Below are positions 1 through 64,000 of a stretch of DNA of 64,000 bases, piece by piece. The stretch lies in NCBI GenBank assembly GCA_024742875.1, contig JANSXP010000029.1:1-64000 (forward strand). Reading direction: 5' to 3'. A model generated the notes under the pieces. It saw only the letters and a program-made list of their open reading frames with translations. It was not told where the DNA came from and searched no databases. The translations under genes and the position numbers were made by a program. Source of the stretch: Planctomycetaceae bacterium (GTDB taxonomy: Bacteria; Planctomycetota; Planctomycetia; Planctomycetales; Planctomycetaceae). The number at the start of each line of letters is the position of its first letter. Position 1 is the stretch's first letter.

Positions 1-1551
1 AATGAACTGCAGCAGCAGAATAATGATGAAACAAAAGCCCGCTTCGGCCGGTGCTGGCACAGGTTCCTTGCCACGCGTCAGACTGCTCAGCCAGCCTTTG
101 ACACTGAATTTGTCGGCCGCCCGGAACAGCACACCTTCGCTGTTGTACAAATCAATGGCCCACCACAGCGCCATCACGCTGTAGCCAAAACTGGAAATCA
201 GCACCGGCACCGCATACGCCAGCAGTTCTCCATCGGGACTTTGTGACAGCAGCAGTCCCTTCAGCAATAGAGAAATATTGATGACAGGAATCACGCTGTA
301 AAGCGGCGTGATTTCCACGGCCGGCGACAGCGAGAACATCGTCAGGCCCATGATCACCATCAGCAGAGGCGTCAGATAGTACTGCCCTTCCTTGGTCGAT
401 TTGGCAAATGTCGCGAGTGCCAGACACAACGCACTAAACAAAGAAGCCAGCGGCACCAGCAAAATGGCCAGCCACACCAGCGATGTCATTCCGGGAAACT
501 CCAGCCCCACGACATTGTCCATGGTGGCTCCAATCGTGGACGCCATATGGCTGCCCGTCAGCCCCATGCTCAGCAGGTTCATCACGGCCGTGCCAATACT
601 AAACACCAGAATGGTGCCAAACTTGCCCAGCACCAGTTCCACGCGTCGCGCCGGACTGATCAGCAGCGTCTCCATCGTGCCGCGTTCCTTCTCACCGGCC
701 CCCAGGTCAATGGCCGGATAAAACGCGCCCGTTAGTGCCATAATCACAATCATCGCGGGGAACAGCTTGCTCCACACGTTGGCCGCCATCTCGTCACCAC
801 GAGCCATCTCAAACGACTTGATCGAAGCCGGATGAAACAGCTCCGAACGCAGATCTGCGTGCTCAAAGATATGGCGCCGCAGCTCGGTCTCCCAGGCCAG
901 AAACGCCTGCTCGACCCGGTCACTGGCCACCGCCGACTTGTCGTCCGCGCTGTTACGCACAATTCGCAGCACGGGCGGCTGAATCGAATCTGCCGACATT
1001 TCCGTATCATTCTTCAGACGACCAATCGCAGCAGCGTAGCCCTCAGGCACCATCACCAGAACCTGTACGCCGCTGCCGGCAAACAGGTCGGTCACCCGAT
1101 CCTCCTGCTCCCGCTTCTGTTCGGCCGAAAGCGTGGCCGGATCAACTGACATCAACTGGCTGATCTGTTCGGCCACCTGCTGGCCGTTGCGCAGCAGCTG
1201 CGCTGGTGTGCGACGTCGCCGCCCAGTCACCGCCGCCGCATTGTCGGCATCATACTGCCGATTATCAGCAATGATCTGCAGCCGCGCCGCGTCTTCGGCC
1301 CCGCCGGAAAACCACTGCTCGCCAATGCCATCTTCCGCCAGAAAAGCGGGCTCCTCTGGCAGCTGGTCCGCATTGAGCACCACCACCGAACGCTTCTGCT
1401 CGCTGAACGTGAGCATCATTTCCACCATGCCCAGTCCCAGCATGGGATACAGCAGCACTGGCAGAATGGTGATCATAAACAGCGTGCGGCGATCGCGCAG
1501 CTGATCACGAACCTCGCGCAGAAAGATGAGTTTGACGTTCTTCCAGCTCAT
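1..1551 (-). CDS. ABC-2 type (NatB-like) export permease, 3' end cut by window edge
   Basis: Membrane permease of an ABC exporter. The frame is open from an ATG at 1551 through base 1, so the stop lies outside the window and at least 517 residues are encoded. It begins with a hydrophobic segment (LFMITILPVLLYPML), followed by a long non-membrane region of about 250 residues, then several membrane segments. The stretch GAGEKERGTMETLL is the hallmark of NatB-type ABC-2 permeases (established knowledge). The ATPase gene ends 20 bases upstream of this start, so the two are one operon transcribed leftwards. Planctomycete homologues often carry a C-terminal CPBP protease-like domain; whether this one does cannot be seen. 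Substrate is unknown; sodium or drug export is only inferred from the family. Confidence 0.85.
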   Translation of the reverse strand, partial: MSWKNVKLIFLREVRDQLRDRRTLFMITILPVLLYPMLGLGMVEMMLTFSEQKRSVVVLNADQLPEEPAFLAEDGIGEQWFSGGAEDAARLQIIADNRQYDADNAAAVTGRRRRTPAQLLRNGQQVAEQISQLMSVDPATLSAEQKREQEDRVTDLFAGSGVQVLVMVPEGYAAAIGRLKNDTEMSADSIQPPVLRIVRNSADDKSAVASDRVEQAFLAWETELRRHIFEHADLRSELFHPASIKSFEMARGDEMAANVWSKLFPAMIVIMALTGAFYPAIDLGAGEKERGTMETLLISPARRVELVLGKFGTILVFSIGTAVMNLLSMGLTGSHMASTIGATMDNVVGLEFPGMTSLVWLAILLVPLASLFSALCLALATFAKSTKEGQYYLTPLLMVIMGLTMFSLSPAVEITPLYSVIPVINISLLLKGLLLSQSPDGELLAYAVPVLISSFGYSVMALWWAIDLYNSEGVLFRAADKFSVKGWLSSLTRGKEPVPAPAEAGFCFIIILLLQFI

Positions 1552-1571
1552 GGTGTTGCGTTATCCAGAGT

Positions 1572-2330
1572 CTAAGACGCGTGAGCCGCCAGTTCGTTTT
1601 CACGCTGCGCAATCAGATCGAAGAACAGCTCCTCGACGTCCTCCTGGTCATGACGCTCGGCCAGTTCCGGCAGCGTGCCATGATCCAGAATGCGTCCCCG
1701 GTGAATCACGGCAATACGATCACACAGCTTTTCCACTTCCCGCATGATGTGCGTCGAAAAGATGATGCACTTGCCCTGATCCTTCAGCGCTTCCACCGTT
1801 TGCAGCACATTGCGAGCCACCAGCACATCCAGCCCCGAACTGGGCTCGTCAAAGATGATCACGGGCGGATCGTGCACAATCGTTCTGGCAATCGACACCT
1901 TTTGACGCATTCCCGTCGACATCTTCGACCCCAGACGGTCCCGAATGTCGTTCATCTGCAGCGTGTCAAAGATATCCTCAATGCGGTCCTGCAGCCGATC
2001 TTCCGGAATGCCATACAGCCGACCGAAATACTCAACCATCTCCCGCGCCGTCATCCGGTCATAAATGCCCGTGTTGCACGACATGAATCCAATATTACGC
2101 CGCACGCCCTCGGCATCATGCATCACATTGATACCCGCCACCTCCGCCAGTCCCCGCGTGGGCTTCAGCACCGTGCTCAGAATCCGCAGACACGTCGTCT
2201 TGCCGGCCCCATTGGGCCCCAGCAGACCGAAAATCTCCCCCGGATGGACCTCAAACGACACATTGTCCAGCGCGCGAAACACACCGTTGGGGTCGTTGAA
2301 TTCCTTCGTGAGTCCCTGCACTCGTATCAT
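1572..2330 (-). CDS. ABC transporter ATP-binding protein, NatA-like
   Basis: Cytoplasmic ATPase partner of the permease that follows it. All nucleotide-binding motifs are visible in the 252 residues: Walker A GPNGAGKT (38-45), signature MSTGMRQ (137-143), Walker B VIIFDEP (157-163) and the H-loop histidine (194). The signature is the variant typical of NatA and ABC-2 exporters. The ATG at 2330 gives a normal beta-strand start ([11 protein letters not shown]). It is the first gene of a two-gene operon; upstream lies a 940-base repeat block. No substrate-specific signal is present in the ATPase. Confidence 0.9.
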
Positions 2331-2474
2331 GATGGCGTCTGGATTCCGTAATGTTTCCCAAATTCATCACTAAACTAGCACACCTCAGCCTCCGCGCCCG
2401 ACAACACACGCCACCCACCTCACTGGGCAACTTCAACCCCACCAGTCAAACCACCTCTAACGATTATTCCAGCC

Positions 2475-3268
2475 GGCCGGGACGCCCCGGCAGGCGGTGG
2501 CGGGGGTGGGCGGATTCTGCATGGCACGTCGCTGCGCCAAGGCGCTCCGCGTTGCTGCGCTATCGACAATCGGCCTGGCACCGCGTCTGGCCGGCCGGGA
2601 TGCCATGGCGGCGTGGGTGGCCGGGACGCCCCGGCAGGCGATGGCGTGGGGACGCCGGAACTGCGTGGAACGCGATGCGCCGAGTCGCTCCGCGTTGCTG
2701 CGCTATCGACAATCGGCGTGGCACCACGGTTGGACGGTCGGGACTCAACAACGAGCGATGGCGGCCGGGACGCCCCGGCGGGCGGTGGCGTGGGTGAGCC
2801 GAAGCTGCATGGGACGTCGATGCGCCAAGGCGCTCCGCGTTGCTGCGCTATCGACAATCGGCGCAGCACCGCGCTTAAGGCGGACTCAGGACGTGACGCG
2901 CTTGCCCGGGTGACCGCAGAGATGTCGTGAGCTGGGATACGACCCGGCCTGTATCGGTTCAGGCCCGGGAGTCTTCTTACAGGCGCGGTACCACGCAGTT
3001 TCGAAGTCCCCACTCCACCGCCCGCCGGGGCGTCCCGGCCAGGCGCGGTACCACGCCGATTGTCGACAGCGCAGCAACGCTGAGCGCCTTGGCGCATCGC
3101 GTTCCACGCAGTTTCAACGTCCCCACGCCATCGTCTGCCGGGGCAACCCGGCCAAGCGCGGTACTACGCCGATTGTCGACAGCGCAGCAACGCGGAGCGC
3201 CTCGGCGCAGCGACGTCCCACGCAGTTTTGACGGCCCCACGCCACCGCCCGCCGGGGCGTCCCGGCCG
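2475..3268. repeat. Six-copy ~110-bp repeat block, three direct then three inverted
   Basis: This gene-free stretch between the ABC operon and mqnC is filled with copies of one unit. Plus-orientation copies start near 2475, 2620 and 2764; minus-orientation copies lie at about 2983-3040 (centre deleted), 3046-3153 and 3158-3268. Each full unit has a GC-rich near-palindrome (CCGGGACGCCCCGG), a GT-rich spacer, a GCGCC-AA-GGCGC inverted repeat, the core CGCTCCGCGTTGCT, then GACAATCGG and a CACCGCG-like end. The two halves are mirror images around ~2940, so transcripts could fold into a very long hairpin. All six frames stay open by composition, so the many overlapping reading frames are not taken as genes. 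Related copies occur at 7199-7425. Confidence 0.85.
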
Positions 3269-3273
3269 ACCGG

Positions 3274-4410
3274 CTAGAGGATGGGGAGTGCTGGGGTGGC
3301 GGGTGGGGGTGGAGGCTGGAACTCTTTGCCTTCGTCGATGTATTCGTAGAAGACGTTGCGTTGGCGTGGGGTGTAACCGCTGTTTTGGATGCAGCGACGA
3401 ATCGCAGCCAGAGACAGGTGGTGGACAGTGCCGGCCTGGGAGACCACGTTCTCTTCGATCATGAGGCTGCCCATGTCGTTGGCGCCGAACATGAGTGCCA
3501 TCTGGCCCACTTTTTCGCCCTGGGTCACCCAGGAAGACTGGATGTTGGGAATGTTGTCCAGATAGAGGCGACTGACAGCCTGTGTTTTCAGGTATTCGAA
3601 GGCACCGGCGGGGGGGATGTGATCCATGTCGGTGTTGTCCGGCTGGAATGTCCAGCTGATGAAGGCGGTGAAGCCACCGGTTTCATCCTGCAGCTGGCGA
3701 ACGCGATCGAAGTGTTCGATGCGTTCTGCGAGGGTCTCCACATGACCAAACATCATGGTGGCTGTGGATTTGCCGCCGAGTTTGTGCCAGACACGCATGA
3801 CATTCAGCCAGTCGTCCGTCAGCACTTTGCCGCGTGTGATTTCTTTGCGAACGCGGTCCACAAGGATCTCACCACCGCCGCCTGGCAGACTGCCCAGTCC
3901 GGCGGCTTTCAGACGCTCCAGGACGGTTTCGAGCGGCAGTTTGGCGATCTTGGTGAAGTGATGAATTTCCGGCGGGCTAAAGCCATGCACGTTGACCTGC
4001 GGGAAGCGATCTTTGATCTGCCGCAGCATGTCTTCGTACCATTCCAGCGGCAGCTTGGGGTGGAGCCCTCCCTGCAGCAGGATCTGATCGCCGCCGAGTT
4101 CGACCGTTTCTTCGATCTTCTTGAGCAGCGTTTCGATCGGGAGCACGTAGACTTCCGGGTGTTCGGGCGGTCGATAGAACGCACAGAAATCACACACGGC
4201 CGTGCAGGCGTTGGTGTAGTTGATGTTGCGGTCGATGTTGTACGTGCGGAATGGCTCCGGATGCAGTCGCCGGGACACGGCATCCGCAGCGGCGCCGATG
4301 GCAGACAAATCGTGAGATTCCAGCAGGGCAACGCCTTCTTCGGGAGTCAGGCGTTCGCCGGCAACCGCTTTGTCAAGCAGTGACGAAATCGGAGAAGACG
4401 ACGTTGGCAT
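3274..4410 (-). CDS. mqnC: Cyclic dehypoxanthinyl futalosine synthase (radical SAM)
   Basis: Radical SAM enzyme of the futalosine route to menaquinone; it cyclises dehypoxanthine futalosine in the cytoplasm. From the start chosen, the 4Fe-4S cysteines are C69, C73 and C76 (CTAVCDFC), followed by the glycine-rich GGDQILLQGG strand and LPGGGGEILVDRVR typical of MqnC/MqnE. Length (378 residues) is normal for the family. The start at 4410 (MPTSSSPIS) has a weak AAAGAA ahead of it and overlaps the end of mqnA by 38 bases; an in-frame ATG at 4440 is possible. The proline-rich C-terminus (PPPPPATPALPIL) ends next to the repeat block. Translational coupling with mqnA is likely. Confidence 0.92.
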   Translation of the reverse strand: MPTSSSPISSLLDKAVAGERLTPEEGVALLESHDLSAIGAAADAVSRRLHPEPFRTYNIDRNINYTNACTAVCDFCAFYRPPEHPEVYVLPIETLLKKIEETVELGGDQILLQGGLHPKLPLEWYEDMLRQIKDRFPQVNVHGFSPPEIHHFTKIAKLPLETVLERLKAAGLGSLPGGGGEILVDRVRKEITRGKVLTDDWLNVMRVWHKLGGKSTATMMFGHVETLAERIEHFDRVRQLQDETGGFTAFISWTFQPDNTDMDHIPPAGAFEYLKTQAVSRLYLDNIPNIQSSWVTQGEKVGQMALMFGANDMGSLMIEENVVSQAGTVHHLSLAAIRRCIQNSGYTPRQRNVFYEYIDEGKEFQPPPPPATPALPIL

Positions 4411-5224
4411 TTCTTTTGACCAGATTGTGCTGTAAGGCAAGTTCGTGGAACAGCTTCAGTCCGCTGCGTTCAGCAGACGTCATGTGGTAGTACAGATTCT
4501 GTGTCAGATAGCGATGAGCGGTCTGCTCAGTGATGTTGAGCCCCGGAGCTTCGTCATGAGCGATGCGCTGCACGGCCGCAATCCCCTGATCACGAGCCGT
4601 GGACAAAGCGGACGCAATGCCCGTCATGTCGGCGTCGGCATGGGCCACCCACATGGCAAACACGAACGGCAGGCCCGTCCATTCATACCAGAGCTGTCCC
4701 AGGTCAAATTCTTCCACAAACGACTCCGCCGGGGAATGCATGGCCCGATCACCGATCAGCAGCACAGCGTCCGCCTGAGAGTCGGTCGTCCAGGAATCCA
4801 TCGACAGCGGTTCGGTGGATGGCGTCACGCCGTAGCGTTCCGCCAGAATGACCTTCGCCAGCGTAGCGCTGGTGCGGGATCCTTCATCCAGAGCCATCGT
4901 CTTTATTTCACCTGGATGAACGCGGCAGTAAAGCTTCACGCTCATCACCGGACCACGGGCCGCCACACAGGCGTCCGAGATGATGGCGTATCCGCCGCGG
5001 CGGAAGTACTCGATGGAGGGGATCAGCGCGACGTCCAGATTTCCGGCGGCCAGCGAATCCGCCAGGCGACTGGGATAATCCAGTTCGATGGAGGACCCCG
5101 GCAGCAGTTCTCCCAGCCCCTCAATGAGGGGGCGAGAATTCAGATAGCTGACGGCACCCAATCGGACCATTGCCGGCTGGGCATCTGGTTCGACTGAATT
5201 TGACATGATCGTACGCCTTAACAT
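4373..5224 (-). CDS. mqnA: Chorismate dehydratase (menaquinone biosynthesis)
   Basis: Converts chorismate to 3-[(1-carboxyvinyl)oxy]benzoate, the first step of the futalosine menaquinone pathway. The fold is that of a periplasmic-binding-protein type II; the N-terminal signature VRLGAVSYLNSRPL and the internal IPSIEYFRRGGYAII and DEGSRTSATLAKVIL are typical of MqnA. Several starts are possible: the frame is open to 5305, but ATG 5224 has GGAG six bases upstream and ATG 5206 (MSNSVEP) is closest to the family start. It overlaps mqnC. A plausible promoter lies at 5323-5350. Confidence 0.92.
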   Translation of the reverse strand: MLRRTIMSNSVEPDAQPAMVRLGAVSYLNSRPLIEGLGELLPGSSIELDYPSRLADSLAAGNLDVALIPSIEYFRRGGYAIISDACVAARGPVMSVKLYCRVHPGEIKTMALDEGSRTSATLAKVILAERYGVTPSTEPLSMDSWTTDSQADAVLLIGDRAMHSPAESFVEEFDLGQLWYEWTGLPFVFAMWVAHADADMTGIASALSTARDQGIAAVQRIAHDEAPGLNITEQTAHRYLTQNLYYHMTSAERSGLKLFHELALQHNLVKRNANVVFSDFVTA

Positions 5225-5322
5225 CATCTTCTCCGGTGGCGACTGACAGCTTCCGGATGTCCCTGATTGCCGACTGAACCGCTCTCCCGCAGCCCACCAG
5301 AGCATAAACGCTCGAAACGTTC

Positions 5323-5350
5323 AGTATAAGCACCAGATACAGGGACTCAA
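5323..5350 (-). promoter_or_regulatory. Candidate sigma-70-type promoter of mqnA-mqnC
   Basis: Read on the minus strand, TTGAGT (5350-5345), a 16-base spacer and TATACT (5328-5323) fit the housekeeping consensus at 4/6 and 5/6 positions. It would give a leader of about 90 bases before mqnA. This is a match by eye only. Confidence 0.35.
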
Positions 5351-5719
5351 CTGGTCAGCCACACGAACTGGATTTCCCGTTCTTTGGGACCGTTTCGCGC
5401 TTCTAACCGCCTCTCAAACCGTTCATCGCCCATCCCATTAACGCCGAGACCCGTTTCTCGTCGTTCGGCCAGGGCGAATCGAATGATGCCCCCCGGCATC
5501 ACGCCCACACGCCCGCCCGTGGTGCGTTTGAGGCCTAAGAGACACATTTGATGCCGGCATGCCACACCGATTCGCGAAGGACTCACGCCTTACACTTTGT
5601 TTTAAGGGGTTTACAGAATTGTCGGAGTTTCGGCATCCGGTTTGTAACCCTCATAGCGCAACGGCGAGGAATTCGTTCTGTAATCAGCAGTCGGCCTCTG
5701 GTGTTTGCGAAAGTGCAAA
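5351..5719. other. Intergenic stretch without a convincing gene
   Basis: Between the mqnA promoter and the sigma-54 activator. A 79-codon minus-strand frame (5347-5586) is open but has no recognisable motif, no membrane segment and no clear ribosome site, so it is not called. The stretch probably contains the upstream region of the divergent activator gene. No clear -24/-12 element was seen. Confidence 0.4.
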
Positions 5720-7237
5720 ATGGACAATTCGGAAATTCTGGTTCTGTGCAGCAGTCAGCCGGGGTTCATACGGTTTCTGGTCCCCCGGCTGGTCTCTCGC
5801 TGTCGACTCATGGAGTGCTACACTGTGGCCGAAGCGGCGCAGATGGCACAATCCCACCAGCCGGATCTCACGCTGCTGGACCTGCGCAACGGCGACCCCC
5901 GCAAGACGTCGCGGGCCCTCACCATTGCCCACAACGTTGCCGCCACACAACTGCTCGTCGTCTGCGGCCCCAACGAAATCACCAGCGCTCAGATCCCCGA
6001 GGAAATTGCCTATCGGGTGACACTCATCCCCCTGGACGAGAAGGAAGATCTGTCACATGTCGTCAGTGCCGTCGACTGTCGTCTGCAGCAACTGCGGACC
6101 GCCGGTGTGACTGTCGCCTGCGGTGCAGAACTCTCCCGATCAACACCTGCGTCGCCCAGTGTGCCGCAGACGGCGCCTCCTGCAGAAACCGAGTCCGATC
6201 CGCCTTCGAGCAGCATCCCCCTGTCCAGTCGCTTTCGCACGCAGACTCCCGATCTGAAACGCATGCTCGATCGACTGGAAGTCGCCGCCCGACACGATGT
6301 CACCATCCTGCTCATCGGCGAAACCGGCTCCGGCAAAACTCATCTGGCACGCCTCATCCACGAAGCCTCCGGTCGCCAGCAGCGACCCTTCGTCACGGTC
6401 GCCTGCGGTGCCCTGCCCGGTGACCTGATTGAAAGCGAACTGTTCGGGCACATCAAAGGCGCCTTCACCGGCGCTCACGCAGACAAAGATGGCAAATTCA
6501 TCGCCGCCGGCGACGGCACCATTTTGCTGGATGAAATCGATGTGCTCACCCCCGACCAGCAGGTCAAACTCCTGCGTGTCATTGAACAGGGACTGTTCGA
6601 GGCGGTGGGATCCAACCAAACCCTGAAGGTGCAGGCACGCATCATCGCAGCCAGCAACCTGCCCCTGGAACCGCTCGTCGAACAGCAGCGTTTCCGCCCC
6701 GATCTGTACTACCGACTCAACACCCTCTGCTTTCGCATCCCCCCCCTCCGCAGTCGGCTGCCAGACATCCAGCCGCTGGCCCGCTACTTTGTCCACCTGC
6801 ACGCCGACCGGCACGGCATTGAGATCACGCACATCAAAGATGACTTCTACGACTGCCTGCAGCAGTATCCGTGGCCTGGCAACGTCCGTGAAATGGAAAA
6901 CGCCATTCGCGGCGCCGTCATCTACTGTGCCGACGGTCACCTGGACTCCCGCGTTCTCCCGCCCAACATCCTGCACGGTGCCTCAGGGCCCAGCAGCGAC
7001 CCGTCCGTCACCACCTTCTTCGGCGGCCGCTCCGGAAAATCTCTCGGCAACCGCATCGAACTGACCGAACGCGAAATCATCGAACAGGCCCTGCAAAACA
7101 ACGCCTACAGTCGCACACGCACCGCCCGCCAACTCGGCATCAGTCGTGTCACCCTCTACAACAAAATGAAAAAATACGACATGATGCCCCGCCGCGGCCG
7201 CGACGTCGCGGCGGACGAGGGCGGGGATAGTCCATAA
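5720..7237 (+). CDS. Sigma-54-dependent transcriptional activator (NtrC family)
   Basis: AAA+ activator that would remodel sigma-54 RNA polymerase. The 505 residues show a receiver-like N-terminus (about 1-125), a Ser/Pro-rich linker, the AAA+ domain with Walker A GETGSGKT (200-207), GAFTGA loop (247-252), Walker B ILLDEID (268-274), RFRPDLYYRL and WPGNVREMEN, and a C-terminal Fis-type helix-turn-helix (TARQLGISRVTLYNKMKKYD). The receiver keeps a candidate aspartate (TLLDLRNGD) but other receiver residues are hard to place, so phosphorylation is uncertain. ATG 5720 is preferred over the TTG at 5705. The last 13 codons and the stop lie inside a 116-bp repeat, so the C-terminal tail has probably been replaced or extended by it. 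Confidence 0.88.
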   Translation: MDNSEILVLCSSQPGFIRFLVPRLVSRCRLMECYTVAEAAQMAQSHQPDLTLLDLRNGDPRKTSRALTIAHNVAATQLLVVCGPNEITSAQIPEEIAYRVTLIPLDEKEDLSHVVSAVDCRLQQLRTAGVTVACGAELSRSTPASPSVPQTAPPAETESDPPSSSIPLSSRFRTQTPDLKRMLDRLEVAARHDVTILLIGETGSGKTHLARLIHEASGRQQRPFVTVACGALPGDLIESELFGHIKGAFTGAHADKDGKFIAAGDGTILLDEIDVLTPDQQVKLLRVIEQGLFEAVGSNQTLKVQARIIAASNLPLEPLVEQQRFRPDLYYRLNTLCFRIPPLRSRLPDIQPLARYFVHLHADRHGIEITHIKDDFYDCLQQYPWPGNVREMENAIRGAVIYCADGHLDSRVLPPNILHGASGPSSDPSVTTFFGGRSGKSLGNRIELTEREIIEQALQNNAYSRTRTARQLGISRVTLYNKMKKYDMMPRRGRDVAADEGGDSP

Positions 7238-7425
7238 AAAGACGGCGTCAATGCGCCGAGCCGCTCCGCGTTGCTTCGCTCACGACACCCGACATGGCAC
7301 CGCTCGTGGCCGATCGCGACGTCGCGGCGGACGTGGGCGGGGACAGTCCGTAAAGAGACGACGTCACCGCGCCGAGCCGCTCCGCGTTGCTTCGCTCACG
7401 ACTTCCGTGCTCCCACCGCGCGTGG
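7199..7425 (+). repeat. Two tandem ~116-bp repeats related to the 2.5-3.3 kb block
   Basis: Copy 1 begins at 7199 and copy 2 at 7315, each with the perfect palindrome CGCGACGTCGCG. The copies then share a GGCGGACG-GGGCGGGGA stretch, AGTCC-TAAA, GCGCCGAGC and the core CGCTCCGCGTTGCT followed by TCGCTCACGAC. The core and the order of parts match the repeats at 2475-3268. Copy 1 overlaps the 3' end of the sigma-54 activator and supplies its stop codon. The rest, to 7514, contains no gene. Confidence 0.8.
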
Positions 7426-7514
7426 ACGACGGCAGACACAGTCAGGCTCGGCCAAGCGACAGCGGAGCAGCATTAGCGGCACATCGTCATCGCGACATTG
7501 TGGGGCACTTGCGC

Positions 7515-7553
7515 AAAAAACAACGCGGTGTGGAAGTGCTCCACACCGCGTTG
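7515..7553 (-). terminator. Rho-independent terminator after secDF
   Basis: Perfect 14-bp inverted repeat CAACGCGGTGTGGA (7521-7534) and its complement (7540-7553) with a 5-base loop. Read on the minus strand it is followed by six T residues (7520-7515). It sits 29 bases beyond the secDF stop. Confidence 0.9.
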
Positions 7554-7581
7554 ATCTCATTCATGTTGACCTGCCGTGCGA

Positions 7582-10500
7582 TCAGGCGACAGCTTTGGCA
7601 GATTCACGATTCATCAGCCAAACCAGCACAGGACTGGCGACATAGATCGAGCTGTACGTTCCCACGATCACGCCAAGGGTCAGGCAGAAAGAAAATCCGT
7701 GGATTCCTTCACCACCAAAGAAGTACAGAATGATGACCACGATAAATGTGGTCAGCGATGTCAGCAGCGTTCGAGAGAGCGTCTGGTTCAGTGATGTGTT
7801 GACGATGTCCGTGGTCAGGTTCGGGTTCTTACCGCGAACTTCACGGATACGGTCAAACACCACGATCGTATCGTTCAGAGAATAACCCACGATGGTCAGG
7901 AAAGCGGCCACCATTGGCAGGTTGATCTTAAAGTCATTGAGCAGGAAGATCTGGCCAACCGGATTACCACTCAGGTAAGCCGCCAGTGCCATCATGCCCA
8001 GCACAATAAGTACGTCATGGACCAGAGCCACCACGGCCGCCAGACCGAAGGTGATCTTCTGGAAGCGGAACCAGATGTAGGCCACGATCGCCAGCAGGCT
8101 GATCACAATCGCCAATACGGCTTTCGTCTTCATCTCGCTGGCCACTGCACTGGCGAAGGTGTTGACTTCGTCAAACAGCGGGCTGGAATCCAGTTCGGCT
8201 TTCATCGCCGTCAGTGCGGCTGTCAGATCTTCAGCCGGCACTTCCGGAGTCACGCGAACGGCCACTTCAGAAAAAGTCTGCACTTCACGCTCGTCGGCAT
8301 CAAGCCCGGAGCCATCGGTTCCCGTCACGGTGTAGACAGCGTCCGCTTCTTCGTACTTCGCCTGCTCGCCATCCTTCAGTTCACCGATCTTCTGACCAAT
8401 CATGTCCGAGATGGTGCCAATCGCCACTTCTTTGTCGAAGGAAACGGTGGCAATCTGGCCCCCGCTGAAACGAGCGTACTCAAGGGCATCGGCCGAATCA
8501 TCGTCTTCAGCAATGACATAGGCTTCGGGCGTTCCGTAGTCCATCGTCACTCGCAGCAGGTTGAGCGAATCGTTGTCCTTGAACGAGTCAAACACCATCT
8601 TGCGAACGCGATCTTCGGCAGACAGTTTTTCGTCCGCATTTTCGTCGGAGTCGTTCACGGTCGTTCGCAGACGGAAATGCTTACTGCCTTCTGACTCTTC
8701 CTCACCCGCGAGGGTCAGTCGCTCCACCGTGAAACCATCACCGAACTGCTCTTTCAGGGCCGTCTCGACGTCACTGGTTTCCGCCGTTTCGGTCAGCTGG
8801 AAGGTGACCATCGTTCCGCCGGTAAAGTCAATGTCGTAATTGCCTTCGCCGCGAGAACCAAAGGCCGCCAGGCCGCCCACGATCAGCACCAGGGAAATGA
8901 TGGCACACATCGATCGTTTGCCGAGGAAGTTCCAGTTGGTCTGCCCCACGATGCTGGCCATGCTCAGTTTGCTGAGCCAGCCCTGCTTTTCGCAGACGTC
9001 AAAAATCACACGGCCCACATACAGGGCGGTGAACATACTGACGACAATACCGATGAACAGCGAAACGGCGAAGCCTTTCACCTGGTCAGTTCCGATCGCG
9101 TACAGAATGACGGCCGTAATCAGCGTGGTGACATTGGCATCCACGATGGTTGTGAAGGCTTTGCCAAAACCGTTTTGAATGGCGGTCTTCAGACCGGACC
9201 CCTTCGTCGTTTCTTCCCGCATGCGTTCAAAGATCAGCACGTTGGCATCCACCGCCATACCAATGGTCAGTACCAAACCGGCCAGACCGGGCAGAGTGAA
9301 GGTGGCATTGATGGCCATCATGATGGTCAGAACCAGAACCAGGTTCAGGAACAGACTCAGGACAGCCACGACACCCGCAAAGCGGTAGTAAAACAGCATA
9401 AAGACCACCACCACGGCGCCGGCCAGCATAATGGCCTGCACGCCTTTGCGGCGCACGTCTTCGCCCAGGGTGGGGTCGACGGTGGCTTCGCTCAGTGGCT
9501 TCGGCTCGATGGGCACTTCCAGAGCACCGGCGTTCAGCACACTGGTCAGTTCTTTCACTTCCGCCGAGGTGAAGTTGCCCGTGATCTGGCCCTGGCTGCT
9601 GATCACAGCATTAATGTCCGGAGCGCTGTACAGCTGCTTGTCGAGCACGATGCCCAGGCCACGTCGTGGACGCCCCGGTTGCGGGCCGTATTTGCTGGTC
9701 AGAATACTGAACAGGTGAGCCCCACGGGTGTCAAACTGGAACCGCACCATCTGCCCACCGTTTTCCGGATCGATTCCCGAACTGGCGGACTTCAGATACT
9801 TGCCGCTGACCTGCTGTTCGGGAGGTCCCACCAGCACCAGATATTCTTCGGTGGTGTAGCGTTCCTTCTTTCCGTCGACCGTGCGAAACTTCTCAACTTC
9901 GCGACGCGGGACATCCGTACGTCCCAGCAGCTGCGGTTCAGCGGCGTCTCCCTTTTCGTAGGCCGGCAACCACATTGCCTGCACAATCTCTTCGCCGTCG
10001 GGCAGCGTCTTGGCAATCTTTGTCTTCCCGTTCTCCAGCGCCAAAGCCCGACGAATGACGTCTTTGTCATCGAGCTGCTGATTGGCCGTGATGAAGAATT
10101 CCAGGGTTCCCAGTCGGGTGATTCGCTTCTTGATTTCGTTGACCGTCTGCGGGTCTTCGCCAGGAACGATGACTTCCAGACGGTCTGCACCCACCTGGCG
10201 GACCGTAATCTCCGAGGTTCCGGAGGGGTCAATACGTTTGCCGACGGCGCCAACCATCTTGTCCATTACTTCGTTGGTGACGGGCTTCTCATCGTCTCCC
10301 TTCACGCGGAACAGCATGTTGGTTCCACCGGCCAGGTCGATACCCAGCCTGATTCCATCCCCAATGGATTCTCCATTGAGGGCTCGCACAAGGAAGGGCA
10401 TCACGCCGATCGCTAATGCGGCAAAGCACACGCCAAAACGAAAACCCCAATCGGTCATCTTCATTGCTTTGGCAACGAAGGCACCAGCGACAAACGCAAG

Positions 10501-10671
10501 GATCAGGCCGAATACGAAAATGCCAAACGCCATGCCACCGCTGATGGCAGCTCCAGTCGCTTCGATAGCGACAGGGTCTGAGGCCTTTTCAATAATTTCG
10601 ACAGCAGGCGACTCGGTGATCGAGCCGTCCTGGACCGCAAGCGTGAGCACTCCAGTCAGAATTTCAAACAT
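7582..10671 (-). CDS. secDF: Protein translocase SecD-SecF fusion
   Basis: Inner-membrane accessory of the Sec channel that uses the proton gradient to pull proteins across. SecD and SecF are fused in one 1029-residue chain. The SecD part has a TM segment near 45-70, the conserved GIDLAGG (110-116), a large periplasmic region and the block of TM segments containing AVDANVLIFERMREE. The SecF part starts near residue 600 with YDIDFTGGTMV and ends with SLNDTIVVFDRIREVRG and further TM segments. An extra periplasmic region rich in acidic residues sits within the SecF half (DSDENADEK, EDDDSADALEY). It is the last gene of tgt-yajC-secDF and is followed by a strong terminator. Confidence 0.96.
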   Translation of the reverse strand: MFEILTGVLTLAVQDGSITESPAVEIIEKASDPVAIEATGAAISGGMAFGIFVFGLILAFVAGAFVAKAMKMTDWGFRFGVCFAALAIGVMPFLVRALNGESIGDGIRLGIDLAGGTNMLFRVKGDDEKPVTNEVMDKMVGAVGKRIDPSGTSEITVRQVGADRLEVIVPGEDPQTVNEIKKRITRLGTLEFFITANQQLDDKDVIRRALALENGKTKIAKTLPDGEEIVQAMWLPAYEKGDAAEPQLLGRTDVPRREVEKFRTVDGKKERYTTEEYLVLVGPPEQQVSGKYLKSASSGIDPENGGQMVRFQFDTRGAHLFSILTSKYGPQPGRPRRGLGIVLDKQLYSAPDINAVISSQGQITGNFTSAEVKELTSVLNAGALEVPIEPKPLSEATVDPTLGEDVRRKGVQAIMLAGAVVVVFMLFYYRFAGVVAVLSLFLNLVLVLTIMMAINATFTLPGLAGLVLTIGMAVDANVLIFERMREETTKGSGLKTAIQNGFGKAFTTIVDANVTTLITAVILYAIGTDQVKGFAVSLFIGIVVSMFTALYVGRVIFDVCEKQGWLSKLSMASIVGQTNWNFLGKRSMCAIISLVLIVGGLAAFGSRGEGNYDIDFTGGTMVTFQLTETAETSDVETALKEQFGDGFTVERLTLAGEEESEGSKHFRLRTTVNDSDENADEKLSAEDRVRKMVFDSFKDNDSLNLLRVTMDYGTPEAYVIAEDDDSADALEYARFSGGQIATVSFDKEVAIGTISDMIGQKIGELKDGEQAKYEEADAVYTVTGTDGSGLDADEREVQTFSEVAVRVTPEVPAEDLTAALTAMKAELDSSPLFDEVNTFASAVASEMKTKAVLAIVISLLAIVAYIWFRFQKITFGLAAVVALVHDVLIVLGMMALAAYLSGNPVGQIFLLNDFKINLPMVAAFLTIVGYSLNDTIVVFDRIREVRGKNPNLTTDIVNTSLNQTLSRTLLTSLTTFIVVIILYFFGGEGIHGFSFCLTLGVIVGTYSSIYVASPVLVWLMNRESAKAVA

Positions 10672-10698
10672 CAGTGATATTTCCTGATTCAGTTCACA

Positions 10699-10719
10699 CA
10701 GCCGGCGTCATGCCGGCTG
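10699..10719. other. Hairpin between yajC and secDF
   Basis: Perfect 8-bp inverted repeat CAGCCGGC/GCCGGCTG with a 5-base loop in the 136-base gap between yajC and secDF. There is no T tract on the minus strand, so it is not a simple terminator. It could be an mRNA processing or stability element that sets the yajC:secDF ratio (inference). Confidence 0.4.
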
Positions 10720-10807
10720 CAGGACAAGAATGCGTTGCCTGAACGACGCGTTCACGCAACTGGGAGAGTTGTTGACTTAAAAAAGATCAGCGTCTGCTGA
10801 TTTCGTT

Positions 10808-11191
10808 TCACTTGGAGTCGCCGCCTTCAGCGTCCGCTTTTTCGTTGTACGGACCCTGAATGCTGCTGCGAGTGAATTTGATTCGCGTGCCGTCATCCAC
10901 CCGGAGCGTGACCCGACTGCCATCGCCGGAGAAGTCGACAATCGTGCCGATGATGCCGCCGGCAGTCAGCACTTTGTCGTTCTTCTTCAGCGTGTTCAGC
11001 AGTTCCTGACGTCTGGCTGTTTCTTTTTGCTGAGGTCTCAAAATGATGAGGTAAAACATCACCATAAAGGCCACCAGCATGGGGACCGCCTGCAGCAATG
11101 GATTGGGTGCCTCTTTGGGCGGGTTCTGAGCGAACAGAGTCAGTTGGGACAGAACGTGTTGAAGACCGCTGATGTTCACGCGCATAACCAA
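10808..11191 (-). CDS. yajC: Sec translocase accessory subunit YajC
   Basis: Small single-span membrane protein that associates with SecDF. The 127 residues show the membrane segment AVPMLVAFMVMFYLIILRP followed by the family pattern RPQQKETARRQELLNTLKKND and the KVLTAGGIIGTIVD strand. Either the ATG at 11191 or the one at 11185 may start translation. Position between tgt and secDF is the classical arrangement known from many bacteria and supports the call. Confidence 0.94.
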   Translation of the reverse strand: MVMRVNISGLQHVLSQLTLFAQNPPKEAPNPLLQAVPMLVAFMVMFYLIILRPQQKETARRQELLNTLKKNDKVLTAGGIIGTIVDFSGDGSRVTLRVDDGTRIKFTRSSIQGPYNEKADAEGGDSK

Positions 11192-11426
11192 ATCGTTGAA
11201 GTTTGTTCGTGATTGCTGTCTGGCCGGCTGCTGCCGTCACAGACCATTCCAAAAGATGCCCGTACGCTGACTGGCACACTCCAGACGCTCCGCGGTGCAG
11301 ACATCAGGCCTGCGTTGCGGGTGAGATCGGGTGTTCCAGCACGACGAACGGGAACCGTCGGGCTGTTGGGTCGGTCATTGAACCGATCTTCAGGCCCAAT
11401 ACGGACTTCCGGAAAAACGCGGTATA

Positions 11427-12545
11427 CTAAGGCTGTGCGTTCCAGCGAGCAAGCTGATTAGCCCGGAACTGTGCCACAGTGCCGCTCTTTACTGCAATTC
11501 GGAGGTCGTGCACCAGCTTCTGGTAAAAGCGGATGTTGTGCAGCGACACCAGAATTCCGCCCAGCATCTCTTTGGCGGCAAACAGGTGACGCAGATAACC
11601 GCGGGAATATCGCGTGCAGGCGATGCAGTCGCACTCCGGATCCAGCGGACTCTCATCCCGGATATGCACGGCATTTCGCAGCCGAACAGGCCCGGAACTG
11701 GTGAAGGCCATCGCATTTCGCCCGTTTCGTGTGGGCATCACGCAGTCAAACAGGTCGATTCCCCGGCAAACGGCCTCCAGGATATCCACCGGTCGCCCGA
11801 CCCCCATCAAATACCGCGGTTTGTGCTCCGGCAGCTGATGCACGGTAAAATCCAGCGTGCGGTACATATCGGCCGGCGCTTCGCCCACGCTGAGGCCGCC
11901 CACGGCATACCCGGGAAAATCCAGCGGAACGAGCGCCTCGGCACTGCGAGTTCGCATCCCCTCATCAATGCCCCCCTGGTTGATGCCAAACAGAGCCTGA
12001 TCGTCGCGTTTTTGCGCATCTCGGCAGCGTTTGGCCCACAGTGTCGTGCGATCCACGGCCGCCCGAATTTTCTCCGGCACGTCGTTCGCCGGCGGGCATT
12101 CGTCCAGACACATAATGCAGTCGGCCCCCAGATCCTCCTGAATCTGCACGGCTCGCTCTGGCGAAAGCTCCAGCAAACTGCCGTCGATATGGCTGCGAAA
12201 CACGGCTTTCTCGTCGTCCATCTTTCGCAGTTTGGCGAGGCTGAACACCTGAAACCCGCCGCTGTCCGTCAGGATGGGGCCGTCCCAGTCCATGAAGCGA
12301 TGCAGCCCTCCCAGTTCCCGCACCACCTCGGACCCCGGTCGCAACGCCAGGTGATAGGTGTTCGCAAGCACCATCTGGGCGCCCGCGTCCCGCAGCTGAT
12401 CGGGCAGCAGACCTTTTACCGTGCCCAGTGTGCCCACGGGCATGAAGGCGGGCGTCTGCACTGGACCGTGCGGCGTCGTCCACGTGCCCGCGCGGGCTCC
12501 GGTTTCCGGATCCGTCGCTTCCAGCTGAAATGAAAATTGGCTCAC
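11427..12545 (-). CDS. tgt: Queuine tRNA-guanine transglycosylase
   Basis: Exchanges guanine 34 of GUN-anticodon tRNAs for a queuosine precursor. All key features are visible in the 372 residues: catalytic/binding aspartate in [11 protein letters not shown] (D94), nucleophile D267 in [11 protein letters not shown], and the zinc site C305, C307, C310 and H336 (CDCIAC ... SLHN). The length is normal. It heads tgt-yajC-secDF, although a 235-base gap before yajC leaves room for another promoter. The ATG at 12545 starts [10 protein letters not shown], as expected for the family. Confidence 0.96.
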
Positions 12546-12926
12546 GGCGAAAAACGCTCACGGGGTCAGGGCAGACAATGCGACAACACTGGCCGCAAAC
12601 CCTAGCAACCTGGGCCACGCATCCCAAACTCAACCCCACAGCTTCCCGCAAATTGCGGCGGCCGCATCATTGACGCAAACGCTTATCAATTCAGTCAACC
12701 GGCAACTCAACACAGATCCACTCACGCAGCCCTCACGAAGCGATCCCGACTCAGTGAGGTCAATCCGGCTGCCCACAATCCCGCACAAATCGTGATTCAT
12801 CCTTCGGTTTCGCAAACTCACCGCAGGGCCAGTTGCGTCCTGCCGGAATTTTGGTGCATTAGGTCGGCAGGGGCTTAGAATTGACGCAACCGATACAAAC
12901 CTACCGGGACGAAAGGCCCCTTTTCC
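12546..12926. other. Divergent intergenic region, no gene seen
   Basis: Lies between tgt (minus) and the pilin-like gene (plus), so it must carry both promoters. A TAGAAT hexamer just upstream of 12890 has a poor -35 match at 19-base spacing and is not called. No repeat, RNA gene or convincing reading frame is visible. Confidence 0.4.
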
Positions 12927-13673
12927 ATGAATCTGGTGCAGCGATTTTGGAGCGATGAGGACGGAGTCATCCTTTCCATGGAAACCGTGTTGCTGGGCAC
13001 AATTGGCGTGCTTGGGCTGACAACGGGACTCAGTTTTCTGGCCTCAGCGGTCAACGCGGAACTGGAAGATCTGGGCTCGGCCATCCGTGGTGTCGACCAG
13101 AGCTTTGCGGTGGAAGGCGGTCAGAACTGCGCCGGAAGCACAGCCGGCTCGTCGTATCAGCAAATGTCTGTCCAGGAAACACTGCTGGATATGCGGACGG
13201 GCGTCTGTCAGCCCTCCATCTCCGGCGATGTGGGCATTGCCCCCGACGATGACATCGACACCGACATCGACATCGACATCGAATTGGAAATCGAACGCGC
13301 ACTGCAGATCGAAAAATCGCTCCAGAACATGCGGCAGGGCGTCGAACGGGCGTCGACCGCAGAGAACCATGAACCTGGCCCAGGGCAGTCCGACGAATAC
13401 TGGCAGCGACTGGAGCGTGATCGGCAATTGCTGGAACAGGTGCAGCGGGAAATCGAAAACACAAAGCTGCGCACCCAGATCGACGGACAGCGGATAGAAA
13501 TCACTCGACCAAAAGATGACCGCGATCACCACCGCGATGATCGGCACAGTGACCAGGGGGATCAGGAACTGCGCAAGCACAAGCCGGGACGCTCAAAGAA
13601 ACAGGGCCGCCCCCACGACGGCCGCCAATCAAAGAGCCGCCAGGAAAGTCACCGCCCCCTGAAAGACCTCTAA
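12927..13673 (+). CDS. Flp/TadE-like pilin-type N-terminus with long charged tail
   Basis: The first ~50 residues resemble planctomycete Flp-type pilin proteins: a short charged leader (RFWSDEDG), then VILSMETVLLGTIGVLG and further hydrophobic residues, then ELEDLGSAI. Unlike a normal Flp pilin (50-80 residues) it continues to 248 residues. The tail has an acidic stretch (DIDTDIDIDIELEIE) encoded by a GACATC microrepeat near 13250-13290, a predicted alpha-helical or coiled region (about 130-190) and a very basic His/Arg/Lys-rich end. It may be a membrane-anchored surface protein or pseudopilin; function is unknown. No tad genes are nearby. Its end lies 20 bases before the next gene. Confidence 0.7.
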   Translation: MNLVQRFWSDEDGVILSMETVLLGTIGVLGLTTGLSFLASAVNAELEDLGSAIRGVDQSFAVEGGQNCAGSTAGSSYQQMSVQETLLDMRTGVCQPSISGDVGIAPDDDIDTDIDIDIELEIERALQIEKSLQNMRQGVERASTAENHEPGPGQSDEYWQRLERDRQLLEQVQREIENTKLRTQIDGQRIEITRPKDDRDHHRDDRHSDQGDQELRKHKPGRSKKQGRPHDGRQSKSRQESHRPLKDL

Positions 13674-13693
13674 AGAGGTCAGCCGTTTTTCTC

Positions 13694-14491
13694 ATGACAC
13701 AATCCTTCGATTTGCCAGGCGCTGCCGCACGTCAGTTGGCAGATTACGATGCCAGGCAGCCGGGTCGCATGTTTGGCGAAGGCGTGCAGCTTGACATATC
13801 AGACGCCTATCAGTTGCAGGCCGCGGTGGCAAAGCTGCGTGTCCAGCGGGGCGAACACATCATCGGCTACAAGGTGGGCTGCACCTCGCCCACCATTCGC
13901 ACGCAGCTGGGCATCACGCATTCTGTCTGCGGTCGGTTATTTGATTCCGAACATCACGCCACCGGTGTGACGCTCGCCTGCGATCGCTTCGACCACCTGG
14001 CCATCGAAGGGGAACTGGCCGTCGAGCTGTCGCGATCACCGCAGCAGACTGACTTTGCCGATGACAATGCGTCCCGCACCATTCCCGCCTGTGTAGGCCG
14101 CGTGTTCCCCGTGATTGAGCTACACAATCATGTGCTTCGCGGCACCACCAAAACGGCGTCAGAGCTAATCGCCAACAACGCCATCCACGCCGGATTCTGT
14201 GCCGGCCCCGGCAGGCACACTGAAAAGCCACCGGCCGAAGCCGATCTGGCGCTGAGAATTTCAATTGATGATCGCCCTGTGGAATCCTGCGGCGGATGGC
14301 CGCTCATCGAGACGATCAATGAGTCTTTGCGGTGGCTGCACCAGCAACTGCAGCATCGAGGCGAACAACTGCAGGCCGGGCAGATTATCCTGACCGGATC
14401 ACTGCCTCCGCTGATCCCCATCACCTCCGCAGCCACTGTCCGCGTCGACAGCGACTGCTGCGGCAGTGTCGAGGCTCGCTTCACCGACTGA
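13694..14491 (+). CDS. 2-keto-4-pentenoate hydratase / FAH-family protein
   Basis: Fumarylacetoacetate-hydrolase superfamily member (265 residues), closest to the MhpD/DmpE/DmpH hydratase and decarboxylase branch. The hallmark GYKVGCTSPTIRTQLGI is present near residues 57-73. The acidic metal-binding pattern is seen in IEGELAVELSR and VIELHNHV. Such enzymes hydrate 2-oxopent-4-enoate or decarboxylate 4-oxalocrotonate in aromatic breakdown, but no other meta-cleavage genes are nearby, so the substrate is open. It follows the pilin-like gene closely and is followed by an 18-bp tandem repeat. Confidence 0.82.
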   Translation: MTQSFDLPGAAARQLADYDARQPGRMFGEGVQLDISDAYQLQAAVAKLRVQRGEHIIGYKVGCTSPTIRTQLGITHSVCGRLFDSEHHATGVTLACDRFDHLAIEGELAVELSRSPQQTDFADDNASRTIPACVGRVFPVIELHNHVLRGTTKTASELIANNAIHAGFCAGPGRHTEKPPAEADLALRISIDDRPVESCGGWPLIETINESLRWLHQQLQHRGEQLQAGQIILTGSLPPLIPITSAATVRVDSDCCGSVEARFTD

Positions 14492-14503
14492 ACGTCGGGA
14501 TCC

Positions 14504-14593
14504 AAACAGCTGACGCCCAGCAAACAGCTGACGCCCAGCAAATAGCTGACGTCCGGCAAGCGGCTGACGTCCAGCAAGCGGCTGACGTCCAGC
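14504..14593 (+). repeat. Five-copy 18-bp tandem repeat
   Basis: Consensus AAnCGGCTGACGTCCAGC; copies start at 14504, 14522, 14540, 14558 and 14576 with few changes between neighbours. It begins 12 bases after the stop of the hydratase gene. Because 18 is a multiple of three, all frames through it remain open and produce spurious repeat-rich frames on both strands; no gene is called. The rest of the gap to 14809 shows nothing recognisable. Confidence 0.85.
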
Positions 14594-14809
14594 AAGCGCC
14601 CGGCACCTCACCTGTGCCAGCAGACACGCCCGGGTTGAATCAGAACGATCAGGCAGGGGCGTTTGCCGCCGCAGGGCTGCAGGGCCCGCCCCCCCACACC
14701 TGACCGACTCTGCACATTCGCCTGTCACGATGCATTATGGCCTGCCTGCCTTTCGGGCTGAAGCTGTTACCCCGTTTCGTTTCACCAGTTTGCCCCAAAG
14801 AGAGTCCTC

Positions 14810-15796
14810 ATGAAGAACATCATCAGTTTCACCACAGCACTGGTCGCTCTGCTTGTTGTCGTGCCACAGGCCACTGCGCAAGGTCAGCTGGAAGACAAAC
14901 TCAAGTCGGCCCCCAAACGGTATCCCGAGGCAGACACCAATAACGACGGCGTGTTGTCCATGGCCGAAGCCCGCGCATTTCGGGCAAAGATGAGAGGCAA
15001 AAAGAATGCCGCCACGACCGGCAGTCAGCCGATCGACAGCGTGAAACGTGAACAGCCGGACAACTTTCAAAACGGCGCCAGCTGCCTGTTTCTGGGTCAC
15101 AGTTTTTTCATTCCTGTGGCCAAACGATTTGATGAAATCGCGGCCGCCACGGGGCTGTCGCAACATAAGGCCAGCTTTGTGATGAATGGCGGCGACGGCG
15201 GAGCCCCAGGACGCATCTGGAGCAGCAAGGCGCATCGCACAGCGGCCACTCAAATACTGGAAACCGGCAACGTCCATCTGTTGGGAATGACCTATTACGA
15301 CGAAACCAACTGCCGTGTGGAGGACTATGAACGCTGGATCGACCTGGCGATAAAGCATAATCCCAAAGTCCGCATCTTTATTGGTCTGTGCTGGCCCGAC
15401 GCCCCCCAGGCCTCCATGGATGAGTTTGACAACATGATCAAACTCTCCGGAGATCGCCTGTTCCGCACAGTGCAGACGCTGAGAAAACGTCACCCCGCCA
15501 CACCGATCCAGTTTGTCCACTATGGCCACGTGGCCCGGGAACTGAAGGCCAGCCATGCGGCCGGTCATTCGTCAGAAATTGCCGCCCTGATTTCGCGGGA
15601 ACCAGGCGGCCTGTTTCGCGACACCAAAGGCCACGCCGGCGAGCTGCTGCTGGATGTGGCGGCCCTCACATGGCTGGAACATCTGTACGGTGTGGACATG
15701 AACAAAGCGAAGACCGACGCCGTGCAGTCCGAATCAGCACGCGCCATTCTGCCCGTTGTGGCGAAACGGAACCTCGCGTACCAGAACAAAAAGTAA
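14810..15796 (+). CDS. Exported EF-hand plus SGNH-hydrolase-like protein
   Basis: 328 residues with a signal peptide (hydrophobic 5-20, probable cut near ATAQ), one EF-hand calcium loop with D42, N44, D46 and E53 (DTNNDGVLSMAE) and, after a linker, a domain beginning FLGHSFFIPVAKRF (95-108). That start, with serine after a short beta strand, resembles the block I of SGNH/GDSL hydrolases, and the protein ends with a histidine-containing stretch (DTKGHAGELLLDV). This suggests a secreted esterase or carbohydrate-binding protein; the catalytic assignment is inference. The single EF hand resembles the calcium or dockerin-like modules common in planctomycete secreted proteins. Confidence 0.6.
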   Translation: MKNIISFTTALVALLVVVPQATAQGQLEDKLKSAPKRYPEADTNNDGVLSMAEARAFRAKMRGKKNAATTGSQPIDSVKREQPDNFQNGASCLFLGHSFFIPVAKRFDEIAAATGLSQHKASFVMNGGDGGAPGRIWSSKAHRTAATQILETGNVHLLGMTYYDETNCRVEDYERWIDLAIKHNPKVRIFIGLCWPDAPQASMDEFDNMIKLSGDRLFRTVQTLRKRHPATPIQFVHYGHVARELKASHAAGHSSEIAALISREPGGLFRDTKGHAGELLLDVAALTWLEHLYGVDMNKAKTDAVQSESARAILPVVAKRNLAYQNKK

Positions 15797-15873
15797 TCAA
15801 CCCTGTTGACCGCTGGACGCGCGCGTGGCCGACGGTCGCTCTTTTTTGCAGGTGACTCTACGGACGTGGTGCA

Positions 15874-16374
15874 ATGACAAATTCTTCGTCAGCGTCTGGT
15901 TCGGCTGGCCCGGTCGGCGTGGTCAGTCGGACATTCGAATACTTCGGCACAGTTCGTTTCGACGACACCGACGCAAACGTGCATGTCAACAATGGACGCT
16001 ACAACGCCTACTGCGACGAAGCCGCTTTGCAGGTGTTCGCTCTTGGCGGCATGGACGTGAGCGATGCCAACGGCACGGGCATCGGCGCCATCACGCGTCG
16101 CGCGGAGTATGAATATCTGGGACAGCTGAAGTACGGCGATCAGTTTCGAGTGGACTCCACCATCACATTCACCAAACCCACGCGCATTGTGTTTCGCCAC
16201 AGCATTTTTCGTGTGGCCACCGAAACGTGCGTGTGCCGCTGCGAAGCGCACGGCCTGTGGATGGACTTTCGCACGGGCCGGCCACACCGCCTGAGTGAGC
16301 AGGCCATGTCGAACATCCTGCACGGGAGCAGGCTGGCACAGCCCGCTGACGCCGCCACAAAGCCGACCAGCTGA
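15874..16374 (+). CDS. Acyl-CoA thioesterase, hotdog (4HBT/YbgC-like)
   Basis: 166-residue cytoplasmic hotdog-fold protein. The active-site pattern FDDTDANVHVNNGRYNAY (30-47) matches the 4HBT family R-F-x-D-x-D-x-x-x-HVNN signature, and EYLGQLKYGDQFRVDS is the usual central strand. It would hydrolyse an acyl- or aroyl-CoA; the substrate cannot be told. The gene stands alone between an exported protein and dld. Confidence 0.85.
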   Translation: MTNSSSASGSAGPVGVVSRTFEYFGTVRFDDTDANVHVNNGRYNAYCDEAALQVFALGGMDVSDANGTGIGAITRRAEYEYLGQLKYGDQFRVDSTITFTKPTRIVFRHSIFRVATETCVCRCEAHGLWMDFRTGRPHRLSEQAMSNILHGSRLAQPADAATKPTS

Positions 16375-16588
16375 CTCCGCTGGCCGTCGCCGCCGGTCTC
16401 GGGCACGCGGACATCTGAACGGGCAGACTCCCGGGGCCAGCGACGCGGGGCACTTGAGGCGTTGTGATTAGCACGTAGTGAGCGCGCGGGCCACTTTGCG
16501 GCGCAGCGGGGCGACAGCGCGGGCTGCCGACATTAAGATGCGACGGCAGGCTCAGTTCGAATCGTTCTGAGCGAATCGCCCCGCGAGG

Positions 16589-18295
16589 ATGAGTATGTCG
16601 ACAGAGCGCCTTGTCTCCACATTCGAACAGATCGTTGGCCGTCGCAATGTGCTGACAAAGACTGGCCGGACCGCGTACTACCGATCTGGTTTTCGTTCCG
16701 GCATCGGTGACGCGCTGGCCGTCGTGTTTCCCGGCACACTGCTGGAGCAGTGGCAGGTGCTCCAGGCCTGCGTGGCAGGCAACTGCGCCATCGTCATGCA
16801 GGCGATGAAAACCGGCCTGACAGAAGGCTCATGCCCCAGCGGTTTTGACTATGACCGGCCGGTGGTCGTGATCAACGTCACCCGGATTAAACGCATCGTG
16901 CTGCTGGACGGCGGCAAACAGGTGGTCGCGCTGCCTGGCTCCACCCTGCACGAACTCACGCAGCTGCTGCAGCCTGTTGGACGAGCGCCGCATTCTGTCA
17001 TTGGTTCCACCTCAATCGGCGCCACAATTATCGGCGGCATCGCTAACAACTCCGGCGGTGCGCTGTGCAAACGCGGCTCGGCCTACACAGAGCTCGCCTT
17101 ATACGCACGCGTGAACGAAGACGGAAAGCTGGAACTGGTCAACGAACTGGGCGTCAATAACCTGGGCACAACGCCCGAAGAAATTCTCACGCGGCTGCAA
17201 TCCGGCAACATCCCGGCAGAAGACATCGAAGACACGGACCGAGTGGCTTCGGATCGGCAGTACGCAAAGCGGATTCGTCAACTGGATGCCGAACTGCCCA
17301 ATCGCTTCAACGCGGACCCTTCCCGGTTGTACGGAGTCAGCGGCAGCGGCGGCAAAGTGGCGGCTTTCGCGGTGAGAGTGGACACTTATCCGCAGCCCCA
17401 AAAGAAACAGGTCTTCTATCTGGGCACCAACAACCCGCAGGATTTCGTCACGCTGCGTCAGCACATTCTGAAGAACTTCACAGATCTGCCGGACATGTGT
17501 GAGTACATGAACAGCGCGATCTTTGATACGGCCGCCCGCTATGGCAAAGACGTGTTTCTTTCGATCAGACATCTGGGCACGGCCCGACTCCCCAAAGCCT
17601 ACGCGCTGAAGTCCGCAGCCGAGTACTATTTGAACAAAGTCCCGTTTCTGCCGAAGTATCTGCCCGATCAGCTGCTCTACTTTTTGAGCCGCCTGTTTCC
17701 GCAGCACCTGCCGCAGCGTCTGCTCGAATATCGCCAGCGGTTTGAGTACTACCTCATCCTCAGCATGAGTGATGACGGCATCGATCAGGCTCGCACGTAT
17801 CTGGCAGAGCAGTGGGGACAGATGCCGGGCGTCGCATATTTTGAATGCACCGAACAGGAGCAGGAAGCCGCGTTGCTGCATCGATTCGCTGCTGCGGGCG
17901 CCGCCATTCGGTATCAGACGCTGCACCAGAAGTCGACAGAAGAAGTGCTCGCGCTGGACATCGCGTTACGGGGCAACGATCCGGACTGGGTGGAGGATCC
18001 GCCGCCCGAAATTGCCGAACACCTTGATCTGGGGCTGTACTACGGTCACTTCATGTGTCACGTGTTTCACCACGATTACATCTTCAAAAAAGGCACCGAC
18101 ATCGAAGCCGTCAAAGCCCGCATGCTGGCCCGCCTGGACGAAAAGGGCGCAAAATACCCCGCCGAACACAACGTGGGGCACATGTATGAGGCGGAGCAGA
18201 CGCTCAAAGCGTTTTACGAGCAGCTCGATCCCACCAACACGTTCAACCCGGGCATCGGCAAGACGGACAAGAAGCGTCGCATTTTGATGACCTGA
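16589..18295 (+). CDS. dld: D-lactate dehydrogenase (quinone), membrane-associated FAD enzyme
   Basis: 568 residues, the length of the E. coli Dld family. The N-terminal FAD-binding PCMH domain is visible (VQAMKTGLTEGSCP equivalent at AMKTGLTEGSCPSG, then ALPGSTLHELTQLL and GSTSIGATIIGGIANNSGGA). The C-terminal membrane-binding part contains FLPKYLPDQLLYFLSRLFP, and the end has GHFMCHVFHHDYIFKKG and FNPGIGKT. The enzyme oxidises D-lactate to pyruvate and passes electrons to the quinone pool, here probably menaquinone made with MqnA/MqnC. ATG 16589 follows GAGG closely. Confidence 0.92.
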   Translation: MSMSTERLVSTFEQIVGRRNVLTKTGRTAYYRSGFRSGIGDALAVVFPGTLLEQWQVLQACVAGNCAIVMQAMKTGLTEGSCPSGFDYDRPVVVINVTRIKRIVLLDGGKQVVALPGSTLHELTQLLQPVGRAPHSVIGSTSIGATIIGGIANNSGGALCKRGSAYTELALYARVNEDGKLELVNELGVNNLGTTPEEILTRLQSGNIPAEDIEDTDRVASDRQYAKRIRQLDAELPNRFNADPSRLYGVSGSGGKVAAFAVRVDTYPQPQKKQVFYLGTNNPQDFVTLRQHILKNFTDLPDMCEYMNSAIFDTAARYGKDVFLSIRHLGTARLPKAYALKSAAEYYLNKVPFLPKYLPDQLLYFLSRLFPQHLPQRLLEYRQRFEYYLILSMSDDGIDQARTYLAEQWGQMPGVAYFECTEQEQEAALLHRFAAAGAAIRYQTLHQKSTEEVLALDIALRGNDPDWVEDPPPEIAEHLDLGLYYGHFMCHVFHHDYIFKKGTDIEAVKARMLARLDEKGAKYPAEHNVGHMYEAEQTLKAFYEQLDPTNTFNPGIGKTDKKRRILMT

Positions 18296-18417
18296 CATCA
18301 GTCCAGTTCCCCGGACACCGCGCGGTCCGACACAACACATCTCCCCTTGCCGCACTCATCGATCGAGAGCAGACACCCGCCTGCTCTTTCCCCCTCAGCA
18401 TTCTTCAGGAGCCATTG

Positions 18418-18702
18418 ATGGCCAGATTCGAAGATGAAACATTCCGTGAGCAGACCATCCTTGTTGACGGAAATCAGTACATCAACTGCACATTTCAAAG
18501 CTGCCAGATTATGTTTGGCGGATACGATCCGCCGGCGATGCCCAATGCCGTGTTTGACTCGTGTCAGTTTGGCCTCACCGGTCGCGCCGACCTGACAAAA
18601 AACTGGCTGCGGTTCATCAGTGGGGCGGGCGGCGCAGAGCTGATTCTGGAAGTCCTCGGTCTTGGGGGTGGCAACCAGCAGTTTGATGACAGCGACTTTT
18701 GA
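18418..18702 (+). CDS. Small pentapeptide-like protein of unknown function
   Basis: 94 residues starting at ATG 18418, seven bases after AGGAG. It contains beta-rich segments with spaced aromatic, cysteine and asparagine residues (YINCTFQSC, AVFDSCQFGL) resembling pentapeptide or right-handed beta-helix rungs, and a hydrophobic glycine-rich end. No signal peptide. Function is not recognised. It sits between dld and the ECF sigma gene. Confidence 0.6.
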   Translation: MARFEDETFREQTILVDGNQYINCTFQSCQIMFGGYDPPAMPNAVFDSCQFGLTGRADLTKNWLRFISGAGGAELILEVLGLGGGNQQFDDSDF

Positions 18703-18794
18703 CATGGCCCATCGCTGCCGACCGCCCAGTGAATCCTTGCGTATTCGCACGTCTTTGCTGCAGATTGCACATTTTCAGGAGATTGCGCGGCAGG

Positions 18795-19379
18795 ATGTCA
18801 CGTGACGCAAACTATCAAAGTATGCCGCCTGATCCTGAACACTCTGATGCCGCCCGCGTGCTGCCTGAAGTGGAGTTTGTCCGCCTGTTTGCCCGCCATG
18901 AACTGGCCCTTCGCAACTATGCGCGGCTGATTCTGCCCGACTGGAACAGCGTGGATGACGTGCTCCAGGAAGCCAGTATCACCATGTGGGAGAGCCGTCA
19001 GCAGTTGCGGGACGCGAGCGGTTTTGTGCCCTGGGGCAAGGTGATCGTGCGGCACAAGTGCTTCAACGCGATCGCTCGTCTGCGGCGAGATCGCCTGATT
19101 CTTGACCGCGATGTTCTGGAATTGATCGCCCGCGAAGAAGACGAATCGCCCGCAGCCGACGTGCTGACTGACATTCAGTGTTCGCTGTCTGATTGTCTGG
19201 GTGAACTCACACCGCAGCGTCGAGAACTGGTGCTGGCACCGTATCGTGGCACAGGAGAAGTCAAGCGCATTGCCGAGGCAGGCGACAAGTCTCCCAACGC
19301 ACTTTACAAAATCATTGGACGCATTCGCGCCCGGTTATCTGAGTGTGTCGCCAGCAAACTTCGCGTGGAGTTGTCATGA
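18795..19379 (+). CDS. ECF RNA polymerase sigma factor (Rhodopirellula/Verrucomicrobium type)
   Basis: 194 residues from the ATG at 18795. Region 2 is visible in FARHELALRNYARLILPDWNSVDDVLQEA and region 4 in LGELTPQRRELVLAPY followed by an AEAGDKSPNALYKIIGRIR helix-turn-helix. It matches the family of planctomycete/verrucomicrobial ECF factors that are encoded next to FecR-like proteins. Its stop overlaps the start of the next gene (ATGA), so the two are translated together. It probably controls the downstream glycosidase-sulfatase genes (inference from context). Confidence 0.88.
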   Translation: MSRDANYQSMPPDPEHSDAARVLPEVEFVRLFARHELALRNYARLILPDWNSVDDVLQEASITMWESRQQLRDASGFVPWGKVIVRHKCFNAIARLRRDRLILDRDVLELIAREEDESPAADVLTDIQCSLSDCLGELTPQRRELVLAPYRGTGEVKRIAEAGDKSPNALYKIIGRIRARLSECVASKLRVELS

Positions 19380-20818
19380 CAGCCAGTGACAGATCGCCGG
19401 AAGAACTGATCGATCGCTATCTGCTTGGTCTGGCCAGTGCAGAGGAAATCGCCGTTCTCAATGAGCAACTGGCCCATGACGAATCGCTGCGGCAACACTA
19501 TCGCCGGTCCATCGCGCTGGAGGGCGGATATCGGGAAGCCGCCATCCACTTTGCAGAGCCGGCAGAGGATGCTGACTTCCCCGCGATCACCCAGCCTGCG
19601 ATCACCCCCGCGACGTCATCTTCCCGCCCCCCGCAACACAGCATTCTGTGGTCAAAAAACGTGACGGTCGTGTTACTTGTGGTCGCCGTGGCGATGACCG
19701 GAAAATGGCTGTTGCAGGACTTCATCGCCCCCTTGGCCAGCGTGGATGACCAGGCCGTTGCCCGTCTGGTCACCTCGGTTGACGCCGCGTGGCGTGGCAC
19801 CGCACCGGAGCCAGGTTCGTGGATCACGCCCGGTCGTTTTCACCTGGAGTCAGGCACCATCAAACTGGAGTTCAGCCGCGGTGCGCGACTGACGGTGCAG
19901 GGGCCGGCCGATTTCCAGGTGCTGCATGCTGACCTGCTGCATGTGTCTGTCGGAAATCTGGTGGCCAGAATTCCGGAAGAGGCCATTGGCTTTACCATCA
20001 CCACAGACGAAACCGAGGTGGTTGACCTGGGCACAGAGTTCGGCCTGCGTGTCGGCCAGGGACGCCAGACGGAAGTGCATGTGATGGAGGGCCTGGTGGA
20101 GGTGTTCGAACGTGACACCTCTGATCAACGATCGGCAGGCAGCGTACGGGTCAAACAGGGACAGGCGGTCCGCTGGAGCGCGGGCGAAGCACAGAGACTG
20201 GGAAGCGAGAGCATCCCCGTGCGTTCCAGTGAGGCGGTCCTGGGAACCGGGGCACACTCACCCGGGCTGACGATTCTGCAGGGCAGCATTCGCCTTAAGC
20301 AGGACGTTTCCAAAGACGCGTTGAAGCGGCAGGCCACGTCGTGGATTGAAGTCATTCCAGAACAAAGCGGCGTCCTGCTGGAACAGGCCCTGCCGGTGAC
20401 ACTGACTTCACCAGGCCACTATCGCATGTTCCCGGCCTCAGAAGCCGTCGTGCCCGTGGGGACACGTGTCGACAGCTATCTGCTGCACTTTCGATCAACG
20501 CAGCCGGCTCCCATTCAGGGCGTCATCAAGTTTGATCGACAAATCGTGGGGCTAATCTGCGAAGCCGATCAACTGGCGGTGAGTGACCCTGTCGTGGGCC
20601 GCTCCGGTGTCCGCTACCCGGTGGGCAGCCGGCAGTATCGGGGGCTGGAGCCCCGAGGTGCAGGCGAAAATCTCAATTCACAGCAGGGGGGCGGCTGGAC
20701 GCCGGACGATGTCACCATCTCTCAGGATATGAGGACTTTGGGCCTGGGGGTGAATGTCAACCCGTTGCTTGGCGTTGATCAGTTAAGAGTGCTTGTCCGC
20801 AGCGAGGAGGGATCATGA
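19376..20818 (+). CDS. FecR-domain membrane protein, putative anti-sigma/regulator
   Basis: 480 residues from the ATG that overlaps the sigma stop. A cytoplasmic N-terminus (about 90 residues, with DRSPEELIDRYLLGLASAEE) is followed by one membrane segment (NVTVVLLVVAVAMTGKWLL) and an extracytoplasmic FecR-type domain (RLTVQGPADFQVL, EVVDLGTEFGLRVGQG, TEVHVMEGLVEVF). The C-terminal ~200 residues are beta-rich and unassigned. The arrangement suggests it senses an outside signal and holds the ECF sigma factor. Its own stop overlaps the next start by ATGA, linking regulator and enzyme genes in one operon. Confidence 0.85.
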   Translation: MTASDRSPEELIDRYLLGLASAEEIAVLNEQLAHDESLRQHYRRSIALEGGYREAAIHFAEPAEDADFPAITQPAITPATSSSRPPQHSILWSKNVTVVLLVVAVAMTGKWLLQDFIAPLASVDDQAVARLVTSVDAAWRGTAPEPGSWITPGRFHLESGTIKLEFSRGARLTVQGPADFQVLHADLLHVSVGNLVARIPEEAIGFTITTDETEVVDLGTEFGLRVGQGRQTEVHVMEGLVEVFERDTSDQRSAGSVRVKQGQAVRWSAGEAQRLGSESIPVRSSEAVLGTGAHSPGLTILQGSIRLKQDVSKDALKRQATSWIEVIPEQSGVLLEQALPVTLTSPGHYRMFPASEAVVPVGTRVDSYLLHFRSTQPAPIQGVIKFDRQIVGLICEADQLAVSDPVVGRSGVRYPVGSRQYRGLEPRGAGENLNSQQGGGWTPDDVTISQDMRTLGLGVNVNPLLGVDQLRVLVRSEEGS

Positions 20819-21993
20819 GTCACAATCGCAGAGGCTTTTTGAAAACCGCAGGTGCAGCGGCCGCGATGACGGTGATGCCTGTGGCATGGCCACAGCAGAC
20901 CAGCGTGAAGACCACGCAGCAGGACGCCGCAGGCTTCTTTACGCTGGGGCGACGTGGCGATCATTGGTGGCTGATCACCCCCGAAGGCCGGCCGTTTTTT
21001 TCCATGGGCCTGAATCACATTGATCCGGCCAGTCTGCGGTATCCCGAAAACCTCGACCTCTGGCGGTCCAGGTACGGCGGCAGCACGCTGCGATGGATCA
21101 AAGAATCGGTCGCCCCCAACCTGCAGGCCTGGGGCTTCAATACAGTCGGCTGGGTGCAGGAGGTGACCGTCAAACAGTGGCAGCATTCACGGGCGTTCAC
21201 CGTCGATGAATATCGGGCGCTCGACATGCCGTTCTGTCATCTGCTGCCATTCACCGAATCGCACCAGTGGGAAAAGCACACGGTGCATTACGATTTTCGC
21301 AGCGATGACTGGAAAGAGTGGGTCGACTATGTGGCCCGGTCTCACTGCGCAGAGCTGGCCGAGGAACGCAATCTCATCGGCTACTTCTACAGCGACTGCC
21401 CCACATGGACGCACGACCGCCCTTTCAATCAGTGGCGGGGCCCCATCTTCGATCCGGAACGTCTGAAAACAGCGGCCGGTCGCAAAGAGCTGTCCGAACT
21501 GGCTCATGCTTACTATCAGACTACGCACGATGCCATCCGCCGCTACGACACACATCATCTGCTGCTGGGAGATCGCTACGAAGCCAACGCCCCGATTGCC
21601 ACAGAGGTGATGGAGGCCGCTCTGCCGTTCGTGGACGTGCTGTCGTTTCAGGACTTTCGTGACCCGCTGCTGCACCTGGATCAATGGCATCGCAAAACCG
21701 GCAAACCCGTTCTGCTGGCCGACGCTGCCGGAGTTCGCACGCCGAGCAACACCTTCTTTAAACCCAATAACGGAACGTGGTACGCGAAGACGCTGGCCGG
21801 ATTGTTTGCGAATCCAGGCTGCATCGGTTTTCATCTGTGCGGCGCCTATCAGCGCAATAAGGCCCGCCGTCGCGGTCTGCTGGACGAAACGGAAACCCCC
21901 GACCAGCCGCACGTCGATCAGATCACCGCCGCCAATCAGCGTATCACCCAGCGAATGGCAGACCTGTTTTCCCGTCAGCCCGGAAAGAAATAA
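20815..21993 (+). CDS. Tat-exported glycoside hydrolase-like (agarase-like) protein
   Basis: 392 residues with a twin-arginine signal (NRRGFLKTAGAAAA). The core starts with HWWLITPEGRPFFSMGLNHI, the pattern seen in GH50-type agarase-like proteins, then follows a TIM-barrel-like series (WGFNTVGW, NLIGYFYSDCPTW, HHLLLGDRYEANAP, FVDVLSFQDF, KPVLLADAA). At the strand where clan GH-A enzymes carry the acid/base glutamate, SDCP is found, and the strand expected to hold the nucleophile reads LLADAA, so activity is uncertain. It is related to the product of 23648-25333. Start ATG overlaps the FecR stop and follows GAGGAGGG. Confidence 0.72.
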   Translation: MSHNRRGFLKTAGAAAAMTVMPVAWPQQTSVKTTQQDAAGFFTLGRRGDHWWLITPEGRPFFSMGLNHIDPASLRYPENLDLWRSRYGGSTLRWIKESVAPNLQAWGFNTVGWVQEVTVKQWQHSRAFTVDEYRALDMPFCHLLPFTESHQWEKHTVHYDFRSDDWKEWVDYVARSHCAELAEERNLIGYFYSDCPTWTHDRPFNQWRGPIFDPERLKTAAGRKELSELAHAYYQTTHDAIRRYDTHHLLLGDRYEANAPIATEVMEAALPFVDVLSFQDFRDPLLHLDQWHRKTGKPVLLADAAGVRTPSNTFFKPNNGTWYAKTLAGLFANPGCIGFHLCGAYQRNKARRRGLLDETETPDQPHVDQITAANQRITQRMADLFSRQPGKK

Positions 21994-21998
21994 TCAAC

Positions 21999-23582
21999 AT
22001 GAACAGGATTTTTACGCGTGCCTTCACTTTGCTCACTGGCCTGGGCGCCTGCTTAAGCGCCGGACTAAGCTCAAACGCGGCCGACGTTGTCCCGGTTCCT
22101 GCAGCGGCCGTTCCGGTGAGAACAGCTGCCGCCACGCCCCGCAATGTGGTGTTCATTCTGTCTGATGACCATCGCTACGATGCCATGAGCTTCATGGGGC
22201 ATCCGTTTGCCAAAACGCCCCACATGGACGCCATGGCCAAAAACGGCGTGCATCTGAAGAATGCATTCGTGACGACGTCGCTGTGTTCCCCCAGTCGGGC
22301 GTCCATTCTGACGGGGCTGTATACGTTTCGACATCGCGTCATCGACAACCAGCGGCCCGTCCCCAAAGGAACGCTGTTCTTTCCTCAGTATCTGCAGCAG
22401 GCCGGCTACCGCACCGGATTCATCGGCAAATGGCACATGGGGCATGGCAGCGATGAACCCCGCCCGGGCTTTGATTACTGGTTCAGCTTTCGCGGCCAGG
22501 GGCAGTACTATCCGCCCAACAAAAACTACACGATCAACGACAACGGACGTCGCGTGCCGCAGGACGGTTACATCACCACGTTGCTGACGGAAAAGGCGAT
22601 AGAGTTTTTGGACCAGCACAAAGACGGGGATCCTCCTTTCTTTCTGTACCTGTCGCACAAAGCCGTGCATGGTCCGTTCACGCCGGAACCAAAGTACAAA
22701 AATTCGCTGGCCAGCGAGCCCTTCCAGCGGCCGGCTTCCAGTCAGCAACTGAGCCACAACAAACTCAATCGGCCCCGCTGGCTGCTCGATCAGCGGAACA
22801 GCTGGCACGGCATGGACTTCCCGCTGCACACCGGCACCGACATCGAGACGTTTTACAAGAGCTACTGTGAGGCTCTGCGTTCGGTGGATGACAGCATTGG
22901 TACTGTGATGACGCAGTTAAATAAGATGGGTATCCACGACGACACCCTCGTCATCTACATGGGCGACAATGGCTACATGTTTGGCGAGCACGGCCTGATC
23001 GACAAACGCGTGGCCTATGAGACCTCCAGCCGCGTACCGATGCTGATGCAGTGTCCTGCCCTGATCAAAGGTGGCACCGTGGTGGACCAGGTGGTCGCCA
23101 ACATCGACATTGCTCCCACTGTGATGCAGGCCATGGGACTGCAAAAACCACCACACATGGACGGCCAGAGTTTTCTGCCGCTGGCTCAGGGCACGTCGAT
23201 CCCGTGGCGTGACTACTTCCTCTACGTCTACTACTGGGAACAAAACTATCCACAAACACCGACGCATTTCTCGCTGCGGGGCGATCGCTACAAGTACACC
23301 ACCTACTACGGACTCTGGGACACCGACGAACTGTTTGACATTCAGGCGGATCCGGACGAACAGAACAATCTCATCCACGACCCGAAGTTTGCCAAAACCA
23401 GACAGAAAATGCAGGACCGACTGTACGCCATGATGGACGAACTGGGCGGCATGGAAATCCCGCTCAATCCGCCTCGCGGCACTCAGAAAAACAAACGCCT
23501 GCGAGATCGAGGTGGTGTCAAAGCGACCGACTTCCCGGAAGCGCTGATTGTTGATGAACCGCTCCGCAAAGAACTGAAATAG
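21999..23582 (+). CDS. Exported formylglycine-dependent sulfatase
   Basis: 527 residues with an N-terminal signal region and the alkaline-phosphatase-like sulfatase fold. Metal-binding aspartates are in ILSDDHRYD (D56, D57), the formylglycine cysteine is C96 in CSPSR, and FIGKWHMG and YMGDNGYMFGEHG provide the remaining active-site residues. The C-terminus has the usual ELFDIQADPDEQNNL. It would remove sulfate esters from a polysaccharide outside the cytoplasm. It lies five bases after the glycosidase-like gene, so the two probably act on the same substrate. Confidence 0.92.
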   Translation: MNRIFTRAFTLLTGLGACLSAGLSSNAADVVPVPAAAVPVRTAAATPRNVVFILSDDHRYDAMSFMGHPFAKTPHMDAMAKNGVHLKNAFVTTSLCSPSRASILTGLYTFRHRVIDNQRPVPKGTLFFPQYLQQAGYRTGFIGKWHMGHGSDEPRPGFDYWFSFRGQGQYYPPNKNYTINDNGRRVPQDGYITTLLTEKAIEFLDQHKDGDPPFFLYLSHKAVHGPFTPEPKYKNSLASEPFQRPASSQQLSHNKLNRPRWLLDQRNSWHGMDFPLHTGTDIETFYKSYCEALRSVDDSIGTVMTQLNKMGIHDDTLVIYMGDNGYMFGEHGLIDKRVAYETSSRVPMLMQCPALIKGGTVVDQVVANIDIAPTVMQAMGLQKPPHMDGQSFLPLAQGTSIPWRDYFLYVYYWEQNYPQTPTHFSLRGDRYKYTTYYGLWDTDELFDIQADPDEQNNLIHDPKFAKTRQKMQDRLYAMMDELGGMEIPLNPPRGTQKNKRLRDRGGVKATDFPEALIVDEPLRKELK

Positions 23583-23647
23583 TCATCCCCCGCCCCGCCA
23601 CCGTCCCGCCACCTCCCAACTTCATCGCCTATCCCAAGAGTTTGCTC

Positions 23648-25333
23648 ATGCGTCTGCCTGTCCCCCTCCTGATCCTGCTGATTTTTGCCGCTGACTCAGA
23701 TTCGTTTGGTCAGCAGAAGCCGCAGACCATAGCCGACTTTGAAGATCAGCAGTTTCTGTCCGGCAGCAGGACGTCCCACCCGGCATCTGTGACGTTGGTC
23801 AAGGATGTCCCCGAGGGACTGGGACAATCTGCCGTCAGCACGGTCGTCGCTGCGGACGCGGGAGCTGAGCAGTTTTTCTCAACGGGATTCCGACTGCCTC
23901 GGACGGACGTCTCGCTGTTCGAAGAACTCTCGTTTTGGGTGAAGGCTGACTTTGAAGGTCGATTCACGTTTCAGTGCAGCAGCGGGGCCGGCCAGACCAG
24001 CGTTTTCCCCTTCACGACGGCTGGCGCTGCCGGCAAGTGGATCAGGATCGTCGCACCTCTGGCCGAGTTCCGCAAACCCCAATGGGCCCAGAATGAGGCT
24101 GACCTGAAGGCCATCTACTATTTTCAGATCACCGCATTTGGCAGTCCGCCTTACGATGGAAAAGCCATCTGGCTGGATCACCTGTCGGGGGGCCCATTAA
24201 CAGACCGCGCACATGCCAGCCCGAAGCCCGCTGGCCGCACTCCGAAAACCCCCGCCAGCGCTGGCACCGCCAGCAGGAACATCTCATTGACAAGAATCAA
24301 CGGGCGGCACTGGCTTGTGAATTCTGACGGCCAGCCCTTTTTTGCCCATGGAATTACGCACGCCGGCAATGGACGGGCAAAGTTTGATCTGCAGCAATTC
24401 TCCGCCGCGTGCAAAGACGTGGGCTTCAACTCCTACGGCTATGGCTGCCCGGACGGCCTGCGTTCTGACATGCCGTATCTGGAAAGCTGGAATCACCTGG
24501 TACCCATTTCGATGTACCGCGGCGATGGCACGCATGAATACTGCGATATCTTTGACACCAAACAGCAGGCCCGCATTGAACGAGGCGTTAAGGCAAACTG
24601 TGAGAAAAGCAAAGACAACCCCAACTGCATCGGCTACGCGTGGACAGACCTTGCCACATGGCCTTTGAAAAATCAGATCAACAAAAGCTGGGTGGACTAC
24701 ATGCGGGAACTGCCCGAAGAGGCGCCCGGCCATCAGGCGTATGAGAAGTTTCTGACGACCTGGGAGGGTGATGATGACACGGCCCGCGATCAGGCGTTTC
24801 TGAAGCTCATTGCACGGGAGTACTTCCGCGTGATTGGCACAGCCAATCGCAAGTACGATCCTGATCATCTGATTTTTGGAGACCGCCTGTCGTTTTACAC
24901 ATACGACGAGGATGTGCTGCAGGAAATGCTGCCGTGGATTGACGCCATCGCCTTTCAGCCACACTTCTGGCGAACATTTCCCAAACAGCAGTTCGACAGA
25001 ATGTACAGGCTGTCCGGCAAGCCCATTTTGCTGTGTGACTTTGCCATTCGTTTCAAAGATGGAGACAAGGATGTGCAGATGTATCGAATGGAAGATGATT
25101 CGTTCGCCGCCGGCGTGTCCTATTCCGAGTACGTCACGGCCGCCCTGGAGTCCGAGTACATCCTTGGCGTTTTTTGGTGCAACCCTGTCGACACCCCCAA
25201 AGGATTTCGCAAAGCGGGCGTGAAGCAGGGCTTTTTTGGCCCCGGACTGAGCGAACGCCCCGGCCTGCATAACGCCGTGCGAAAGCTGAATGCCTATCGT
25301 GACGAGGTCACCCCTTCAGTTATCATCCCGTGA
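23648..25333 (+). CDS. Exported CBM-like plus glycosidase-like protein
   Basis: 561 residues from ATG 23648. After a signal peptide (LPVPLLILLIFAADSDSFG) comes a jelly-roll-like domain (about 30-180; LSFWVKADFEGRFTFQC, WIRIVAPLAEF, AIWLDHLSGG) resembling CBM11/CIA30-type modules. From about residue 215 a TIM-barrel-like domain begins (NGRHWLVNSDGQPFFAHGI) and parallels the 20815-21993 protein: CIGYAWTDLATW, HLIFGDRLSF, WIDAIAFQPH, KPILLCDFAI. Again aspartate appears where glutamate would be expected in clan GH-A. Likely role is binding and cutting a polysaccharide; the family is not certain. Confidence 0.7.
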   Translation: MRLPVPLLILLIFAADSDSFGQQKPQTIADFEDQQFLSGSRTSHPASVTLVKDVPEGLGQSAVSTVVAADAGAEQFFSTGFRLPRTDVSLFEELSFWVKADFEGRFTFQCSSGAGQTSVFPFTTAGAAGKWIRIVAPLAEFRKPQWAQNEADLKAIYYFQITAFGSPPYDGKAIWLDHLSGGPLTDRAHASPKPAGRTPKTPASAGTASRNISLTRINGRHWLVNSDGQPFFAHGITHAGNGRAKFDLQQFSAACKDVGFNSYGYGCPDGLRSDMPYLESWNHLVPISMYRGDGTHEYCDIFDTKQQARIERGVKANCEKSKDNPNCIGYAWTDLATWPLKNQINKSWVDYMRELPEEAPGHQAYEKFLTTWEGDDDTARDQAFLKLIAREYFRVIGTANRKYDPDHLIFGDRLSFYTYDEDVLQEMLPWIDAIAFQPHFWRTFPKQQFDRMYRLSGKPILLCDFAIRFKDGDKDVQMYRMEDDSFAAGVSYSEYVTAALESEYILGVFWCNPVDTPKGFRKAGVKQGFFGPGLSERPGLHNAVRKLNAYRDEVTPSVIIP

Positions 25334-25451
25334 CGTTCCTGGCGAATTCCCCTATCGTTGGGCACTCCCCAACGACGTTCGCGTCTTTCAAACGTGGGCG
25401 TCATCGCCCGCATTCACGGCCCTGCCCAGAGAATCGATACAAAGCCCCAAT

Positions 25452-26921
25452 ATGCCGCTGCCCACTCACCAGTCACCGCGAGCCATCGCTCTGTGGGGTC
25501 TTTTTGCCCTGACTTTGCTGCTGCCGACCGTCCGCGGAGACGAACGCCCCAATGTTTTGTTCATTGCGGTCGATGATCTCCGCCCGGAACTAACCAGTTT
25601 TGGCTCGCGCCACATGACCACGCCCAACTTTGATCGTCTGGCGAAACGCGGCGTGCGGTTTGACCGTGCCTATTGCATGGTGCCCACCTGCGGCGCGTCG
25701 CGGGCCTCGCTGATGACGGGCCTGCGACCGGCCAAAGATCGTTTTCTGTCCTACACGGCACGAGCCGACCAGGACGCTCCCGGCATCACCACGCTCAATC
25801 AGCACTTCAAAGACCATGGCTACCGCACTCTGTCACTGGGCAAGGTGTTTCACAGTCCGGCGGACAGCAAACGCGGCTGGAGCGAAACGCCGGCACGCCC
25901 CAAAGCAGACACCTACGTTACGCCCCAGTCACTGGCCGCCATGCGCAAAGACGGCAAAGGGCGTTCCCGTGGGCCCGCGTGGGAAAACGGCGGCGACGTG
26001 CCGGATAACATTTATGCAGACGGCCAGGTGGCGGAAGAAGCCATTGATCGCCTGCGGGAACTGGCGGCACAGCGAAAACCGTTTTTCTTTGCCGTGGGTT
26101 TCACCAAACCCCATCTGCCCTTCGTGGCCCCCGGTCGCTACTTCGATCCCTACCCGGTTTCCCAGGTGCGGATGCCGGACAACTACTTCCCGCCAAAGAA
26201 CGCGCCGGCCATGGCCGTGCACACATCGGGCGAGCTGCGAAGTTACTCCGACATCCCGAAGAAGGGCGTCTTGCCGGAAGCCAAAGCGCGGGAACTGATC
26301 CGCGGCTACCACGCTGCCACCAGCTACACAGACGCGCATATCGGACGACTGCTGGATGCGTTTGATGAACTGCGGCTGTCCAAAGATACGATTATCGTGC
26401 TGTGGGGAGATCACGGCTGGAATCTTGGGGAACACACCATGTGGTGCAAGCACAGCTGCTTTGAAACATCCCTGCGCGCGCCGCTGATTTTTGTCACTCC
26501 GAATTCCATGAAACTGTCGGCCGGAGCGGGAACCTCATCTCTGGCCGAGTTCATCGACATCTATCCCACGCTGTGTGAACTGACGGGCCTGCCGTTGCCC
26601 AAACATCTGGATGGTCAGTCGCTGCTGCCCATCCTGAAGGATCCGAAGGCAACGGTAAAGCAAGCTGCCATCAGCCGCTTCAAAGACGGAGACACCATTC
26701 GCACGTCACAGTTTCGTTATACGGTGTACCGCAACAAGCAGGGTCGCATGACGGGCCACATGCTCTACGACCACCACGAAGACCCGGGCGAAAACGTCAA
26801 TGTGGCCGACGAGCCCCGCTACGCACAGACTGTCACCGATCTCGCCAGACAACTTGAGTCCCGCATGGGCCAGCCGGGCGACTTTCTCCAGTCTTCGTCA
26901 GCCGCCTCAGCAACTCCCTGA
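25452..26921 (+). CDS. Exported sulfatase, iduronate-2-sulfatase-like
   Basis: 489 residues from ATG 25452 with a signal peptide (AIALWGLFALTLLLPTVRG). The sulfatase core is complete: VLFIAVDDLRPELTSFG (metal aspartates 41-42), formylglycine cysteine C80 in CGASR, SLGKVFH, KPFFFAVGFTKPHLPFVAP and VLWGDHGWNLGEH. The CGASR form and the VDDLRPEL and KPHLPF motifs are typical of the iduronate-2-sulfatase-like branch abundant in planctomycetes. It ends the plus-strand locus and converges on the PQQ-like gene with only 42 bases between. Confidence 0.92.
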   Translation: MPLPTHQSPRAIALWGLFALTLLLPTVRGDERPNVLFIAVDDLRPELTSFGSRHMTTPNFDRLAKRGVRFDRAYCMVPTCGASRASLMTGLRPAKDRFLSYTARADQDAPGITTLNQHFKDHGYRTLSLGKVFHSPADSKRGWSETPARPKADTYVTPQSLAAMRKDGKGRSRGPAWENGGDVPDNIYADGQVAEEAIDRLRELAAQRKPFFFAVGFTKPHLPFVAPGRYFDPYPVSQVRMPDNYFPPKNAPAMAVHTSGELRSYSDIPKKGVLPEAKARELIRGYHAATSYTDAHIGRLLDAFDELRLSKDTIIVLWGDHGWNLGEHTMWCKHSCFETSLRAPLIFVTPNSMKLSAGAGTSSLAEFIDIYPTLCELTGLPLPKHLDGQSLLPILKDPKATVKQAAISRFKDGDTIRTSQFRYTVYRNKQGRMTGHMLYDHHEDPGENVNVADEPRYAQTVTDLARQLESRMGQPGDFLQSSSAASATP

Positions 26922-26963
26922 AGTGTGGCCGTGATTCGCGCAAGAACAAATTGCCCCGGGGCA

Positions 26964-28307
26964 TCAATCCTGCTCGATGCAGTACAGATGATTCACACCG
27001 CGCAGGAATATCTGGTCACCAGCAATCGCCGGTGACGCGTCAAAGCGTTCGTTCAGCTTGTTGGTGGCCACCGGCTCGTAGCTGCGGGAGTGCTTCAGCA
27101 CCACTGTGGTTCCCCCTCGGCCGACAATGTAGATGTGTCCGCCAGCGGCAACCGGTGAGGAATAGATGTTGCGCAGGCCATTGATTCGCTGAGGGCCAAA
27201 CACAACATCACCGGAGGTCGCATCGACGCACCGCAGAATCGCCTGATTGGACTGATTGAAGTACAGCAGGCCGTCGTACAGGACGGACGAAGGCACATAG
27301 GGCGTGCCTTTGCTCAGCGACCAGGCGATCTTCTTTGACTTTGAGATGTCGCCTGTTTCTGACAGCGGAATCGCCAAAGCCGAGTAGCCCTGATAGCCAC
27401 TCATGCAGATCACGTAGTCCCCCTGCACCTGAGGACACGGCGTACAGTTGCCTGTCAGTCCGCCGCATTGCCAGATGACGTCGCCACTCTCAAGGTCGTA
27501 GCTGCGAACGAAATTACTGGCAGAGGTGATGACCTGAGTCCGCCCACTGTGTTCCACCACCAGTGGCGTGGCCCAGGCATTGCCCTCTTCGCGGTCTTTC
27601 CGCCAGACAGTCTTTCCAGTCTCTGCTTCCAGCACCTCGATTGTGCTTTGCCCTGAGTGATCACGAACAATGATCAGTCGGCCTTCGTGCAGCACGGGCG
27701 AACTTCCCTCGCCCAGACTCGACCCAACTTTCGCTTCCCCCAGATCACGCTGCCACAGCCTGGTGCCGTTCAGGTCGTAGCAAAACAGTCCAGCCGAACC
27801 AAACCAGCAGTAAAGCCGCTGACCGTCGGTTGTGGGTGACGCAGAGGCAAAATCGTTATCGTTGTGCGCACCTTCGTGGGGAATCTTCTTTGTGGCAATG
27901 TCCCGCCACAGTTCTTTGCCCGTGCTGCGGTCCAGACAGATGACGGCGAATTCATGCACCGCGTTGGGACGCTTGATGTCGAAGAAATTGGTCTTCGGCT
28001 GATCTTTCGGATCAGGAATCGAGGCATCCTTTTCGGCCGTCTTGATCGCGGTCAGCACAAAGACCCTGTCCTCCCAAACGATCGGTGTCGACGTGCCGCT
28101 GCCGTCGATGGACACCTTCCATTTGATGTTTTCTGTCTCGCTCCACGTCACGGGCGGTGTTGCGGTCTCAGAGACTCCGCTGTTGCCAGGGCCCCGCCAT
28201 TGTGGCCAGTTGTCTGAAGCGAATGATGGCGGATGAGCGTGCACCAAAAGGACGCAGCAAAGAGATATTGCGAGTTTCATACGGATGTCTTTCAAAGCGA
28301 TTTTCAT
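26964..28307 (-). CDS. Exported PQQ-like beta-propeller protein
   Basis: 447 residues. A signal peptide (KLAISLCCVLLVHAHPPSFA) precedes WPQWRGPGNSGVSE, a standard start of planctomycete PQQ-like (outer membrane BamB-like) repeat proteins. Blade motifs recur: GTSTPIVWEDRVFVLTA, SGDVIWQCGG, SSPVAAGGHIYIVGRGG. No catalytic residues are recognised; it may be a scaffold or sensor. An internal ATG at 28280 is an alternative start. It is the last gene of the minus-strand heme/sulfatase cluster. Confidence 0.88.
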   Translation of the reverse strand: MKIALKDIRMKLAISLCCVLLVHAHPPSFASDNWPQWRGPGNSGVSETATPPVTWSETENIKWKVSIDGSGTSTPIVWEDRVFVLTAIKTAEKDASIPDPKDQPKTNFFDIKRPNAVHEFAVICLDRSTGKELWRDIATKKIPHEGAHNDNDFASASPTTDGQRLYCWFGSAGLFCYDLNGTRLWQRDLGEAKVGSSLGEGSSPVLHEGRLIIVRDHSGQSTIEVLEAETGKTVWRKDREEGNAWATPLVVEHSGRTQVITSASNFVRSYDLESGDVIWQCGGLTGNCTPCPQVQGDYVICMSGYQGYSALAIPLSETGDISKSKKIAWSLSKGTPYVPSSVLYDGLLYFNQSNQAILRCVDATSGDVVFGPQRINGLRNIYSSPVAAGGHIYIVGRGGTTVVLKHSRSYEPVATNKLNERFDASPAIAGDQIFLRGVNHLYCIEQD

Positions 28308-28386
28308 GTTTGCGGCACTGGTCAGGAGTTGCGGCCTCTCGACTGCGTGGCGGAAAACGACGCACCAAAAGCCGTGACAACTGCGG

Positions 28387-29649
28387 CTACGTAACCGTCA
28401 GCACACCGCTACTCGTTGCAAAGCGGTCCGTCTTTACACCCATGCCCTGCAGCAGCGTCACAAACAGGTTGCTCAAAGGCGTGTTGTCTTCCTGGTCATA
28501 CGCCACATAACGTCCGTGCCGGTAACCGCCGCCGGCCAGAACAATCGGCAGATTGGTCGGATCGTGTGCGTTCGCATTCCCCAGATTGCTGCCGAACAGA
28601 ACGGCCGTGTTATCCAAAAGTCGCCCCCCGTGTTCTGTGGGTTGCCCGAGCTTTGTCAGCAGGTCCGAGAACACGCCAAGGATACCGGATTCGATCATTT
28701 TCAGCTGGGCAATTCTGCCGGGATCCTGGCCGTGATGCGACAGCGGGTGATGTTCTCCATGGACTCCCGCAATGTTGGGCACACCATGGTCGGCCTGAAT
28801 CATCAACGTCACCACACGTGTGGAATCCGTTTGCAGCATCAGTGGAATCAAGCTCATCAGGGCCTGAATTTTGCCGAGCAGTTCGGAGGAATCCGGAATG
28901 TCCTGCGGAGGCTCTGCGTCCACAATTGGCTTCGGCCGATCCAGCCATGCATCAGATGCTGCCAGCTCTTTTTCAGCGACGCGAATGGCTTCGAAGTATT
29001 CATCCAGTTGTTTTCGGTCGCCTCCGCTGACTCGACGGTTGAGTGCCTTCGTCTGATCGCCGACCGCATCAAGGATACTGCGGCCTTCCGCCAGTCTTTG
29101 CTTTTGCCGGTTCTGCTCTTTCCTGCTTCCGGCCAGAAACAGCTTCGTGAACACGCGCGATGGGCGATTGTCGGCTGGCAGCATCACCCCATTGCTGTTG
29201 TACGACTGGCTTTCCTGAGTGTTACTGCCCAGCGTGATCGATGCGAATCGAGTCGTATTGCCAAGGTGCGTCGCGGCCACCTGATCGACCGAGATCGAAT
29301 TCTTAAAACCGCCCAGCCCTGGGTTCGTTGCCGCCGTCAGGAACGTCAGCTCTGTGTCGTGCGGCTCCCTGCCGTTCTGATCGGGATGAGACAACCCGGA
29401 GAACAGCGTGAAGTCCTTCCGGTGCTCTTTGAGAACTTCAAGGTACTCTGTGTTTTCGTAGTCCGTTCCGATCGTGTCTGGGAACAGCGACGGAGGGTAC
29501 AACCCGAGTGTATTACAGATCAGCACCATGCGTTTCGGCTGCTCTGCGCCGGCAAACCCAAACGCAGGATTCATCACATCCAGCAGCGGCAGTGTGAGTG
29601 CCACTCCGGATGCTCGCAGTGCGGTGCGTCGTGAAATGGGCGTGTGCAT
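28387..29649 (-). CDS. Tat-exported DUF1552 protein
   Basis: 420 residues from ATG 29649, with a twin-arginine signal (ISRRTALRASGVALTLPLLD). The domain is the planctomycete-wide DUF1552 (KRMVLICNTLGLYPPSLFP, DFTLFSGLSHPDQNG, LDNTAVLFGSNLGNANAHD), distantly related to the DUF1501/alkaline-phosphatase-like fold. It is nearly always encoded next to a DUF1592-type cytochrome protein, as here, which suggests the two form one extracytoplasmic complex. The biochemical role is unknown. The frame is open further upstream, but the signal peptide fixes the start. Confidence 0.9.
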   Translation of the reverse strand: MHTPISRRTALRASGVALTLPLLDVMNPAFGFAGAEQPKRMVLICNTLGLYPPSLFPDTIGTDYENTEYLEVLKEHRKDFTLFSGLSHPDQNGREPHDTELTFLTAATNPGLGGFKNSISVDQVAATHLGNTTRFASITLGSNTQESQSYNSNGVMLPADNRPSRVFTKLFLAGSRKEQNRQKQRLAEGRSILDAVGDQTKALNRRVSGGDRKQLDEYFEAIRVAEKELAASDAWLDRPKPIVDAEPPQDIPDSSELLGKIQALMSLIPLMLQTDSTRVVTLMIQADHGVPNIAGVHGEHHPLSHHGQDPGRIAQLKMIESGILGVFSDLLTKLGQPTEHGGRLLDNTAVLFGSNLGNANAHDPTNLPIVLAGGGYRHGRYVAYDQEDNTPLSNLFVTLLQGMGVKTDRFATSSGVLTVT

Positions 29650-29753
29650 GGATCGTCTCTCGCAGCGGAACGCGTCTGGAGTTTCGGTTGGTTGTGGTTT
29701 CAGGTTGTCGTCGGGAAAGGAGGGTTTGTCGCCAAACGTCCAGAGGAATTCCG

Positions 29754-32267
29754 CTACCGACATCGAAACATTCGGCTGCGAACAACTTCGTAAATCAACT
29801 GCTTCAACGGAAACCCTCTGTCTTCTTGTCGTTTCAAAATTGCTTCCACATCCTCACGATCTGCGAACTGAATGTCCGCCCCCGTGGCAAACGTGATCAA
29901 CTGTGACACAAGGTTCCTCGCCACCTGTTCCTGCGACTTCATCAGGTGGCGTTTGAAATCACGGATACCGCGGAATTCAAAGCCGTCCTCCGTCTGTCCA
30001 CTGCAGTCTACGGGCTCCCCCGGGGTGTAGTCTTTATGCAAAAACCGCTGACCGGTGACGGCCGTGCGTTTCACGCCTTTGCTCCTGCGGTATCGCGTGC
30101 GGAATTTGCCCACAGGATCAAAGCTTTCCAATGCGAACCCGGGCGGATCGATCCGGCGATGGCAGACAGCACACGCTTTGACCGACTGATGTCTGGCAAG
30201 AGTCTCGCGGATCGTTGTGGCTCCGCGAGTATCTGGTTCAATCGAACCGACTCCCGGCGGAGGCGGATTCGGCGGCTGTCCCAGCAGATTTGTTAACACA
30301 AAGTTGCCACGTTTGACGGGTGTCGTCACGGTGCCATTCGCCGTGACCTTCGCGATGGCCGCATGGGTCAGCACGCCTCCTCGGACGCTGTCGGCCGGCA
30401 GTTTCACCTTCCGCATCTGCTCACCTTCGACGCCTGAAATGCCGTAGTGCTCAGCCAGCCTGCGATTGAGAAATGTGAAGTCGGAATCGATCAGATTGGC
30501 AATACTCAGGTCCTCCTCGACGAGATGCCGGAAGTGCAATCGCGTTTCCGCCAGCATCGCTCGACGGAGCACGTCGTCATATTCCGGATACAGGTAGGCG
30601 TCCGGCGTGGTGGCGTCGATCTTCTCCAGATCCAGCCATTGATCGAGAAACTCGTGGATGAAACGTTCGCTGCGGGGGTCAGACAGCATGCGGCTGACCT
30701 GAGCATCCAGCGTCTGCGTATCGTGAAGTTTTCCTTCACTGGCAAGCTGCATGAGCTTCTCATCAGGAGGACTGCGCCAAAGGAAGTATGACAACCGACT
30801 GGCCAATGCAAACGGTGTGAGTACAGCCCCCTCGTAGCGAAAGTCGTCAGAACTTTCGATCTGACCACCGTCTGCTGACGGACCACCGCCAGGACTTGCG
30901 CGACCTGTCGTTGCATTCGTCAGAAAGATGGTCTGCGGCGCGACGAGAACGGCACGCAGTGGCACACGCGCGCTGGCGATAAGGCCGCGGCCGGCTTTGA
31001 GGTTCGGGAGGGCGAGATTGGTGAAGTCTTCGATCTCTTCGGCAGTCACCGGGCGTCGGAATGCCCTGGGGGCCAGCGCTGCGACGGCATCGCGGATGTG
31101 TTCGTAATGAGACTTTGTCGTCACTGGCTTGTAATAGCGACCGTTTGCAGCAGACTCCCATGCGACACCGGGCAACAGAGCTCGCGTACGTTGAGGCGGC
31201 CACATCAACTCCAGAGGACCTTCCACAAGCACTCGACGAACCCGCACGCCTTCGCCCTGGAATTCTCTCGCGGGTTGCGAGTTGTAGATCACCTTCCCAT
31301 CCGGCGCTGGTTCCAGTTCGTCCGCGCTCACATAGAAGTAATCATCAGGGCGCAGGTATTGGGTCGCTGACACCGTGCGAAGTTGCTCGTCGACGTCCCA
31401 GGCCGCAAACAGCTCGCTGTCACCCTGAACATCGTTTTGACGTCTGAGACTCATCGTGACCGAGGATCTCGGCTGATACGCCGAACCGGTCACAGTGATG
31501 CGGTATCGGCCAGCGACGGGAATCCGCAGACCGTTACTGTCGCTGCGGAGGTTGTAGTTTTGCCCGCGGAACATAATCAGATCGTCTTCGTCCCGGAAGA
31601 CCGTCCCACCTCCGCGTCGCACTGGGCGTTCAAACCACATCTGCATGTAACGCGAATTCGCGTAATCCAGTTCGCGCGACATCGGCGGCTTTGGGCCCAG
31701 CTGAATGGCCTCATCCAAAGCCGCATCGGCGGCAGCGAGGAAAGCTCTGACATGGACGCTCGACATCCGCTGCTTTGCCGCAACGACATCAAAGGCCCCC
31801 GACTTATTTTCGGGCGGCAGCAATTTCGCGATCCGGCCACCAATGCCAAGCAGATCGTGCAGGGTGTGTTCGTATTCCCGCCGGGAAAGGCGTCGCGAGG
31901 GCACTCGACCATACGTGGCCTGCTGGTGGCGATTCACCTCAACGAGCTGCGTCCGCAGAAACGTCAGCGCAGCGGCCTGCGTTTGCTTGTCAGGCCGAGC
32001 CTCCGACGCCGGGGGCATTTCTCCGCTGCAGACGCGATCGAAGACGCCAACCCACGCGCGAAACGTATCCGCATCCTCGAAATCCCGGCCGAGCTTCGTC
32101 AAGTCAAGACGAGTCTGGGTGTTCTCGTCGTGACAGGCGATGCACGAGGATTCGATCAGTGGCTGGAGCTTATCATCGGCCTGTGACAGTGGAACGCACG
32201 TCAGCAGCAGGACAAGCAGGACAACGCGACTTGTCACAGGCACCTGCAGGACACACTGGGCACTCAT
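29754..32267 (-). CDS. PSCyt-DUF1587/1592/1588/1585 cytochrome-like protein
   Basis: 837 residues. A signal peptide (VVLLVLLLTCVPLSQA) is followed by a c-type heme site CIACH (42-46), then the ordered planctomycete domains DUF1587 (RRLSRREYEHTLHDLLG), a beta-sandwich region, DUF1595/DUF1592 (PFALASRLSYFLWRSPPDE), DUF1588 (GGVLTHAAIAKVTANGT, and ACAVCHRRIDPPGFALE with a second CxxCH) and DUF1585 at the end. Its ATG overlaps the stop of the preceding gene (ATGA). Function is unknown; a secreted electron-transfer or polymer-oxidising role is inferred from the hemes and partners. Confidence 0.92.
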   Translation of the reverse strand: MSAQCVLQVPVTSRVVLLVLLLTCVPLSQADDKLQPLIESSCIACHDENTQTRLDLTKLGRDFEDADTFRAWVGVFDRVCSGEMPPASEARPDKQTQAAALTFLRTQLVEVNRHQQATYGRVPSRRLSRREYEHTLHDLLGIGGRIAKLLPPENKSGAFDVVAAKQRMSSVHVRAFLAAADAALDEAIQLGPKPPMSRELDYANSRYMQMWFERPVRRGGGTVFRDEDDLIMFRGQNYNLRSDSNGLRIPVAGRYRITVTGSAYQPRSSVTMSLRRQNDVQGDSELFAAWDVDEQLRTVSATQYLRPDDYFYVSADELEPAPDGKVIYNSQPAREFQGEGVRVRRVLVEGPLELMWPPQRTRALLPGVAWESAANGRYYKPVTTKSHYEHIRDAVAALAPRAFRRPVTAEEIEDFTNLALPNLKAGRGLIASARVPLRAVLVAPQTIFLTNATTGRASPGGGPSADGGQIESSDDFRYEGAVLTPFALASRLSYFLWRSPPDEKLMQLASEGKLHDTQTLDAQVSRMLSDPRSERFIHEFLDQWLDLEKIDATTPDAYLYPEYDDVLRRAMLAETRLHFRHLVEEDLSIANLIDSDFTFLNRRLAEHYGISGVEGEQMRKVKLPADSVRGGVLTHAAIAKVTANGTVTTPVKRGNFVLTNLLGQPPNPPPPGVGSIEPDTRGATTIRETLARHQSVKACAVCHRRIDPPGFALESFDPVGKFRTRYRRSKGVKRTAVTGQRFLHKDYTPGEPVDCSGQTEDGFEFRGIRDFKRHLMKSQEQVARNLVSQLITFATGADIQFADREDVEAILKRQEDRGFPLKQLIYEVVRSRMFRCR

Positions 32268-34738
32268 TCGCCGGACCCGTTTTCGTTCCTGAAGCTAACC
32301 GACTGAATATATGCCAGCAAATCGTAAATCTCTTCCTGATCGAAGGTGTCCAGCAGGCCGGTCGGCATCGTGGAGATGTCGGCCGCCATCCGTTCTTCGA
32401 TGGAAGTCTTTGTCATCACTTCCACCTTGTCCGGTTTCAGCAGGTTGGGCAGGAAGTGGATTTCATCGTCCGTTTCTCGGATGACCAGGCCCGTGCGAAG
32501 TTTTCCGTCGTCACCCAGGATCATCTGCGTTTGAAACTCTTTGTGAATCTCAGCGGACGGTTTGACGATCTGCTGCAGCAATTTGGCCCCGCGGAATCGT
32601 TTCGTGACCTCTGTCAGGTCCGGCCCGAGCTTCTTTTCGCCAGGGCCAAGGTTGTGGCAGCGAGTGCAGGTGGCCTGTTCAAAAACCATGCGTCCGCGTT
32701 CGAGATTTCGTTGTCCCAGACGATCGGGCGCGCTGCCAAACCAGTGATGCTGCCACTTCCTCACAAAGCGACGCTCCACAGGCGTGTCGTTGCTCATCAC
32801 GTAATCAATGATCTTCACATAGAACCGTCCGTCACTCTTTCGGTCCGGGTGAGCCCGTCGGAACTCATTAAACAGTGAACCTGCCAGGCTGCGTTTGTGT
32901 TTTGGGAACGCTGCCAGACGTGAATCGACCCATTTCTGGTGAGGCATCTTCAGGTAGGACTCGGGCAGCGGACTGGCATCAATTCTGGCAAACAGTTTCT
33001 CTCGATCGGTGCCCATTTTGCGTTCCACTTTCGGAGCAGTGGCCAGATTGCCAATGTCGTGGTTGCCGTCGTAATGCTTCGGTGTGAGTTTGATGCCACC
33101 GCCTTCCGGAAGAGTCTTCGGCAATGAGATTCGGGTCACCGCACCGACACCGCGTTCCATATGCCGAGCCGGGCCCGACGTGCTGGTCCAGACGTTACCT
33201 TCGTCATCAAATTCAATTTCACGGGTGTAGGAAACGCGAGTTGGCAATCGGAATTCGACCAGTGTTTCTGTTGTTGGGTCGAAGCGATTGATCGTGTCGT
33301 TGCCCGTGCCGCAGACCCAGACGATGCCATCTTTGTCGACGTTCAAAGCGTATGGAATCTGGTTTTCGGCATCCGGCAATTCGTAAACGGTCCAGTATTC
33401 GGTGTTCGGGTCGAACTTCGCAAACACGCCCGAACCAAAGCCTGGCACCCAGACCATTCCATCCGGAGCAACATGCAGTCGCCGCGGCCCACGGAACGGA
33501 GGATTCCATTCCCTGATGTCGCCGTCTGGAGCAGACGGATCAATACGGCCGATGCGGTTTCCGTTGAGTTTCGAGTACCAGATTATGCCATCAACGGGTG
33601 AATAATCCAGGCCGTATGGCGTGATGCCGCGCGATTCACCTCGTCCCGCCCCCATCGCCTGTCCCGCACTCAACAACTTGTATTCCTTCACGAAGCCCGT
33701 CTTCGGATGAATGGAAAAACAGGAATTGGAACCCGCGTCTGTGTACCAGATCAAGCCTTCAGGATCCTGGGGATTGATTCGCAGAGTGTGCGGATAGTTA
33801 CCGCGTTTCTTTGGCGCTTCCGCGCTGCTGTAAACATCGAACCTGCCTGTTTCGATGTCATAGCGAGCCATGTGGCCGCTGGCACACATCGTCGTCCACA
33901 GGCTGCCATCGTTGGCGGTTTCAATGGAATGAGGTGCGTGGGCTCCGCGTGGAAACCTGATGGCCGTCTGTTCGCCGGTCTGGGGATTCAGAGCGATCAT
34001 CCGCCCCCGACTGATATTCACCGCATAAACAAGCCCGTCTCGTCCGAGCTCCAGGTCATGAAAAGAACCTTCCAGCGGCTTATCCATTTCCCACATCGTG
34101 ATGGTGGCGGCCGTCGCCATTCCCGTCGGCGCTGGTGGCGGCTCAAAGGCAGGCCACGACCTGACAGCGTCGTCTTTGTAGGTATCCATCAAACGTTTGA
34201 TGATGGTTTGCTGCGTGTGCGGGTACAGACCGCCAAAGCCGTCCATGCGACGGATCATGGTTTCCCAGTCGACGGGTTTCTCCGGGGTGCGAAAGCCCAG
34301 CGTTCCCACCTGGTGGCAGTAAGAACAATTCATTTTGAAGTTCAGCCGGTCTCGTGGGTTATCGAAGGCCAGCATGCTGAAGGCGCTGCTGGCCGGACGC
34401 TGCAATTCCAGTTCTTCACCTGCGGCAGCGCGAGTGCTGATGACAAGATCATCAGTCCCGGCGGCGATTCCGCTGCTCCACTCATCCGCAAGTCCCATTA
34501 ATCGTGTGCGAATACTGTGGTCAGTGTTGCGCAGCCCGGAGATCTCAAAGGAACCATCTTTCTGCGTGAACACCGACGTCCATTTTCGATGTTCCGAGTC
34601 GATGGCAGAGACCATGACACCTTCAATGGCACTACCGGCCTGATCAACGACCTTTCCACGAATCGTTTCCGCACAGATCGGACCGTGGCATGAACAAAGC
34701 GCGAAGGTCAGTCCGCTGAGTAACGCAAAGTGCCTCAT
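32264..34738 (-). CDS. Di-heme Vgb-like beta-propeller protein
   Basis: 824 residues from ATG 34738, which has GAGGAG about nine bases upstream. Order: signal peptide; carboxypeptidase-regulatory-like beta sandwich (IRGKVVDQAGSAIEGVMVSA, about 26-110); first c-type heme CSYCH (138-142); a virginiamycin-B-lyase-like propeller (about 215-545) with repeats such as DGLVYAVNISRGRMIALNP and DGIVWVCGTGNDTINRFDP; an unassigned module (about 584-650) also found in the neighbouring sulfatase fusion; then a PVC-type heme domain with CTRCH (691-695) and MPTGLLDTFDQEEIYDLLAYI. It may sense or oxidise an extracellular polymer. The frame is open to 34819 but the signal peptide favours 34738. Confidence 0.88.
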   Translation of the reverse strand: MRHFALLSGLTFALCSCHGPICAETIRGKVVDQAGSAIEGVMVSAIDSEHRKWTSVFTQKDGSFEISGLRNTDHSIRTRLMGLADEWSSGIAAGTDDLVISTRAAAGEELELQRPASSAFSMLAFDNPRDRLNFKMNCSYCHQVGTLGFRTPEKPVDWETMIRRMDGFGGLYPHTQQTIIKRLMDTYKDDAVRSWPAFEPPPAPTGMATAATITMWEMDKPLEGSFHDLELGRDGLVYAVNISRGRMIALNPQTGEQTAIRFPRGAHAPHSIETANDGSLWTTMCASGHMARYDIETGRFDVYSSAEAPKKRGNYPHTLRINPQDPEGLIWYTDAGSNSCFSIHPKTGFVKEYKLLSAGQAMGAGRGESRGITPYGLDYSPVDGIIWYSKLNGNRIGRIDPSAPDGDIREWNPPFRGPRRLHVAPDGMVWVPGFGSGVFAKFDPNTEYWTVYELPDAENQIPYALNVDKDGIVWVCGTGNDTINRFDPTTETLVEFRLPTRVSYTREIEFDDEGNVWTSTSGPARHMERGVGAVTRISLPKTLPEGGGIKLTPKHYDGNHDIGNLATAPKVERKMGTDREKLFARIDASPLPESYLKMPHQKWVDSRLAAFPKHKRSLAGSLFNEFRRAHPDRKSDGRFYVKIIDYVMSNDTPVERRFVRKWQHHWFGSAPDRLGQRNLERGRMVFEQATCTRCHNLGPGEKKLGPDLTEVTKRFRGAKLLQQIVKPSAEIHKEFQTQMILGDDGKLRTGLVIRETDDEIHFLPNLLKPDKVEVMTKTSIEERMAADISTMPTGLLDTFDQEEIYDLLAYIQSVSFRNENGSGE

Positions 34739-34815
34739 CGTGTGTTCTCTCCTCGAACTGATTACTCTCACCATGCAACCCGCGAAACGCCCAAATGGTG
34801 GACATCCAATTGCCG

Positions 34816-37800
34816 TCAACCCTGGTCATCCAGCGTGTTCAGGACTTTCGCATCCAGAATGAGCTCTCGAAACTCATCGTCAGGCACGTCCGCCAGCAAT
34901 CTCAGAAACGCAGCGAGCCCTGGCATGTCCTGCTCGCTCAGTTTCATGGCAGTGTAAGCGTCACTGACTTCGTCTGCTGTACCAGATTGTTTCTGCCTGT
35001 ACGTCTCCAGTTTCTTCTGGAGAGCTTGATGGAGATCGACTCCGCGTTTGGCCAGGTTGCGGAGCGAGGGCGTCGGTTTAGCAGTCCCGCCTTTGCTGAC
35101 CACGTGGGACTTGCTGTCGGTGAATCGTGCCGGTGTATGGCAGGCGGCGCAGTTGCCCACGCTGGCGGCGCCCTCGTACCGCAGGAACGTTTTGAATCCT
35201 TCATACGCAGACCGCTGCATGCCGGGTGGAGTTTTCAGCAGAATCCGACCTTCCTGGTTCGCCAGGCGACTGAAAATCCGCCCGGCGAAATCCTCCGGCG
35301 TCTCGTCGTCGTCCGGTTGGTCGGGAATGCGATTCACGTAGACAAACGCATCAAACACAGACCGCTTTGTGGTGGCGAGACGATGGATGCGCGTTTCCGT
35401 TTCCATGCTCGCGTTCCCTGCGTCTTCTTCGCCGCGAGCCACGTATTCCAGAATCCGCACAAACGACATGCCAGCGTTCTTCATTTTCGGCTGCAATCGT
35501 CGCTTCTCCCTCCACAGCCTGCCAATGCGGCCGCGCTGCTCCGGCTGGAGTGCCTCCATGCGGCGATCGACCCAGCGTTGATGATTGTTAACGTCGTATC
35601 CGGCCGGGAGTTCTGTCTGGTCGATCCGCGTCAACAGATCAGCCAACTCCCGGTCAGTTGAGTCAACGCCAGCGGCGACTGAAGGCGTCGGGGCGGATCC
35701 TGCTGGCCGAGTCATCGCGTCTGGCCGGGGAGAACCGATCCTGCCCTCTGACTGCGCCCATTCCGGCGCATCGGCCATGACACTTTGAAAAATGGCGTTG
35801 GCCTTCTTTTTCATCTGCGCGACAAGTTCCGGCCTTTCCGCGGCGATGTCGTGCTGTTGGCCCAGGTCGCTCACAAGATCATACAGCTGAACCCGATCGA
35901 CGCCTCCCTGCTTCATGAGTGGGATGAGCGCTTCGTTGAAGTAGAACATCGATCGAAATTCCTCGCGCAGCAGATTGGCCGTCGGATTGGCAAAGCTGCC
36001 GTTGAACATGCGGGAACGCAGATCCAGCCCGCCCAGTTCCTTTTCGAGGTCTTTGCCCAGGGCCATTCTTGTCTGCTCGATCAGTCGGTCGGCTTTTGCA
36101 TTGTCAAAAGGGAGCCTCGCCGTGCCTGGCGCCAGCAGAACGTAGTTTCGGATTCTCACCGCCATCGTGCGGCCATTCATCCAGAACAACGGGTGCTCGC
36201 GTTCGAACGGGCCGGTGCGAGTCAGCAGAGGCGTCAGGTCGGCCCCGTCGAGACGCACGCCAAGGGGTTTGTCGATGCCCGCAAGTCCGCAGATGGTGGG
36301 CAGAAGATCGACAGCTCCGGCCGGCTCGTTCTCCACGCGTCCGCCGGGGATCTTTCCCTTCCAGTGAAAAATCCCTGGAACGCGATGTCCGCCTTCATAG
36401 TGCGCCCCCTTTTTGCCTCGCAATTCTCCACTTCGATCCTGTCGGTAGCTGCCATTGTCGGAGGAGTAGTGAATGATGGTGTTGTCGAGCTCACCCATTT
36501 GTTCGAGCCTGTCAACGAGGCGACCGATGGCGCGGTCCGTGTTGTCGATGGTGGCGTTGTAGATGGCAGCCTGATCGTTGAGCGCTCCGTACTGGGAGAC
36601 GATTTCATCGGGCGCCGCGATAACCGCATGGGGCTCGTTGAACCACAGGTTGAGAAAGAAGGGGGCGTCGGCGTCGCGTTTGTCATCGAGCCACGCCAGC
36701 GCTTCGTCAACCACAAGCTGGCAGGAGTATCCTTTCAGCGGCCCCACACGTTTGCCGTTGCGAAGAAAGTTGGTGGGATCTTTGTGACTGGGATGAGCGC
36801 CATTCACCAGACCGAACCAGTGGTCGAAACCATGATCGGCGGGAGTGGGATTATCGCGGCCGTTGACCGGCATGCCGAGATGCCACTTGCCAAAATGAGC
36901 GGTGGCGTAGCCTTCCTTTTTGAGGACTTCGGCGAGAGTCGTTTCACTTTGCAACAGATGCATTCTGTGACGCTGTTCGCTGAGGACGGACCAGACTCCG
37001 GCGCGGATATGGTTGCGGCCGGTGAGAAAGGTGGCTCGCGACGGTGAGCAGACGGGCGCCCCGGAATGGAAGTCGGTGAAACGCACACCCCCCGCGGCCA
37101 GGCCATCGAGGACGGGGGTCTTCACCGGGCCACCGTAACAGCCGAGGTCGCGGTACCCGAGGTCATCGACGAGCAGGGTGATGACATTCGGACGCTTGTT
37201 GCCTGTCGTAACGGAAGTCGTCCGGACTTTTGGTGAAGGCGGAGTCCGAGGGCCAACAGAAAAAACAGGTGCAGCGCCTGTTCCTGCCGGCGGTGTCACG
37301 GCGCCTGACCTGGGATCGCCCCTCTTTTCTGACGCGGGATCGGTGTCGGACGACCGAATCTCTGGAGGAGTTCCGCTACGGTCCGCGTGGTTTCCGCTGG
37401 CAGATTTGTTTCCCCGATAGTGGGGCGCGTTCGCTTTCGGGAGCCACTTCCTGAGAGCGGCCTTCGTTTCCGTCAGCTTCGCGTCATCCGCGAGATTCTT
37501 CCTCTGAAGTGGATCGGCTTTGGCGTCGTAAAGTTCCTCTCCACCATCACTGTAGCGGATGTAATGAAAGTCGCGCGAACGCACGGCGTGACACGGGCCG
37601 TACCAATGTGGTGAATGGGTGATGACGGCCGGATACGGCCAGTCACTGTTCGGATCTTTGACAAGTGGCGCGAAGCTGCGTCCATCGAGGTCGTCACGTG
37701 CGGGAAGGCCGCAGAGATCGATCAACGTCGGGTAGAGGTCGACGAGGCTGACCGGACTCCTGCATGTCTTTCCACTGGCCGGAGAGCCAGACGGCAATTT

Positions 37801-38928
37801 GCCCGGCGCGTAGATGATGAGCGGCGTGCGCGTTGTCTGTTCCCAGAGTGCCGACTTGGCGATCTTCTTTTCGCCGACGTCGTAGCTGTGATCCCCCCAG
37901 AGCACAACGATGGTGTTGTCGCGATAACGACTTCGCTCCAGTGCATCGAGCAAATGCCCCACACAGGCATCCGCGAACGAGTCCGCAGCGAGGCAACCCT
38001 GGACGGCGTCCTTCCATTTGCCGCTCTCACGAATGTGCCTGATGTGACGTTCGCCCATTCGCCGGCCAATGGCGGGGATGTCGTCGAAGTCATCTGCCCG
38101 GTAAGGGGGTAGCTCGATGTCTTCCAGCGGATGCATGTCGAAGAATTCCTTCGGGGCGTACCACGGAAGATGGGGCAGGTAGATGCCACAACCGAGGAAA
38201 AACGGCTTCTCGTGATCTCGCGCGAGAAACTGAGCAGCGCCGTCGGCCGTTTTCCAGTCGGGATTGGCCTCGACGGGATAATCCGTCGGTCCCCAGTCGA
38301 TGAGGCGAGCGAGGATCGGATTGGATTCGAATTTCGACCGCAAACCGTGCCGGTAGCGATCGCCCTTTGGTGGCGGGAGTGCGCCGGTGCGTGTGGAGTA
38401 AACATGGTCCCACGCCGCGGCATCGGAAAACTTCCCATGCGCCTGGTGATAAAGTTTGCCACCGCCCCAGGCGAGGTAGCCATGTTTCCGAAAGTACTGC
38501 GGCAGAGTGACCCAGTCTGCGTACCTGGGCATGTCGCGAAACCAGTTCAGGTTGCCGTAGATCCCGGTCGTCGACGGCCGCAGCCCCGTCATAATCGCCG
38601 TGCGTGACGGATGACACAGCGGTGCCGCACAATGCGCCTGCTCGAAGAGGACGCCTTTCTTTGCCAGCGCGTCAATGTGCGGAGTCTTCGCCTGCGGATG
38701 CCCTCCCAGACACCCCACCCAGTCGTTCAAATCGTCGACGGCAATGAACAGAACGTTCGGCCTTTCGACCTGATCCCCGGCATGTGCTGCGACGCCGAGG
38801 GGCACCAGGGCGAAAGAGAAACAGATCGCCTGAGAGCAGGCGATGAGCGTCAGCAATCTCGTCCGCAGGCGCGGCGGAGAGCCCTGACAACGACCGCTAC
38901 GAGGGGGGGATGCTGTTGGGGGCTTCAT
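34816..38928 (-). CDS. Sulfatase-sulfatase-cytochrome c fusion, 1370 residues
   Basis: One uninterrupted frame with three functional parts. Signal region (about 20-50); sulfatase 1 (about 56-500) with FIAVDDLNDW, formylglycine cysteine C105 in CHPSR and VVLWGDHSYDVGEKK; a Ser/Pro/Thr-rich linker (about 505-575); sulfatase 2 (about 578-1055) with LLVDDLGYRDLGCYG, C627 in CSPSR, HFGKWHLG and YSSDNGSYR; then an unassigned module (about 1100-1168) and a cytochrome c-like domain with CAACH (1260-1264). The two sulfatases are different branches, iduronate-2-sulfatase-like and arylsulfatase A-like. The ATG overlaps the stop of the preceding gene (ATGA). A fusion this complete is unusual; each part alone is well supported. 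Confidence 0.93.
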   Translation of the reverse strand: MKPPTASPPRSGRCQGSPPRLRTRLLTLIACSQAICFSFALVPLGVAAHAGDQVERPNVLFIAVDDLNDWVGCLGGHPQAKTPHIDALAKKGVLFEQAHCAAPLCHPSRTAIMTGLRPSTTGIYGNLNWFRDMPRYADWVTLPQYFRKHGYLAWGGGKLYHQAHGKFSDAAAWDHVYSTRTGALPPPKGDRYRHGLRSKFESNPILARLIDWGPTDYPVEANPDWKTADGAAQFLARDHEKPFFLGCGIYLPHLPWYAPKEFFDMHPLEDIELPPYRADDFDDIPAIGRRMGERHIRHIRESGKWKDAVQGCLAADSFADACVGHLLDALERSRYRDNTIVVLWGDHSYDVGEKKIAKSALWEQTTRTPLIIYAPGKLPSGSPASGKTCRSPVSLVDLYPTLIDLCGLPARDDLDGRSFAPLVKDPNSDWPYPAVITHSPHWYGPCHAVRSRDFHYIRYSDGGEELYDAKADPLQRKNLADDAKLTETKAALRKWLPKANAPHYRGNKSASGNHADRSGTPPEIRSSDTDPASEKRGDPRSGAVTPPAGTGAAPVFSVGPRTPPSPKVRTTSVTTGNKRPNVITLLVDDLGYRDLGCYGGPVKTPVLDGLAAGGVRFTDFHSGAPVCSPSRATFLTGRNHIRAGVWSVLSEQRHRMHLLQSETTLAEVLKKEGYATAHFGKWHLGMPVNGRDNPTPADHGFDHWFGLVNGAHPSHKDPTNFLRNGKRVGPLKGYSCQLVVDEALAWLDDKRDADAPFFLNLWFNEPHAVIAAPDEIVSQYGALNDQAAIYNATIDNTDRAIGRLVDRLEQMGELDNTIIHYSSDNGSYRQDRSGELRGKKGAHYEGGHRVPGIFHWKGKIPGGRVENEPAGAVDLLPTICGLAGIDKPLGVRLDGADLTPLLTRTGPFEREHPLFWMNGRTMAVRIRNYVLLAPGTARLPFDNAKADRLIEQTRMALGKDLEKELGGLDLRSRMFNGSFANPTANLLREEFRSMFYFNEALIPLMKQGGVDRVQLYDLVSDLGQQHDIAAERPELVAQMKKKANAIFQSVMADAPEWAQSEGRIGSPRPDAMTRPAGSAPTPSVAAGVDSTDRELADLLTRIDQTELPAGYDVNNHQRWVDRRMEALQPEQRGRIGRLWREKRRLQPKMKNAGMSFVRILEYVARGEEDAGNASMETETRIHRLATTKRSVFDAFVYVNRIPDQPDDDETPEDFAGRIFSRLANQEGRILLKTPPGMQRSAYEGFKTFLRYEGAASVGNCAACHTPARFTDSKSHVVSKGGTAKPTPSLRNLAKRGVDLHQALQKKLETYRQKQSGTADEVSDAYTAMKLSEQDMPGLAAFLRLLADVPDDEFRELILDAKVLNTLDDQG

Positions 38929-39644
38929 TTTGCCTGCACCTTCTTCAGCATCTCCAGCACGATCGGCCGACCTGTTTCCACGTCTTCCTCTTTCACATTC
39001 ACTTTGATCGTCTGATTGAGAAATTTGACCTTGTTCCTCACGGTCTCATCCCACGGAGCACCGCACTCGTCCAGCGGGGTGATTCCGTTATCGTTGCGAA
39101 TACTCACATCCGCTCCGGACTGCAGCAGCGCTGCCACAACCTGAGTTCTGCCAAGAAACGACGCGCCGTGAAGTGCCGTTCCACCATCTTTTGTTTGCTG
39201 GTTGACATTTGCTCCGCTGCTGATGAGCAGTTCAACGGCTTCCACATGTCCGAACAGGGCAGCGAGACCAATGGCGTGCACGTTCCCGTTCTGCGTGGCA
39301 TTCACGTCCTGGCCATTGGCAAGGTGCTGCCTGAGAGCCACGACGTCACCGGTTCTCGCTGCGTCAAAGAAGGTCGCACCGGCGTTTTTCGGCCGCTCCG
39401 CGTTGTTGCCGGAAGGCCCAATCAATTCAATAAAGTTGCCATCCGGATCTTTGAATACGGTGAGCAGGTTATTGCCTCCCACTTTCGCTGGAGTCCGTCC
39501 AGACAGTTTGATTTTGGCTTTGCGAGCACGTTCGACGGCGGCATCCATGTCATTCACAAACAACGTGAGGTAGCGAAACCCGAGAGTTGAGTGAATAAAT
39601 CGCTGATCAGGCTTTGCTCCCGGCGCGTCCGGGAAAGCCATCAA
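38925..39644 (-). CDS. Glyoxalase C-terminal half plus ankyrin repeats (3' part of frame-broken gene)
   Basis: The first ~75 codons encode the second half of a VOC/glyoxalase domain (GFRYLTLFVNDMDAAVERA, LLTVFKDPDGNFIEL). The remainder holds three or four ankyrin repeats (DVVALRQHLANGQDVNATQ, HAIGLAALFGHVEAVELL, GTALHGASFLGRTQVV). There is no proper start: the frame opens with TTG-ATG directly after the stop of the upstream half. Adding one base near 39646-39650 joins both into one protein. Its end overlaps the sulfatase fusion start by ATGA, so this reading frame is the one tied to the operon. Confidence 0.7.
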   Translation of the reverse strand: MMAFPDAPGAKPDQRFIHSTLGFRYLTLFVNDMDAAVERARKAKIKLSGRTPAKVGGNNLLTVFKDPDGNFIELIGPSGNNAERPKNAGATFFDAARTGDVVALRQHLANGQDVNATQNGNVHAIGLAALFGHVEAVELLISSGANVNQQTKDGGTALHGASFLGRTQVVAALLQSGADVSIRNDNGITPLDECGAPWDETVRNKVKFLNQTIKVNVKEEDVETGRPIVLEMLKKVQAK

Positions 39645-39646
39645 CT

Positions 39647-39955
39647 TCAGAGAGGGGCATCCTTCACGTCTGCCATCACGAAACGTCGCACGACAACCGG
39701 CTGGTTGTCCGTCAGGCCAAACGCTGTTGCGGCAGTGGCCGGAGCCGTGAAGCCTTTGACTTCGGTCATCCCCACAACGTCTGTGTAGAACTTTGCCGAC
39801 CTGTCCAGATCCGAAACCACAATTCCAAGATCAAAAGTCGTCTTCGAAAAGACGCCGTTCGTCTCTGGCGTATCCTGGGCAGCGACAGTTCCCGCGGTGA
39901 GAACTGTTAATGACAAAAGAACCGCACTATGCAAACAAATGGGTGTGAATCGCAC
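39647..39955 (-). CDS. Exported glyoxalase N-terminal half (5' part of frame-broken gene)
   Basis: Encodes a signal peptide and the first half of a VOC domain (TTFDLGIVVSDLDRSAKFY, VVGMTEVKGF), ending in FVMADVKDAPL and a stop. GTG 39955 starts right before the signal peptide; the frame is open to an ATG at 40033, which would add 26 residues without a signal-like character. It probably begins the minus-strand heme/sulfatase cluster. The second half of the domain continues in another frame after 39646. Confidence 0.6.
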   Translation of the reverse strand: MRFTPICLHSAVLLSLTVLTAGTVAAQDTPETNGVFSKTTFDLGIVVSDLDRSAKFYTDVVGMTEVKGFTAPATAATAFGLTDNQPVVVRRFVMADVKDAPL

Positions 39956-40076
39956 GAAAAACTCCGTCAGAAAATGGGCCGAACACTGGGCAGGAGAGAA
40001 CGCCCGTTGCCCACTATAACGTCGCGGAGACAATTTTTGGCTGTGTGGATTGTGTCGTAGCGTAACGCCCGGGGCG

Positions 40077-40123
40077 GGAACGCCTTTGACGGAACGCCTT
40101 TAACGGAACACCTTTAACGGAAC
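40077..40123. repeat. 14-bp tandem repeat in divergent intergenic region
   Basis: Three full copies of GGAACGCCTTTAAC (40077-40090, 40091-40104, 40105-40118; one or two changes) and the start of a fourth. It lies between the minus-strand cluster (start 39955 or 40033) and the plus-strand gene at 40330, where both promoters must be. An iteron-like operator is possible. Confidence 0.7.
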
Positions 40124-40224
40124 ATATTCGGCGCGAACGTCTTCGACAGGAAGAACACGCGGCGACTGTCGCAGAACTCGTCAAAGTTGCGGTTTCCGCC
40201 GAGTGAAGAAAAAGGTCGCGCTTC

Positions 40225-40264
40225 GTAGCGGAAGTCGGCCGAAAGTCCTGACGACTTCCGCTAC
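40225..40264. repeat. 12-bp perfect inverted repeat, likely dispersed planctomycete element
   Basis: GTAGCGGAAGTC (40225-40236) and its exact complement (40253-40264) enclose 16 bases containing AAAGTCCTGAC. It is followed on the plus strand by GCTTTTC. Sequences of this kind recur between genes in planctomycete genomes to my recollection; in this window only one copy is seen. It may act as a weak terminator or a small repeat element. Confidence 0.5.
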
Positions 40265-40329
40265 GCTTTTCAGAATGCAGGACCAGATTTATCCGACGGG
40301 GCATCCGTCGAGAGGAAAAAGACACTCCA

Positions 40330-41250
40330 ATGACTGACCTGACCCGACGACAGACTCTCACAGGTCTGGCGATTGCCGCCCTGCCATGGAATGCCTCAGT
40401 CAACGCTGGTGCAACGTCCCGACAGCCCCATATCGCCACCAACACCTATCCATGGCTGACGTTCGCCCGTCGGGATGGCGGCGAACTGACGCTGCATACG
40501 CCAGAGCTGCTGGGCAGGATCGCTTCCACAGGAATTTCGGGATACGAACCGATCATTGACGACGCCAGCGAGTTTGACGGGCTGGCGGCGCGATTGAAAC
40601 AGCACCAGCTCCAGATGCGATCCATTTACGTCAACAGTGTGCTGCATGATCCCACGCAGGTCCAACAAAGCATAGCCGGTGTCCTGCAGATTGCCCGCGC
40701 TGCCAAAGATTGTGGGGTGAGCATCATCGTGACCAATCCTTCGCCAATCCGCTGGGGCGGGTCAGAAGACAAGTCCGATGCTCAGCTGCGCCTGCAGGCC
40801 AGATCACTGGACACGCTGGGCGCCCAGTTGCGGAAGCTGGGGCTCACACTGGCCTATCACAATCACGATGCCGAATTACGACAGGGTGGGCGTGAGTTTC
40901 ATCACATGCTGACAGCCACCGATCCGGCTCATGTCAAATTCTGTCTGGATGCGCACTGGGTTTATCGCGGCTGCGGCAATTCTGAAGTCGCCGTGTTTGA
41001 CGCGCTGTCGCACTACCATGATCGGATTGTGGAACTTCATCTGCGACAGTCAATGGGGGGCGTCTGGACGGAAACGTTTTCGATGTATGGAGACATCAAT
41101 TATTCGCGGCTGTTTGAGTTCCTCGCCGCTGCGTCCATTGCCCCGCATCTCGTGCTGGAACAGGCCGTGGAAAAAGAGACTCCCAACACGATGGGTGTTG
41201 TCGCGGCCCACCGTCAAAGTCACACCAGCGTGCAGAGCGCTGTGAAATAG
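40330..41250 (+). CDS. Tat-exported sugar phosphate isomerase/epimerase-like protein
   Basis: 306 residues with a twin-arginine signal (DLTRRQTLTGLAIAALP). The rest is a xylose-isomerase-like TIM barrel: GISGYEPIIDDASEFDGL, IIVTNPSPIRWGG, LGLTLAYHNHDAELRQGG, KFCLDAHWVYRGCG and RIVELHLRQS, the glutamate, histidine and aspartate positions giving the usual metal site. Many planctomycete members are exported. The substrate is unknown. The stop at 41250 is followed 84 bases later by the nucleoside hydrolase gene. Confidence 0.85.
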   Translation: MTDLTRRQTLTGLAIAALPWNASVNAGATSRQPHIATNTYPWLTFARRDGGELTLHTPELLGRIASTGISGYEPIIDDASEFDGLAARLKQHQLQMRSIYVNSVLHDPTQVQQSIAGVLQIARAAKDCGVSIIVTNPSPIRWGGSEDKSDAQLRLQARSLDTLGAQLRKLGLTLAYHNHDAELRQGGREFHHMLTATDPAHVKFCLDAHWVYRGCGNSEVAVFDALSHYHDRIVELHLRQSMGGVWTETFSMYGDINYSRLFEFLAAASIAPHLVLEQAVEKETPNTMGVVAAHRQSHTSVQSAVK

Positions 41251-41334
41251 GTGAATCGCGTTGAAATCAGCGAAACGCAGTCCAGCGAATGCTCACGATC
41301 CTCCCTCGTCCCGTCGGCCGCGACACAGGAAAAC

Positions 41335-42258
41335 ATGATGAATCCCGCCCACACCTGCCTCCGCCTGTGCCTTTGCCTGGTGGCCATCAGCCAATTTGCA
41401 GCCGTTGGCAAAACCCACGCGCAGGAGAAACGCCGCCCACTGATTCTTGACGCTGATACGGCCAACGAAATTGACGACATGTATGCCATCACGCGCATGC
41501 TGAAGCAGTCGAAATTTGAGGTCATCGGACTGACATCGACACAGTGGATCCACTATCTCGCGGAAGACGACTCGGTCGCCGCCAGTCAACGGGAGAACGA
41601 AGCGCTCGTGCAGTTGCTGGGCCGGTCTGATCTGCCGACTCCCATCGGCTCACGAGAACCGATGGGAAAGCCGTGGGGCGGCGACGAACCCAAAGACTCT
41701 CCGGCCGCACAATTCATCATCAAAGCGGCCCGCTGGGCAGACCCGGACCACAAGCTGATCGTCGTTTGTCTGGGCGCGTCCACCAACCTCGCCAGTGCCA
41801 TCCGGATGTCCCCGGAGATCGCGAAGAACATCGACGCTTATGTGCTCGGCTTCCGATATGACTTCGAGAAACGCGTGTGGAACAAGTCGTCGTTTAATAT
41901 CCGGCGCGACCTGAACGCCGCCGACTACATTCTGAACTGCAAAGAGCTCACGCTGTCCGTCATGCCGGCCAATGTGGCGCGCCCACTGACGTTTCCCCGG
42001 GAGCAGACATTCGAGCGCCATCAAAAAATGGGCCCACTCGGTCGCCATCTGACCGCCAAATGGCAGGCGCGCTTTGCCGACTTCGAAAACTGGGTCATGT
42101 GGGATCTGGCTTTGGTGGAAGCGATTCTCAAGCCCGAGCTGGCCACAACAAAAGCGGTGAACACACCACCAGAAAACGTCGACCGCACAATCACGATCTA
42201 CAGTGCGATCGACGTCTCCAAAATGCGAGAGGACTACTGGTCCACCGTCCTGCCCTGA
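41335..42258 (+). CDS. Exported nucleoside hydrolase (IUNH family)
   Basis: 307 residues from ATG 41335, five bases after AGGA. A signal peptide (LRLCLCLVAISQFAAVG) precedes the calcium-binding motif LILDADTANEIDDMYA (D39, D41, D47, D48), the equivalent of DTDPGIDD in inosine-uridine nucleoside hydrolases. LIVVCLGASTNLASAI is the usual strand of the family. It would split N-glycosidic bonds of nucleosides or act on a related sugar derivative outside the cytoplasm. The gene is the last before the putative integrative element. Confidence 0.85.
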   Translation: MMNPAHTCLRLCLCLVAISQFAAVGKTHAQEKRRPLILDADTANEIDDMYAITRMLKQSKFEVIGLTSTQWIHYLAEDDSVAASQRENEALVQLLGRSDLPTPIGSREPMGKPWGGDEPKDSPAAQFIIKAARWADPDHKLIVVCLGASTNLASAIRMSPEIAKNIDAYVLGFRYDFEKRVWNKSSFNIRRDLNAADYILNCKELTLSVMPANVARPLTFPREQTFERHQKMGPLGRHLTAKWQARFADFENWVMWDLALVEAILKPELATTKAVNTPPENVDRTITIYSAIDVSKMREDYWSTVLP

Positions 42259-42356
42259 TTCTGAGCGGTTTCCGGCCCCCTGTGCCCAATGCCTCTGTGT
42301 CATCAAACAGCGGAGGGCGAAACTCGGCCCCCCAAACGTAACATGCCAGGGCGGGC

Positions 42357-42560
42357 CTAGTTGGTCCTGCTCCACAGTTCCCACCAGCGGCGGTCTCGCA
42401 GACGGTCGGTGGAAGAGGCAAAGTACCAATCCTTACCGCGGCCACCGAAATACGTTCGCACAAGTCGCCGCCACCAAATCACGGGCGACAGCGTCGTCGC
42501 GGATGTCGGTGCGGCAGTGGGCGGTTCGTATGGGTCGTCCATGAACGGATTGTCTGACAT
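42357..42560 (-). CDS. Small protein with acidic Pro-rich start, unknown function
   Basis: 67 residues: an acidic, proline-rich beginning (MSDNPFMDDPYEPP) and a basic, tryptophan-rich end (WWRRLVRTYFGG, RRWWELW). The start resembles those of small planctomycete membrane proteins (DNPF/NPY-type), but no long membrane segment is present. Nothing else supports a function. The opposite strand is also open, with low-complexity sequence. Confidence 0.4.
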   Translation of the reverse strand: MSDNPFMDDPYEPPTAAPTSATTLSPVIWWRRLVRTYFGGRGKDWYFASSTDRLRDRRWWELWSRTN

Positions 42561-42817
42561 CCCGGTCGTCGCCGCCAGCGACCAGCAGTCACGTCACAGC
42601 GGCGTCCAGACCACAGTGGACCCGCGCACCGGTCAGTGGTGGCAACGGACGCGATCGTGTCCATCGATCCCGAGCGTCAGCGACTGCCATCCCCCGCAAC
42701 GGCATCAGCCCCGCCCAGCAAACAACGGGTCCTTTTTTGAATCGCGAAAATCGCGGCAGCCAAGGGAACTGACGAAAACAAGCACTCTATTTACATGTAC
42801 CAACAAAGGCCGAAGGC

Positions 42818-43258
42818 GTGACCTGTTTACAAAACTTCGAAATCGAACCGCTGGGACCGCCGCTTCCGCCGTCCCGCAAAGCGAAAGACCACACCGGGCG
42901 TCGAGTGGGCCGACTGACACTTACGAAGGCGTGGATCCGTCAGAAGTCAAACCCGCCGGGGTATGGGTGGCTGGCCCGCTGCGACTGCGGTCGTTGGCGG
43001 GTGGATTTGCCGGTGGCCCTGGCCCGCGTGAATTGCTGCACGCGATGCGGCGACTGGGAGATCACCGAACAGCAGACGACGCGGACGCTAACGGTCAGCG
43101 GTCGGACGCAGACACTCGGAAAGTGGAGCGAGGAAACGGGCGTCCCCGTTGCTGAACTGTCGCGACGGATGGACGCCCGCTGGCTTCCTGTCCAGATCGT
43201 CGGCCCTGACTTTTTTGCTGATCTTGAACGCCACCAAAAAGAATCACACTCGTCGTGA
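42818..43258 (+). CDS. Zinc-ribbon phage-type protein, unknown function
   Basis: 146 residues from a GTG with GAAGG just upstream. The middle has HTGRRVGRLTLTKAW, then WLARCDCGRW (C55, C57) and CCTRCGDW (C73/C74, C77), followed by SGRTQTLGKWSEETGVPVAELSRR. This order, a GKRFGRLTV-like start, a CxC-CxxC ribbon and a small helix-turn-helix-like tail, is common in phage and integrative-element proteins related to HNH/AP2 homing proteins; no HNH residues are visible here. It is probably a DNA-binding protein. The 257 bases before it contain no gene. Confidence 0.65.
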   Translation: MTCLQNFEIEPLGPPLPPSRKAKDHTGRRVGRLTLTKAWIRQKSNPPGYGWLARCDCGRWRVDLPVALARVNCCTRCGDWEITEQQTTRTLTVSGRTQTLGKWSEETGVPVAELSRRMDARWLPVQIVGPDFFADLERHQKESHSS

Positions 43259-43317
43259 TGACCCACGACTTCATCAGCTTCACGACGAAGCGAACCACGA
43301 AACGGAGACCCAAAACT

Positions 43318-43944
43318 ATGAATCCGCAGCAACCAATTTGCGCCACCAGATCCCCCCAGATCGCTTGTACTGCGACATCGCCTGAACGCGACACGAACCC
43401 CGTGGAGCAGACCGAAGGCCAGGACGCGGCAACGTGGATCAGCCTGGCAATCCAGAACGCGATTCAATCCCTTTACACCGAACCAATGCCCCGATGTGCC
43501 CTGCAGGAGTACGCGGACTGCGGTCGCGTCACATACGAAGCGCTCCACGATTCGATCCAGGACAAGTATCCGGTTGCTCGCAAATGGCGCTACGCGGTGC
43601 GGGAGATGCCGTTCCCATATGTCACCCGTTTACTGCCGTTAATTGTCGAAAACTGTCGCGATCAAAAACGGTGGAATACAACCACCAATTCACCGCGTAT
43701 TGTTCCCGACGACATGAAGAAAAACGACCTACTCACCCCCGTGGAACTGTCCCGAATGCTGAAGGTGGACGTCGTGACCGTCGAGCAGATGGTCAACGCC
43801 GGACAGATCGAATACGTCGACATCGACGGCACCATCCGTTTCCGCCGGGACCAGTTGCACGACCTAACGCTCACACGGAGACCATCGAAAAATGACCGCG
43901 CTTTTTGCCCCTTACGATATCGGCAGCGAACTGGAGCTGGATAG
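43318..43944 (+). CDS. Excisionase-like helix-turn-helix protein
   Basis: 208 residues from ATG 43318. The C-terminal third carries a MerR/excisionase-type helix-turn-helix with wing (LLTPVELSRMLKVDVVTVEQMVNAGQ, then VDIDGTIRFRRDQLHDL). The N-terminal part is unassigned (WISLAIQNAIQSLYTEPMP). It may serve as recombination directionality factor or regulator of the element. The end overlaps the next gene by 53 bases; one extra base near 43865 would end it at a TGA overlapping the next ATG (ATGA), so the present C-terminus may be a frameshift product (inference). Confidence 0.65.
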   Translation: MNPQQPICATRSPQIACTATSPERDTNPVEQTEGQDAATWISLAIQNAIQSLYTEPMPRCALQEYADCGRVTYEALHDSIQDKYPVARKWRYAVREMPFPYVTRLLPLIVENCRDQKRWNTTTNSPRIVPDDMKKNDLLTPVELSRMLKVDVVTVEQMVNAGQIEYVDIDGTIRFRRDQLHDLTLTRRPSKNDRAFCPLRYRQRTGAG

Positions 43945-44581
43945 CCCTGCCTGGGAAGTCCCGCGGCTTGTGTCGCGGGGCATCCTTGCCGCCAGCGAAG
44001 TTGGAAACAGTCGAAACCGCACATGGAAAGCGACCGCGGAAGCGATCCAGCGTGCTGCGACTTCAGACGATTTGAACGGGCCACGGCTACACCGCGAGTG
44101 GTTCGACAGCCGCGTGATCAACAACCACGCCCAGAATCTGAAGGTTGCTATCCGCCGATTATGCGAACAGCGTCTGGCGGATCTGGAAGAAGATCCGCAA
44201 CGGGATTTCACACTGTCGTTTGATGGACAGATTCGGACGCTCGCGAACAGCGAACCGCGAACGTTCATCCGGCTGTCGCAGGATCGACTGCCAGCCACCA
44301 ACGCGGAGTGTCTGTATCTCGACGAAGTTCGCTCGCAGTGTCTTCGCATCACCAAGCGATTGCAGACACCAACTTCCAGATCACTGATCGGGTCGTTCTA
44401 CGACCCGGCGAACTACCGGGACATTCTCGATCGGGCCTTTGCGGAGGTCCGTGCGACAGTGGTCAGTGCATCCCGTTCGTTTCCAGATTCGAGGCAGATT
44501 AACGGCTACGTGGTGCGGACATGTTCCTTCAACCTCGGGGCCATCCCCGTCCAAAAAACTGATGTTGAAAGGTGGTTTTGA
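43892..44581 (+). CDS. Unknown protein, first of a coupled three-gene set
   Basis: 229 residues, soluble, no signal or recognisable motif. It is rich in charged helices (RLCEQRLADLEEDPQRDF, RDILDRAFAEVRATV). The stop TGA overlaps the ATG of the next gene (TGATG), so the products are probably made in fixed proportion. I do not recognise the family. Confidence 0.65.
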   Translation: MTALFAPYDIGSELELDSPAWEVPRLVSRGILAASEVGNSRNRTWKATAEAIQRAATSDDLNGPRLHREWFDSRVINNHAQNLKVAIRRLCEQRLADLEEDPQRDFTLSFDGQIRTLANSEPRTFIRLSQDRLPATNAECLYLDEVRSQCLRITKRLQTPTSRSLIGSFYDPANYRDILDRAFAEVRATVVSASRSFPDSRQINGYVVRTCSFNLGAIPVQKTDVERWF

Positions 44582-45141
44582 TGCGAGAACTCGTTTATGG
44601 GAGCGGCGGCAAAGCCCTGCAGGCCGACGTGAAGAATTTCAACTCGGACCTGACCGCCCACAACGCGGCGTTCAGCGAACTGAATGGGACACCGGTCGTC
44701 GGCGACGGTGTGACCGCGGCCGACATCCAGTCCAGCCGCCTCCAGACGATGCAGTCGAAACTGGACGGCCTGCGGAAGGCCGTGGAACTTGCCGAACGCA
44801 GCCGCGATCTGCTGGACCGCTTGGTCGAGGCAGCGAACAACGACTGGGAGTCCACAAAGAAGGCGGCACCCAAGGCCCGGGAAGCCGTTGAAAAGAAGCT
44901 GGACGAAATCGGCATCACGATTGCCGCCATGCCTGCACACGGGAGGAACCCGCGCGCGGCTGAAACGCAATGGTACCATTTTCTTCGGCACGCCCCGGAC
45001 TTCCGGCAAGCGGAAGACGCAGTTCCAGCAGCCCGGCAGCGTCATCAGGAACTGGTAAGCCAACGTCAAAAAGCAGACGACATCGTCGACGCGGCACGGG
45101 CGACGCTGCGGGTCTACAGTTCAGATTTGGCGACGGTGTGA
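44581..45141 (+). CDS. Coiled-coil protein of unknown function
   Basis: 186 residues. Long amphipathic helices are predicted by eye (SSRLQTMQSKLDGLRKAVEL, KAREAVEKKLDEIGITIAAM, ARQRHQELVSQRQKADDIVD). No membrane or catalytic motif. Both ends are coupled by TGATG overlaps, to the gene before and the gene after. Possibly a structural or scaffold component of the element. Confidence 0.65.
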   Translation: MRELVYGSGGKALQADVKNFNSDLTAHNAAFSELNGTPVVGDGVTAADIQSSRLQTMQSKLDGLRKAVELAERSRDLLDRLVEAANNDWESTKKAAPKAREAVEKKLDEIGITIAAMPAHGRNPRAAETQWYHFLRHAPDFRQAEDAVPAARQRHQELVSQRQKADDIVDAARATLRVYSSDLATV

Positions 45142-45416
45142 TGGGCGTTTTTAAGAAGCTATTCCGCCGGGCTGACAAGAAATTCAGCCGCGAAGAATAC
45201 CTGGAAACGATGCGGTCAGTTGCTGAACCGATCGCTGCCGCCACTGGTGACCCAGTGGCCGAAGTTATCCAGGCACTGGCGACCACGAACGTCCAGACCC
45301 ACCTGATCGATCGCGTCGTCGAGCTTAGGCAGCAGAATGACGAGTTGCAGAAGCGGTTGAAAGTCCGTGACGCACAGCTGTCAGAGTTGAATGAACATTT
45401 TGAAGGCACTGCGTAG
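45141..45416 (+). CDS. Small coiled-coil protein, last of the coupled set
   Basis: 91 residues from the ATG in the TGATG overlap. A basic start (MGVFKKLFRRADKKF) is followed by helices and a leucine-zipper-like end (LIDRVVELRQQNDELQKRLK). The basic amphipathic N-terminus could bind a membrane or nucleic acid. No family is recognised. A hairpin follows 16 bases after the stop. Confidence 0.6.
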   Translation: MGVFKKLFRRADKKFSREEYLETMRSVAEPIAAATGDPVAEVIQALATTNVQTHLIDRVVELRQQNDELQKRLKVRDAQLSELNEHFEGTA

Positions 45417-45431
45417 TGCGTCAGCCATCGT

Positions 45432-45462
45432 GGGCCAGAAGGCAAGTGTCTTCTGGCCCTTC
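45432..45462 (+). terminator. Hairpin closing the coupled gene set
   Basis: Perfect 10-bp inverted repeat GGGCCAGAAG/CTTCTGGCCC (45432-45441, 45450-45459) with an 8-base loop, followed by TTCAAC. The T tract is poor, so termination strength is doubtful. Position right after the stop supports the role. Confidence 0.5.
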
Positions 45463-45499
45463 AACACAATGCAGCAGTCTCGGGTGCCTGCTGCGGGTC

Positions 45500-45521
45500 G
45501 TCGCCGATTTTGATCGGCGAC
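45500..45521. other. Second hairpin, GTCGCCGAT/ATCGGCGAC
   Basis: Perfect 9-bp inverted repeat with a TTTG loop, 40 bases after the previous hairpin and 50 bases before the next start. It may be part of the leader of the following gene or a second terminator. Confidence 0.4.
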
Positions 45522-45573
45522 GGCCTTAATTCAATCCATTTCCAATTAGGCGGCAACCTCATGGAACCACGAC

Positions 45574-46008
45574 ATGACAGAAGAAACGATTCCCGAATAT
45601 TTCGATCAGGCAGTCTCCGGGCTGAGTAAGTCACTGGGCTGGCTGGAGAACAACCCGGGCGAACGGAACGCGGTCGCTGTGGAGCGGCACCTGGACGCAA
45701 TCCGCGACCGGGTCGACCTGATTCTCGACAGCCGAAAGCGGCGACCGCTGAAACCCTCCAGCCTGGTAGCCACCGAAATCCTGACGGCACTTCGCGCGTG
45801 TGCTGAAGACGTCTACGAACTGGACCAGTCACCCGACAACCGGCAACGCGAATCCCTGTTTGCTCGCGTCCGCCGCCGCCTGACCGCCATTTGCGAACGC
45901 GGGTTCGACATCACCTACGTCTGCGAAGCGAACGACTGGTGGAACACACCGCCGGACTGGGAGCATCTTCCGCCGCAACCCGTCACAACAAAGATAAGCG
46001 ACCGATAG
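45574..46008 (+). CDS. Unknown helical protein
   Basis: 144 residues, soluble and helix-rich (YFDQAVSGLSKSLGWLENNP, VERHLDAIRDRVDLILDSRK, LARVRRRLTAICERG equivalent near 105-120). Ends with a Trp/Pro-rich stretch (NDWWNTPPDWEHLPPQP). No known motif. It converges on the first PEP-CTERM gene with five bases between. Confidence 0.55.
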   Translation: MTEETIPEYFDQAVSGLSKSLGWLENNPGERNAVAVERHLDAIRDRVDLILDSRKRRPLKPSSLVATEILTALRACAEDVYELDQSPDNRQRESLFARVRRRLTAICERGFDITYVCEANDWWNTPPDWEHLPPQPVTTKISDR

Positions 46009-46013
46009 GTGCG

Positions 46014-46808
46014 TTACGCCGACCGCTGTCGGCGACGGTACTGAACAATAGCGCCCGTCAGCCCGAACGCAATCAGTGCAATATGGCTGGGTTCTGGGAT
46101 CGCTGCGACACCAAACGCGATGCCACGTACTGCCCCGAGGTCAACACCAAACGAACCCACGGACGTGGCAGCGCCCGTTGATGTGTTGATGGTATACAAC
46201 TGGTCCGTCTGAGTGTCCGCGCCATACAGGACTCCGTTTTCGTCAAATGACAGTGCCTGAATTTGACTGTTGGCGTGACCGAACGCCCCAATCACTGTGT
46301 GTGCGCCCGTTGTCGGATTGATCGTCAGGAGATTCCCATTCGTGAAGTCAGACGCGTACAGGGTATCTGAGCTGTCAAACGCCAAACCAGATACGCTGGT
46401 CAGATTTACGCGTGAAATGCGAGTACCAGCGCCGGTGGTGGTGTTGATTGTCACCATGTCGTTCGCGCCGTCTTCGAAGCCCCAGAGCGTACCACTGCTG
46501 TCGAACGCCAGGCCACGGACTCCAACCAACCCGAAGGCGCCGACGACTGTTGCGTCGCCTGTAGACGTATTGAATCTGACAAGATTGGCGTCCAGATCCG
46601 CCGAACCGAACACTGTTCCGTTTGAACTTACCGCGATTCCCCCCATACGCATGACGTCACTGCCGATCGGTCCAACTGGGGTGCCTTCGCCGGTCGCTTT
46701 GTTGATTGTGATCAGCTGGTTTGTGGCATTGTCGACACCGTAAAGGACTTCAGCGGAGCATTCGGACGCAGCGAACAAAAGCAGGCAGGCAATGGCGAAA
46801 CGTCGCAT
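46014..46808 (-). CDS. PEP-CTERM-sorted beta-propeller-like protein, copy 1
   Basis: 264 residues: signal peptide (RRFAIACLLLFAASECSAE), then five or six repeats of a ~40-residue unit of the type VLYGVDNATNQLITINKATG, and a C-terminal PEP-CTERM anchor (IPEPSHIALIAFGLTG, then a basic RRRQRS end). The repeats resemble propeller blades. PEP-CTERM proteins are exported and processed by an exosortase in species with an extracellular matrix; no exosortase gene is in the window. It is paralogous to the gene at 46897-47685, and the similarity continues about ten bases upstream of the start codons (GAAAGCTCGAA). Confidence 0.85.
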   Translation of the reverse strand: MRRFAIACLLLFAASECSAEVLYGVDNATNQLITINKATGEGTPVGPIGSDVMRMGGIAVSSNGTVFGSADLDANLVRFNTSTGDATVVGAFGLVGVRGLAFDSSGTLWGFEDGANDMVTINTTTGAGTRISRVNLTSVSGLAFDSSDTLYASDFTNGNLLTINPTTGAHTVIGAFGHANSQIQALSFDENGVLYGADTQTDQLYTINTSTGAATSVGSFGVDLGAVRGIAFGVAAIPEPSHIALIAFGLTGAIVQYRRRQRSA

Positions 46809-46896
46809 TTCGAGCTTTCAGAAGGCAGACTTCGGCGATGGAGGGGACAACGGAAGTGCGATCGTCGCGATCACACAACGGCCGGGTCATGACGAA

Positions 46897-47685
46897 TCAT
46901 TCTGACCGGTGGCGGCGACGATACTGTACAACGGCGCCGGTAAGCCCAAAGACAATCAAAGCGATATGGCTGGGTTCCGGAATCGCCGCGACACCGAATG
47001 CGATACCACTAACAACACCGAAGCCACCTTCAAACTCGCCGACGGCAGTTGCTTCTCCGGTCAGTGTATTAATCGTGAATAGCTGGTCCGTCGTAACGTC
47101 CGCTCCGAAAAGTGTGCCGTTAGAATCGAATGACAGTGATCGGATGCTACTCCCCATCTGGTCAAACGAGCCCACAACGTTGTGTGCCCCGGTGAGCGGG
47201 TTAATGGTTAACAGGTCGCCGCTGACGGAGTCCGTAGCAAACAACTGGTCAGTTGTGTCAAACGCGAGGCCGGAGACATTTGTCAGTGACACAGTCGATA
47301 TCGCTGTGGCTTTACCGGTGGAAGTGTTAATCGTGACGATACTGTCAGTGCCGTCATCGATGCCATACAGCACTCCACCGCTGTTAAACGCAAGTCCCCG
47401 GATTCCAGGCAGTTCGAAGGCGCCCACCACTGTTGCGAAACCCGTAGTCGGGTTGATGGTGACGAGGTTTGCTTCAAAGTCAGCGGAGCCAAAGATGACC
47501 CCGTCTGATCGCACGGCGATACCGGCCATACGGGCTGTGCCAAGGGCTCCCACCGCAGTACCCAGACCGGTCGACGCGTCAATTGTGATCAACTGGTCTG
47601 TGGCATTGTCGACGCCGTAAAGCACTTCGGCGGAGCATTCGGACGCAGTGAAAAAAAGCAGGCAGGCAAAGGCGAAACGTCGCAT
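46897..47685 (-). CDS. PEP-CTERM-sorted beta-propeller-like protein, copy 2
   Basis: 262 residues from ATG 47685; the frame is open to 48105 but the signal peptide (RRFAFACLLFFTASECSAE) fixes the start. Same plan as copy 1: repeats such as VLYGVDNATDQLITIDASTG and GLAFNSGGVLYGIDDGTD, and the anchor IPEPSHIALIVFGLTG with a basic end. The two copies are close relatives by eye over the whole length, so this is a tandem duplication. It would be transcribed into copy 1, with 88 bases between. The role in a mobile element is unclear; it could be a cargo surface protein. Confidence 0.85.
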   Translation of the reverse strand: MRRFAFACLLFFTASECSAEVLYGVDNATDQLITIDASTGLGTAVGALGTARMAGIAVRSDGVIFGSADFEANLVTINPTTGFATVVGAFELPGIRGLAFNSGGVLYGIDDGTDSIVTINTSTGKATAISTVSLTNVSGLAFDTTDQLFATDSVSGDLLTINPLTGAHNVVGSFDQMGSSIRSLSFDSNGTLFGADVTTDQLFTINTLTGEATAVGEFEGGFGVVSGIAFGVAAIPEPSHIALIVFGLTGAVVQYRRRHRSE

Positions 47686-47796
47686 TTCGAGCTTTCGATG
47701 GTCGGAATTTGGTGGGGTGGCCTGTGAGTTAATCAGACTAACTGGTTGGAAGCCAGCGTCATCGCCTAGTCCCGTCAGCCTTTCCATTTTCCAGAG

Positions 47797-47826
47797 CTGT
47801 CCACTGTGGGAATCCACAGTGGACAG
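47797..47826. other. Perfect 13-bp inverted repeat
   Basis: CTGTCCACTGTGG (47797-47809) and CCACAGTGGACAG (47814-47826) separated by GAAT. It lies between the divergent PEP-CTERM gene and the small plus-strand gene, a place for a shared operator or a recombination site. No T tract on either side, so a terminator is less likely. Confidence 0.6.
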
Positions 47827-47828
47827 CA

Positions 47829-48117
47829 TGGAATACCAGAACGATGCGAGAAATACCTGAATACAGGGGTACAAGTCGCCGACCAGTTCGACGCCTATGC
47901 CCAGACTGCGACGCAACAGACCGTGCAGATGGCGACGGATCTGGCCAGGCGGGTGGGACTGCTGGAAATAGCAGACGTGGCCAATCTGGACAACGTCGTG
48001 GAAGACCTGAAGGACCGTATGGTGGCTATCGCGGACCGGTCGTACCGCATTGCGGCACTGCGTCAGCGGATTGACGCATTTGCCGAAGGGCGGAAGGACC
48101 GCCATGGCGACGACTGA
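47829..48117 (+). CDS. Small helical protein, probably frame-broken near its start
   Basis: The downstream frame (to TGA 48117) encodes about 90 helix-rich residues (VADQFDAYAQTATQQTVQM, NVVEDLKDRMVAIADRSYR). In that frame the only upstream start is a GTG at 47806 inside the inverted repeat. The ATG at 47829 begins MEYQNDAR in another frame; one extra A in the AGAAAT near 47850 would join it smoothly to KYLNTGVQVAD. I therefore read this as one gene with a single-base gap. No known family. A hairpin follows after the stop. Confidence 0.45.
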
Positions 48118-48133
48118 TTTGCCCAGACGACAA

Positions 48134-48163
48134 AACCCGCTGCGCGGGCCGTCGCAGCGGGTT
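48134..48163. terminator. Hairpin after the small helical gene
   Basis: 11-bp inverted repeat AACCCGCTGCG/CGCAGCGGGTT with an 8-base loop, 16 bases after the preceding stop. On the minus strand it is followed by TTTG; on the plus strand there is no T tract. Possible terminator. Confidence 0.45.
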
Positions 48164-48602
48164 ATGGGAAAACGCGGGACGTTTTCACGCCCCGCGCGGG
48201 CCCCGAAGATGTGGACGCATCCGGTGGGCTTCAGCCCACTGAATGCCGGGGAGGATACCGCGTTTGGTCTGCTGCAGCGACCACACCGCCTTGACAGGTG
48301 GGTCGGGATGGGTGAACGTCCAGAAGAAGCCTTCGGCCAGCGTGGCCGGAGCGGCGAAGAGTCGGATCGTCGACAGGCTGCAACCTGTTCGGCCCCATTC
48401 GGCTTCTCACCACCCGCAGACTGCCATAACAGCCTGACGAACGATGTCGACGATGCCTTTCTTATCGCACCGTGCGCGCTTACGCAACCACTATTGCTTG
48501 GTCGCGTTGCCCAATCGTTTCAACCTGCACCACCGGTCTGCGCTAACACCACACAATAGATCGGAGACGGCATGCGAAGACCCTCATAACTGCGCATGAA
48601 AA
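48164..48602. other. Stretch without a convincing gene
   Basis: A 169-codon plus frame (48050-48559) crosses this stretch but starts inside the previous gene, has an irregular composition and no motif. A minus frame (48231-48413) is equally unsupported. Because a terminator-like hairpin follows at 48603, a small transcript could end there, but nothing identifies it. Confidence 0.35.
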
Positions 48603-48642
48603 AAGACGCTTCGGGCGGCAACCCGTCGCGTCTTGCATTTTT
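48603..48642 (+). terminator. Terminator-like hairpin with T5 tail
   Basis: AAGACGC (48603-48609) and GCGTCTT (48628-48634) with an inner CGGG/CCCG pairing, followed by GCATTTTTG. No gene precedes it within 480 bases, so it either ends an unseen small RNA or isolates the block that follows. Confidence 0.6.
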
Positions 48643-48731
48643 GTCCCGACAGTCCAGGCAGGATTTGTCGTTCCCCGTTTCAATGAACGGATGATTTCGC
48701 GGTGAAACACCACGCGGGACATCTGCGTTAT

Positions 48732-49124
48732 ATGGAAGACGCTATCGGTATGTCAACACAGAAGGCCCCACACCAAAACACGTCAACAGAAATTCGGCAG
48801 GGTGGAACCAGATCAGCCGTCAGGCAGAAGTATCTGGAACGCAACCGGCTGTTGTTTCAGGAATTCGCAGACCTGAAATATATCCGGCTCATTCCCAATG
48901 CGTTCTACACAAAGCAGGAAGTTTTAGGTCTGCTCAGTCCGAACATTTCGGACGACAAATGGCAGGCGCTAATCTGGTTGTATGGACTGGAAGTCTGTAC
49001 CACCAACGAAGGCGACGAAGTCTTCGGTCTGGACGTTCAGGTCGCCTGGCGACGGATGACGAGCGCGGGACTGAGTTACGAAGAAACCCGGGCACTGGTG
49101 AAAGAAGCGAAACGAAAACCATGA
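48732..49124 (+). CDS. Unknown protein, first of the FRG-integrase operon
   Basis: 130 residues from ATG 48732; GTG 48702 and ATG 48750 are alternatives. Basic first half (SAVRQKYLERNRLLFQEF) then LSPNISDDKWQALIWLYGLE and SYEETRALVKEAKRK. No family is recognised. Its stop overlaps the ATG of the following gene (ATGA), so they are co-translated. Confidence 0.6.
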   Translation: MEDAIGMSTQKAPHQNTSTEIRQGGTRSAVRQKYLERNRLLFQEFADLKYIRLIPNAFYTKQEVLGLLSPNISDDKWQALIWLYGLEVCTTNEGDEVFGLDVQVAWRRMTSAGLSYEETRALVKEAKRKP

Positions 49125-49558
49125 AGATGACGAATCTGGAAATGGCCTTGGCCCTGTCTGACGCGGGACTGGATCTGACGGGCGTGATCGGTGAAGCGTT
49201 CGCTATGGAGCGGTTTGGCATGAAGCCGGCTCCACGTCGCCAGCCCGGTTTCGACGGTGTCCTTCCGAATGGAAGGACCGTTCAGGTGAAGACCAAAGGA
49301 CCGAACAAGGATGGGGTTCTTCCGGGCGACCGAGAATACTTTGGCAAAGTCGCTGGGTACAACTTTGACTTCTTTTTAGGCGTCCAACTGGATGTGAATT
49401 ATCGCGTTTGGCGTTACGTATTTCTCGATGCGGACGCACTCCGTGGCCACATCACCGGGCAGTCGCAAAAGTCATGCAATGGAACCAAAGATGGCGAACA
49501 CTACTTGATCTTGCTGACGGCGACGGAGAAAGAACTGTGGATCCCCGGCGACGAATAA
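49121..49558 (+). CDS. PD-(D/E)XK-nuclease-like protein
   Basis: 145 residues. LTGVIGEAFAMERFGMK and then PGFDGVLPNGRTVQVKTKGP show the order helix, D, beta hairpin, Q-x-K that is typical of restriction-endonuclease-like (PD-(D/E)XK) folds; FDFFLGVQLDVNYRVWRYVF is the usual next strand pair. Similar short proteins (DUF6998-like) are seen in defence and element contexts. Candidate catalytic residues are the aspartate of GFDG and Q/K of VQVK. Its length is small for an active restriction enzyme, so it may act with a partner. Assignment is by pattern only. Confidence 0.6.
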   Translation: MKMTNLEMALALSDAGLDLTGVIGEAFAMERFGMKPAPRRQPGFDGVLPNGRTVQVKTKGPNKDGVLPGDREYFGKVAGYNFDFFLGVQLDVNYRVWRYVFLDADALRGHITGQSQKSCNGTKDGEHYLILLTATEKELWIPGDE

Positions 49559-49573
49559 AAGGAATGGCCTCCG

Positions 49574-49858
49574 ATGATCGCCCCGACCAAATTACCCGGC
49601 GATGAACTGCTGCAGATCCTGAAGCAGGCCTCCGTTCGGTTCGGCGAAATCACCGACGAACTACGCGAAGACCTGACGATCGGAATGGCGCTGACGGCGG
49701 TCATGGCGGATGATGCGGTGGCACAGGTCCAGGCAATGATCTCCGAATCGCCGGAGATCGCCGCTGTGTACCTGAAGCAGACGGCGGAACTGGCGGCGGC
49801 AGTGCGGACGATGGCGACAGTCCGGGGCGAACTTAAACGACGGGCGGACAACAACTGA
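49574..49858 (+). CDS. Small helical protein of unknown function
   Basis: 94 residues, almost entirely helical (LLQILKQASVRFGEITDEL, AAVYLKQTAELAAAVRTM). No motif recognised. It lies between the nuclease-like and FRG genes with 15- and 16-base gaps and belongs to the same operon. Confidence 0.55.
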   Translation: MIAPTKLPGDELLQILKQASVRFGEITDELREDLTIGMALTAVMADDAVAQVQAMISESPEIAAVYLKQTAELAAAVRTMATVRGELKRRADNN

Positions 49859-49874
49859 ACTGGGAGACGGAGCA

Positions 49875-50806
49875 ATGTTTGATATTGAAACTGTAGACCT
49901 AACATCTGCCAAAGAATTCATAGACTTCATACTCGCCTACCAACCAGGCAATAATGCAATTTACCGGGGCTTGAGTGACGCGAAGTATGAGTTACGTCCA
50001 ACTGCGGGGAGATGCAACCTTGAAGCTTGGTATGCGCTGAGCAAGACGGACGAACAGCTGTACGCATCGCTGAGGCGATTCGACGTCGACAGCATGACGA
50101 TTGAAGAGTTCATGGTACTCAGACAATTCTGCAGGGAAATGGATCAACAGGGTCTACCGCTGCCCCCAATCGCCCCACAAACCTTCGAGGTCCTTACTAG
50201 TTCATTCGGGGACTCCGTCGTGCATCGAAACGGATATGTATTCAACGAACTTCACGCGTGGCCATCCCCCACATGACATATCTGTTGGCGATTGCGCAGC
50301 ATTACGGTGTGCCCACACGCCTTCTTGACTGGACAAGAGATCCGCTCGTGGGCATGTACTTCGCCGCGTCTGGGGGCCTGCGGTACAAGGATGACGAGAG
50401 CAGGAAGATTGTCATTTGGGCAACGTCGGAAACACTATTGGAAACTCTGAACCCCAATGAATTAATGGTCGTTCGCCCTCCATCCTTTACGAACCGAAAT
50501 CAGCGATCGCAATCAGGTTTGTTCACAACAGCACGGGGAAAGCTGGAGAATTTGGAGACGATTCGTCTGTTCAAGGACTTGTCCAAAGATTCGAGCACCG
50601 GGGTACAACCGTGCGGATCTACAAAAGCCATGCTCCCGGCCAGTGAAAGCCCAAAAGTACTGCAGTGGCTAATCGACCTGCGCGTCGTCGCCCGCATCTT
50701 TCCCGGCTTCGATGGCATACCCCGAACCATGGAACTCAAAGCACAATGCCGCGCGGCTATTCGAGATGCTGACAAAGGAGAGTCCAATGCCCCGATCGCT
50801 GAGTGA
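49875..50806 (+). pseudogene. FRG-domain protein, interrupted by a single-base frameshift
   Basis: The first frame (49875-50276) starts after GGAG and carries AIYRGLSDAKYELRPTAGR, the start of an FRG domain. It stops at HAWPSPT. The continuation lies in another frame (to 50806) with YLLAIAQHYGVPTRLLDWTRDP and MYFAAS, the conserved second half. One added C in the CCCCC run at 50266-50270 joins both halves into a protein of about 310 residues. FRG proteins occur with phages and defence islands; their activity is not established. The last 20 bases overlap the integrase start. The break may be decay, phase variation or an assembly error. Confidence 0.75.
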
Positions 50807-51901
50807 CCCCGCTATCAGAAAGAACAGCCACGGCAAGTGGTACTGCCACGTCAGCATGGGGCTGGATGCAAATGGCAAGCGGGTTCGAAAGTACATTTCG
50901 GGCGACTCAAAGAACGACGTCCGCCGTCGCAAAGACGAACTTGTCCGGTCCCACACCGACGGCACGTTCGCGGCGGAATCGCCAACAACGCTGGAAGCCT
51001 TCATGGCCGATTGGCACGAAGTCACTGGCGTGAACAAGGGTATCCGGACCCGTGACAACGAACGCCGCGACATGCGTCTTCGAATCCTGCCATATCTGGG
51101 TAAGAAGCGTCTGACGGATATCAAACCCGTCACGCTGGACAGGTGGATTCAGCAGATGGAAAAGGACGACCACACGACGCACTGCCGCCACGACGCGTTC
51201 TGTGTCCTCCAAAAGTCGCTGAACTATGCAGTGAAAAAAGGGATGTTGACGGTGAATCCCTGCCACCGGGCGGAGAAGCCAAAACGCCCGAAGAAGAAAA
51301 AAGTGGACCGGATTCTGTCAATGGACGAATACCGGCGTCTGTGCAACGCCTGCGATGGCCACCCGATGGGTTCACTGGTCGCCGTGGCGATGCTGACCGG
51401 GTTTCGCGCGGGTGAATTGTTCGCCCTGGAATGGGACGACATCGACTTCGACCAAAAGGTCATTCATCTTTCCCGGGCACTGACGGAGGGGGAAGGCGAC
51501 CGCGAAGTGAAAGAAACCAAGTCCGGCGACAGCCGCCGCACGGCGATCGACGACAACGTGATCAAATGGCTGGACCACCGTCGCGCACACACACCAGACT
51601 CCGCGAAGGACAGTCCGCTGGTCTTCTGCGACCAAAAAGGCGGATACCTCCGCCGGAACAACGTCAGATACCGCGTCTGGACGCCCATTTTTGAAGCGGC
51701 CGGCCTGGAGGGGATTACGCTCCACAGCATGCGGCACGTCCAGGCATCCTTCATGATTCGCGCCGGAGTCGCCCCGAAGGTCGTTCAGGAACGTCTGGGA
51801 CACGCCCGGATCGCCATCACAAGGATCTGTACGGACACCTTTGGGACACAGCACAGCGGGAAGCCGTGGACGCCGTCAGCCGGATGCTGGCCACGGCCTG
51901 A
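50787..51901 (+). pseudogene. Tyrosine integrase, frame-broken just before the catalytic tyrosine
   Basis: Starts at ATG 50787 after AAAGGAG. An N-terminal AP2-like arm (HGKWYCHVSMGLDANGKRV), a core-binding domain and the catalytic domain are present: arginine in GFRAGELFALEW, lysine region, HSMRHVQASFMI (H-x-x-R) and LGHARIAIT. The present frame then leaves the family pattern and runs to 52004, crossing a terminator and part of the tRNA. Adding one A at ATCACAAGG (51818-51823) restores KDLYGHLWDTAQREAVDAVS and ends at TGA 51901; the tyrosine codon is 51830-51832. As read here the enzyme would lack its nucleophile. It is the element's integrase and points at the tRNA. Confidence 0.85.
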
Positions 51902-51948
51902 TTTGACACTGGCCAGTTATGGTCAAATTAATGTCAAATCGGCGCATG

Positions 51949-51983
51949 AAAAAGCCCGCGGGGTCTCCGCGGGCAGTGTTTTT
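51949..51983. terminator. Bidirectional terminator between integrase and tRNA-Val
   Basis: Perfect 8-bp GC-rich stem GCCCGCGG (51954-51961) / CCGCGGGC (51967-51974). Plus strand continues AGTGTTTTTATT; minus strand continues TTTTTCATG. It can stop transcripts from the integrase and from the tRNA. Confidence 0.85.
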
Positions 51984-51985
51984 AT

Positions 51986-52059
51986 TGGACCTAACTGGAC
52001 TTGAACCAGTGACCTCCACGATGTCAACGTGGCGCTCTAGCCAACTGAGCTATAGGTCC
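51986..52059 (-). tRNA. tRNA-Val (anticodon GAC)
   Basis: On the minus strand the gene folds into a full cloverleaf: acceptor GGACCTA/TAGGTCC, D stem GCTC/GAGC, anticodon stem CCACG/CGTGG with loop TTGACAT (anticodon GAC), T arm CTGG-TTCAAGT-CCAG. Discriminator base is A and CCA is not encoded. The 3' end faces the integrase, the usual target of tyrosine integrases. Confidence 0.95.
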
Positions 52060-52172
52060 GAGTGCCGGGAATATATCGGCAGCCAGAGGCGAAATCAATT
52101 GACTGATTCGCCTGGATTTTGGATTCTCACACGAGTTTTTGCTCGTTTCCTGCCACCTGTGTTGCGATTGGG

Positions 52173-53168
52173 ATGCTTATGCTCGCTGGGGTCTTGACCG
52201 AACGTCGGCGCGTGGAACTTGTGGACGTGCCAGAACCTGTGCTGGACGTGACCCTAAGCGGACAAATCGTCTTTCAGCCGGAACTGACCTGCCTGTGCGG
52301 ATCTGACCTGCCGTTTTTTGACGGCGAGTTTGAAGGACACGACATCAGCTACCCCCAGGAGCCCGGCATGTCGCTCCACGAAATGGTGGGCACAGTCGTC
52401 GACACCAACGGCAGCCGCTGGGTTCAGGGCACACGCGTGCTGGCGGTGCCTGTTGGGCAGCAGGGACTGTTTGAACGATACGTGCTGTCAGAAGATCGCG
52501 CGATTGCCCTGGACCCTCGTCTGGACGATCCGATTGCTCTGATGGCGCAGCCATTTGGCACGGTCGTGTGGGCCCTCAAAAAGCTGCCCAATATGATCGA
52601 CCGCGATGTGGCCGTGCTCGGACTGGGGCCGATCGGTCAGATGTTTGTCGCCGGTCTGCGCAATATGGGAGCACGCAGGATCATCGGTATCGATCCAATC
52701 GCCGATCGCTGCCAGTTGGCACGGCAAATGGGAGCGACCGACGTGGTGGCGATAACGGGGCTGGAGGCCACGGATCAGGTGCGCGATCTGCTTGGTGGTG
52801 AACTGCCGGAGATCGTCGTCGAAGCGGTGGGGCATCGGGCTCAGGCCCTCAACGATGCCATCGACCTGACGGCCGAGTTTGGCAGTGTGCTGTACTTCGG
52901 TGTGCCTGCCAATGAAATTCACAACGTCCGGCTCAAAGACGCGATGCTGAAAAACGTCCGTATCCTGACCAGCCTGCATCCCGATTTTGAACGCACGTTT
53001 CCGCTGGCCATGCAGTGGCTGGCAGAAGGACGCATCGATCTGGCGCCCCTGCTGACTCATCGATTTGCGTTGAACGATATTCAGACAGCGTTTGATACGT
53101 TTCGAGATCGCAAAGACGGAGCCATCAAAGTGCTGGTGGAGTTTCCGGCACTGCAGACGCCAGGCTGA
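52173..53168 (+). CDS. Zinc-type alcohol/polyol dehydrogenase-like protein (MDR)
   Basis: About 331 residues from ATG 52173 (the frame is open to 52119). Medium-chain dehydrogenase fold with the first catalytic zinc ligand in LTCLCGSDLPFF (C42), H69-E70 in SLHEMVG, a Rossmann motif VLGLGPIGQMFVAG and an aspartate at the end of the next strand (IIGIDPIADR) pointing to NAD. The lobe with four structural cysteines is missing. Substrate is unknown; it stands alone next to the tRNA. Confidence 0.83.
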   Translation: MLMLAGVLTERRRVELVDVPEPVLDVTLSGQIVFQPELTCLCGSDLPFFDGEFEGHDISYPQEPGMSLHEMVGTVVDTNGSRWVQGTRVLAVPVGQQGLFERYVLSEDRAIALDPRLDDPIALMAQPFGTVVWALKKLPNMIDRDVAVLGLGPIGQMFVAGLRNMGARRIIGIDPIADRCQLARQMGATDVVAITGLEATDQVRDLLGGELPEIVVEAVGHRAQALNDAIDLTAEFGSVLYFGVPANEIHNVRLKDAMLKNVRILTSLHPDFERTFPLAMQWLAEGRIDLAPLLTHRFALNDIQTAFDTFRDRKDGAIKVLVEFPALQTPG

Positions 53169-53461
53169 ACAACAGCCGAAAAGCGTTATGTTCATCCGCC
53201 ACCAGGAACTTTGCACAGCAGGTCGCGTGACCTACGGCTGTTCGTAACACACGCTACTGCGCCGCCGGAACCGCTGGAGATATATCTTAGGGCACTGTAT
53301 GATCGTTCGTTACAGAGGTGGTGATCAAGGCTGTGCCTGATGACGTGCAGCCCGCTTTGCGACCACCCTGCCCACCGATTTTCGATTCCCGACTTCTCCC
53401 TGTTCGCGTCACGACTTCACGAATCAGGGAGGGGTCTGGTCCCCAAACGGAGCATTTCAAC

Positions 53462-56400
53462 GTGCGATCCATCCTGCCTGTTATTCTTGTTTTGCTGCTG
53501 GTGAACAGTGTGCCAGCTTCTGATCGAGTTGCCGATCGAACGCCCGATCAGGCGGTTGCCGGCTTGAAAGTGAACGATGCACTCCAGGTGCAGCTGATTG
53601 CTTCCGAGCCGATGCTGCTGAGCCCGTCCAACATTGATGTCGATCATCTGGGTCGCGTCTGGGTGTGTGAAGTCGTCAACTACCGGCACTTCGCCAACAA
53701 GAACAACCCGGCCCGAGAGGAGGGCGATCGCATTGTTGTGCTGGAAGATACCAACGGCGATGGCGTGATGGATAAACAGACCACTTTTTATCAGGGACGC
53801 GACATTGATTCGGCCCACGGCGTGTGCGTGCTGGGCAATCGTGTGATCGTGTCGGTTGGTGACAACGTCATCAACATGTACGACGACGACGGCGACCTCA
53901 AAGCCGATCGCAAAGAAGTGATGTTTGGCGGCATCAAGGGCACGCAGCATGATCACGGCATCCACAGTTTCACATTTGGCCCCGATGGCCGGCTGTACTT
54001 CAACTTTGGCAACTCCGGCAACGAACTGCACACACCAGACGGCAAACTGGTTGTGGATATCGCCGGTAACGAAGTCATCGCCCGCCGTCAGCCGTATCAG
54101 GAAGGCATGGCGTTTCGCTGCGAACTGGATGGCTCTCGTGTGGACACTCTGGGCTGGAATTTTCGCAACAACTGGGAACTGTGTGTCGACAGTTTCGGGA
54201 CCATCTGGCAGTCCGACAACGATGATGACGGCAACCGCGGTGTTCGCATTAACTTTGTGATGGAGTACGGCAACTACGGTTACAAAGATGAATTCACCGG
54301 CGCTGGCTGGCGGACGCCGCGCACCGGCTGGGAGAAAGAGATTCCGCAGCGGCACTGGCATTTGAATGACCCCGGTGTGGTGCCCAACATGCTGCAGACC
54401 GGCGCGGGCTCACCCACCGGCATTCTGATTTACGAAGGCAGTCTGCTGGCTGATCCGTTTCGAAATCAGCTGATCCATTGTGACGCCGGTCCCAACGTGG
54501 TTCGCAGCTATGAGGTCAGTCAGGCGGGTGCCGGCTACAAGGCAGACATCAACGACATTCTGACGGCCGCCACCGATCAGTGGTTTCGCCCCTCCGATGT
54601 GTGCGTGGCTCCCGATGGTTCACTCATTGTCGCCGACTGGTACGACCCCGGTGTTGGCGGTCACCGACAGGGCGACATTCAGCGCGGCCGTTTGTTTCGA
54701 GTGGCACCAAAAGATTCGCCCTACACGGTGCCGAAAGTTGATTTGAGTACGATTGATGGTGCCGCCGTGGGGCTGCTCAGCCCCAACGTAGCCACCCGTT
54801 ATCTGGCGTTTGAGACCCTGCACAAAGCGGGAACCAACGCAGAAGCCGCCCTTCTGAAAATCTACCAAGACAACCCTAACCCACGTTTCAAAGCCCGTGC
54901 TCTGTGGCTGCTGGGACAGATTGACGGCCTGACCAGCAAGTACGTTGACCGCGCCACTTCAGAACAGGATGCCGACCTGCGAATTACGGGCCTGCGTCTG
55001 GCACGCCGCATGAATGCGAATGTGGCGGGCGTGGTTGAGCGATTGCGAGAAGATGAATCGGTGAAGGTTCGTCGTGAGTGTCTGGTGGCTTTACGCCACC
55101 TGCCGGCTGACGTCAAAGCGCCACTGTGGGCAGATCTTGCCGCGCACATGCCTTCGCACGATCGCTGGTATCTGGAGGCACTGGGCATCGCCGCGGGAAG
55201 TGACTGGGACGCGTGCCTGACCGCATTTTTCGGTGGTGACAAAGACCTCAGTCCGGAGCTGGCTGCCAGCGTCATCTGGCGCAGTCGCGGCACAAACTCC
55301 GCAGACAAAATCGTGGCGTTGATCAAACAACTCGCGTCCGCCAAAACCGAAGGCGGCGCAGACCACATGCTGCTGTTTTTTCGGGCGCTGGACTTTCAGC
55401 CGAAAGACAAAGTGGCGGCCAGCGTGGGCTCACTGCTGGCCCAGCCGTTTTTGACCAGCCTTCCCAAAGACACCTCACCCGTCATTGTGGCGGAGACACT
55501 GCAGCGTTTGGGAACCAGTGATTTTTCGGCCAACCCGGATGCCAAAGCGGCACTGGAAAACGCGCTGACCGATCTGGCCGGCACCTCTCAGGCCATTCAG
55601 CTGATTGAGCAGTTCAAGCTCACCGACCGCTATCCCGAACTGCTCACCCTGGCTCAGGACAATCCGAACGCTCAGATTGGCGTGGAGGCCGTGCGGGCCC
55701 TGCTGCGAAACAAGCAGTGGAATCTGCTGTCCACCGCACTGCGCAGTGAAGACCTCAAGTCCGCCACCGCCACGGCACAGGTGCTCGGCAATTCTCTGGA
55801 AAGCTCAATTGCCGGCATCATGATGGGCATTGTCAAAGACGCCGGCGTGGATCTGGACGTTCGTCGCGAGTGTGTGCGTGCGTGCGGCAAGGTGGCGTAT
55901 GCGTCAAGAGAACTGGCCAAAGTGATTGAGGCCAAACAGCTGGATCCCGGTCTGCTGCAGGCGGCGGCCGCCGCCATGCACGGCGCTTCGTCGCGCGGCA
56001 CGAGGGAGATTGCCGATCGACTGTTCCCCCGGCCGCCCGCCAAAGAGGGCAAGCCTCTGCCGCCGCTGTCAGCCCTCGTGAAGCAGACAGGCGACGTCAA
56101 AAACGGGCGGCTGATCTTCAACACCACAGGCACGTGCCACAAATGTCATGTCGTGAACAAAGTGGGCCGCGAACTGGGTCCGGACCTGTCGGAAATCGGC
56201 AGCAAGCTCTCACGACAGGCCATGTTTGAATCCATCCTGTATCCGAGTGCCGGGATCAGCCACAACTACGAGGCGTATTCTGTGGTTTTGGCGTCCGGCA
56301 CGGTGGTGAATGGTTTAATTACCAGCCGCACTGATGATAGCATCACGGTCAAAGGCGATGACGCGATTGTCCGAACATTCGCGATGGATGACGTTGATGA

Positions 56401-56509
56401 GGTGGTCAAACAAAAGATCTCACTGATGCCGGCGGACCTGACAAAGATCATGACCGTTCAGGAAGTCGTGGATGTGGTGGACTACCTGCAAACACTGAAG
56501 AAAAAGTAG
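53462..56509 (+). CDS. Large PVC-type heme-binding propeller/HEAT protein
   Basis: 1015 residues from GTG 53462, which directly precedes a signal peptide (RSILPVILVLLLVNSVPAS); the frame is open to 53318. The N-terminal propeller (about 40-440; LSPSNIDVDHLGRVWVCEV, GIHSFTFGPDGRLYFNFG) is of the PVC membrane-bound dehydrogenase type. A HEAT-like helical middle (about 470-860) follows, then the C-terminal heme domain with CHKCH near residue 890 (GRLIFNTTGTCHKCH, GRELGPDLSEIG) and MPADLTKIMTVQEVVDVVDYL. It probably works in extracytoplasmic sugar oxidation (inference). The CNT transporter starts six bases after its stop. Confidence 0.92.
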   Translation: MRSILPVILVLLLVNSVPASDRVADRTPDQAVAGLKVNDALQVQLIASEPMLLSPSNIDVDHLGRVWVCEVVNYRHFANKNNPAREEGDRIVVLEDTNGDGVMDKQTTFYQGRDIDSAHGVCVLGNRVIVSVGDNVINMYDDDGDLKADRKEVMFGGIKGTQHDHGIHSFTFGPDGRLYFNFGNSGNELHTPDGKLVVDIAGNEVIARRQPYQEGMAFRCELDGSRVDTLGWNFRNNWELCVDSFGTIWQSDNDDDGNRGVRINFVMEYGNYGYKDEFTGAGWRTPRTGWEKEIPQRHWHLNDPGVVPNMLQTGAGSPTGILIYEGSLLADPFRNQLIHCDAGPNVVRSYEVSQAGAGYKADINDILTAATDQWFRPSDVCVAPDGSLIVADWYDPGVGGHRQGDIQRGRLFRVAPKDSPYTVPKVDLSTIDGAAVGLLSPNVATRYLAFETLHKAGTNAEAALLKIYQDNPNPRFKARALWLLGQIDGLTSKYVDRATSEQDADLRITGLRLARRMNANVAGVVERLREDESVKVRRECLVALRHLPADVKAPLWADLAAHMPSHDRWYLEALGIAAGSDWDACLTAFFGGDKDLSPELAASVIWRSRGTNSADKIVALIKQLASAKTEGGADHMLLFFRALDFQPKDKVAASVGSLLAQPFLTSLPKDTSPVIVAETLQRLGTSDFSANPDAKAALENALTDLAGTSQAIQLIEQFKLTDRYPELLTLAQDNPNAQIGVEAVRALLRNKQWNLLSTALRSEDLKSATATAQVLGNSLESSIAGIMMGIVKDAGVDLDVRRECVRACGKVAYASRELAKVIEAKQLDPGLLQAAAAAMHGASSRGTREIADRLFPRPPAKEGKPLPPLSALVKQTGDVKNGRLIFNTTGTCHKCHVVNKVGRELGPDLSEIGSKLSRQAMFESILYPSAGISHNYEAYSVVLASGTVVNGLITSRTDDSITVKGDDAIVRTFAMDDVDEVVKQKISLMPADLTKIMTVQEVVDVVDYLQTLKKK

Positions 56510-56515
56510 CCATAA

Positions 56516-57928
56516 ATGGAACGCGGAATCAGCCTGCTCGGCCTGTTTGTGATGCTGATCCTTGCCTGGGGACTCAGTTCGCACAAATCCAAAGTCAGCT
56601 GGCGAATCGTTGCAGGCGGGTTGTTTCTGCAGTTCGTCTTTGCTTTTCTGATTCTAAAGACCACCCAGGGCGAAGCCGTCTTTGCGGCCATCGGAGACTT
56701 CTTCACGGCCGTGCTGGGCTTTGTGGATGAAGGCTCCGCGTTTCTGTTTGACATCTTCCCCCGCGAGGGAGAGGCCGAGGGATTCGCGCCCCAGTACACG
56801 CTGTGGCGTTCCTTCGCATTTGGCATTCTGCCGACCATCGTTTTCTTCTCGGCGCTGATGTCGATTCTGTATCACATCGGTGTGATGCAGCTGATCGTCA
56901 AAGCGTTTGCCGCCGTGATGCAGAAAACGCTGGGCACGTCCGGAGCGGAAACACTGTCTGCCGCCGCCAACGTGTTTGTCGGGCAGACCGAAGCGCCACT
57001 GGTGATTCGCCCTTATGTTTCCAGCATGACCATGTCGGAGCTGAATGTGGTGATGGTGGGCGGCTTTGCCACGATCGCCGGTGGCGTGCTGGCCGCTTAT
57101 GTGGGCATGGGCATTGATGCGGGCCATCTGCTGACGGCGTCCGTGATTTCCGCTCCGGCCTCACTGTTGATTGCCAAAATTCTCCAGCCGGAAACCGAGC
57201 AGTCCAAAACGGCGGGCACCGTGGAAATGGAGCCGGCGAGCAAGTGCGTCAACGTGCTGGAAGCAGCCGCTGAGGGAACGCAGGCGGGTCTGCACCTGGC
57301 TCTCAACGTCGGCGCGATGCTGCTCGTCTTTGTCGCTCTGGTGGCGATGGGCAACGCGTTTCTGGGCTGGGCCAGCACGGCCATCCAGGCACAGATGGGC
57401 GTGAAAGAGGTCTCACCGATCACCCTCGAACAGCTGCTGGGGTACGCGATGGCCCCCTTCGCCTGGATCATGGGCATCCCCAAAGACGAGTGCCTGCAGG
57501 CCGGATCCATTCTGGGCACCCGCACAGTGGTGAACGAGTTTCTCGCGTACATCCAGCTGTCCGGGCAGCAGGCGGAACTGAGCCCGCGGACCAACCTGAT
57601 TCTCACCTACGCGCTGTGTGGCTTCGCCAACTTCAGCTCCATCGGCATTCAACTGGGCGGCATTGGCGGCATCGCCCCTGAGCGACGATCGGATTTAGCG
57701 AAGCTGGGCCTGCGAGCGATGGTCGGCGGCACGCTGGCGGCCTTCATGACGGCCTGCGTGGTTGGCTTTCTGCTCAGCGACGAGGATTTGGAACGCCGCA
57801 GTCAGGCCACGGACGACCAGGCCAGCATCACTGTCCCCGAGACTGTTCATCGGCTGGAAGACGGCTCGGTCCATTCGACGATGGCGGCCGATTCTTCTGC
57901 CAGCGATAGTGTCTGGTCCCCAGCGTAA
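56516..57928 (+). CDS. Concentrative nucleoside transporter (CNT family)
   Basis: 470 residues with 8-10 membrane segments. Family motifs are present: FGILPTIVFFSALMSILYHIG, GTSGAETLSAAANVFVGQTEAPL, MTMSELNVVMVGGFATIAGGVLAAY (in part) and GTRTVVNEFLAYIQLS with CGFANFSSIGIQLGGIGG. It imports nucleosides with sodium or protons. An exported nucleoside hydrolase is encoded at 41335-42258 but is not adjacent. The last 34 codons overlap the 3' end of a convergent gene. Confidence 0.93.
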   Translation: MERGISLLGLFVMLILAWGLSSHKSKVSWRIVAGGLFLQFVFAFLILKTTQGEAVFAAIGDFFTAVLGFVDEGSAFLFDIFPREGEAEGFAPQYTLWRSFAFGILPTIVFFSALMSILYHIGVMQLIVKAFAAVMQKTLGTSGAETLSAAANVFVGQTEAPLVIRPYVSSMTMSELNVVMVGGFATIAGGVLAAYVGMGIDAGHLLTASVISAPASLLIAKILQPETEQSKTAGTVEMEPASKCVNVLEAAAEGTQAGLHLALNVGAMLLVFVALVAMGNAFLGWASTAIQAQMGVKEVSPITLEQLLGYAMAPFAWIMGIPKDECLQAGSILGTRTVVNEFLAYIQLSGQQAELSPRTNLILTYALCGFANFSSIGIQLGGIGGIAPERRSDLAKLGLRAMVGGTLAAFMTACVVGFLLSDEDLERRSQATDDQASITVPETVHRLEDGSVHSTMAADSSASDSVWSPA

Positions 57929-58199
57929 TCAGCACCGCAATGCAGCCGCCCTTCCACACGGCCAGCCACCACGGCTTCCACCAGGCGCCGGTCTGCGTTT
58001 CCATCACTTCTGAGCCGGCGAAGATCCAGAATACGACGGCAATCAACAACAGGCGTCGGGTGGCGGAACGTTTTTCGACACGAGTAGCAGAACGTTCTTC
58101 TAAACGGGTGGCAGAACGGGTGGCCAGCACCACAGCATAGACACCCAAAGCCGTCCATAGCACGGCTTCAAACACGTTAAAGTAAAAGACGTAATCCAC
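57828..58199 (-). CDS. Small membrane protein with RSATR repeats
   Basis: 123 residues from GTG 58199 (the frame is open to 58247). Three hydrophobic segments: VFYFNVFEAVLWTALGVYAVV, LLLIAVVFWIFAGSEV and LAVWKGGCIAVLITLG. Between the first two is a short basic repeat, RSATRLEERSATRVEKRSATR, encoded by a 30-base DNA repeat. Family not recognised. The C-terminal ~33 codons overlap the transporter gene on the other strand, which is unusual; the end may be shorter in reality. The remaining gap to 58483 holds only the leader of the next gene. Confidence 0.55.
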   Translation of the reverse strand: MDYVFYFNVFEAVLWTALGVYAVVLATRSATRLEERSATRVEKRSATRRLLLIAVVFWIFAGSEVMETQTGAWWKPWWLAVWKGGCIAVLITLGTRHYRWQKNRPPSSNGPSRLPADEQSRGQ

Positions 58200-58483
58200 T
58201 TCCGGCCTCCCTGTGCTGCAGTTTGACGGTCTGCAGCAGGAACTCAAGCGGATTGCGAATCCTCAGCGGTTTCGTGTTCGCTGGCCATGCCCGGGCAGTG
58301 TGGCCACAGCCATCGTGGAAAATCGCCGATGGGGTGGTTACGATCGCTGGGTGGTTCGCACAGTAGCCAAAGGTCAGCAATCAGCGGCCGGACGATTAGC
58401 GTCTCCCACCGGGCGGCGATCAGTCTGTCGAATCACCTCCCCTCAAAATCCCTCCAACCTTTGTCCTCAGAATTGGAATTACT

Positions 58484-59917
58484 ATGGGCTCAATTTCACG
58501 TCGACAGTTTATGGCCTCTGCGGCTGCCGCCAGCGCGGCCATGACGTTTCCCTCAGTCGCCAGAGCCGGCATGGCCATCGACGACATCAATATGGGGTTC
58601 ATTTCCTGTGGCAGCCGCGCCGGCGCTCACATGGGAGCCTTCAATGGCCTGGACGGTGTCAATGTGGCGGCGGTTTGTGATCCGGACGAAGGACGACTGG
58701 GCAAAGCGGCCAGCAAGTACAAGGCGAAAGCCTACACCGATTTGCGGAAGCTGATCGCCGACAAAAACGTGGATGCCGTGGTTGTCGCCACCACCAATCA
58801 CTGGCACTGCCTGGCGTCCATCTGGGCGATGGAAGAAGGCAAAGACGTGTACGTGGAAAAACCCCTGTCGCACAGTCAGTGGGAAGGCCAGCAGACCGTC
58901 AACGCGGCCCGCAAATACAACCGCATCTGTCAGGTGGGCACGCAGCAGCGGTCGGACCCTATGCAGGCGGAAATCAAAAAATTCCTGCACGAAGAAAAGG
59001 CGCTGGGCGAAATCAAAACCGCCCGCGTGAACCGCTTCGGCGTGCGTGGGCCCATCGGCAAGCGTTCCACGCCATTGGAAATTGACAAAAGCGTCGATTA
59101 CGACCTGTGGCTGGGGCCTGCTCAGGACAAGCCAATCTTCCGCAACAAACTGCAGTACGACTGGCACTGGGACTTTAACACGGGCTCCGGTGAAATGGGC
59201 AACTGGGGCGTGCACGTGCTGGATGACCTCCGCAACAATGTCTTCCAGGACAAAGTGCGTCTGCCAGGTCGCATCTTTGGTGCCGGTGGACGCGTCGCGT
59301 GGAACGACGCGGGCGACACGCCGAATGTGCACTTCGTGTATTTTGACACTGGCAGCATTCCGACCGTCATTGCACTGACGAACCTGACGGCCGGCGGCAG
59401 CGCCAAAAAGTCGCCCGCTCATCCGGGTCCTGGCAGCGGCTACATCGCCTACTGCGAAGGCGGTCGGTTTGAAGGCCAGCGTGGTCGCGGTGCCGCGTAC
59501 GACAACAACGGCAAGCTGATCAAAAAGTTCAGCGGTGGTGCGGGCAACCGACATCAGGCCAACTTTATTGAAGCCGTCCGCTCACGCAATGTGTCCAGCC
59601 TGAACACGGATGTGGAAATGGGCCACCTGTCCACCGGCTGGTGCAACCTGGCCAACATTGCCTTCCAGACGGGCACGCCGTTTGACAGAAAAGACGCGGG
59701 TCAGGTCAGCGATGAGATCTGGACCAATGTCGTGGCAGAAATGGAACAGCATCTGTCAGCGCACAACGTGAAGCTGGAGAGCGATCAGATCCAGCTGTCG
59801 CCCATGCTGACCATCGATCCGGAAACGGACATGTTTGTTGGCGACCACGCAGATGCCGCCAATAACTTCATCAAGCGGGAATACCGTGCCGGCTATGAAG
59901 TACCGGAAATCAGCTAA
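58484..59917 (+). CDS. Tat-exported Gfo/Idh/MocA-family oxidoreductase
   Basis: 477 residues with a twin-arginine signal (SISRRQFMASAAAASAAM). The Rossmann part (INMGFISCGSRAGAHMGAF) has an altered glycine motif; the second motif EKP (125-127) and the sequence NHWHCLASIWAMEEGKDVY are clear. The C-terminal domain has FNTGSGEMGNWGVHVLDDLR, typical of planctomycete members that oxidise or epimerise sugars outside the cytoplasm with tightly bound NAD(P). The substrate is not known. Strong terminator downstream. Confidence 0.9.
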   Translation: MGSISRRQFMASAAAASAAMTFPSVARAGMAIDDINMGFISCGSRAGAHMGAFNGLDGVNVAAVCDPDEGRLGKAASKYKAKAYTDLRKLIADKNVDAVVVATTNHWHCLASIWAMEEGKDVYVEKPLSHSQWEGQQTVNAARKYNRICQVGTQQRSDPMQAEIKKFLHEEKALGEIKTARVNRFGVRGPIGKRSTPLEIDKSVDYDLWLGPAQDKPIFRNKLQYDWHWDFNTGSGEMGNWGVHVLDDLRNNVFQDKVRLPGRIFGAGGRVAWNDAGDTPNVHFVYFDTGSIPTVIALTNLTAGGSAKKSPAHPGPGSGYIAYCEGGRFEGQRGRGAAYDNNGKLIKKFSGGAGNRHQANFIEAVRSRNVSSLNTDVEMGHLSTGWCNLANIAFQTGTPFDRKDAGQVSDEIWTNVVAEMEQHLSAHNVKLESDQIQLSPMLTIDPETDMFVGDHADAANNFIKREYRAGYEVPEIS

Positions 59918-59942
59918 GACTTCAGCAAGCGCGAGACAGATG

Positions 59943-59975
59943 AGTCCCGACGGCCTTTGCCGCCGGGACTTTTTT
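59943..59975 (+). terminator. Rho-independent terminator after the MocA-family gene
   Basis: 12-bp stem AGTCCCGACGGC/GCCGCCGGGACT with one mismatch and a 4-base loop, followed by six T residues, 26 bases after the stop codon. Confidence 0.92.
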
Positions 59976-60043
59976 ATGCGCCGATTCTTTCGCCCCCCTG
60001 TTTGCGTTAAGCTGAATTCAACTTTAGCGCAAGGAGCCTCTGC

Positions 60044-61039
60044 ATGAGACTGCAATCACTTTTGTTCTCTTTGTCTGTTTGTGTGACCATCGCCACAGAC
60101 ACGGCGTCCGCTCAGGATTTGCCGCCGCTGCAGCGAACCTCCACCGTCAGTTCCATCGACGGCAAACAACAGCCCGTGCTGTACTGGGCGCCGCAATCCG
60201 CCACAGAACGTCCCACCACACTGTTTGTGTTTCTGCATTCCTGGAGCAGCGATTACCGCCAGGACAATTCCAAGTGGCAGGCGGAAGCCGTGAAACGCGG
60301 CTGGATTTATCTGCACCCCAACTTTCGCGGTGTCAACAACTCGCAGAACGCGTGTGGCTCAAAACTGGCGCGGCAGGATGTGATTGATGCGGTCCGCAGG
60401 GCCAAGCAGATGTTCAACGTTGATCACGACCGCGTCTATCTGGCGGGAGTGTCCGGTGGAGGCCACATGACAATGCTGATGTCCGGACATCATGCGAACG
60501 AGTTTTCGGCTGCGTCCGCGTGGGTGGGTATCAGCGACATGCCCGAGTGGTACCACTTTCATTTGAAGGACGGGCAGCCCCAGCGATACGCGAAGATGAT
60601 CCTGCAGTGCTTTGGCGGCCCACCGGGCACATCGGCGGAAATCGACGCGCAGTACAAAGATCGGTCGCCCCTGTTTCATATGCACAAAGTGGGCGACCTG
60701 CCACTGGACATTTATGCCGGCGTCAACGACGGGCATACGGGGTCTGTGCCCGTACGACATTCGTTGAGAGCCTTTAATCGACTGGCGGCCGCTCACGGCA
60801 ACCCCACTGTCAGCGACGAGGAAATGGAGCAGTTGTGGACAAACCGGCGGCTCAATGCCCCCGGAAAATCCGACCGGCAGACGGACAACACACTGGGACG
60901 CGAGATCCTGCTGCGGCGCACATCCAACGGCAGTCGCGTCACCATTTTTGATGGCGGACACGAAAGCCTGCCGGTCGCTGCCTGTGACTGGTTGCAGCAG
61001 CACCGCCGCACGACGCCGCGCGTGACGACCACTCCTTAA
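60044..61039 (+). CDS. Exported alpha/beta hydrolase (esterase/PHB-depolymerase-like)
   Basis: 331 residues with a signal peptide (LLFSLSVCVTIATDTASA). The alpha/beta hydrolase core has FVFLHSWSSDY (oxyanion side), GVSGGGHMTM with nucleophile S137, a likely acid residue in IYAGVNDGHTG and the terminal histidine H306 in DGGHES. It probably hydrolyses an ester or peptide outside the cytoplasm; closest in plan to S9-like or feruloyl/PHB esterases. A sialate-esterase-type gene follows after 133 bases, suggesting joint deacylation of glycans. Confidence 0.8.
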   Translation: MRLQSLLFSLSVCVTIATDTASAQDLPPLQRTSTVSSIDGKQQPVLYWAPQSATERPTTLFVFLHSWSSDYRQDNSKWQAEAVKRGWIYLHPNFRGVNNSQNACGSKLARQDVIDAVRRAKQMFNVDHDRVYLAGVSGGGHMTMLMSGHHANEFSAASAWVGISDMPEWYHFHLKDGQPQRYAKMILQCFGGPPGTSAEIDAQYKDRSPLFHMHKVGDLPLDIYAGVNDGHTGSVPVRHSLRAFNRLAAAHGNPTVSDEEMEQLWTNRRLNAPGKSDRQTDNTLGREILLRRTSNGSRVTIFDGGHESLPVAACDWLQQHRRTTPRVTTTP

Positions 61040-61172
61040 CCGGATCACGGCCCATCATCCTGCAGGTCACCTCGGCCTGGCTTGCACACTCCCGGAAGAC
61101 CGGCCATAGTCTGGTCGCCGTCACCTGACGGTTCCTTCCTGAAGTTTTCCAACCTGTGCGAGAGACCTGTTC

Positions 61173-62702
61173 ATGAAAAACGTGTGCCTTTCCCTGCTGC
61201 TTGTCGGTGCGGCAGTCACCATCACGCAGCCCGCCGCCGCCGAGCTGAAAATGAGTGCCGTGTTCGGCGATCACATGGTGCTGCAGCAAAAGCAGCCCAT
61301 CAGAATCTGGGGCTGGACGAAGCCCGGCCAGGCGGTGACCGTCAGCTTTGCCGATCAGAAAAAAGCGACCACGGCCGGTGATGATGGTCGCTTTGATTTG
61401 AAACTTGATGCCGTTCCCGCCGGCGGTCCGTACACGATGACGGTGGCCGCCGACACCAGCAAAACCTTCAACGATGTGCTGGTCGGCGAAGTGTGGCTGT
61501 GTTCCGGTCAGTCCAACATGCAGTGGGCAGTCAATAGTGCCAACGACCCCGATCTGGAGTCCCTAACGGCCAAATACCCCAATCTGCGTCTGATTACGGT
61601 GCCGCAGACCGGCACGCAGGAAACGCAAACCACCTTCAACGGTCAGTGGCAGGCCTGCACACCCGAGACCGTTCGCGACTTTTCCGCCGTCGGCTACTTT
61701 TTTGGTCGGCAGCTGCACCAGACGCTCGACGTGCCGGTGGGGCTGATCGACAACGCCTGGGGCGGGTCAGCGTGTGAGGCCTGGGTGAAGCGGGATCTGC
61801 TCAGCGACGAGGGACTTTACGGTCCGCTGCTGAAACGCTGGGAAGACATCGAATCGAGCTACGACCACGAAGCCGCCATGGCGCAGTACAAACAGCGGCT
61901 GGCCAAATGGAACGAAACCAAAAAGGGCAATCGACCACGTCCGCCACGCAACCAGCTGGCCGGTCAGCATCGTCCGGCCAACCTGTACCACGGTGTGCTC
62001 AAGCCCGTGCTGGGCTACACCATCAAGGGCACCATCTGGTACCAGGGCGAATCCAATGCCTCACGCGCTTTCCAGTACCGTGACCTGTTTCCGCTGATGA
62101 TTTCCAGCTGGCGGGAAGAATGGGGCCAGGGCGATTTCTCGTTCTACTGGGTGCAGCTGGCCGATTTCCGCGCGGAAAAAGGCGAGCCGGCCGACAGCGA
62201 CTGGGCCGAACTGCGAGAAGCACAGACCATGGCGCTGAGTCTGCCCAACACGGGCGAAGCGGTCATCACGGACCTGGGAGAAGCCGAAGACATTCATCCC
62301 AAAAACAAACAGGATGTCGCCAAACGCCTGGCTCGCTGGGCACTCGCCCAGGACTACGGCATCGACATCGTCTACCGCAGCCCCATCTACAAATCGATGG
62401 AAGTCAAAGGCGACAAAGTGCACGTGACGTTTGATCACGTCGGCGGTGGAATGGACACCTTTGACGTACGACGCCCGGTTGGGTTTACCGTGGCCACGGC
62501 GGATGGGCCATTTGTGGCGGCCAATGCCCGCATCGTTGGCAAAGACACGATTGAAGTCTGGGCAGACGGTGTCGAAAGCCCGGCTCACGTTCGTTACGCG
62601 TGGGCCGACAATCCGATCTGCAACGTGCAGAACAAACAGGGGTTGCCGCTGACTCCGTTTCGCACGGATGAACGCAAAGGGGTGACCACAGACAACCGCT
62701 GA
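61173..62702 (+). CDS. Exported sialate O-acetylesterase-type esterase
   Basis: 509 residues, signal peptide ([18 protein letters not shown]). The N-terminal beta domain ([20 protein letters not shown]) and [14 protein letters not shown] (S114 nucleophile) are hallmarks of the sialate O-acetylesterase (SASA/SGNH) family; [16 protein letters not shown] and [15 protein letters not shown] supply the other blocks with the Asp-His pair. It removes acetyl groups from sialic acid or other polysaccharides such as acetylated xylan. The length is normal. Confidence 0.92.
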
Positions 62703-62726
62703 TCAGCCAGCTGACTATCTCAACGA

Positions 62727-62766
62727 AAACAGCCCCGCCGGAACACATCCGGCGGGGCTGTTTCAT
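62727..62766. terminator. Bidirectional terminator between convergent genes
   Basis: Perfect 16-bp stem (62727-62742 and 62748-62763) containing CAGCCCCGCCGG, loop ACACA. Followed by CATTTC on the plus strand and a TTTT stretch within the minus stem end. It lies 25 bases after the esterase stop and 40 bases after the end of the minus-strand surface protein. Confidence 0.88.
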
Positions 62767-62805
62767 TTCTCTGCCTGAGTGACAGGCACTCAGGGCAAGC
62801 TCAGA

Positions 62806-64000
62806 TTAGTCGAGCAGGTCGCCCAGACCCGCGACAGACAGGCGTTCCATCACGGCGTCCAGCAGGGCTCCGACATCCGTCGTATCCTGCTCAACACTGG
62901 TGACCACTGGTGATCCCGGCAGTGAGGCGGCTGGATCCACGTCCACGGTATCGGTGCCCGATCGGCCATAAACAACCAGTGCTCCACCAAACGTGGTGTC
63001 GCCGATGACGGCCCCCGTGTCATCGCCCGCTCCGGCGTCGATCACAGTGGTGCTGTCAAAATTCGTATCGTAGAAGGCAAACAGATCGTTGCCGCCCCGC
63101 GTGAGAACGGTCGTCACACCACCCACATTCACGTTGTTGGTGTAGACTGCGTCCGTCCCATTGAGCGAGCTGATGTACAAATTGCCGACCAGTGACGTGT
63201 CCTTCACGGCAAACGTATTGTTGCCGCTGCTGGACAGCAGCGTTGCGCTGCCGCCGATGGACACGTCATCCATGACCACAAAGTCGTTGCCGGTCACAGT
63301 GCTCACCAGCACGCTGCCGCCGATCGTGACATCGTGCACGGCGATGGCGTCATCACCAATACTGAAGTACGTCAACAGGCTGCCGGGGATTTCAGACCAG
63401 GAATCAATCACCCAGTATTCCTGACCGTTGATTGTGGTGTCTCCCATCCCGGCGACCGTCACATAGCCATCACCATTGGTGTAGACACGCACGCCGTTGC
63501 CGGTGGTGTCGCCGGTGAGGATCAGGGTCGGGCCGGCGATCTGGGCGCGAACATTGCCCTGACCGGGATACTCGGTCAGCGGCGGCATCACGCCGTCTTC
63601 CTGATTGCCGAAGTCCACTCGCGTCATACTGCCATCGGTGACAGTCACCGTGGAGAATTCCGCTGGCTGTGCTTCGGTCAGCTGCGTCAGATTGGTGTAG
63701 TAAGACGCGTTCAGGTCGGCGATGTGCGTGCCCGACAGATCGTCCCGCGGGCTGCCGTTCCAGCGGAACAGCGAACCTTCCGGCGTGATGTAGTACCACT
63801 CGCCGGAACCCCACAGCCAGCGTTCGTTCAGACCGCCCCAGTTGAGGAAGTCATTCAGCGACGCGTTGAGGTTAAACTGCTGATCCAGCGTGTAGGCCAG
63901 AGCCTCAACCGCGTCTGTCGGTGACGTTTGTGTCCAGCCTTCCTGAGCCACCTCCCGCAGGGTGTAGGTGCCCGTCTCTACGGTGAATTTGTAGACGCCC
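62806..64000 (-). CDS. Large surface protein with SdrD-like domain, 5' part outside the window
   Basis: The frame is open from the right edge (64000) to TAG-type stop at 62806, about 398 codons, with no credible start inside. Near the edge it reads TGTYTLREVAQEGWTQTSPT, the end of an SdrD B-like (prealbumin-like) module. Then comes a glycine-rich stretch (WYYITPEGSLFRWNG) and a long series of beta-strand repeats rich in Asp, Gly, Asn and Thr (GDDAIAVHDVTIGGSVLVST, NDFVVMDDVSIGGSATLLSS), like a parallel beta-helix. This matches giant planctomycete exoproteins or adhesins. No anchor is seen at the C-terminus. Confidence 0.85.
   Translation of the reverse strand, partial: GVYKFTVETGTYTLREVAQEGWTQTSPTDAVEALAYTLDQQFNLNASLNDFLNWGGLNERWLWGSGEWYYITPEGSLFRWNGSPRDDLSGTHIADLNASYYTNLTQLTEAQPAEFSTVTVTDGSMTRVDFGNQEDGVMPPLTEYPGQGNVRAQIAGPTLILTGDTTGNGVRVYTNGDGYVTVAGMGDTTINGQEYWVIDSWSEIPGSLLTYFSIGDDAIAVHDVTIGGSVLVSTVTGNDFVVMDDVSIGGSATLLSSSGNNTFAVKDTSLVGNLYISSLNGTDAVYTNNVNVGGVTTVLTRGGNDLFAFYDTNFDSTTVIDAGAGDDTGAVIGDTTFGGALVVYGRSGTDTVDVDPAASLPGSPVVTSVEQDTTDVGALLDAVMERLSVAGLGDLLD

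Follow-up and report, generated by a model that had tools for sequence, protein, structure and literature searches.

The block at positions 2475-3268 of the window (the whole stretch of 64,000 nucleotides analysed here, from a Planctomycetaceae bacterium) raises the question of what a mirror-image set of repeats represents and how it bears on the genes at either side. Our best reading is that two arrays of a structured, REP-like repeat stand back to back here, the repeat having expanded within this Fuerstiella lineage.

The mirror block and its repeat family

The original prediction described three direct copies of an approximately 110-bp repeat starting at 2475, 2620 and 2764, followed by inverted copies at 2983 (with a deletion), 3046 and 3158. 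This mirror image is real: the unit is 113 bp long and is present as three direct, one half and two full inverted copies. By repeat analysis and profile matches, the direct units lie on the plus strand at 2475-2588 (outer head at 2475), 2619-2731 and 2763-2876, with a partial copy, a head remnant, between the first two (2590-2609, plus strand; family D4, 85% to the reference copy). On the minus strand, profile matches place full units at 3041-3153 and 3154-3267, and the copy at approximately 2987-3041 has indeed lost part of its length, since it retains the head half alone (model positions 2-56). The center between the tail ends (2877-2986) has no BLAST match (E 0.01) to 15 other spacers. The proposed long imperfect palindrome is borne out by three arm pairs of 115-126 nt that are 83-90% complementary. 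Both neighboring genes are on the minus strand, in agreement with their reading as co-directional: an ABC-transporter ATPase gene (1572-2330), whose start faces the left array, and a mqnC-like gene (3274-4410), which has CofH/MqnC C-terminal and radical SAM domains by domain search. No gene reads into the left array, and the outer head of the right array, at 3267, lies 6 bp behind the stop of the mqnC-like gene. A second array in the window contains two units, both on the plus strand (7196-7307 and 7312-7423), and starts inside the 3' end of a sigma-54 activator gene (5810-7237, plus strand), the last codons of which fall in the head. Rfam 15 models gave no match at E up to 1 in window 1500-4500. 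Within window 2300-3400 we found no sigma-70-type promoter and a single candidate intrinsic terminator (a GC-rich stem with a T run), at 2410-2431, outside the units.

A genome-wide search with the block, as had been suggested for checking the prediction, revealed a dispersed family with 162 BLAST matches in its own genome (8.18 Mb, 168 contigs). A profile built from the units gave 135 matches in 46 clusters within the loci fetched from the BLAST matches and the window. The 17-base core, with one mismatch at most, occurs 61 times in the genome compared to 0 times for a reversed control, and together with the BLAST matches this indicates that the family is not a product of chance. The discovery set is made up of these 46 clusters, including 2 from the window, which were picked by BLAST similarity to the block; the 19 clusters of a validation set fetched later were picked by model R1, which was limited to 150 candidates in each genome and gave at least 147 matches; neither set was picked by skew. 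Both L173 clusters were left out of the validation set, one repeating L049 and the other having its head at a contig end. Several draft contigs (C40, C41, C104, C105, C111, C120, C136, C141, C147, C157 and C166) end in or beside arrays, so that the assembly was probably broken there and arrays are probably under-counted.

The consensus of the long form in this genome has 113 positions, and the model of a shorter form has 71. Seven congeneric genomes lack the 17-base core even when one mismatch is allowed, and among 170 genomes of the order a 19-base core occurs in none of the 169 besides this one. With strict filters, a covariance model of the head half, for which 29 candidates per genome were scored, has matches in 7 of 8 Fuerstiella genomes; the remaining 162 genomes yield a single marginal match (E 8.5e-4). 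The shorter form is present in six congeners. This distribution indicates that the head is a genus-level element and that the 113-bp form is an expansion in this lineage. Among copies in the relatives, 12 of 25 start on or directly behind a stop triplet (by eye, frames unchecked). At the orthologous sites of the block in 5 of 7 relatives the block is absent, the sites being too diverged to show a target-site duplication, and for the other two the spacing of flanking matches alone was seen. A MITE or foldback transposon would be marked by such a duplication together with terminal inverted repeats; the arrays themselves are inverted repeats. A comparison of 16 central spacers found no sequence common to all, and a shared mobile cargo in the array center was rejected on this ground; a few spacers contain pieces of another repeat. 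The spacer at L037 includes a second repeat (2596-2670) with many matches in a relative (G006). A plasmid or phage origin found no match with blastn 'distant'. The 19-base core does occur in 5 viral contigs, one of which has weak matches to the unit model (best E 0.0007, L182 964-1044).

The proposal of a structured non-autonomous element or RNA is supported by this dispersal and by covariation across copies. The head folds into a 6-bp hairpin, and the hairpin loop pairs, as a pseudoknot, with bases that follow directly (13 pairs in all). Standard pairs fill 95.9% of pair cells across 28 sequences (22 from six relatives and 6 from this genome) compared to 33-52% in slid versions of the pairing, these being counts over related sequences, not independent events, for which shuffles overstate significance. 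In this alignment 21 rows have GC at the hairpin pair 6-13, 6 have AU and 1 has CG; at the loop-tail pair 11-22, 24 rows have CG and 4 have UA. The 46 own-genome units of alignment A1, taken from the 135 matches, have 98.4% of pair cells paired, with GC in 33 and CG in 9 at pair 6-13, and CG in 40 and UA in 4 at pair 11-22. The hairpin was named after inspecting alignments and then counted; RNAalifold alone did not recover it. The compensatory changes thus back both the hairpin and the loop-tail pseudoknot. Given that the loop-tail pair is impossible in duplex DNA, it points to RNA or single-stranded DNA, and judging from sequence the head may form in RNA.

Units at gene ends and the likeness to REP elements

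Gene calls came from a home-made program that relies on codon usage and had been trained on the window. We found that 42 of the 53 discovery heads with a gene within 1 kb face the 3' end of that gene (binomial p 2e-5); 29 heads lie at -1 to 16 nt from the stop, and 11 of the 42 gene-end-facing heads are read into, in frame, by 34-46 nt. The validation set is similar, with 20 of 24 heads facing a 3' end, 11 at -1 to 16 nt from the stop, and 5 of the 20 read into by 18-41 nt. At the junctions, many heads begin on the stop codon (TAG, TAA or TGA) or a few bases behind it. Copies lying consistently in frame within conserved genes would have spoken for a coding repeat; the frames show no conserved protein and about half of the heads (29/53 and 11/24) start at or just behind a stop, so that a coding repeat was rejected and the reading of the block as non-coding is upheld. 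Since about half of the heads lie within 16 nt of a stop, the unit there is the first thing in the 3' untranslated region. We reason that in RNA the unit might serve as a 3'-end structure that protects, terminates or brakes.

Comparison with relatives indicates that at L037 15999-17840 and L027 8035-9678 the ancestral stop is kept with the unit right behind it, and that at L037 930-2519 and L027 2069-2584 the last codons are replaced by residues encoded in the head. The latter two proteins end in GRDAPAG-type peptides in place of the C-terminus found in relatives. The mqnC-like protein of the window has its C-terminus two residues earlier than most relatives do. At the own-genome loci, stops adjoining units are TAG in 20 cases, TAA in 12 and TGA in 5, and those of other genes are TGA in 100, TAG in 77 and TAA in 62; TGA looks under-used beside units. 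All clusters of mixed orientation are arranged head-out (17/17 discovery, 6/6 validation), and 9 of the 12 discovery mixed clusters with both neighbors called lie between convergent genes. Most mirror arrays probably come about where each of two convergent genes carries an array. A comparable arrangement occurs in a relative (G007), where two short units lie head-out between two converging open frames (L200 3278-3428).

These features resemble those of REP and BIME elements. REPs are described as palindromic, high-copy, intergenic elements, often no more than 20 bp from gene 3' ends, which form head-head pairs between convergent genes and sometimes supply a TAG stop or coding residues (PMC3733652). 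In Escherichia coli, REPs within 15 nt of stop codons are reported to stall ribosomes (PMC12306157). The present element is likewise a high-copy, palindromic, intergenic repeat with a covarying hairpin head, inverted pairs and a preference for gene 3' ends. It differs from the GTAG and CGTC super-families of REP/BIME in unit size (113 bp, or 71 positions in the short form, compared to 20-40 bp), in having a loop-tail pseudoknot and tandem arrays, and in lacking a constant GTAG or CGTC tag: the bases before the head vary, with a stop triplet mostly where a gene ends. With regard to a RAYT transposase (Y1, PF01797), we found 0 matches at E 0.001 in this draft genome, while 6 of 8 genomes of the genus have PF01797 matches. 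We took 20 of the 30 Y1 matches listed, and one of these 20 neighborhoods contained the element at E <0.01, which leaves a REP driven by RAYT unsupported. In that neighborhood (L200 of G007, Y1 transposase region at 1420-2030), the transposase gene has beside it a repeat of another kind, present as inverted copies and bearing an A/T run (by eye), and the present element lies at a distance of 1.4 kb. The element thus works like a REP in placement, and we do not file it as one because its size, its tag and its RAYT association all differ.

The placement of related copies also recalls other systems. Rickettsia palindromic elements (RPE) are structured repeats that lie between and inside genes, sometimes in frame; those inside genes are named in PMC3733652. 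The element described here differs in that it lies mainly at gene ends, in arrays and with polarized flanks. With regard to in-frame insertion inside genes, in one relative (G001) a related short copy lies antisense inside an open IS91-type transposase frame (L083 1400-1720, Pfam Y2_Tnp and Zn_Tnp_IS91), while the copies of this genome are at gene ends or between genes. Similar copies occur at L087, L091, L094 and L097; the five that were compared do not differ over 321 bp, and the model score is the same at seven places, which indicates that in G001 the short element rides on an insertion sequence. The GC clusters of yeast mitochondria have a hairpin nature, and we know of no gene-end rule for them. 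They are small mobile GC-rich elements (PMC4478555), and they differ from the present element in being mitochondrial and in their AG target nucleotides.

Strand skew and substitution outside the heads

We found that the DNA outside the heads has a strong and polarized composition, referred to here as the halo. With GC skew measured over 500 bp outside each head and read toward the array, the skew is negative at 53 of 53 discovery heads (mean -0.238, one about zero) and at 24 of 24 validation heads (mean -0.204), such that C is abundant and G scarce on the inbound strand outside each of the 77 heads measured. Flanks on the tail side have a mean of 0.001 (n=22) and 0.020 (n=11, validation). The halo decays from -0.265 in the first 250 bp to -0.128 at 1 kb, -0.074 at 2 kb and approximately -0.04 at 3 kb, and AT skew in the first 250 bp outside heads is +0.212. 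At the mirror block, the left halo (475-2474) is C-rich and G-poor on the plus strand, with a GC skew of -0.32 in the nearest 300 bp, and the right halo (3268-4467) is G-rich on the plus strand, with +0.25 in the nearest 300 bp. Gene 3' ends more than 3 kb from any unit have a mean skew of +0.013 (sd 0.075, n=141), and ordinary chromosomal skew was rejected on this ground. The halo is equally strong where the neighboring gene points away from the head (-0.235 for 11 heads; -0.257 for 4 heads in validation). It does not depend on dose: single-unit heads (27) have a mean of -0.209 and two-unit heads (29) of -0.241 (rank correlation p 0.39), so that array length was rejected as a cause.

In a blind scan of the window, the two arrays rank first and second (0.45 and 0.27), with the next site at 0.24. 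Across 303,551 bases in 14 regions, 13 of which were fetched because they bear units, the top 11 of 27 upward flips of at least 0.22 hold units; the 13 upward flips without a unit are all weaker than these, and downward flips reach -0.37 without a unit. The clearest exception is L167 7400-9300, where plus-strand skew is near -0.3 at both ends with no detected unit beside it. The short element of the relatives, at 24 loci, has little skew (mean -0.039 in the nearest 300 bp and 0.001 in the next). At 21 E. coli REP loci, located with REP consensus sequences, the halo is absent, and the mean skew is opposite (+0.092 over 42 flanks, 6 of them negative).

Substitutions were polarized in six array-adjoining genes at third positions of the unit-sense strand, with 3-7 relatives as reference and duplicate relatives removed. 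G changed to C at 125 of 422 sites compared to 10 of 332 for C to G, and T to C at 94 of 139 compared to 29 of 332 for C to T; the remaining counts are 22/137 for A to C, 12/332 for C to A and 35/422 for G to A. One of the six genes, L037 15999-17840, has relatives merely 57-60% identical in protein; without it the counts are 99/348 (G to C), 8/264 (C to G), 78/113 (T to C) and 24/264 (C to T). At four-fold sites of the four same-sense genes, G changed to C at 40 of 72 and to A at 1 of 72. The four-fold rates of change to C from G, T and A are 49/92, 10/19 and 5/10 in five same-sense genes, and 40/72, 9/18 and 4/9 in four. The overall spectrum, with every base moving to C, differs from that of plain cytosine deamination. 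In the relatives the same six genes are unskewed (third-position C 0.28-0.32 and G 0.29-0.35, compared to C of 0.46-0.63 in this genome). At the six genes compared, then, the change from G, T and A to C is specific to this lineage.

At L037, C is gained on the plus strand to the left of the array and G to its right, and in the mqnC-like gene third positions have moved to C on the sense strand. The ABC-transporter gene is read the other way, and C reaches 0.64 at its four-fold sites on that same strand of the DNA, the unit-sense plus strand, with two-fold sites showing mainly G to A and T to C on that strand; codon preference is rejected as the cause of the skew because of this gene. In a gene 1.9 kb from a head the substitutions are unbiased, even though C is abundant (0.61) at its four-fold sites, and two L037 genes more than 2.5 kb away, a small control, have no such bias (G to C 19/110, C to G 9/83, T to C 17/37, C to T 22/83). 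The own-lineage silent rate per 300 bp from the head (0.33, 0.29, 0.34, 0.16, 0.11, 0.31 and 0.22) has no steady fall, and at all distances amino-acid changes run at about two to four times the level seen in the relatives. A higher rate of change at the head is therefore not supported.

What might cause the halo

We considered whether the units simply insert into, or survive at, existing skew switches. The unrelated unit number and skew, the relatives that carry the short element without skew, and the flips without units would all agree with such passive units. The same six genes, however, are unskewed in the relatives, the skew peaks at heads and with their polarity, and the 11 largest upward flips all hold units (with 13 of the 14 regions fetched for units), and we regard this explanation as unlikely. 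A selective cause would be that RNA entering an array is kept C-rich and G-poor for loading of Rho, the arrays being two-way transcription stops. Rho sites are C-rich, G-poor RNA, mirror arrays lie mostly between convergent genes, and the similar rates at which four-fold sites reach C from G, T and A resemble a preferred state more than one mutational type. Rho should not load within translated genes, however, into which the skew extends 2 kb, and the skew is just as strong where the neighboring gene points away; moreover, the sole site resembling an intrinsic terminator in window 2300-3400 is outside the units. We hold selection for Rho loading to be distinctly unlikely.

It might also be that the repeats are an ordinary REP/BIME family moved by a RAYT transposase and that skew is a general trait of REPs. 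REPs are described as following gene ends and as forming head-head pairs where genes converge (PMC3733652), which would fit; a genome without a Y1 match, a single element-bearing neighborhood among 20 whose transposase adjoins a different inverted repeat, and the opposite mean skew at the E. coli loci make it very unlikely. Another thought is that mRNA 3' ends are reverse-transcribed with priming at the unit and that the resulting error-rich cDNA recombines into the gene; this would account for gene-sense placement behind stops and for a bias that fades with distance. It would not lead one to expect equal skew at the heads (11 and 4) from which transcription of the neighboring gene leads away, the left side of the mirror block included, and we give it only a slim chance.

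We favor recurrent outward strand synthesis or transcription from the heads as the cause of the halo. Some process would begin at the head and run outward. This could be DNA synthesis at the folded array that proceeds in one direction and either displaces a strand or fills a gap, or it could be antisense transcription with R-loops. One strand might thereby be left single or be re-made by an error-prone polymerase, and errors would pile up as skew. The data appear to fit synthesis and transcription alike. A REP-like 3'-end element with an outward process from its heads is the best explanation as a whole, and we place it somewhat short of an even chance. A bolder form, which we consider possible and on the unlikely side, is that strand synthesis or exposure, recurrent and in one direction, starts at the folded heads, extends outward into the neighboring genes and in the course of evolution rewrites the silent sites of approximately 2 kb and some C-termini, which would make this a repeat with its own polarized mutation field.

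Were the flank skew mutational, a small non-coding repeat could subject unrelated neighboring genes to a directional substitution regime. This would bear on the interpretation of codon usage, GC skew and local mutation patterns, and would provide a natural setting for testing, one locus at a time, where strand asymmetry comes from. Were it selective, the halo would point to a large-scale 3'-end signal in planctomycetes. In the titles and abstracts that searches of open-licence papers listed, we found no counterpart to the halo and neither its mutational nor its selective version described.

Two known processes share parts of this pattern. At vertebrate gene starts, strand-specific substitutions occur in the first 1-2 kbp of the transcript with a GC-skew spike at the 5' end (PMC2927911). 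In that account the skew is just above 0.1 and transitions are what is analyzed, whereas the skew here is about -0.27, all bases move to C on the inbound strand, and the setting is bacterial and linked to a repeat. In Caulobacter, G:C to C:G transversions by the ImuB/ImuC (DnaE2) mutasome need imuB and imuC (PMC3901139), and G to C is the commonest change here as well; the Caulobacter spectrum, as that paper's account presents it, differs in being UV-induced and not localized. Elsewhere in the window, short tandem repeats with periods of 18 and 14 lie at 14503-14595 and 40077-40123.
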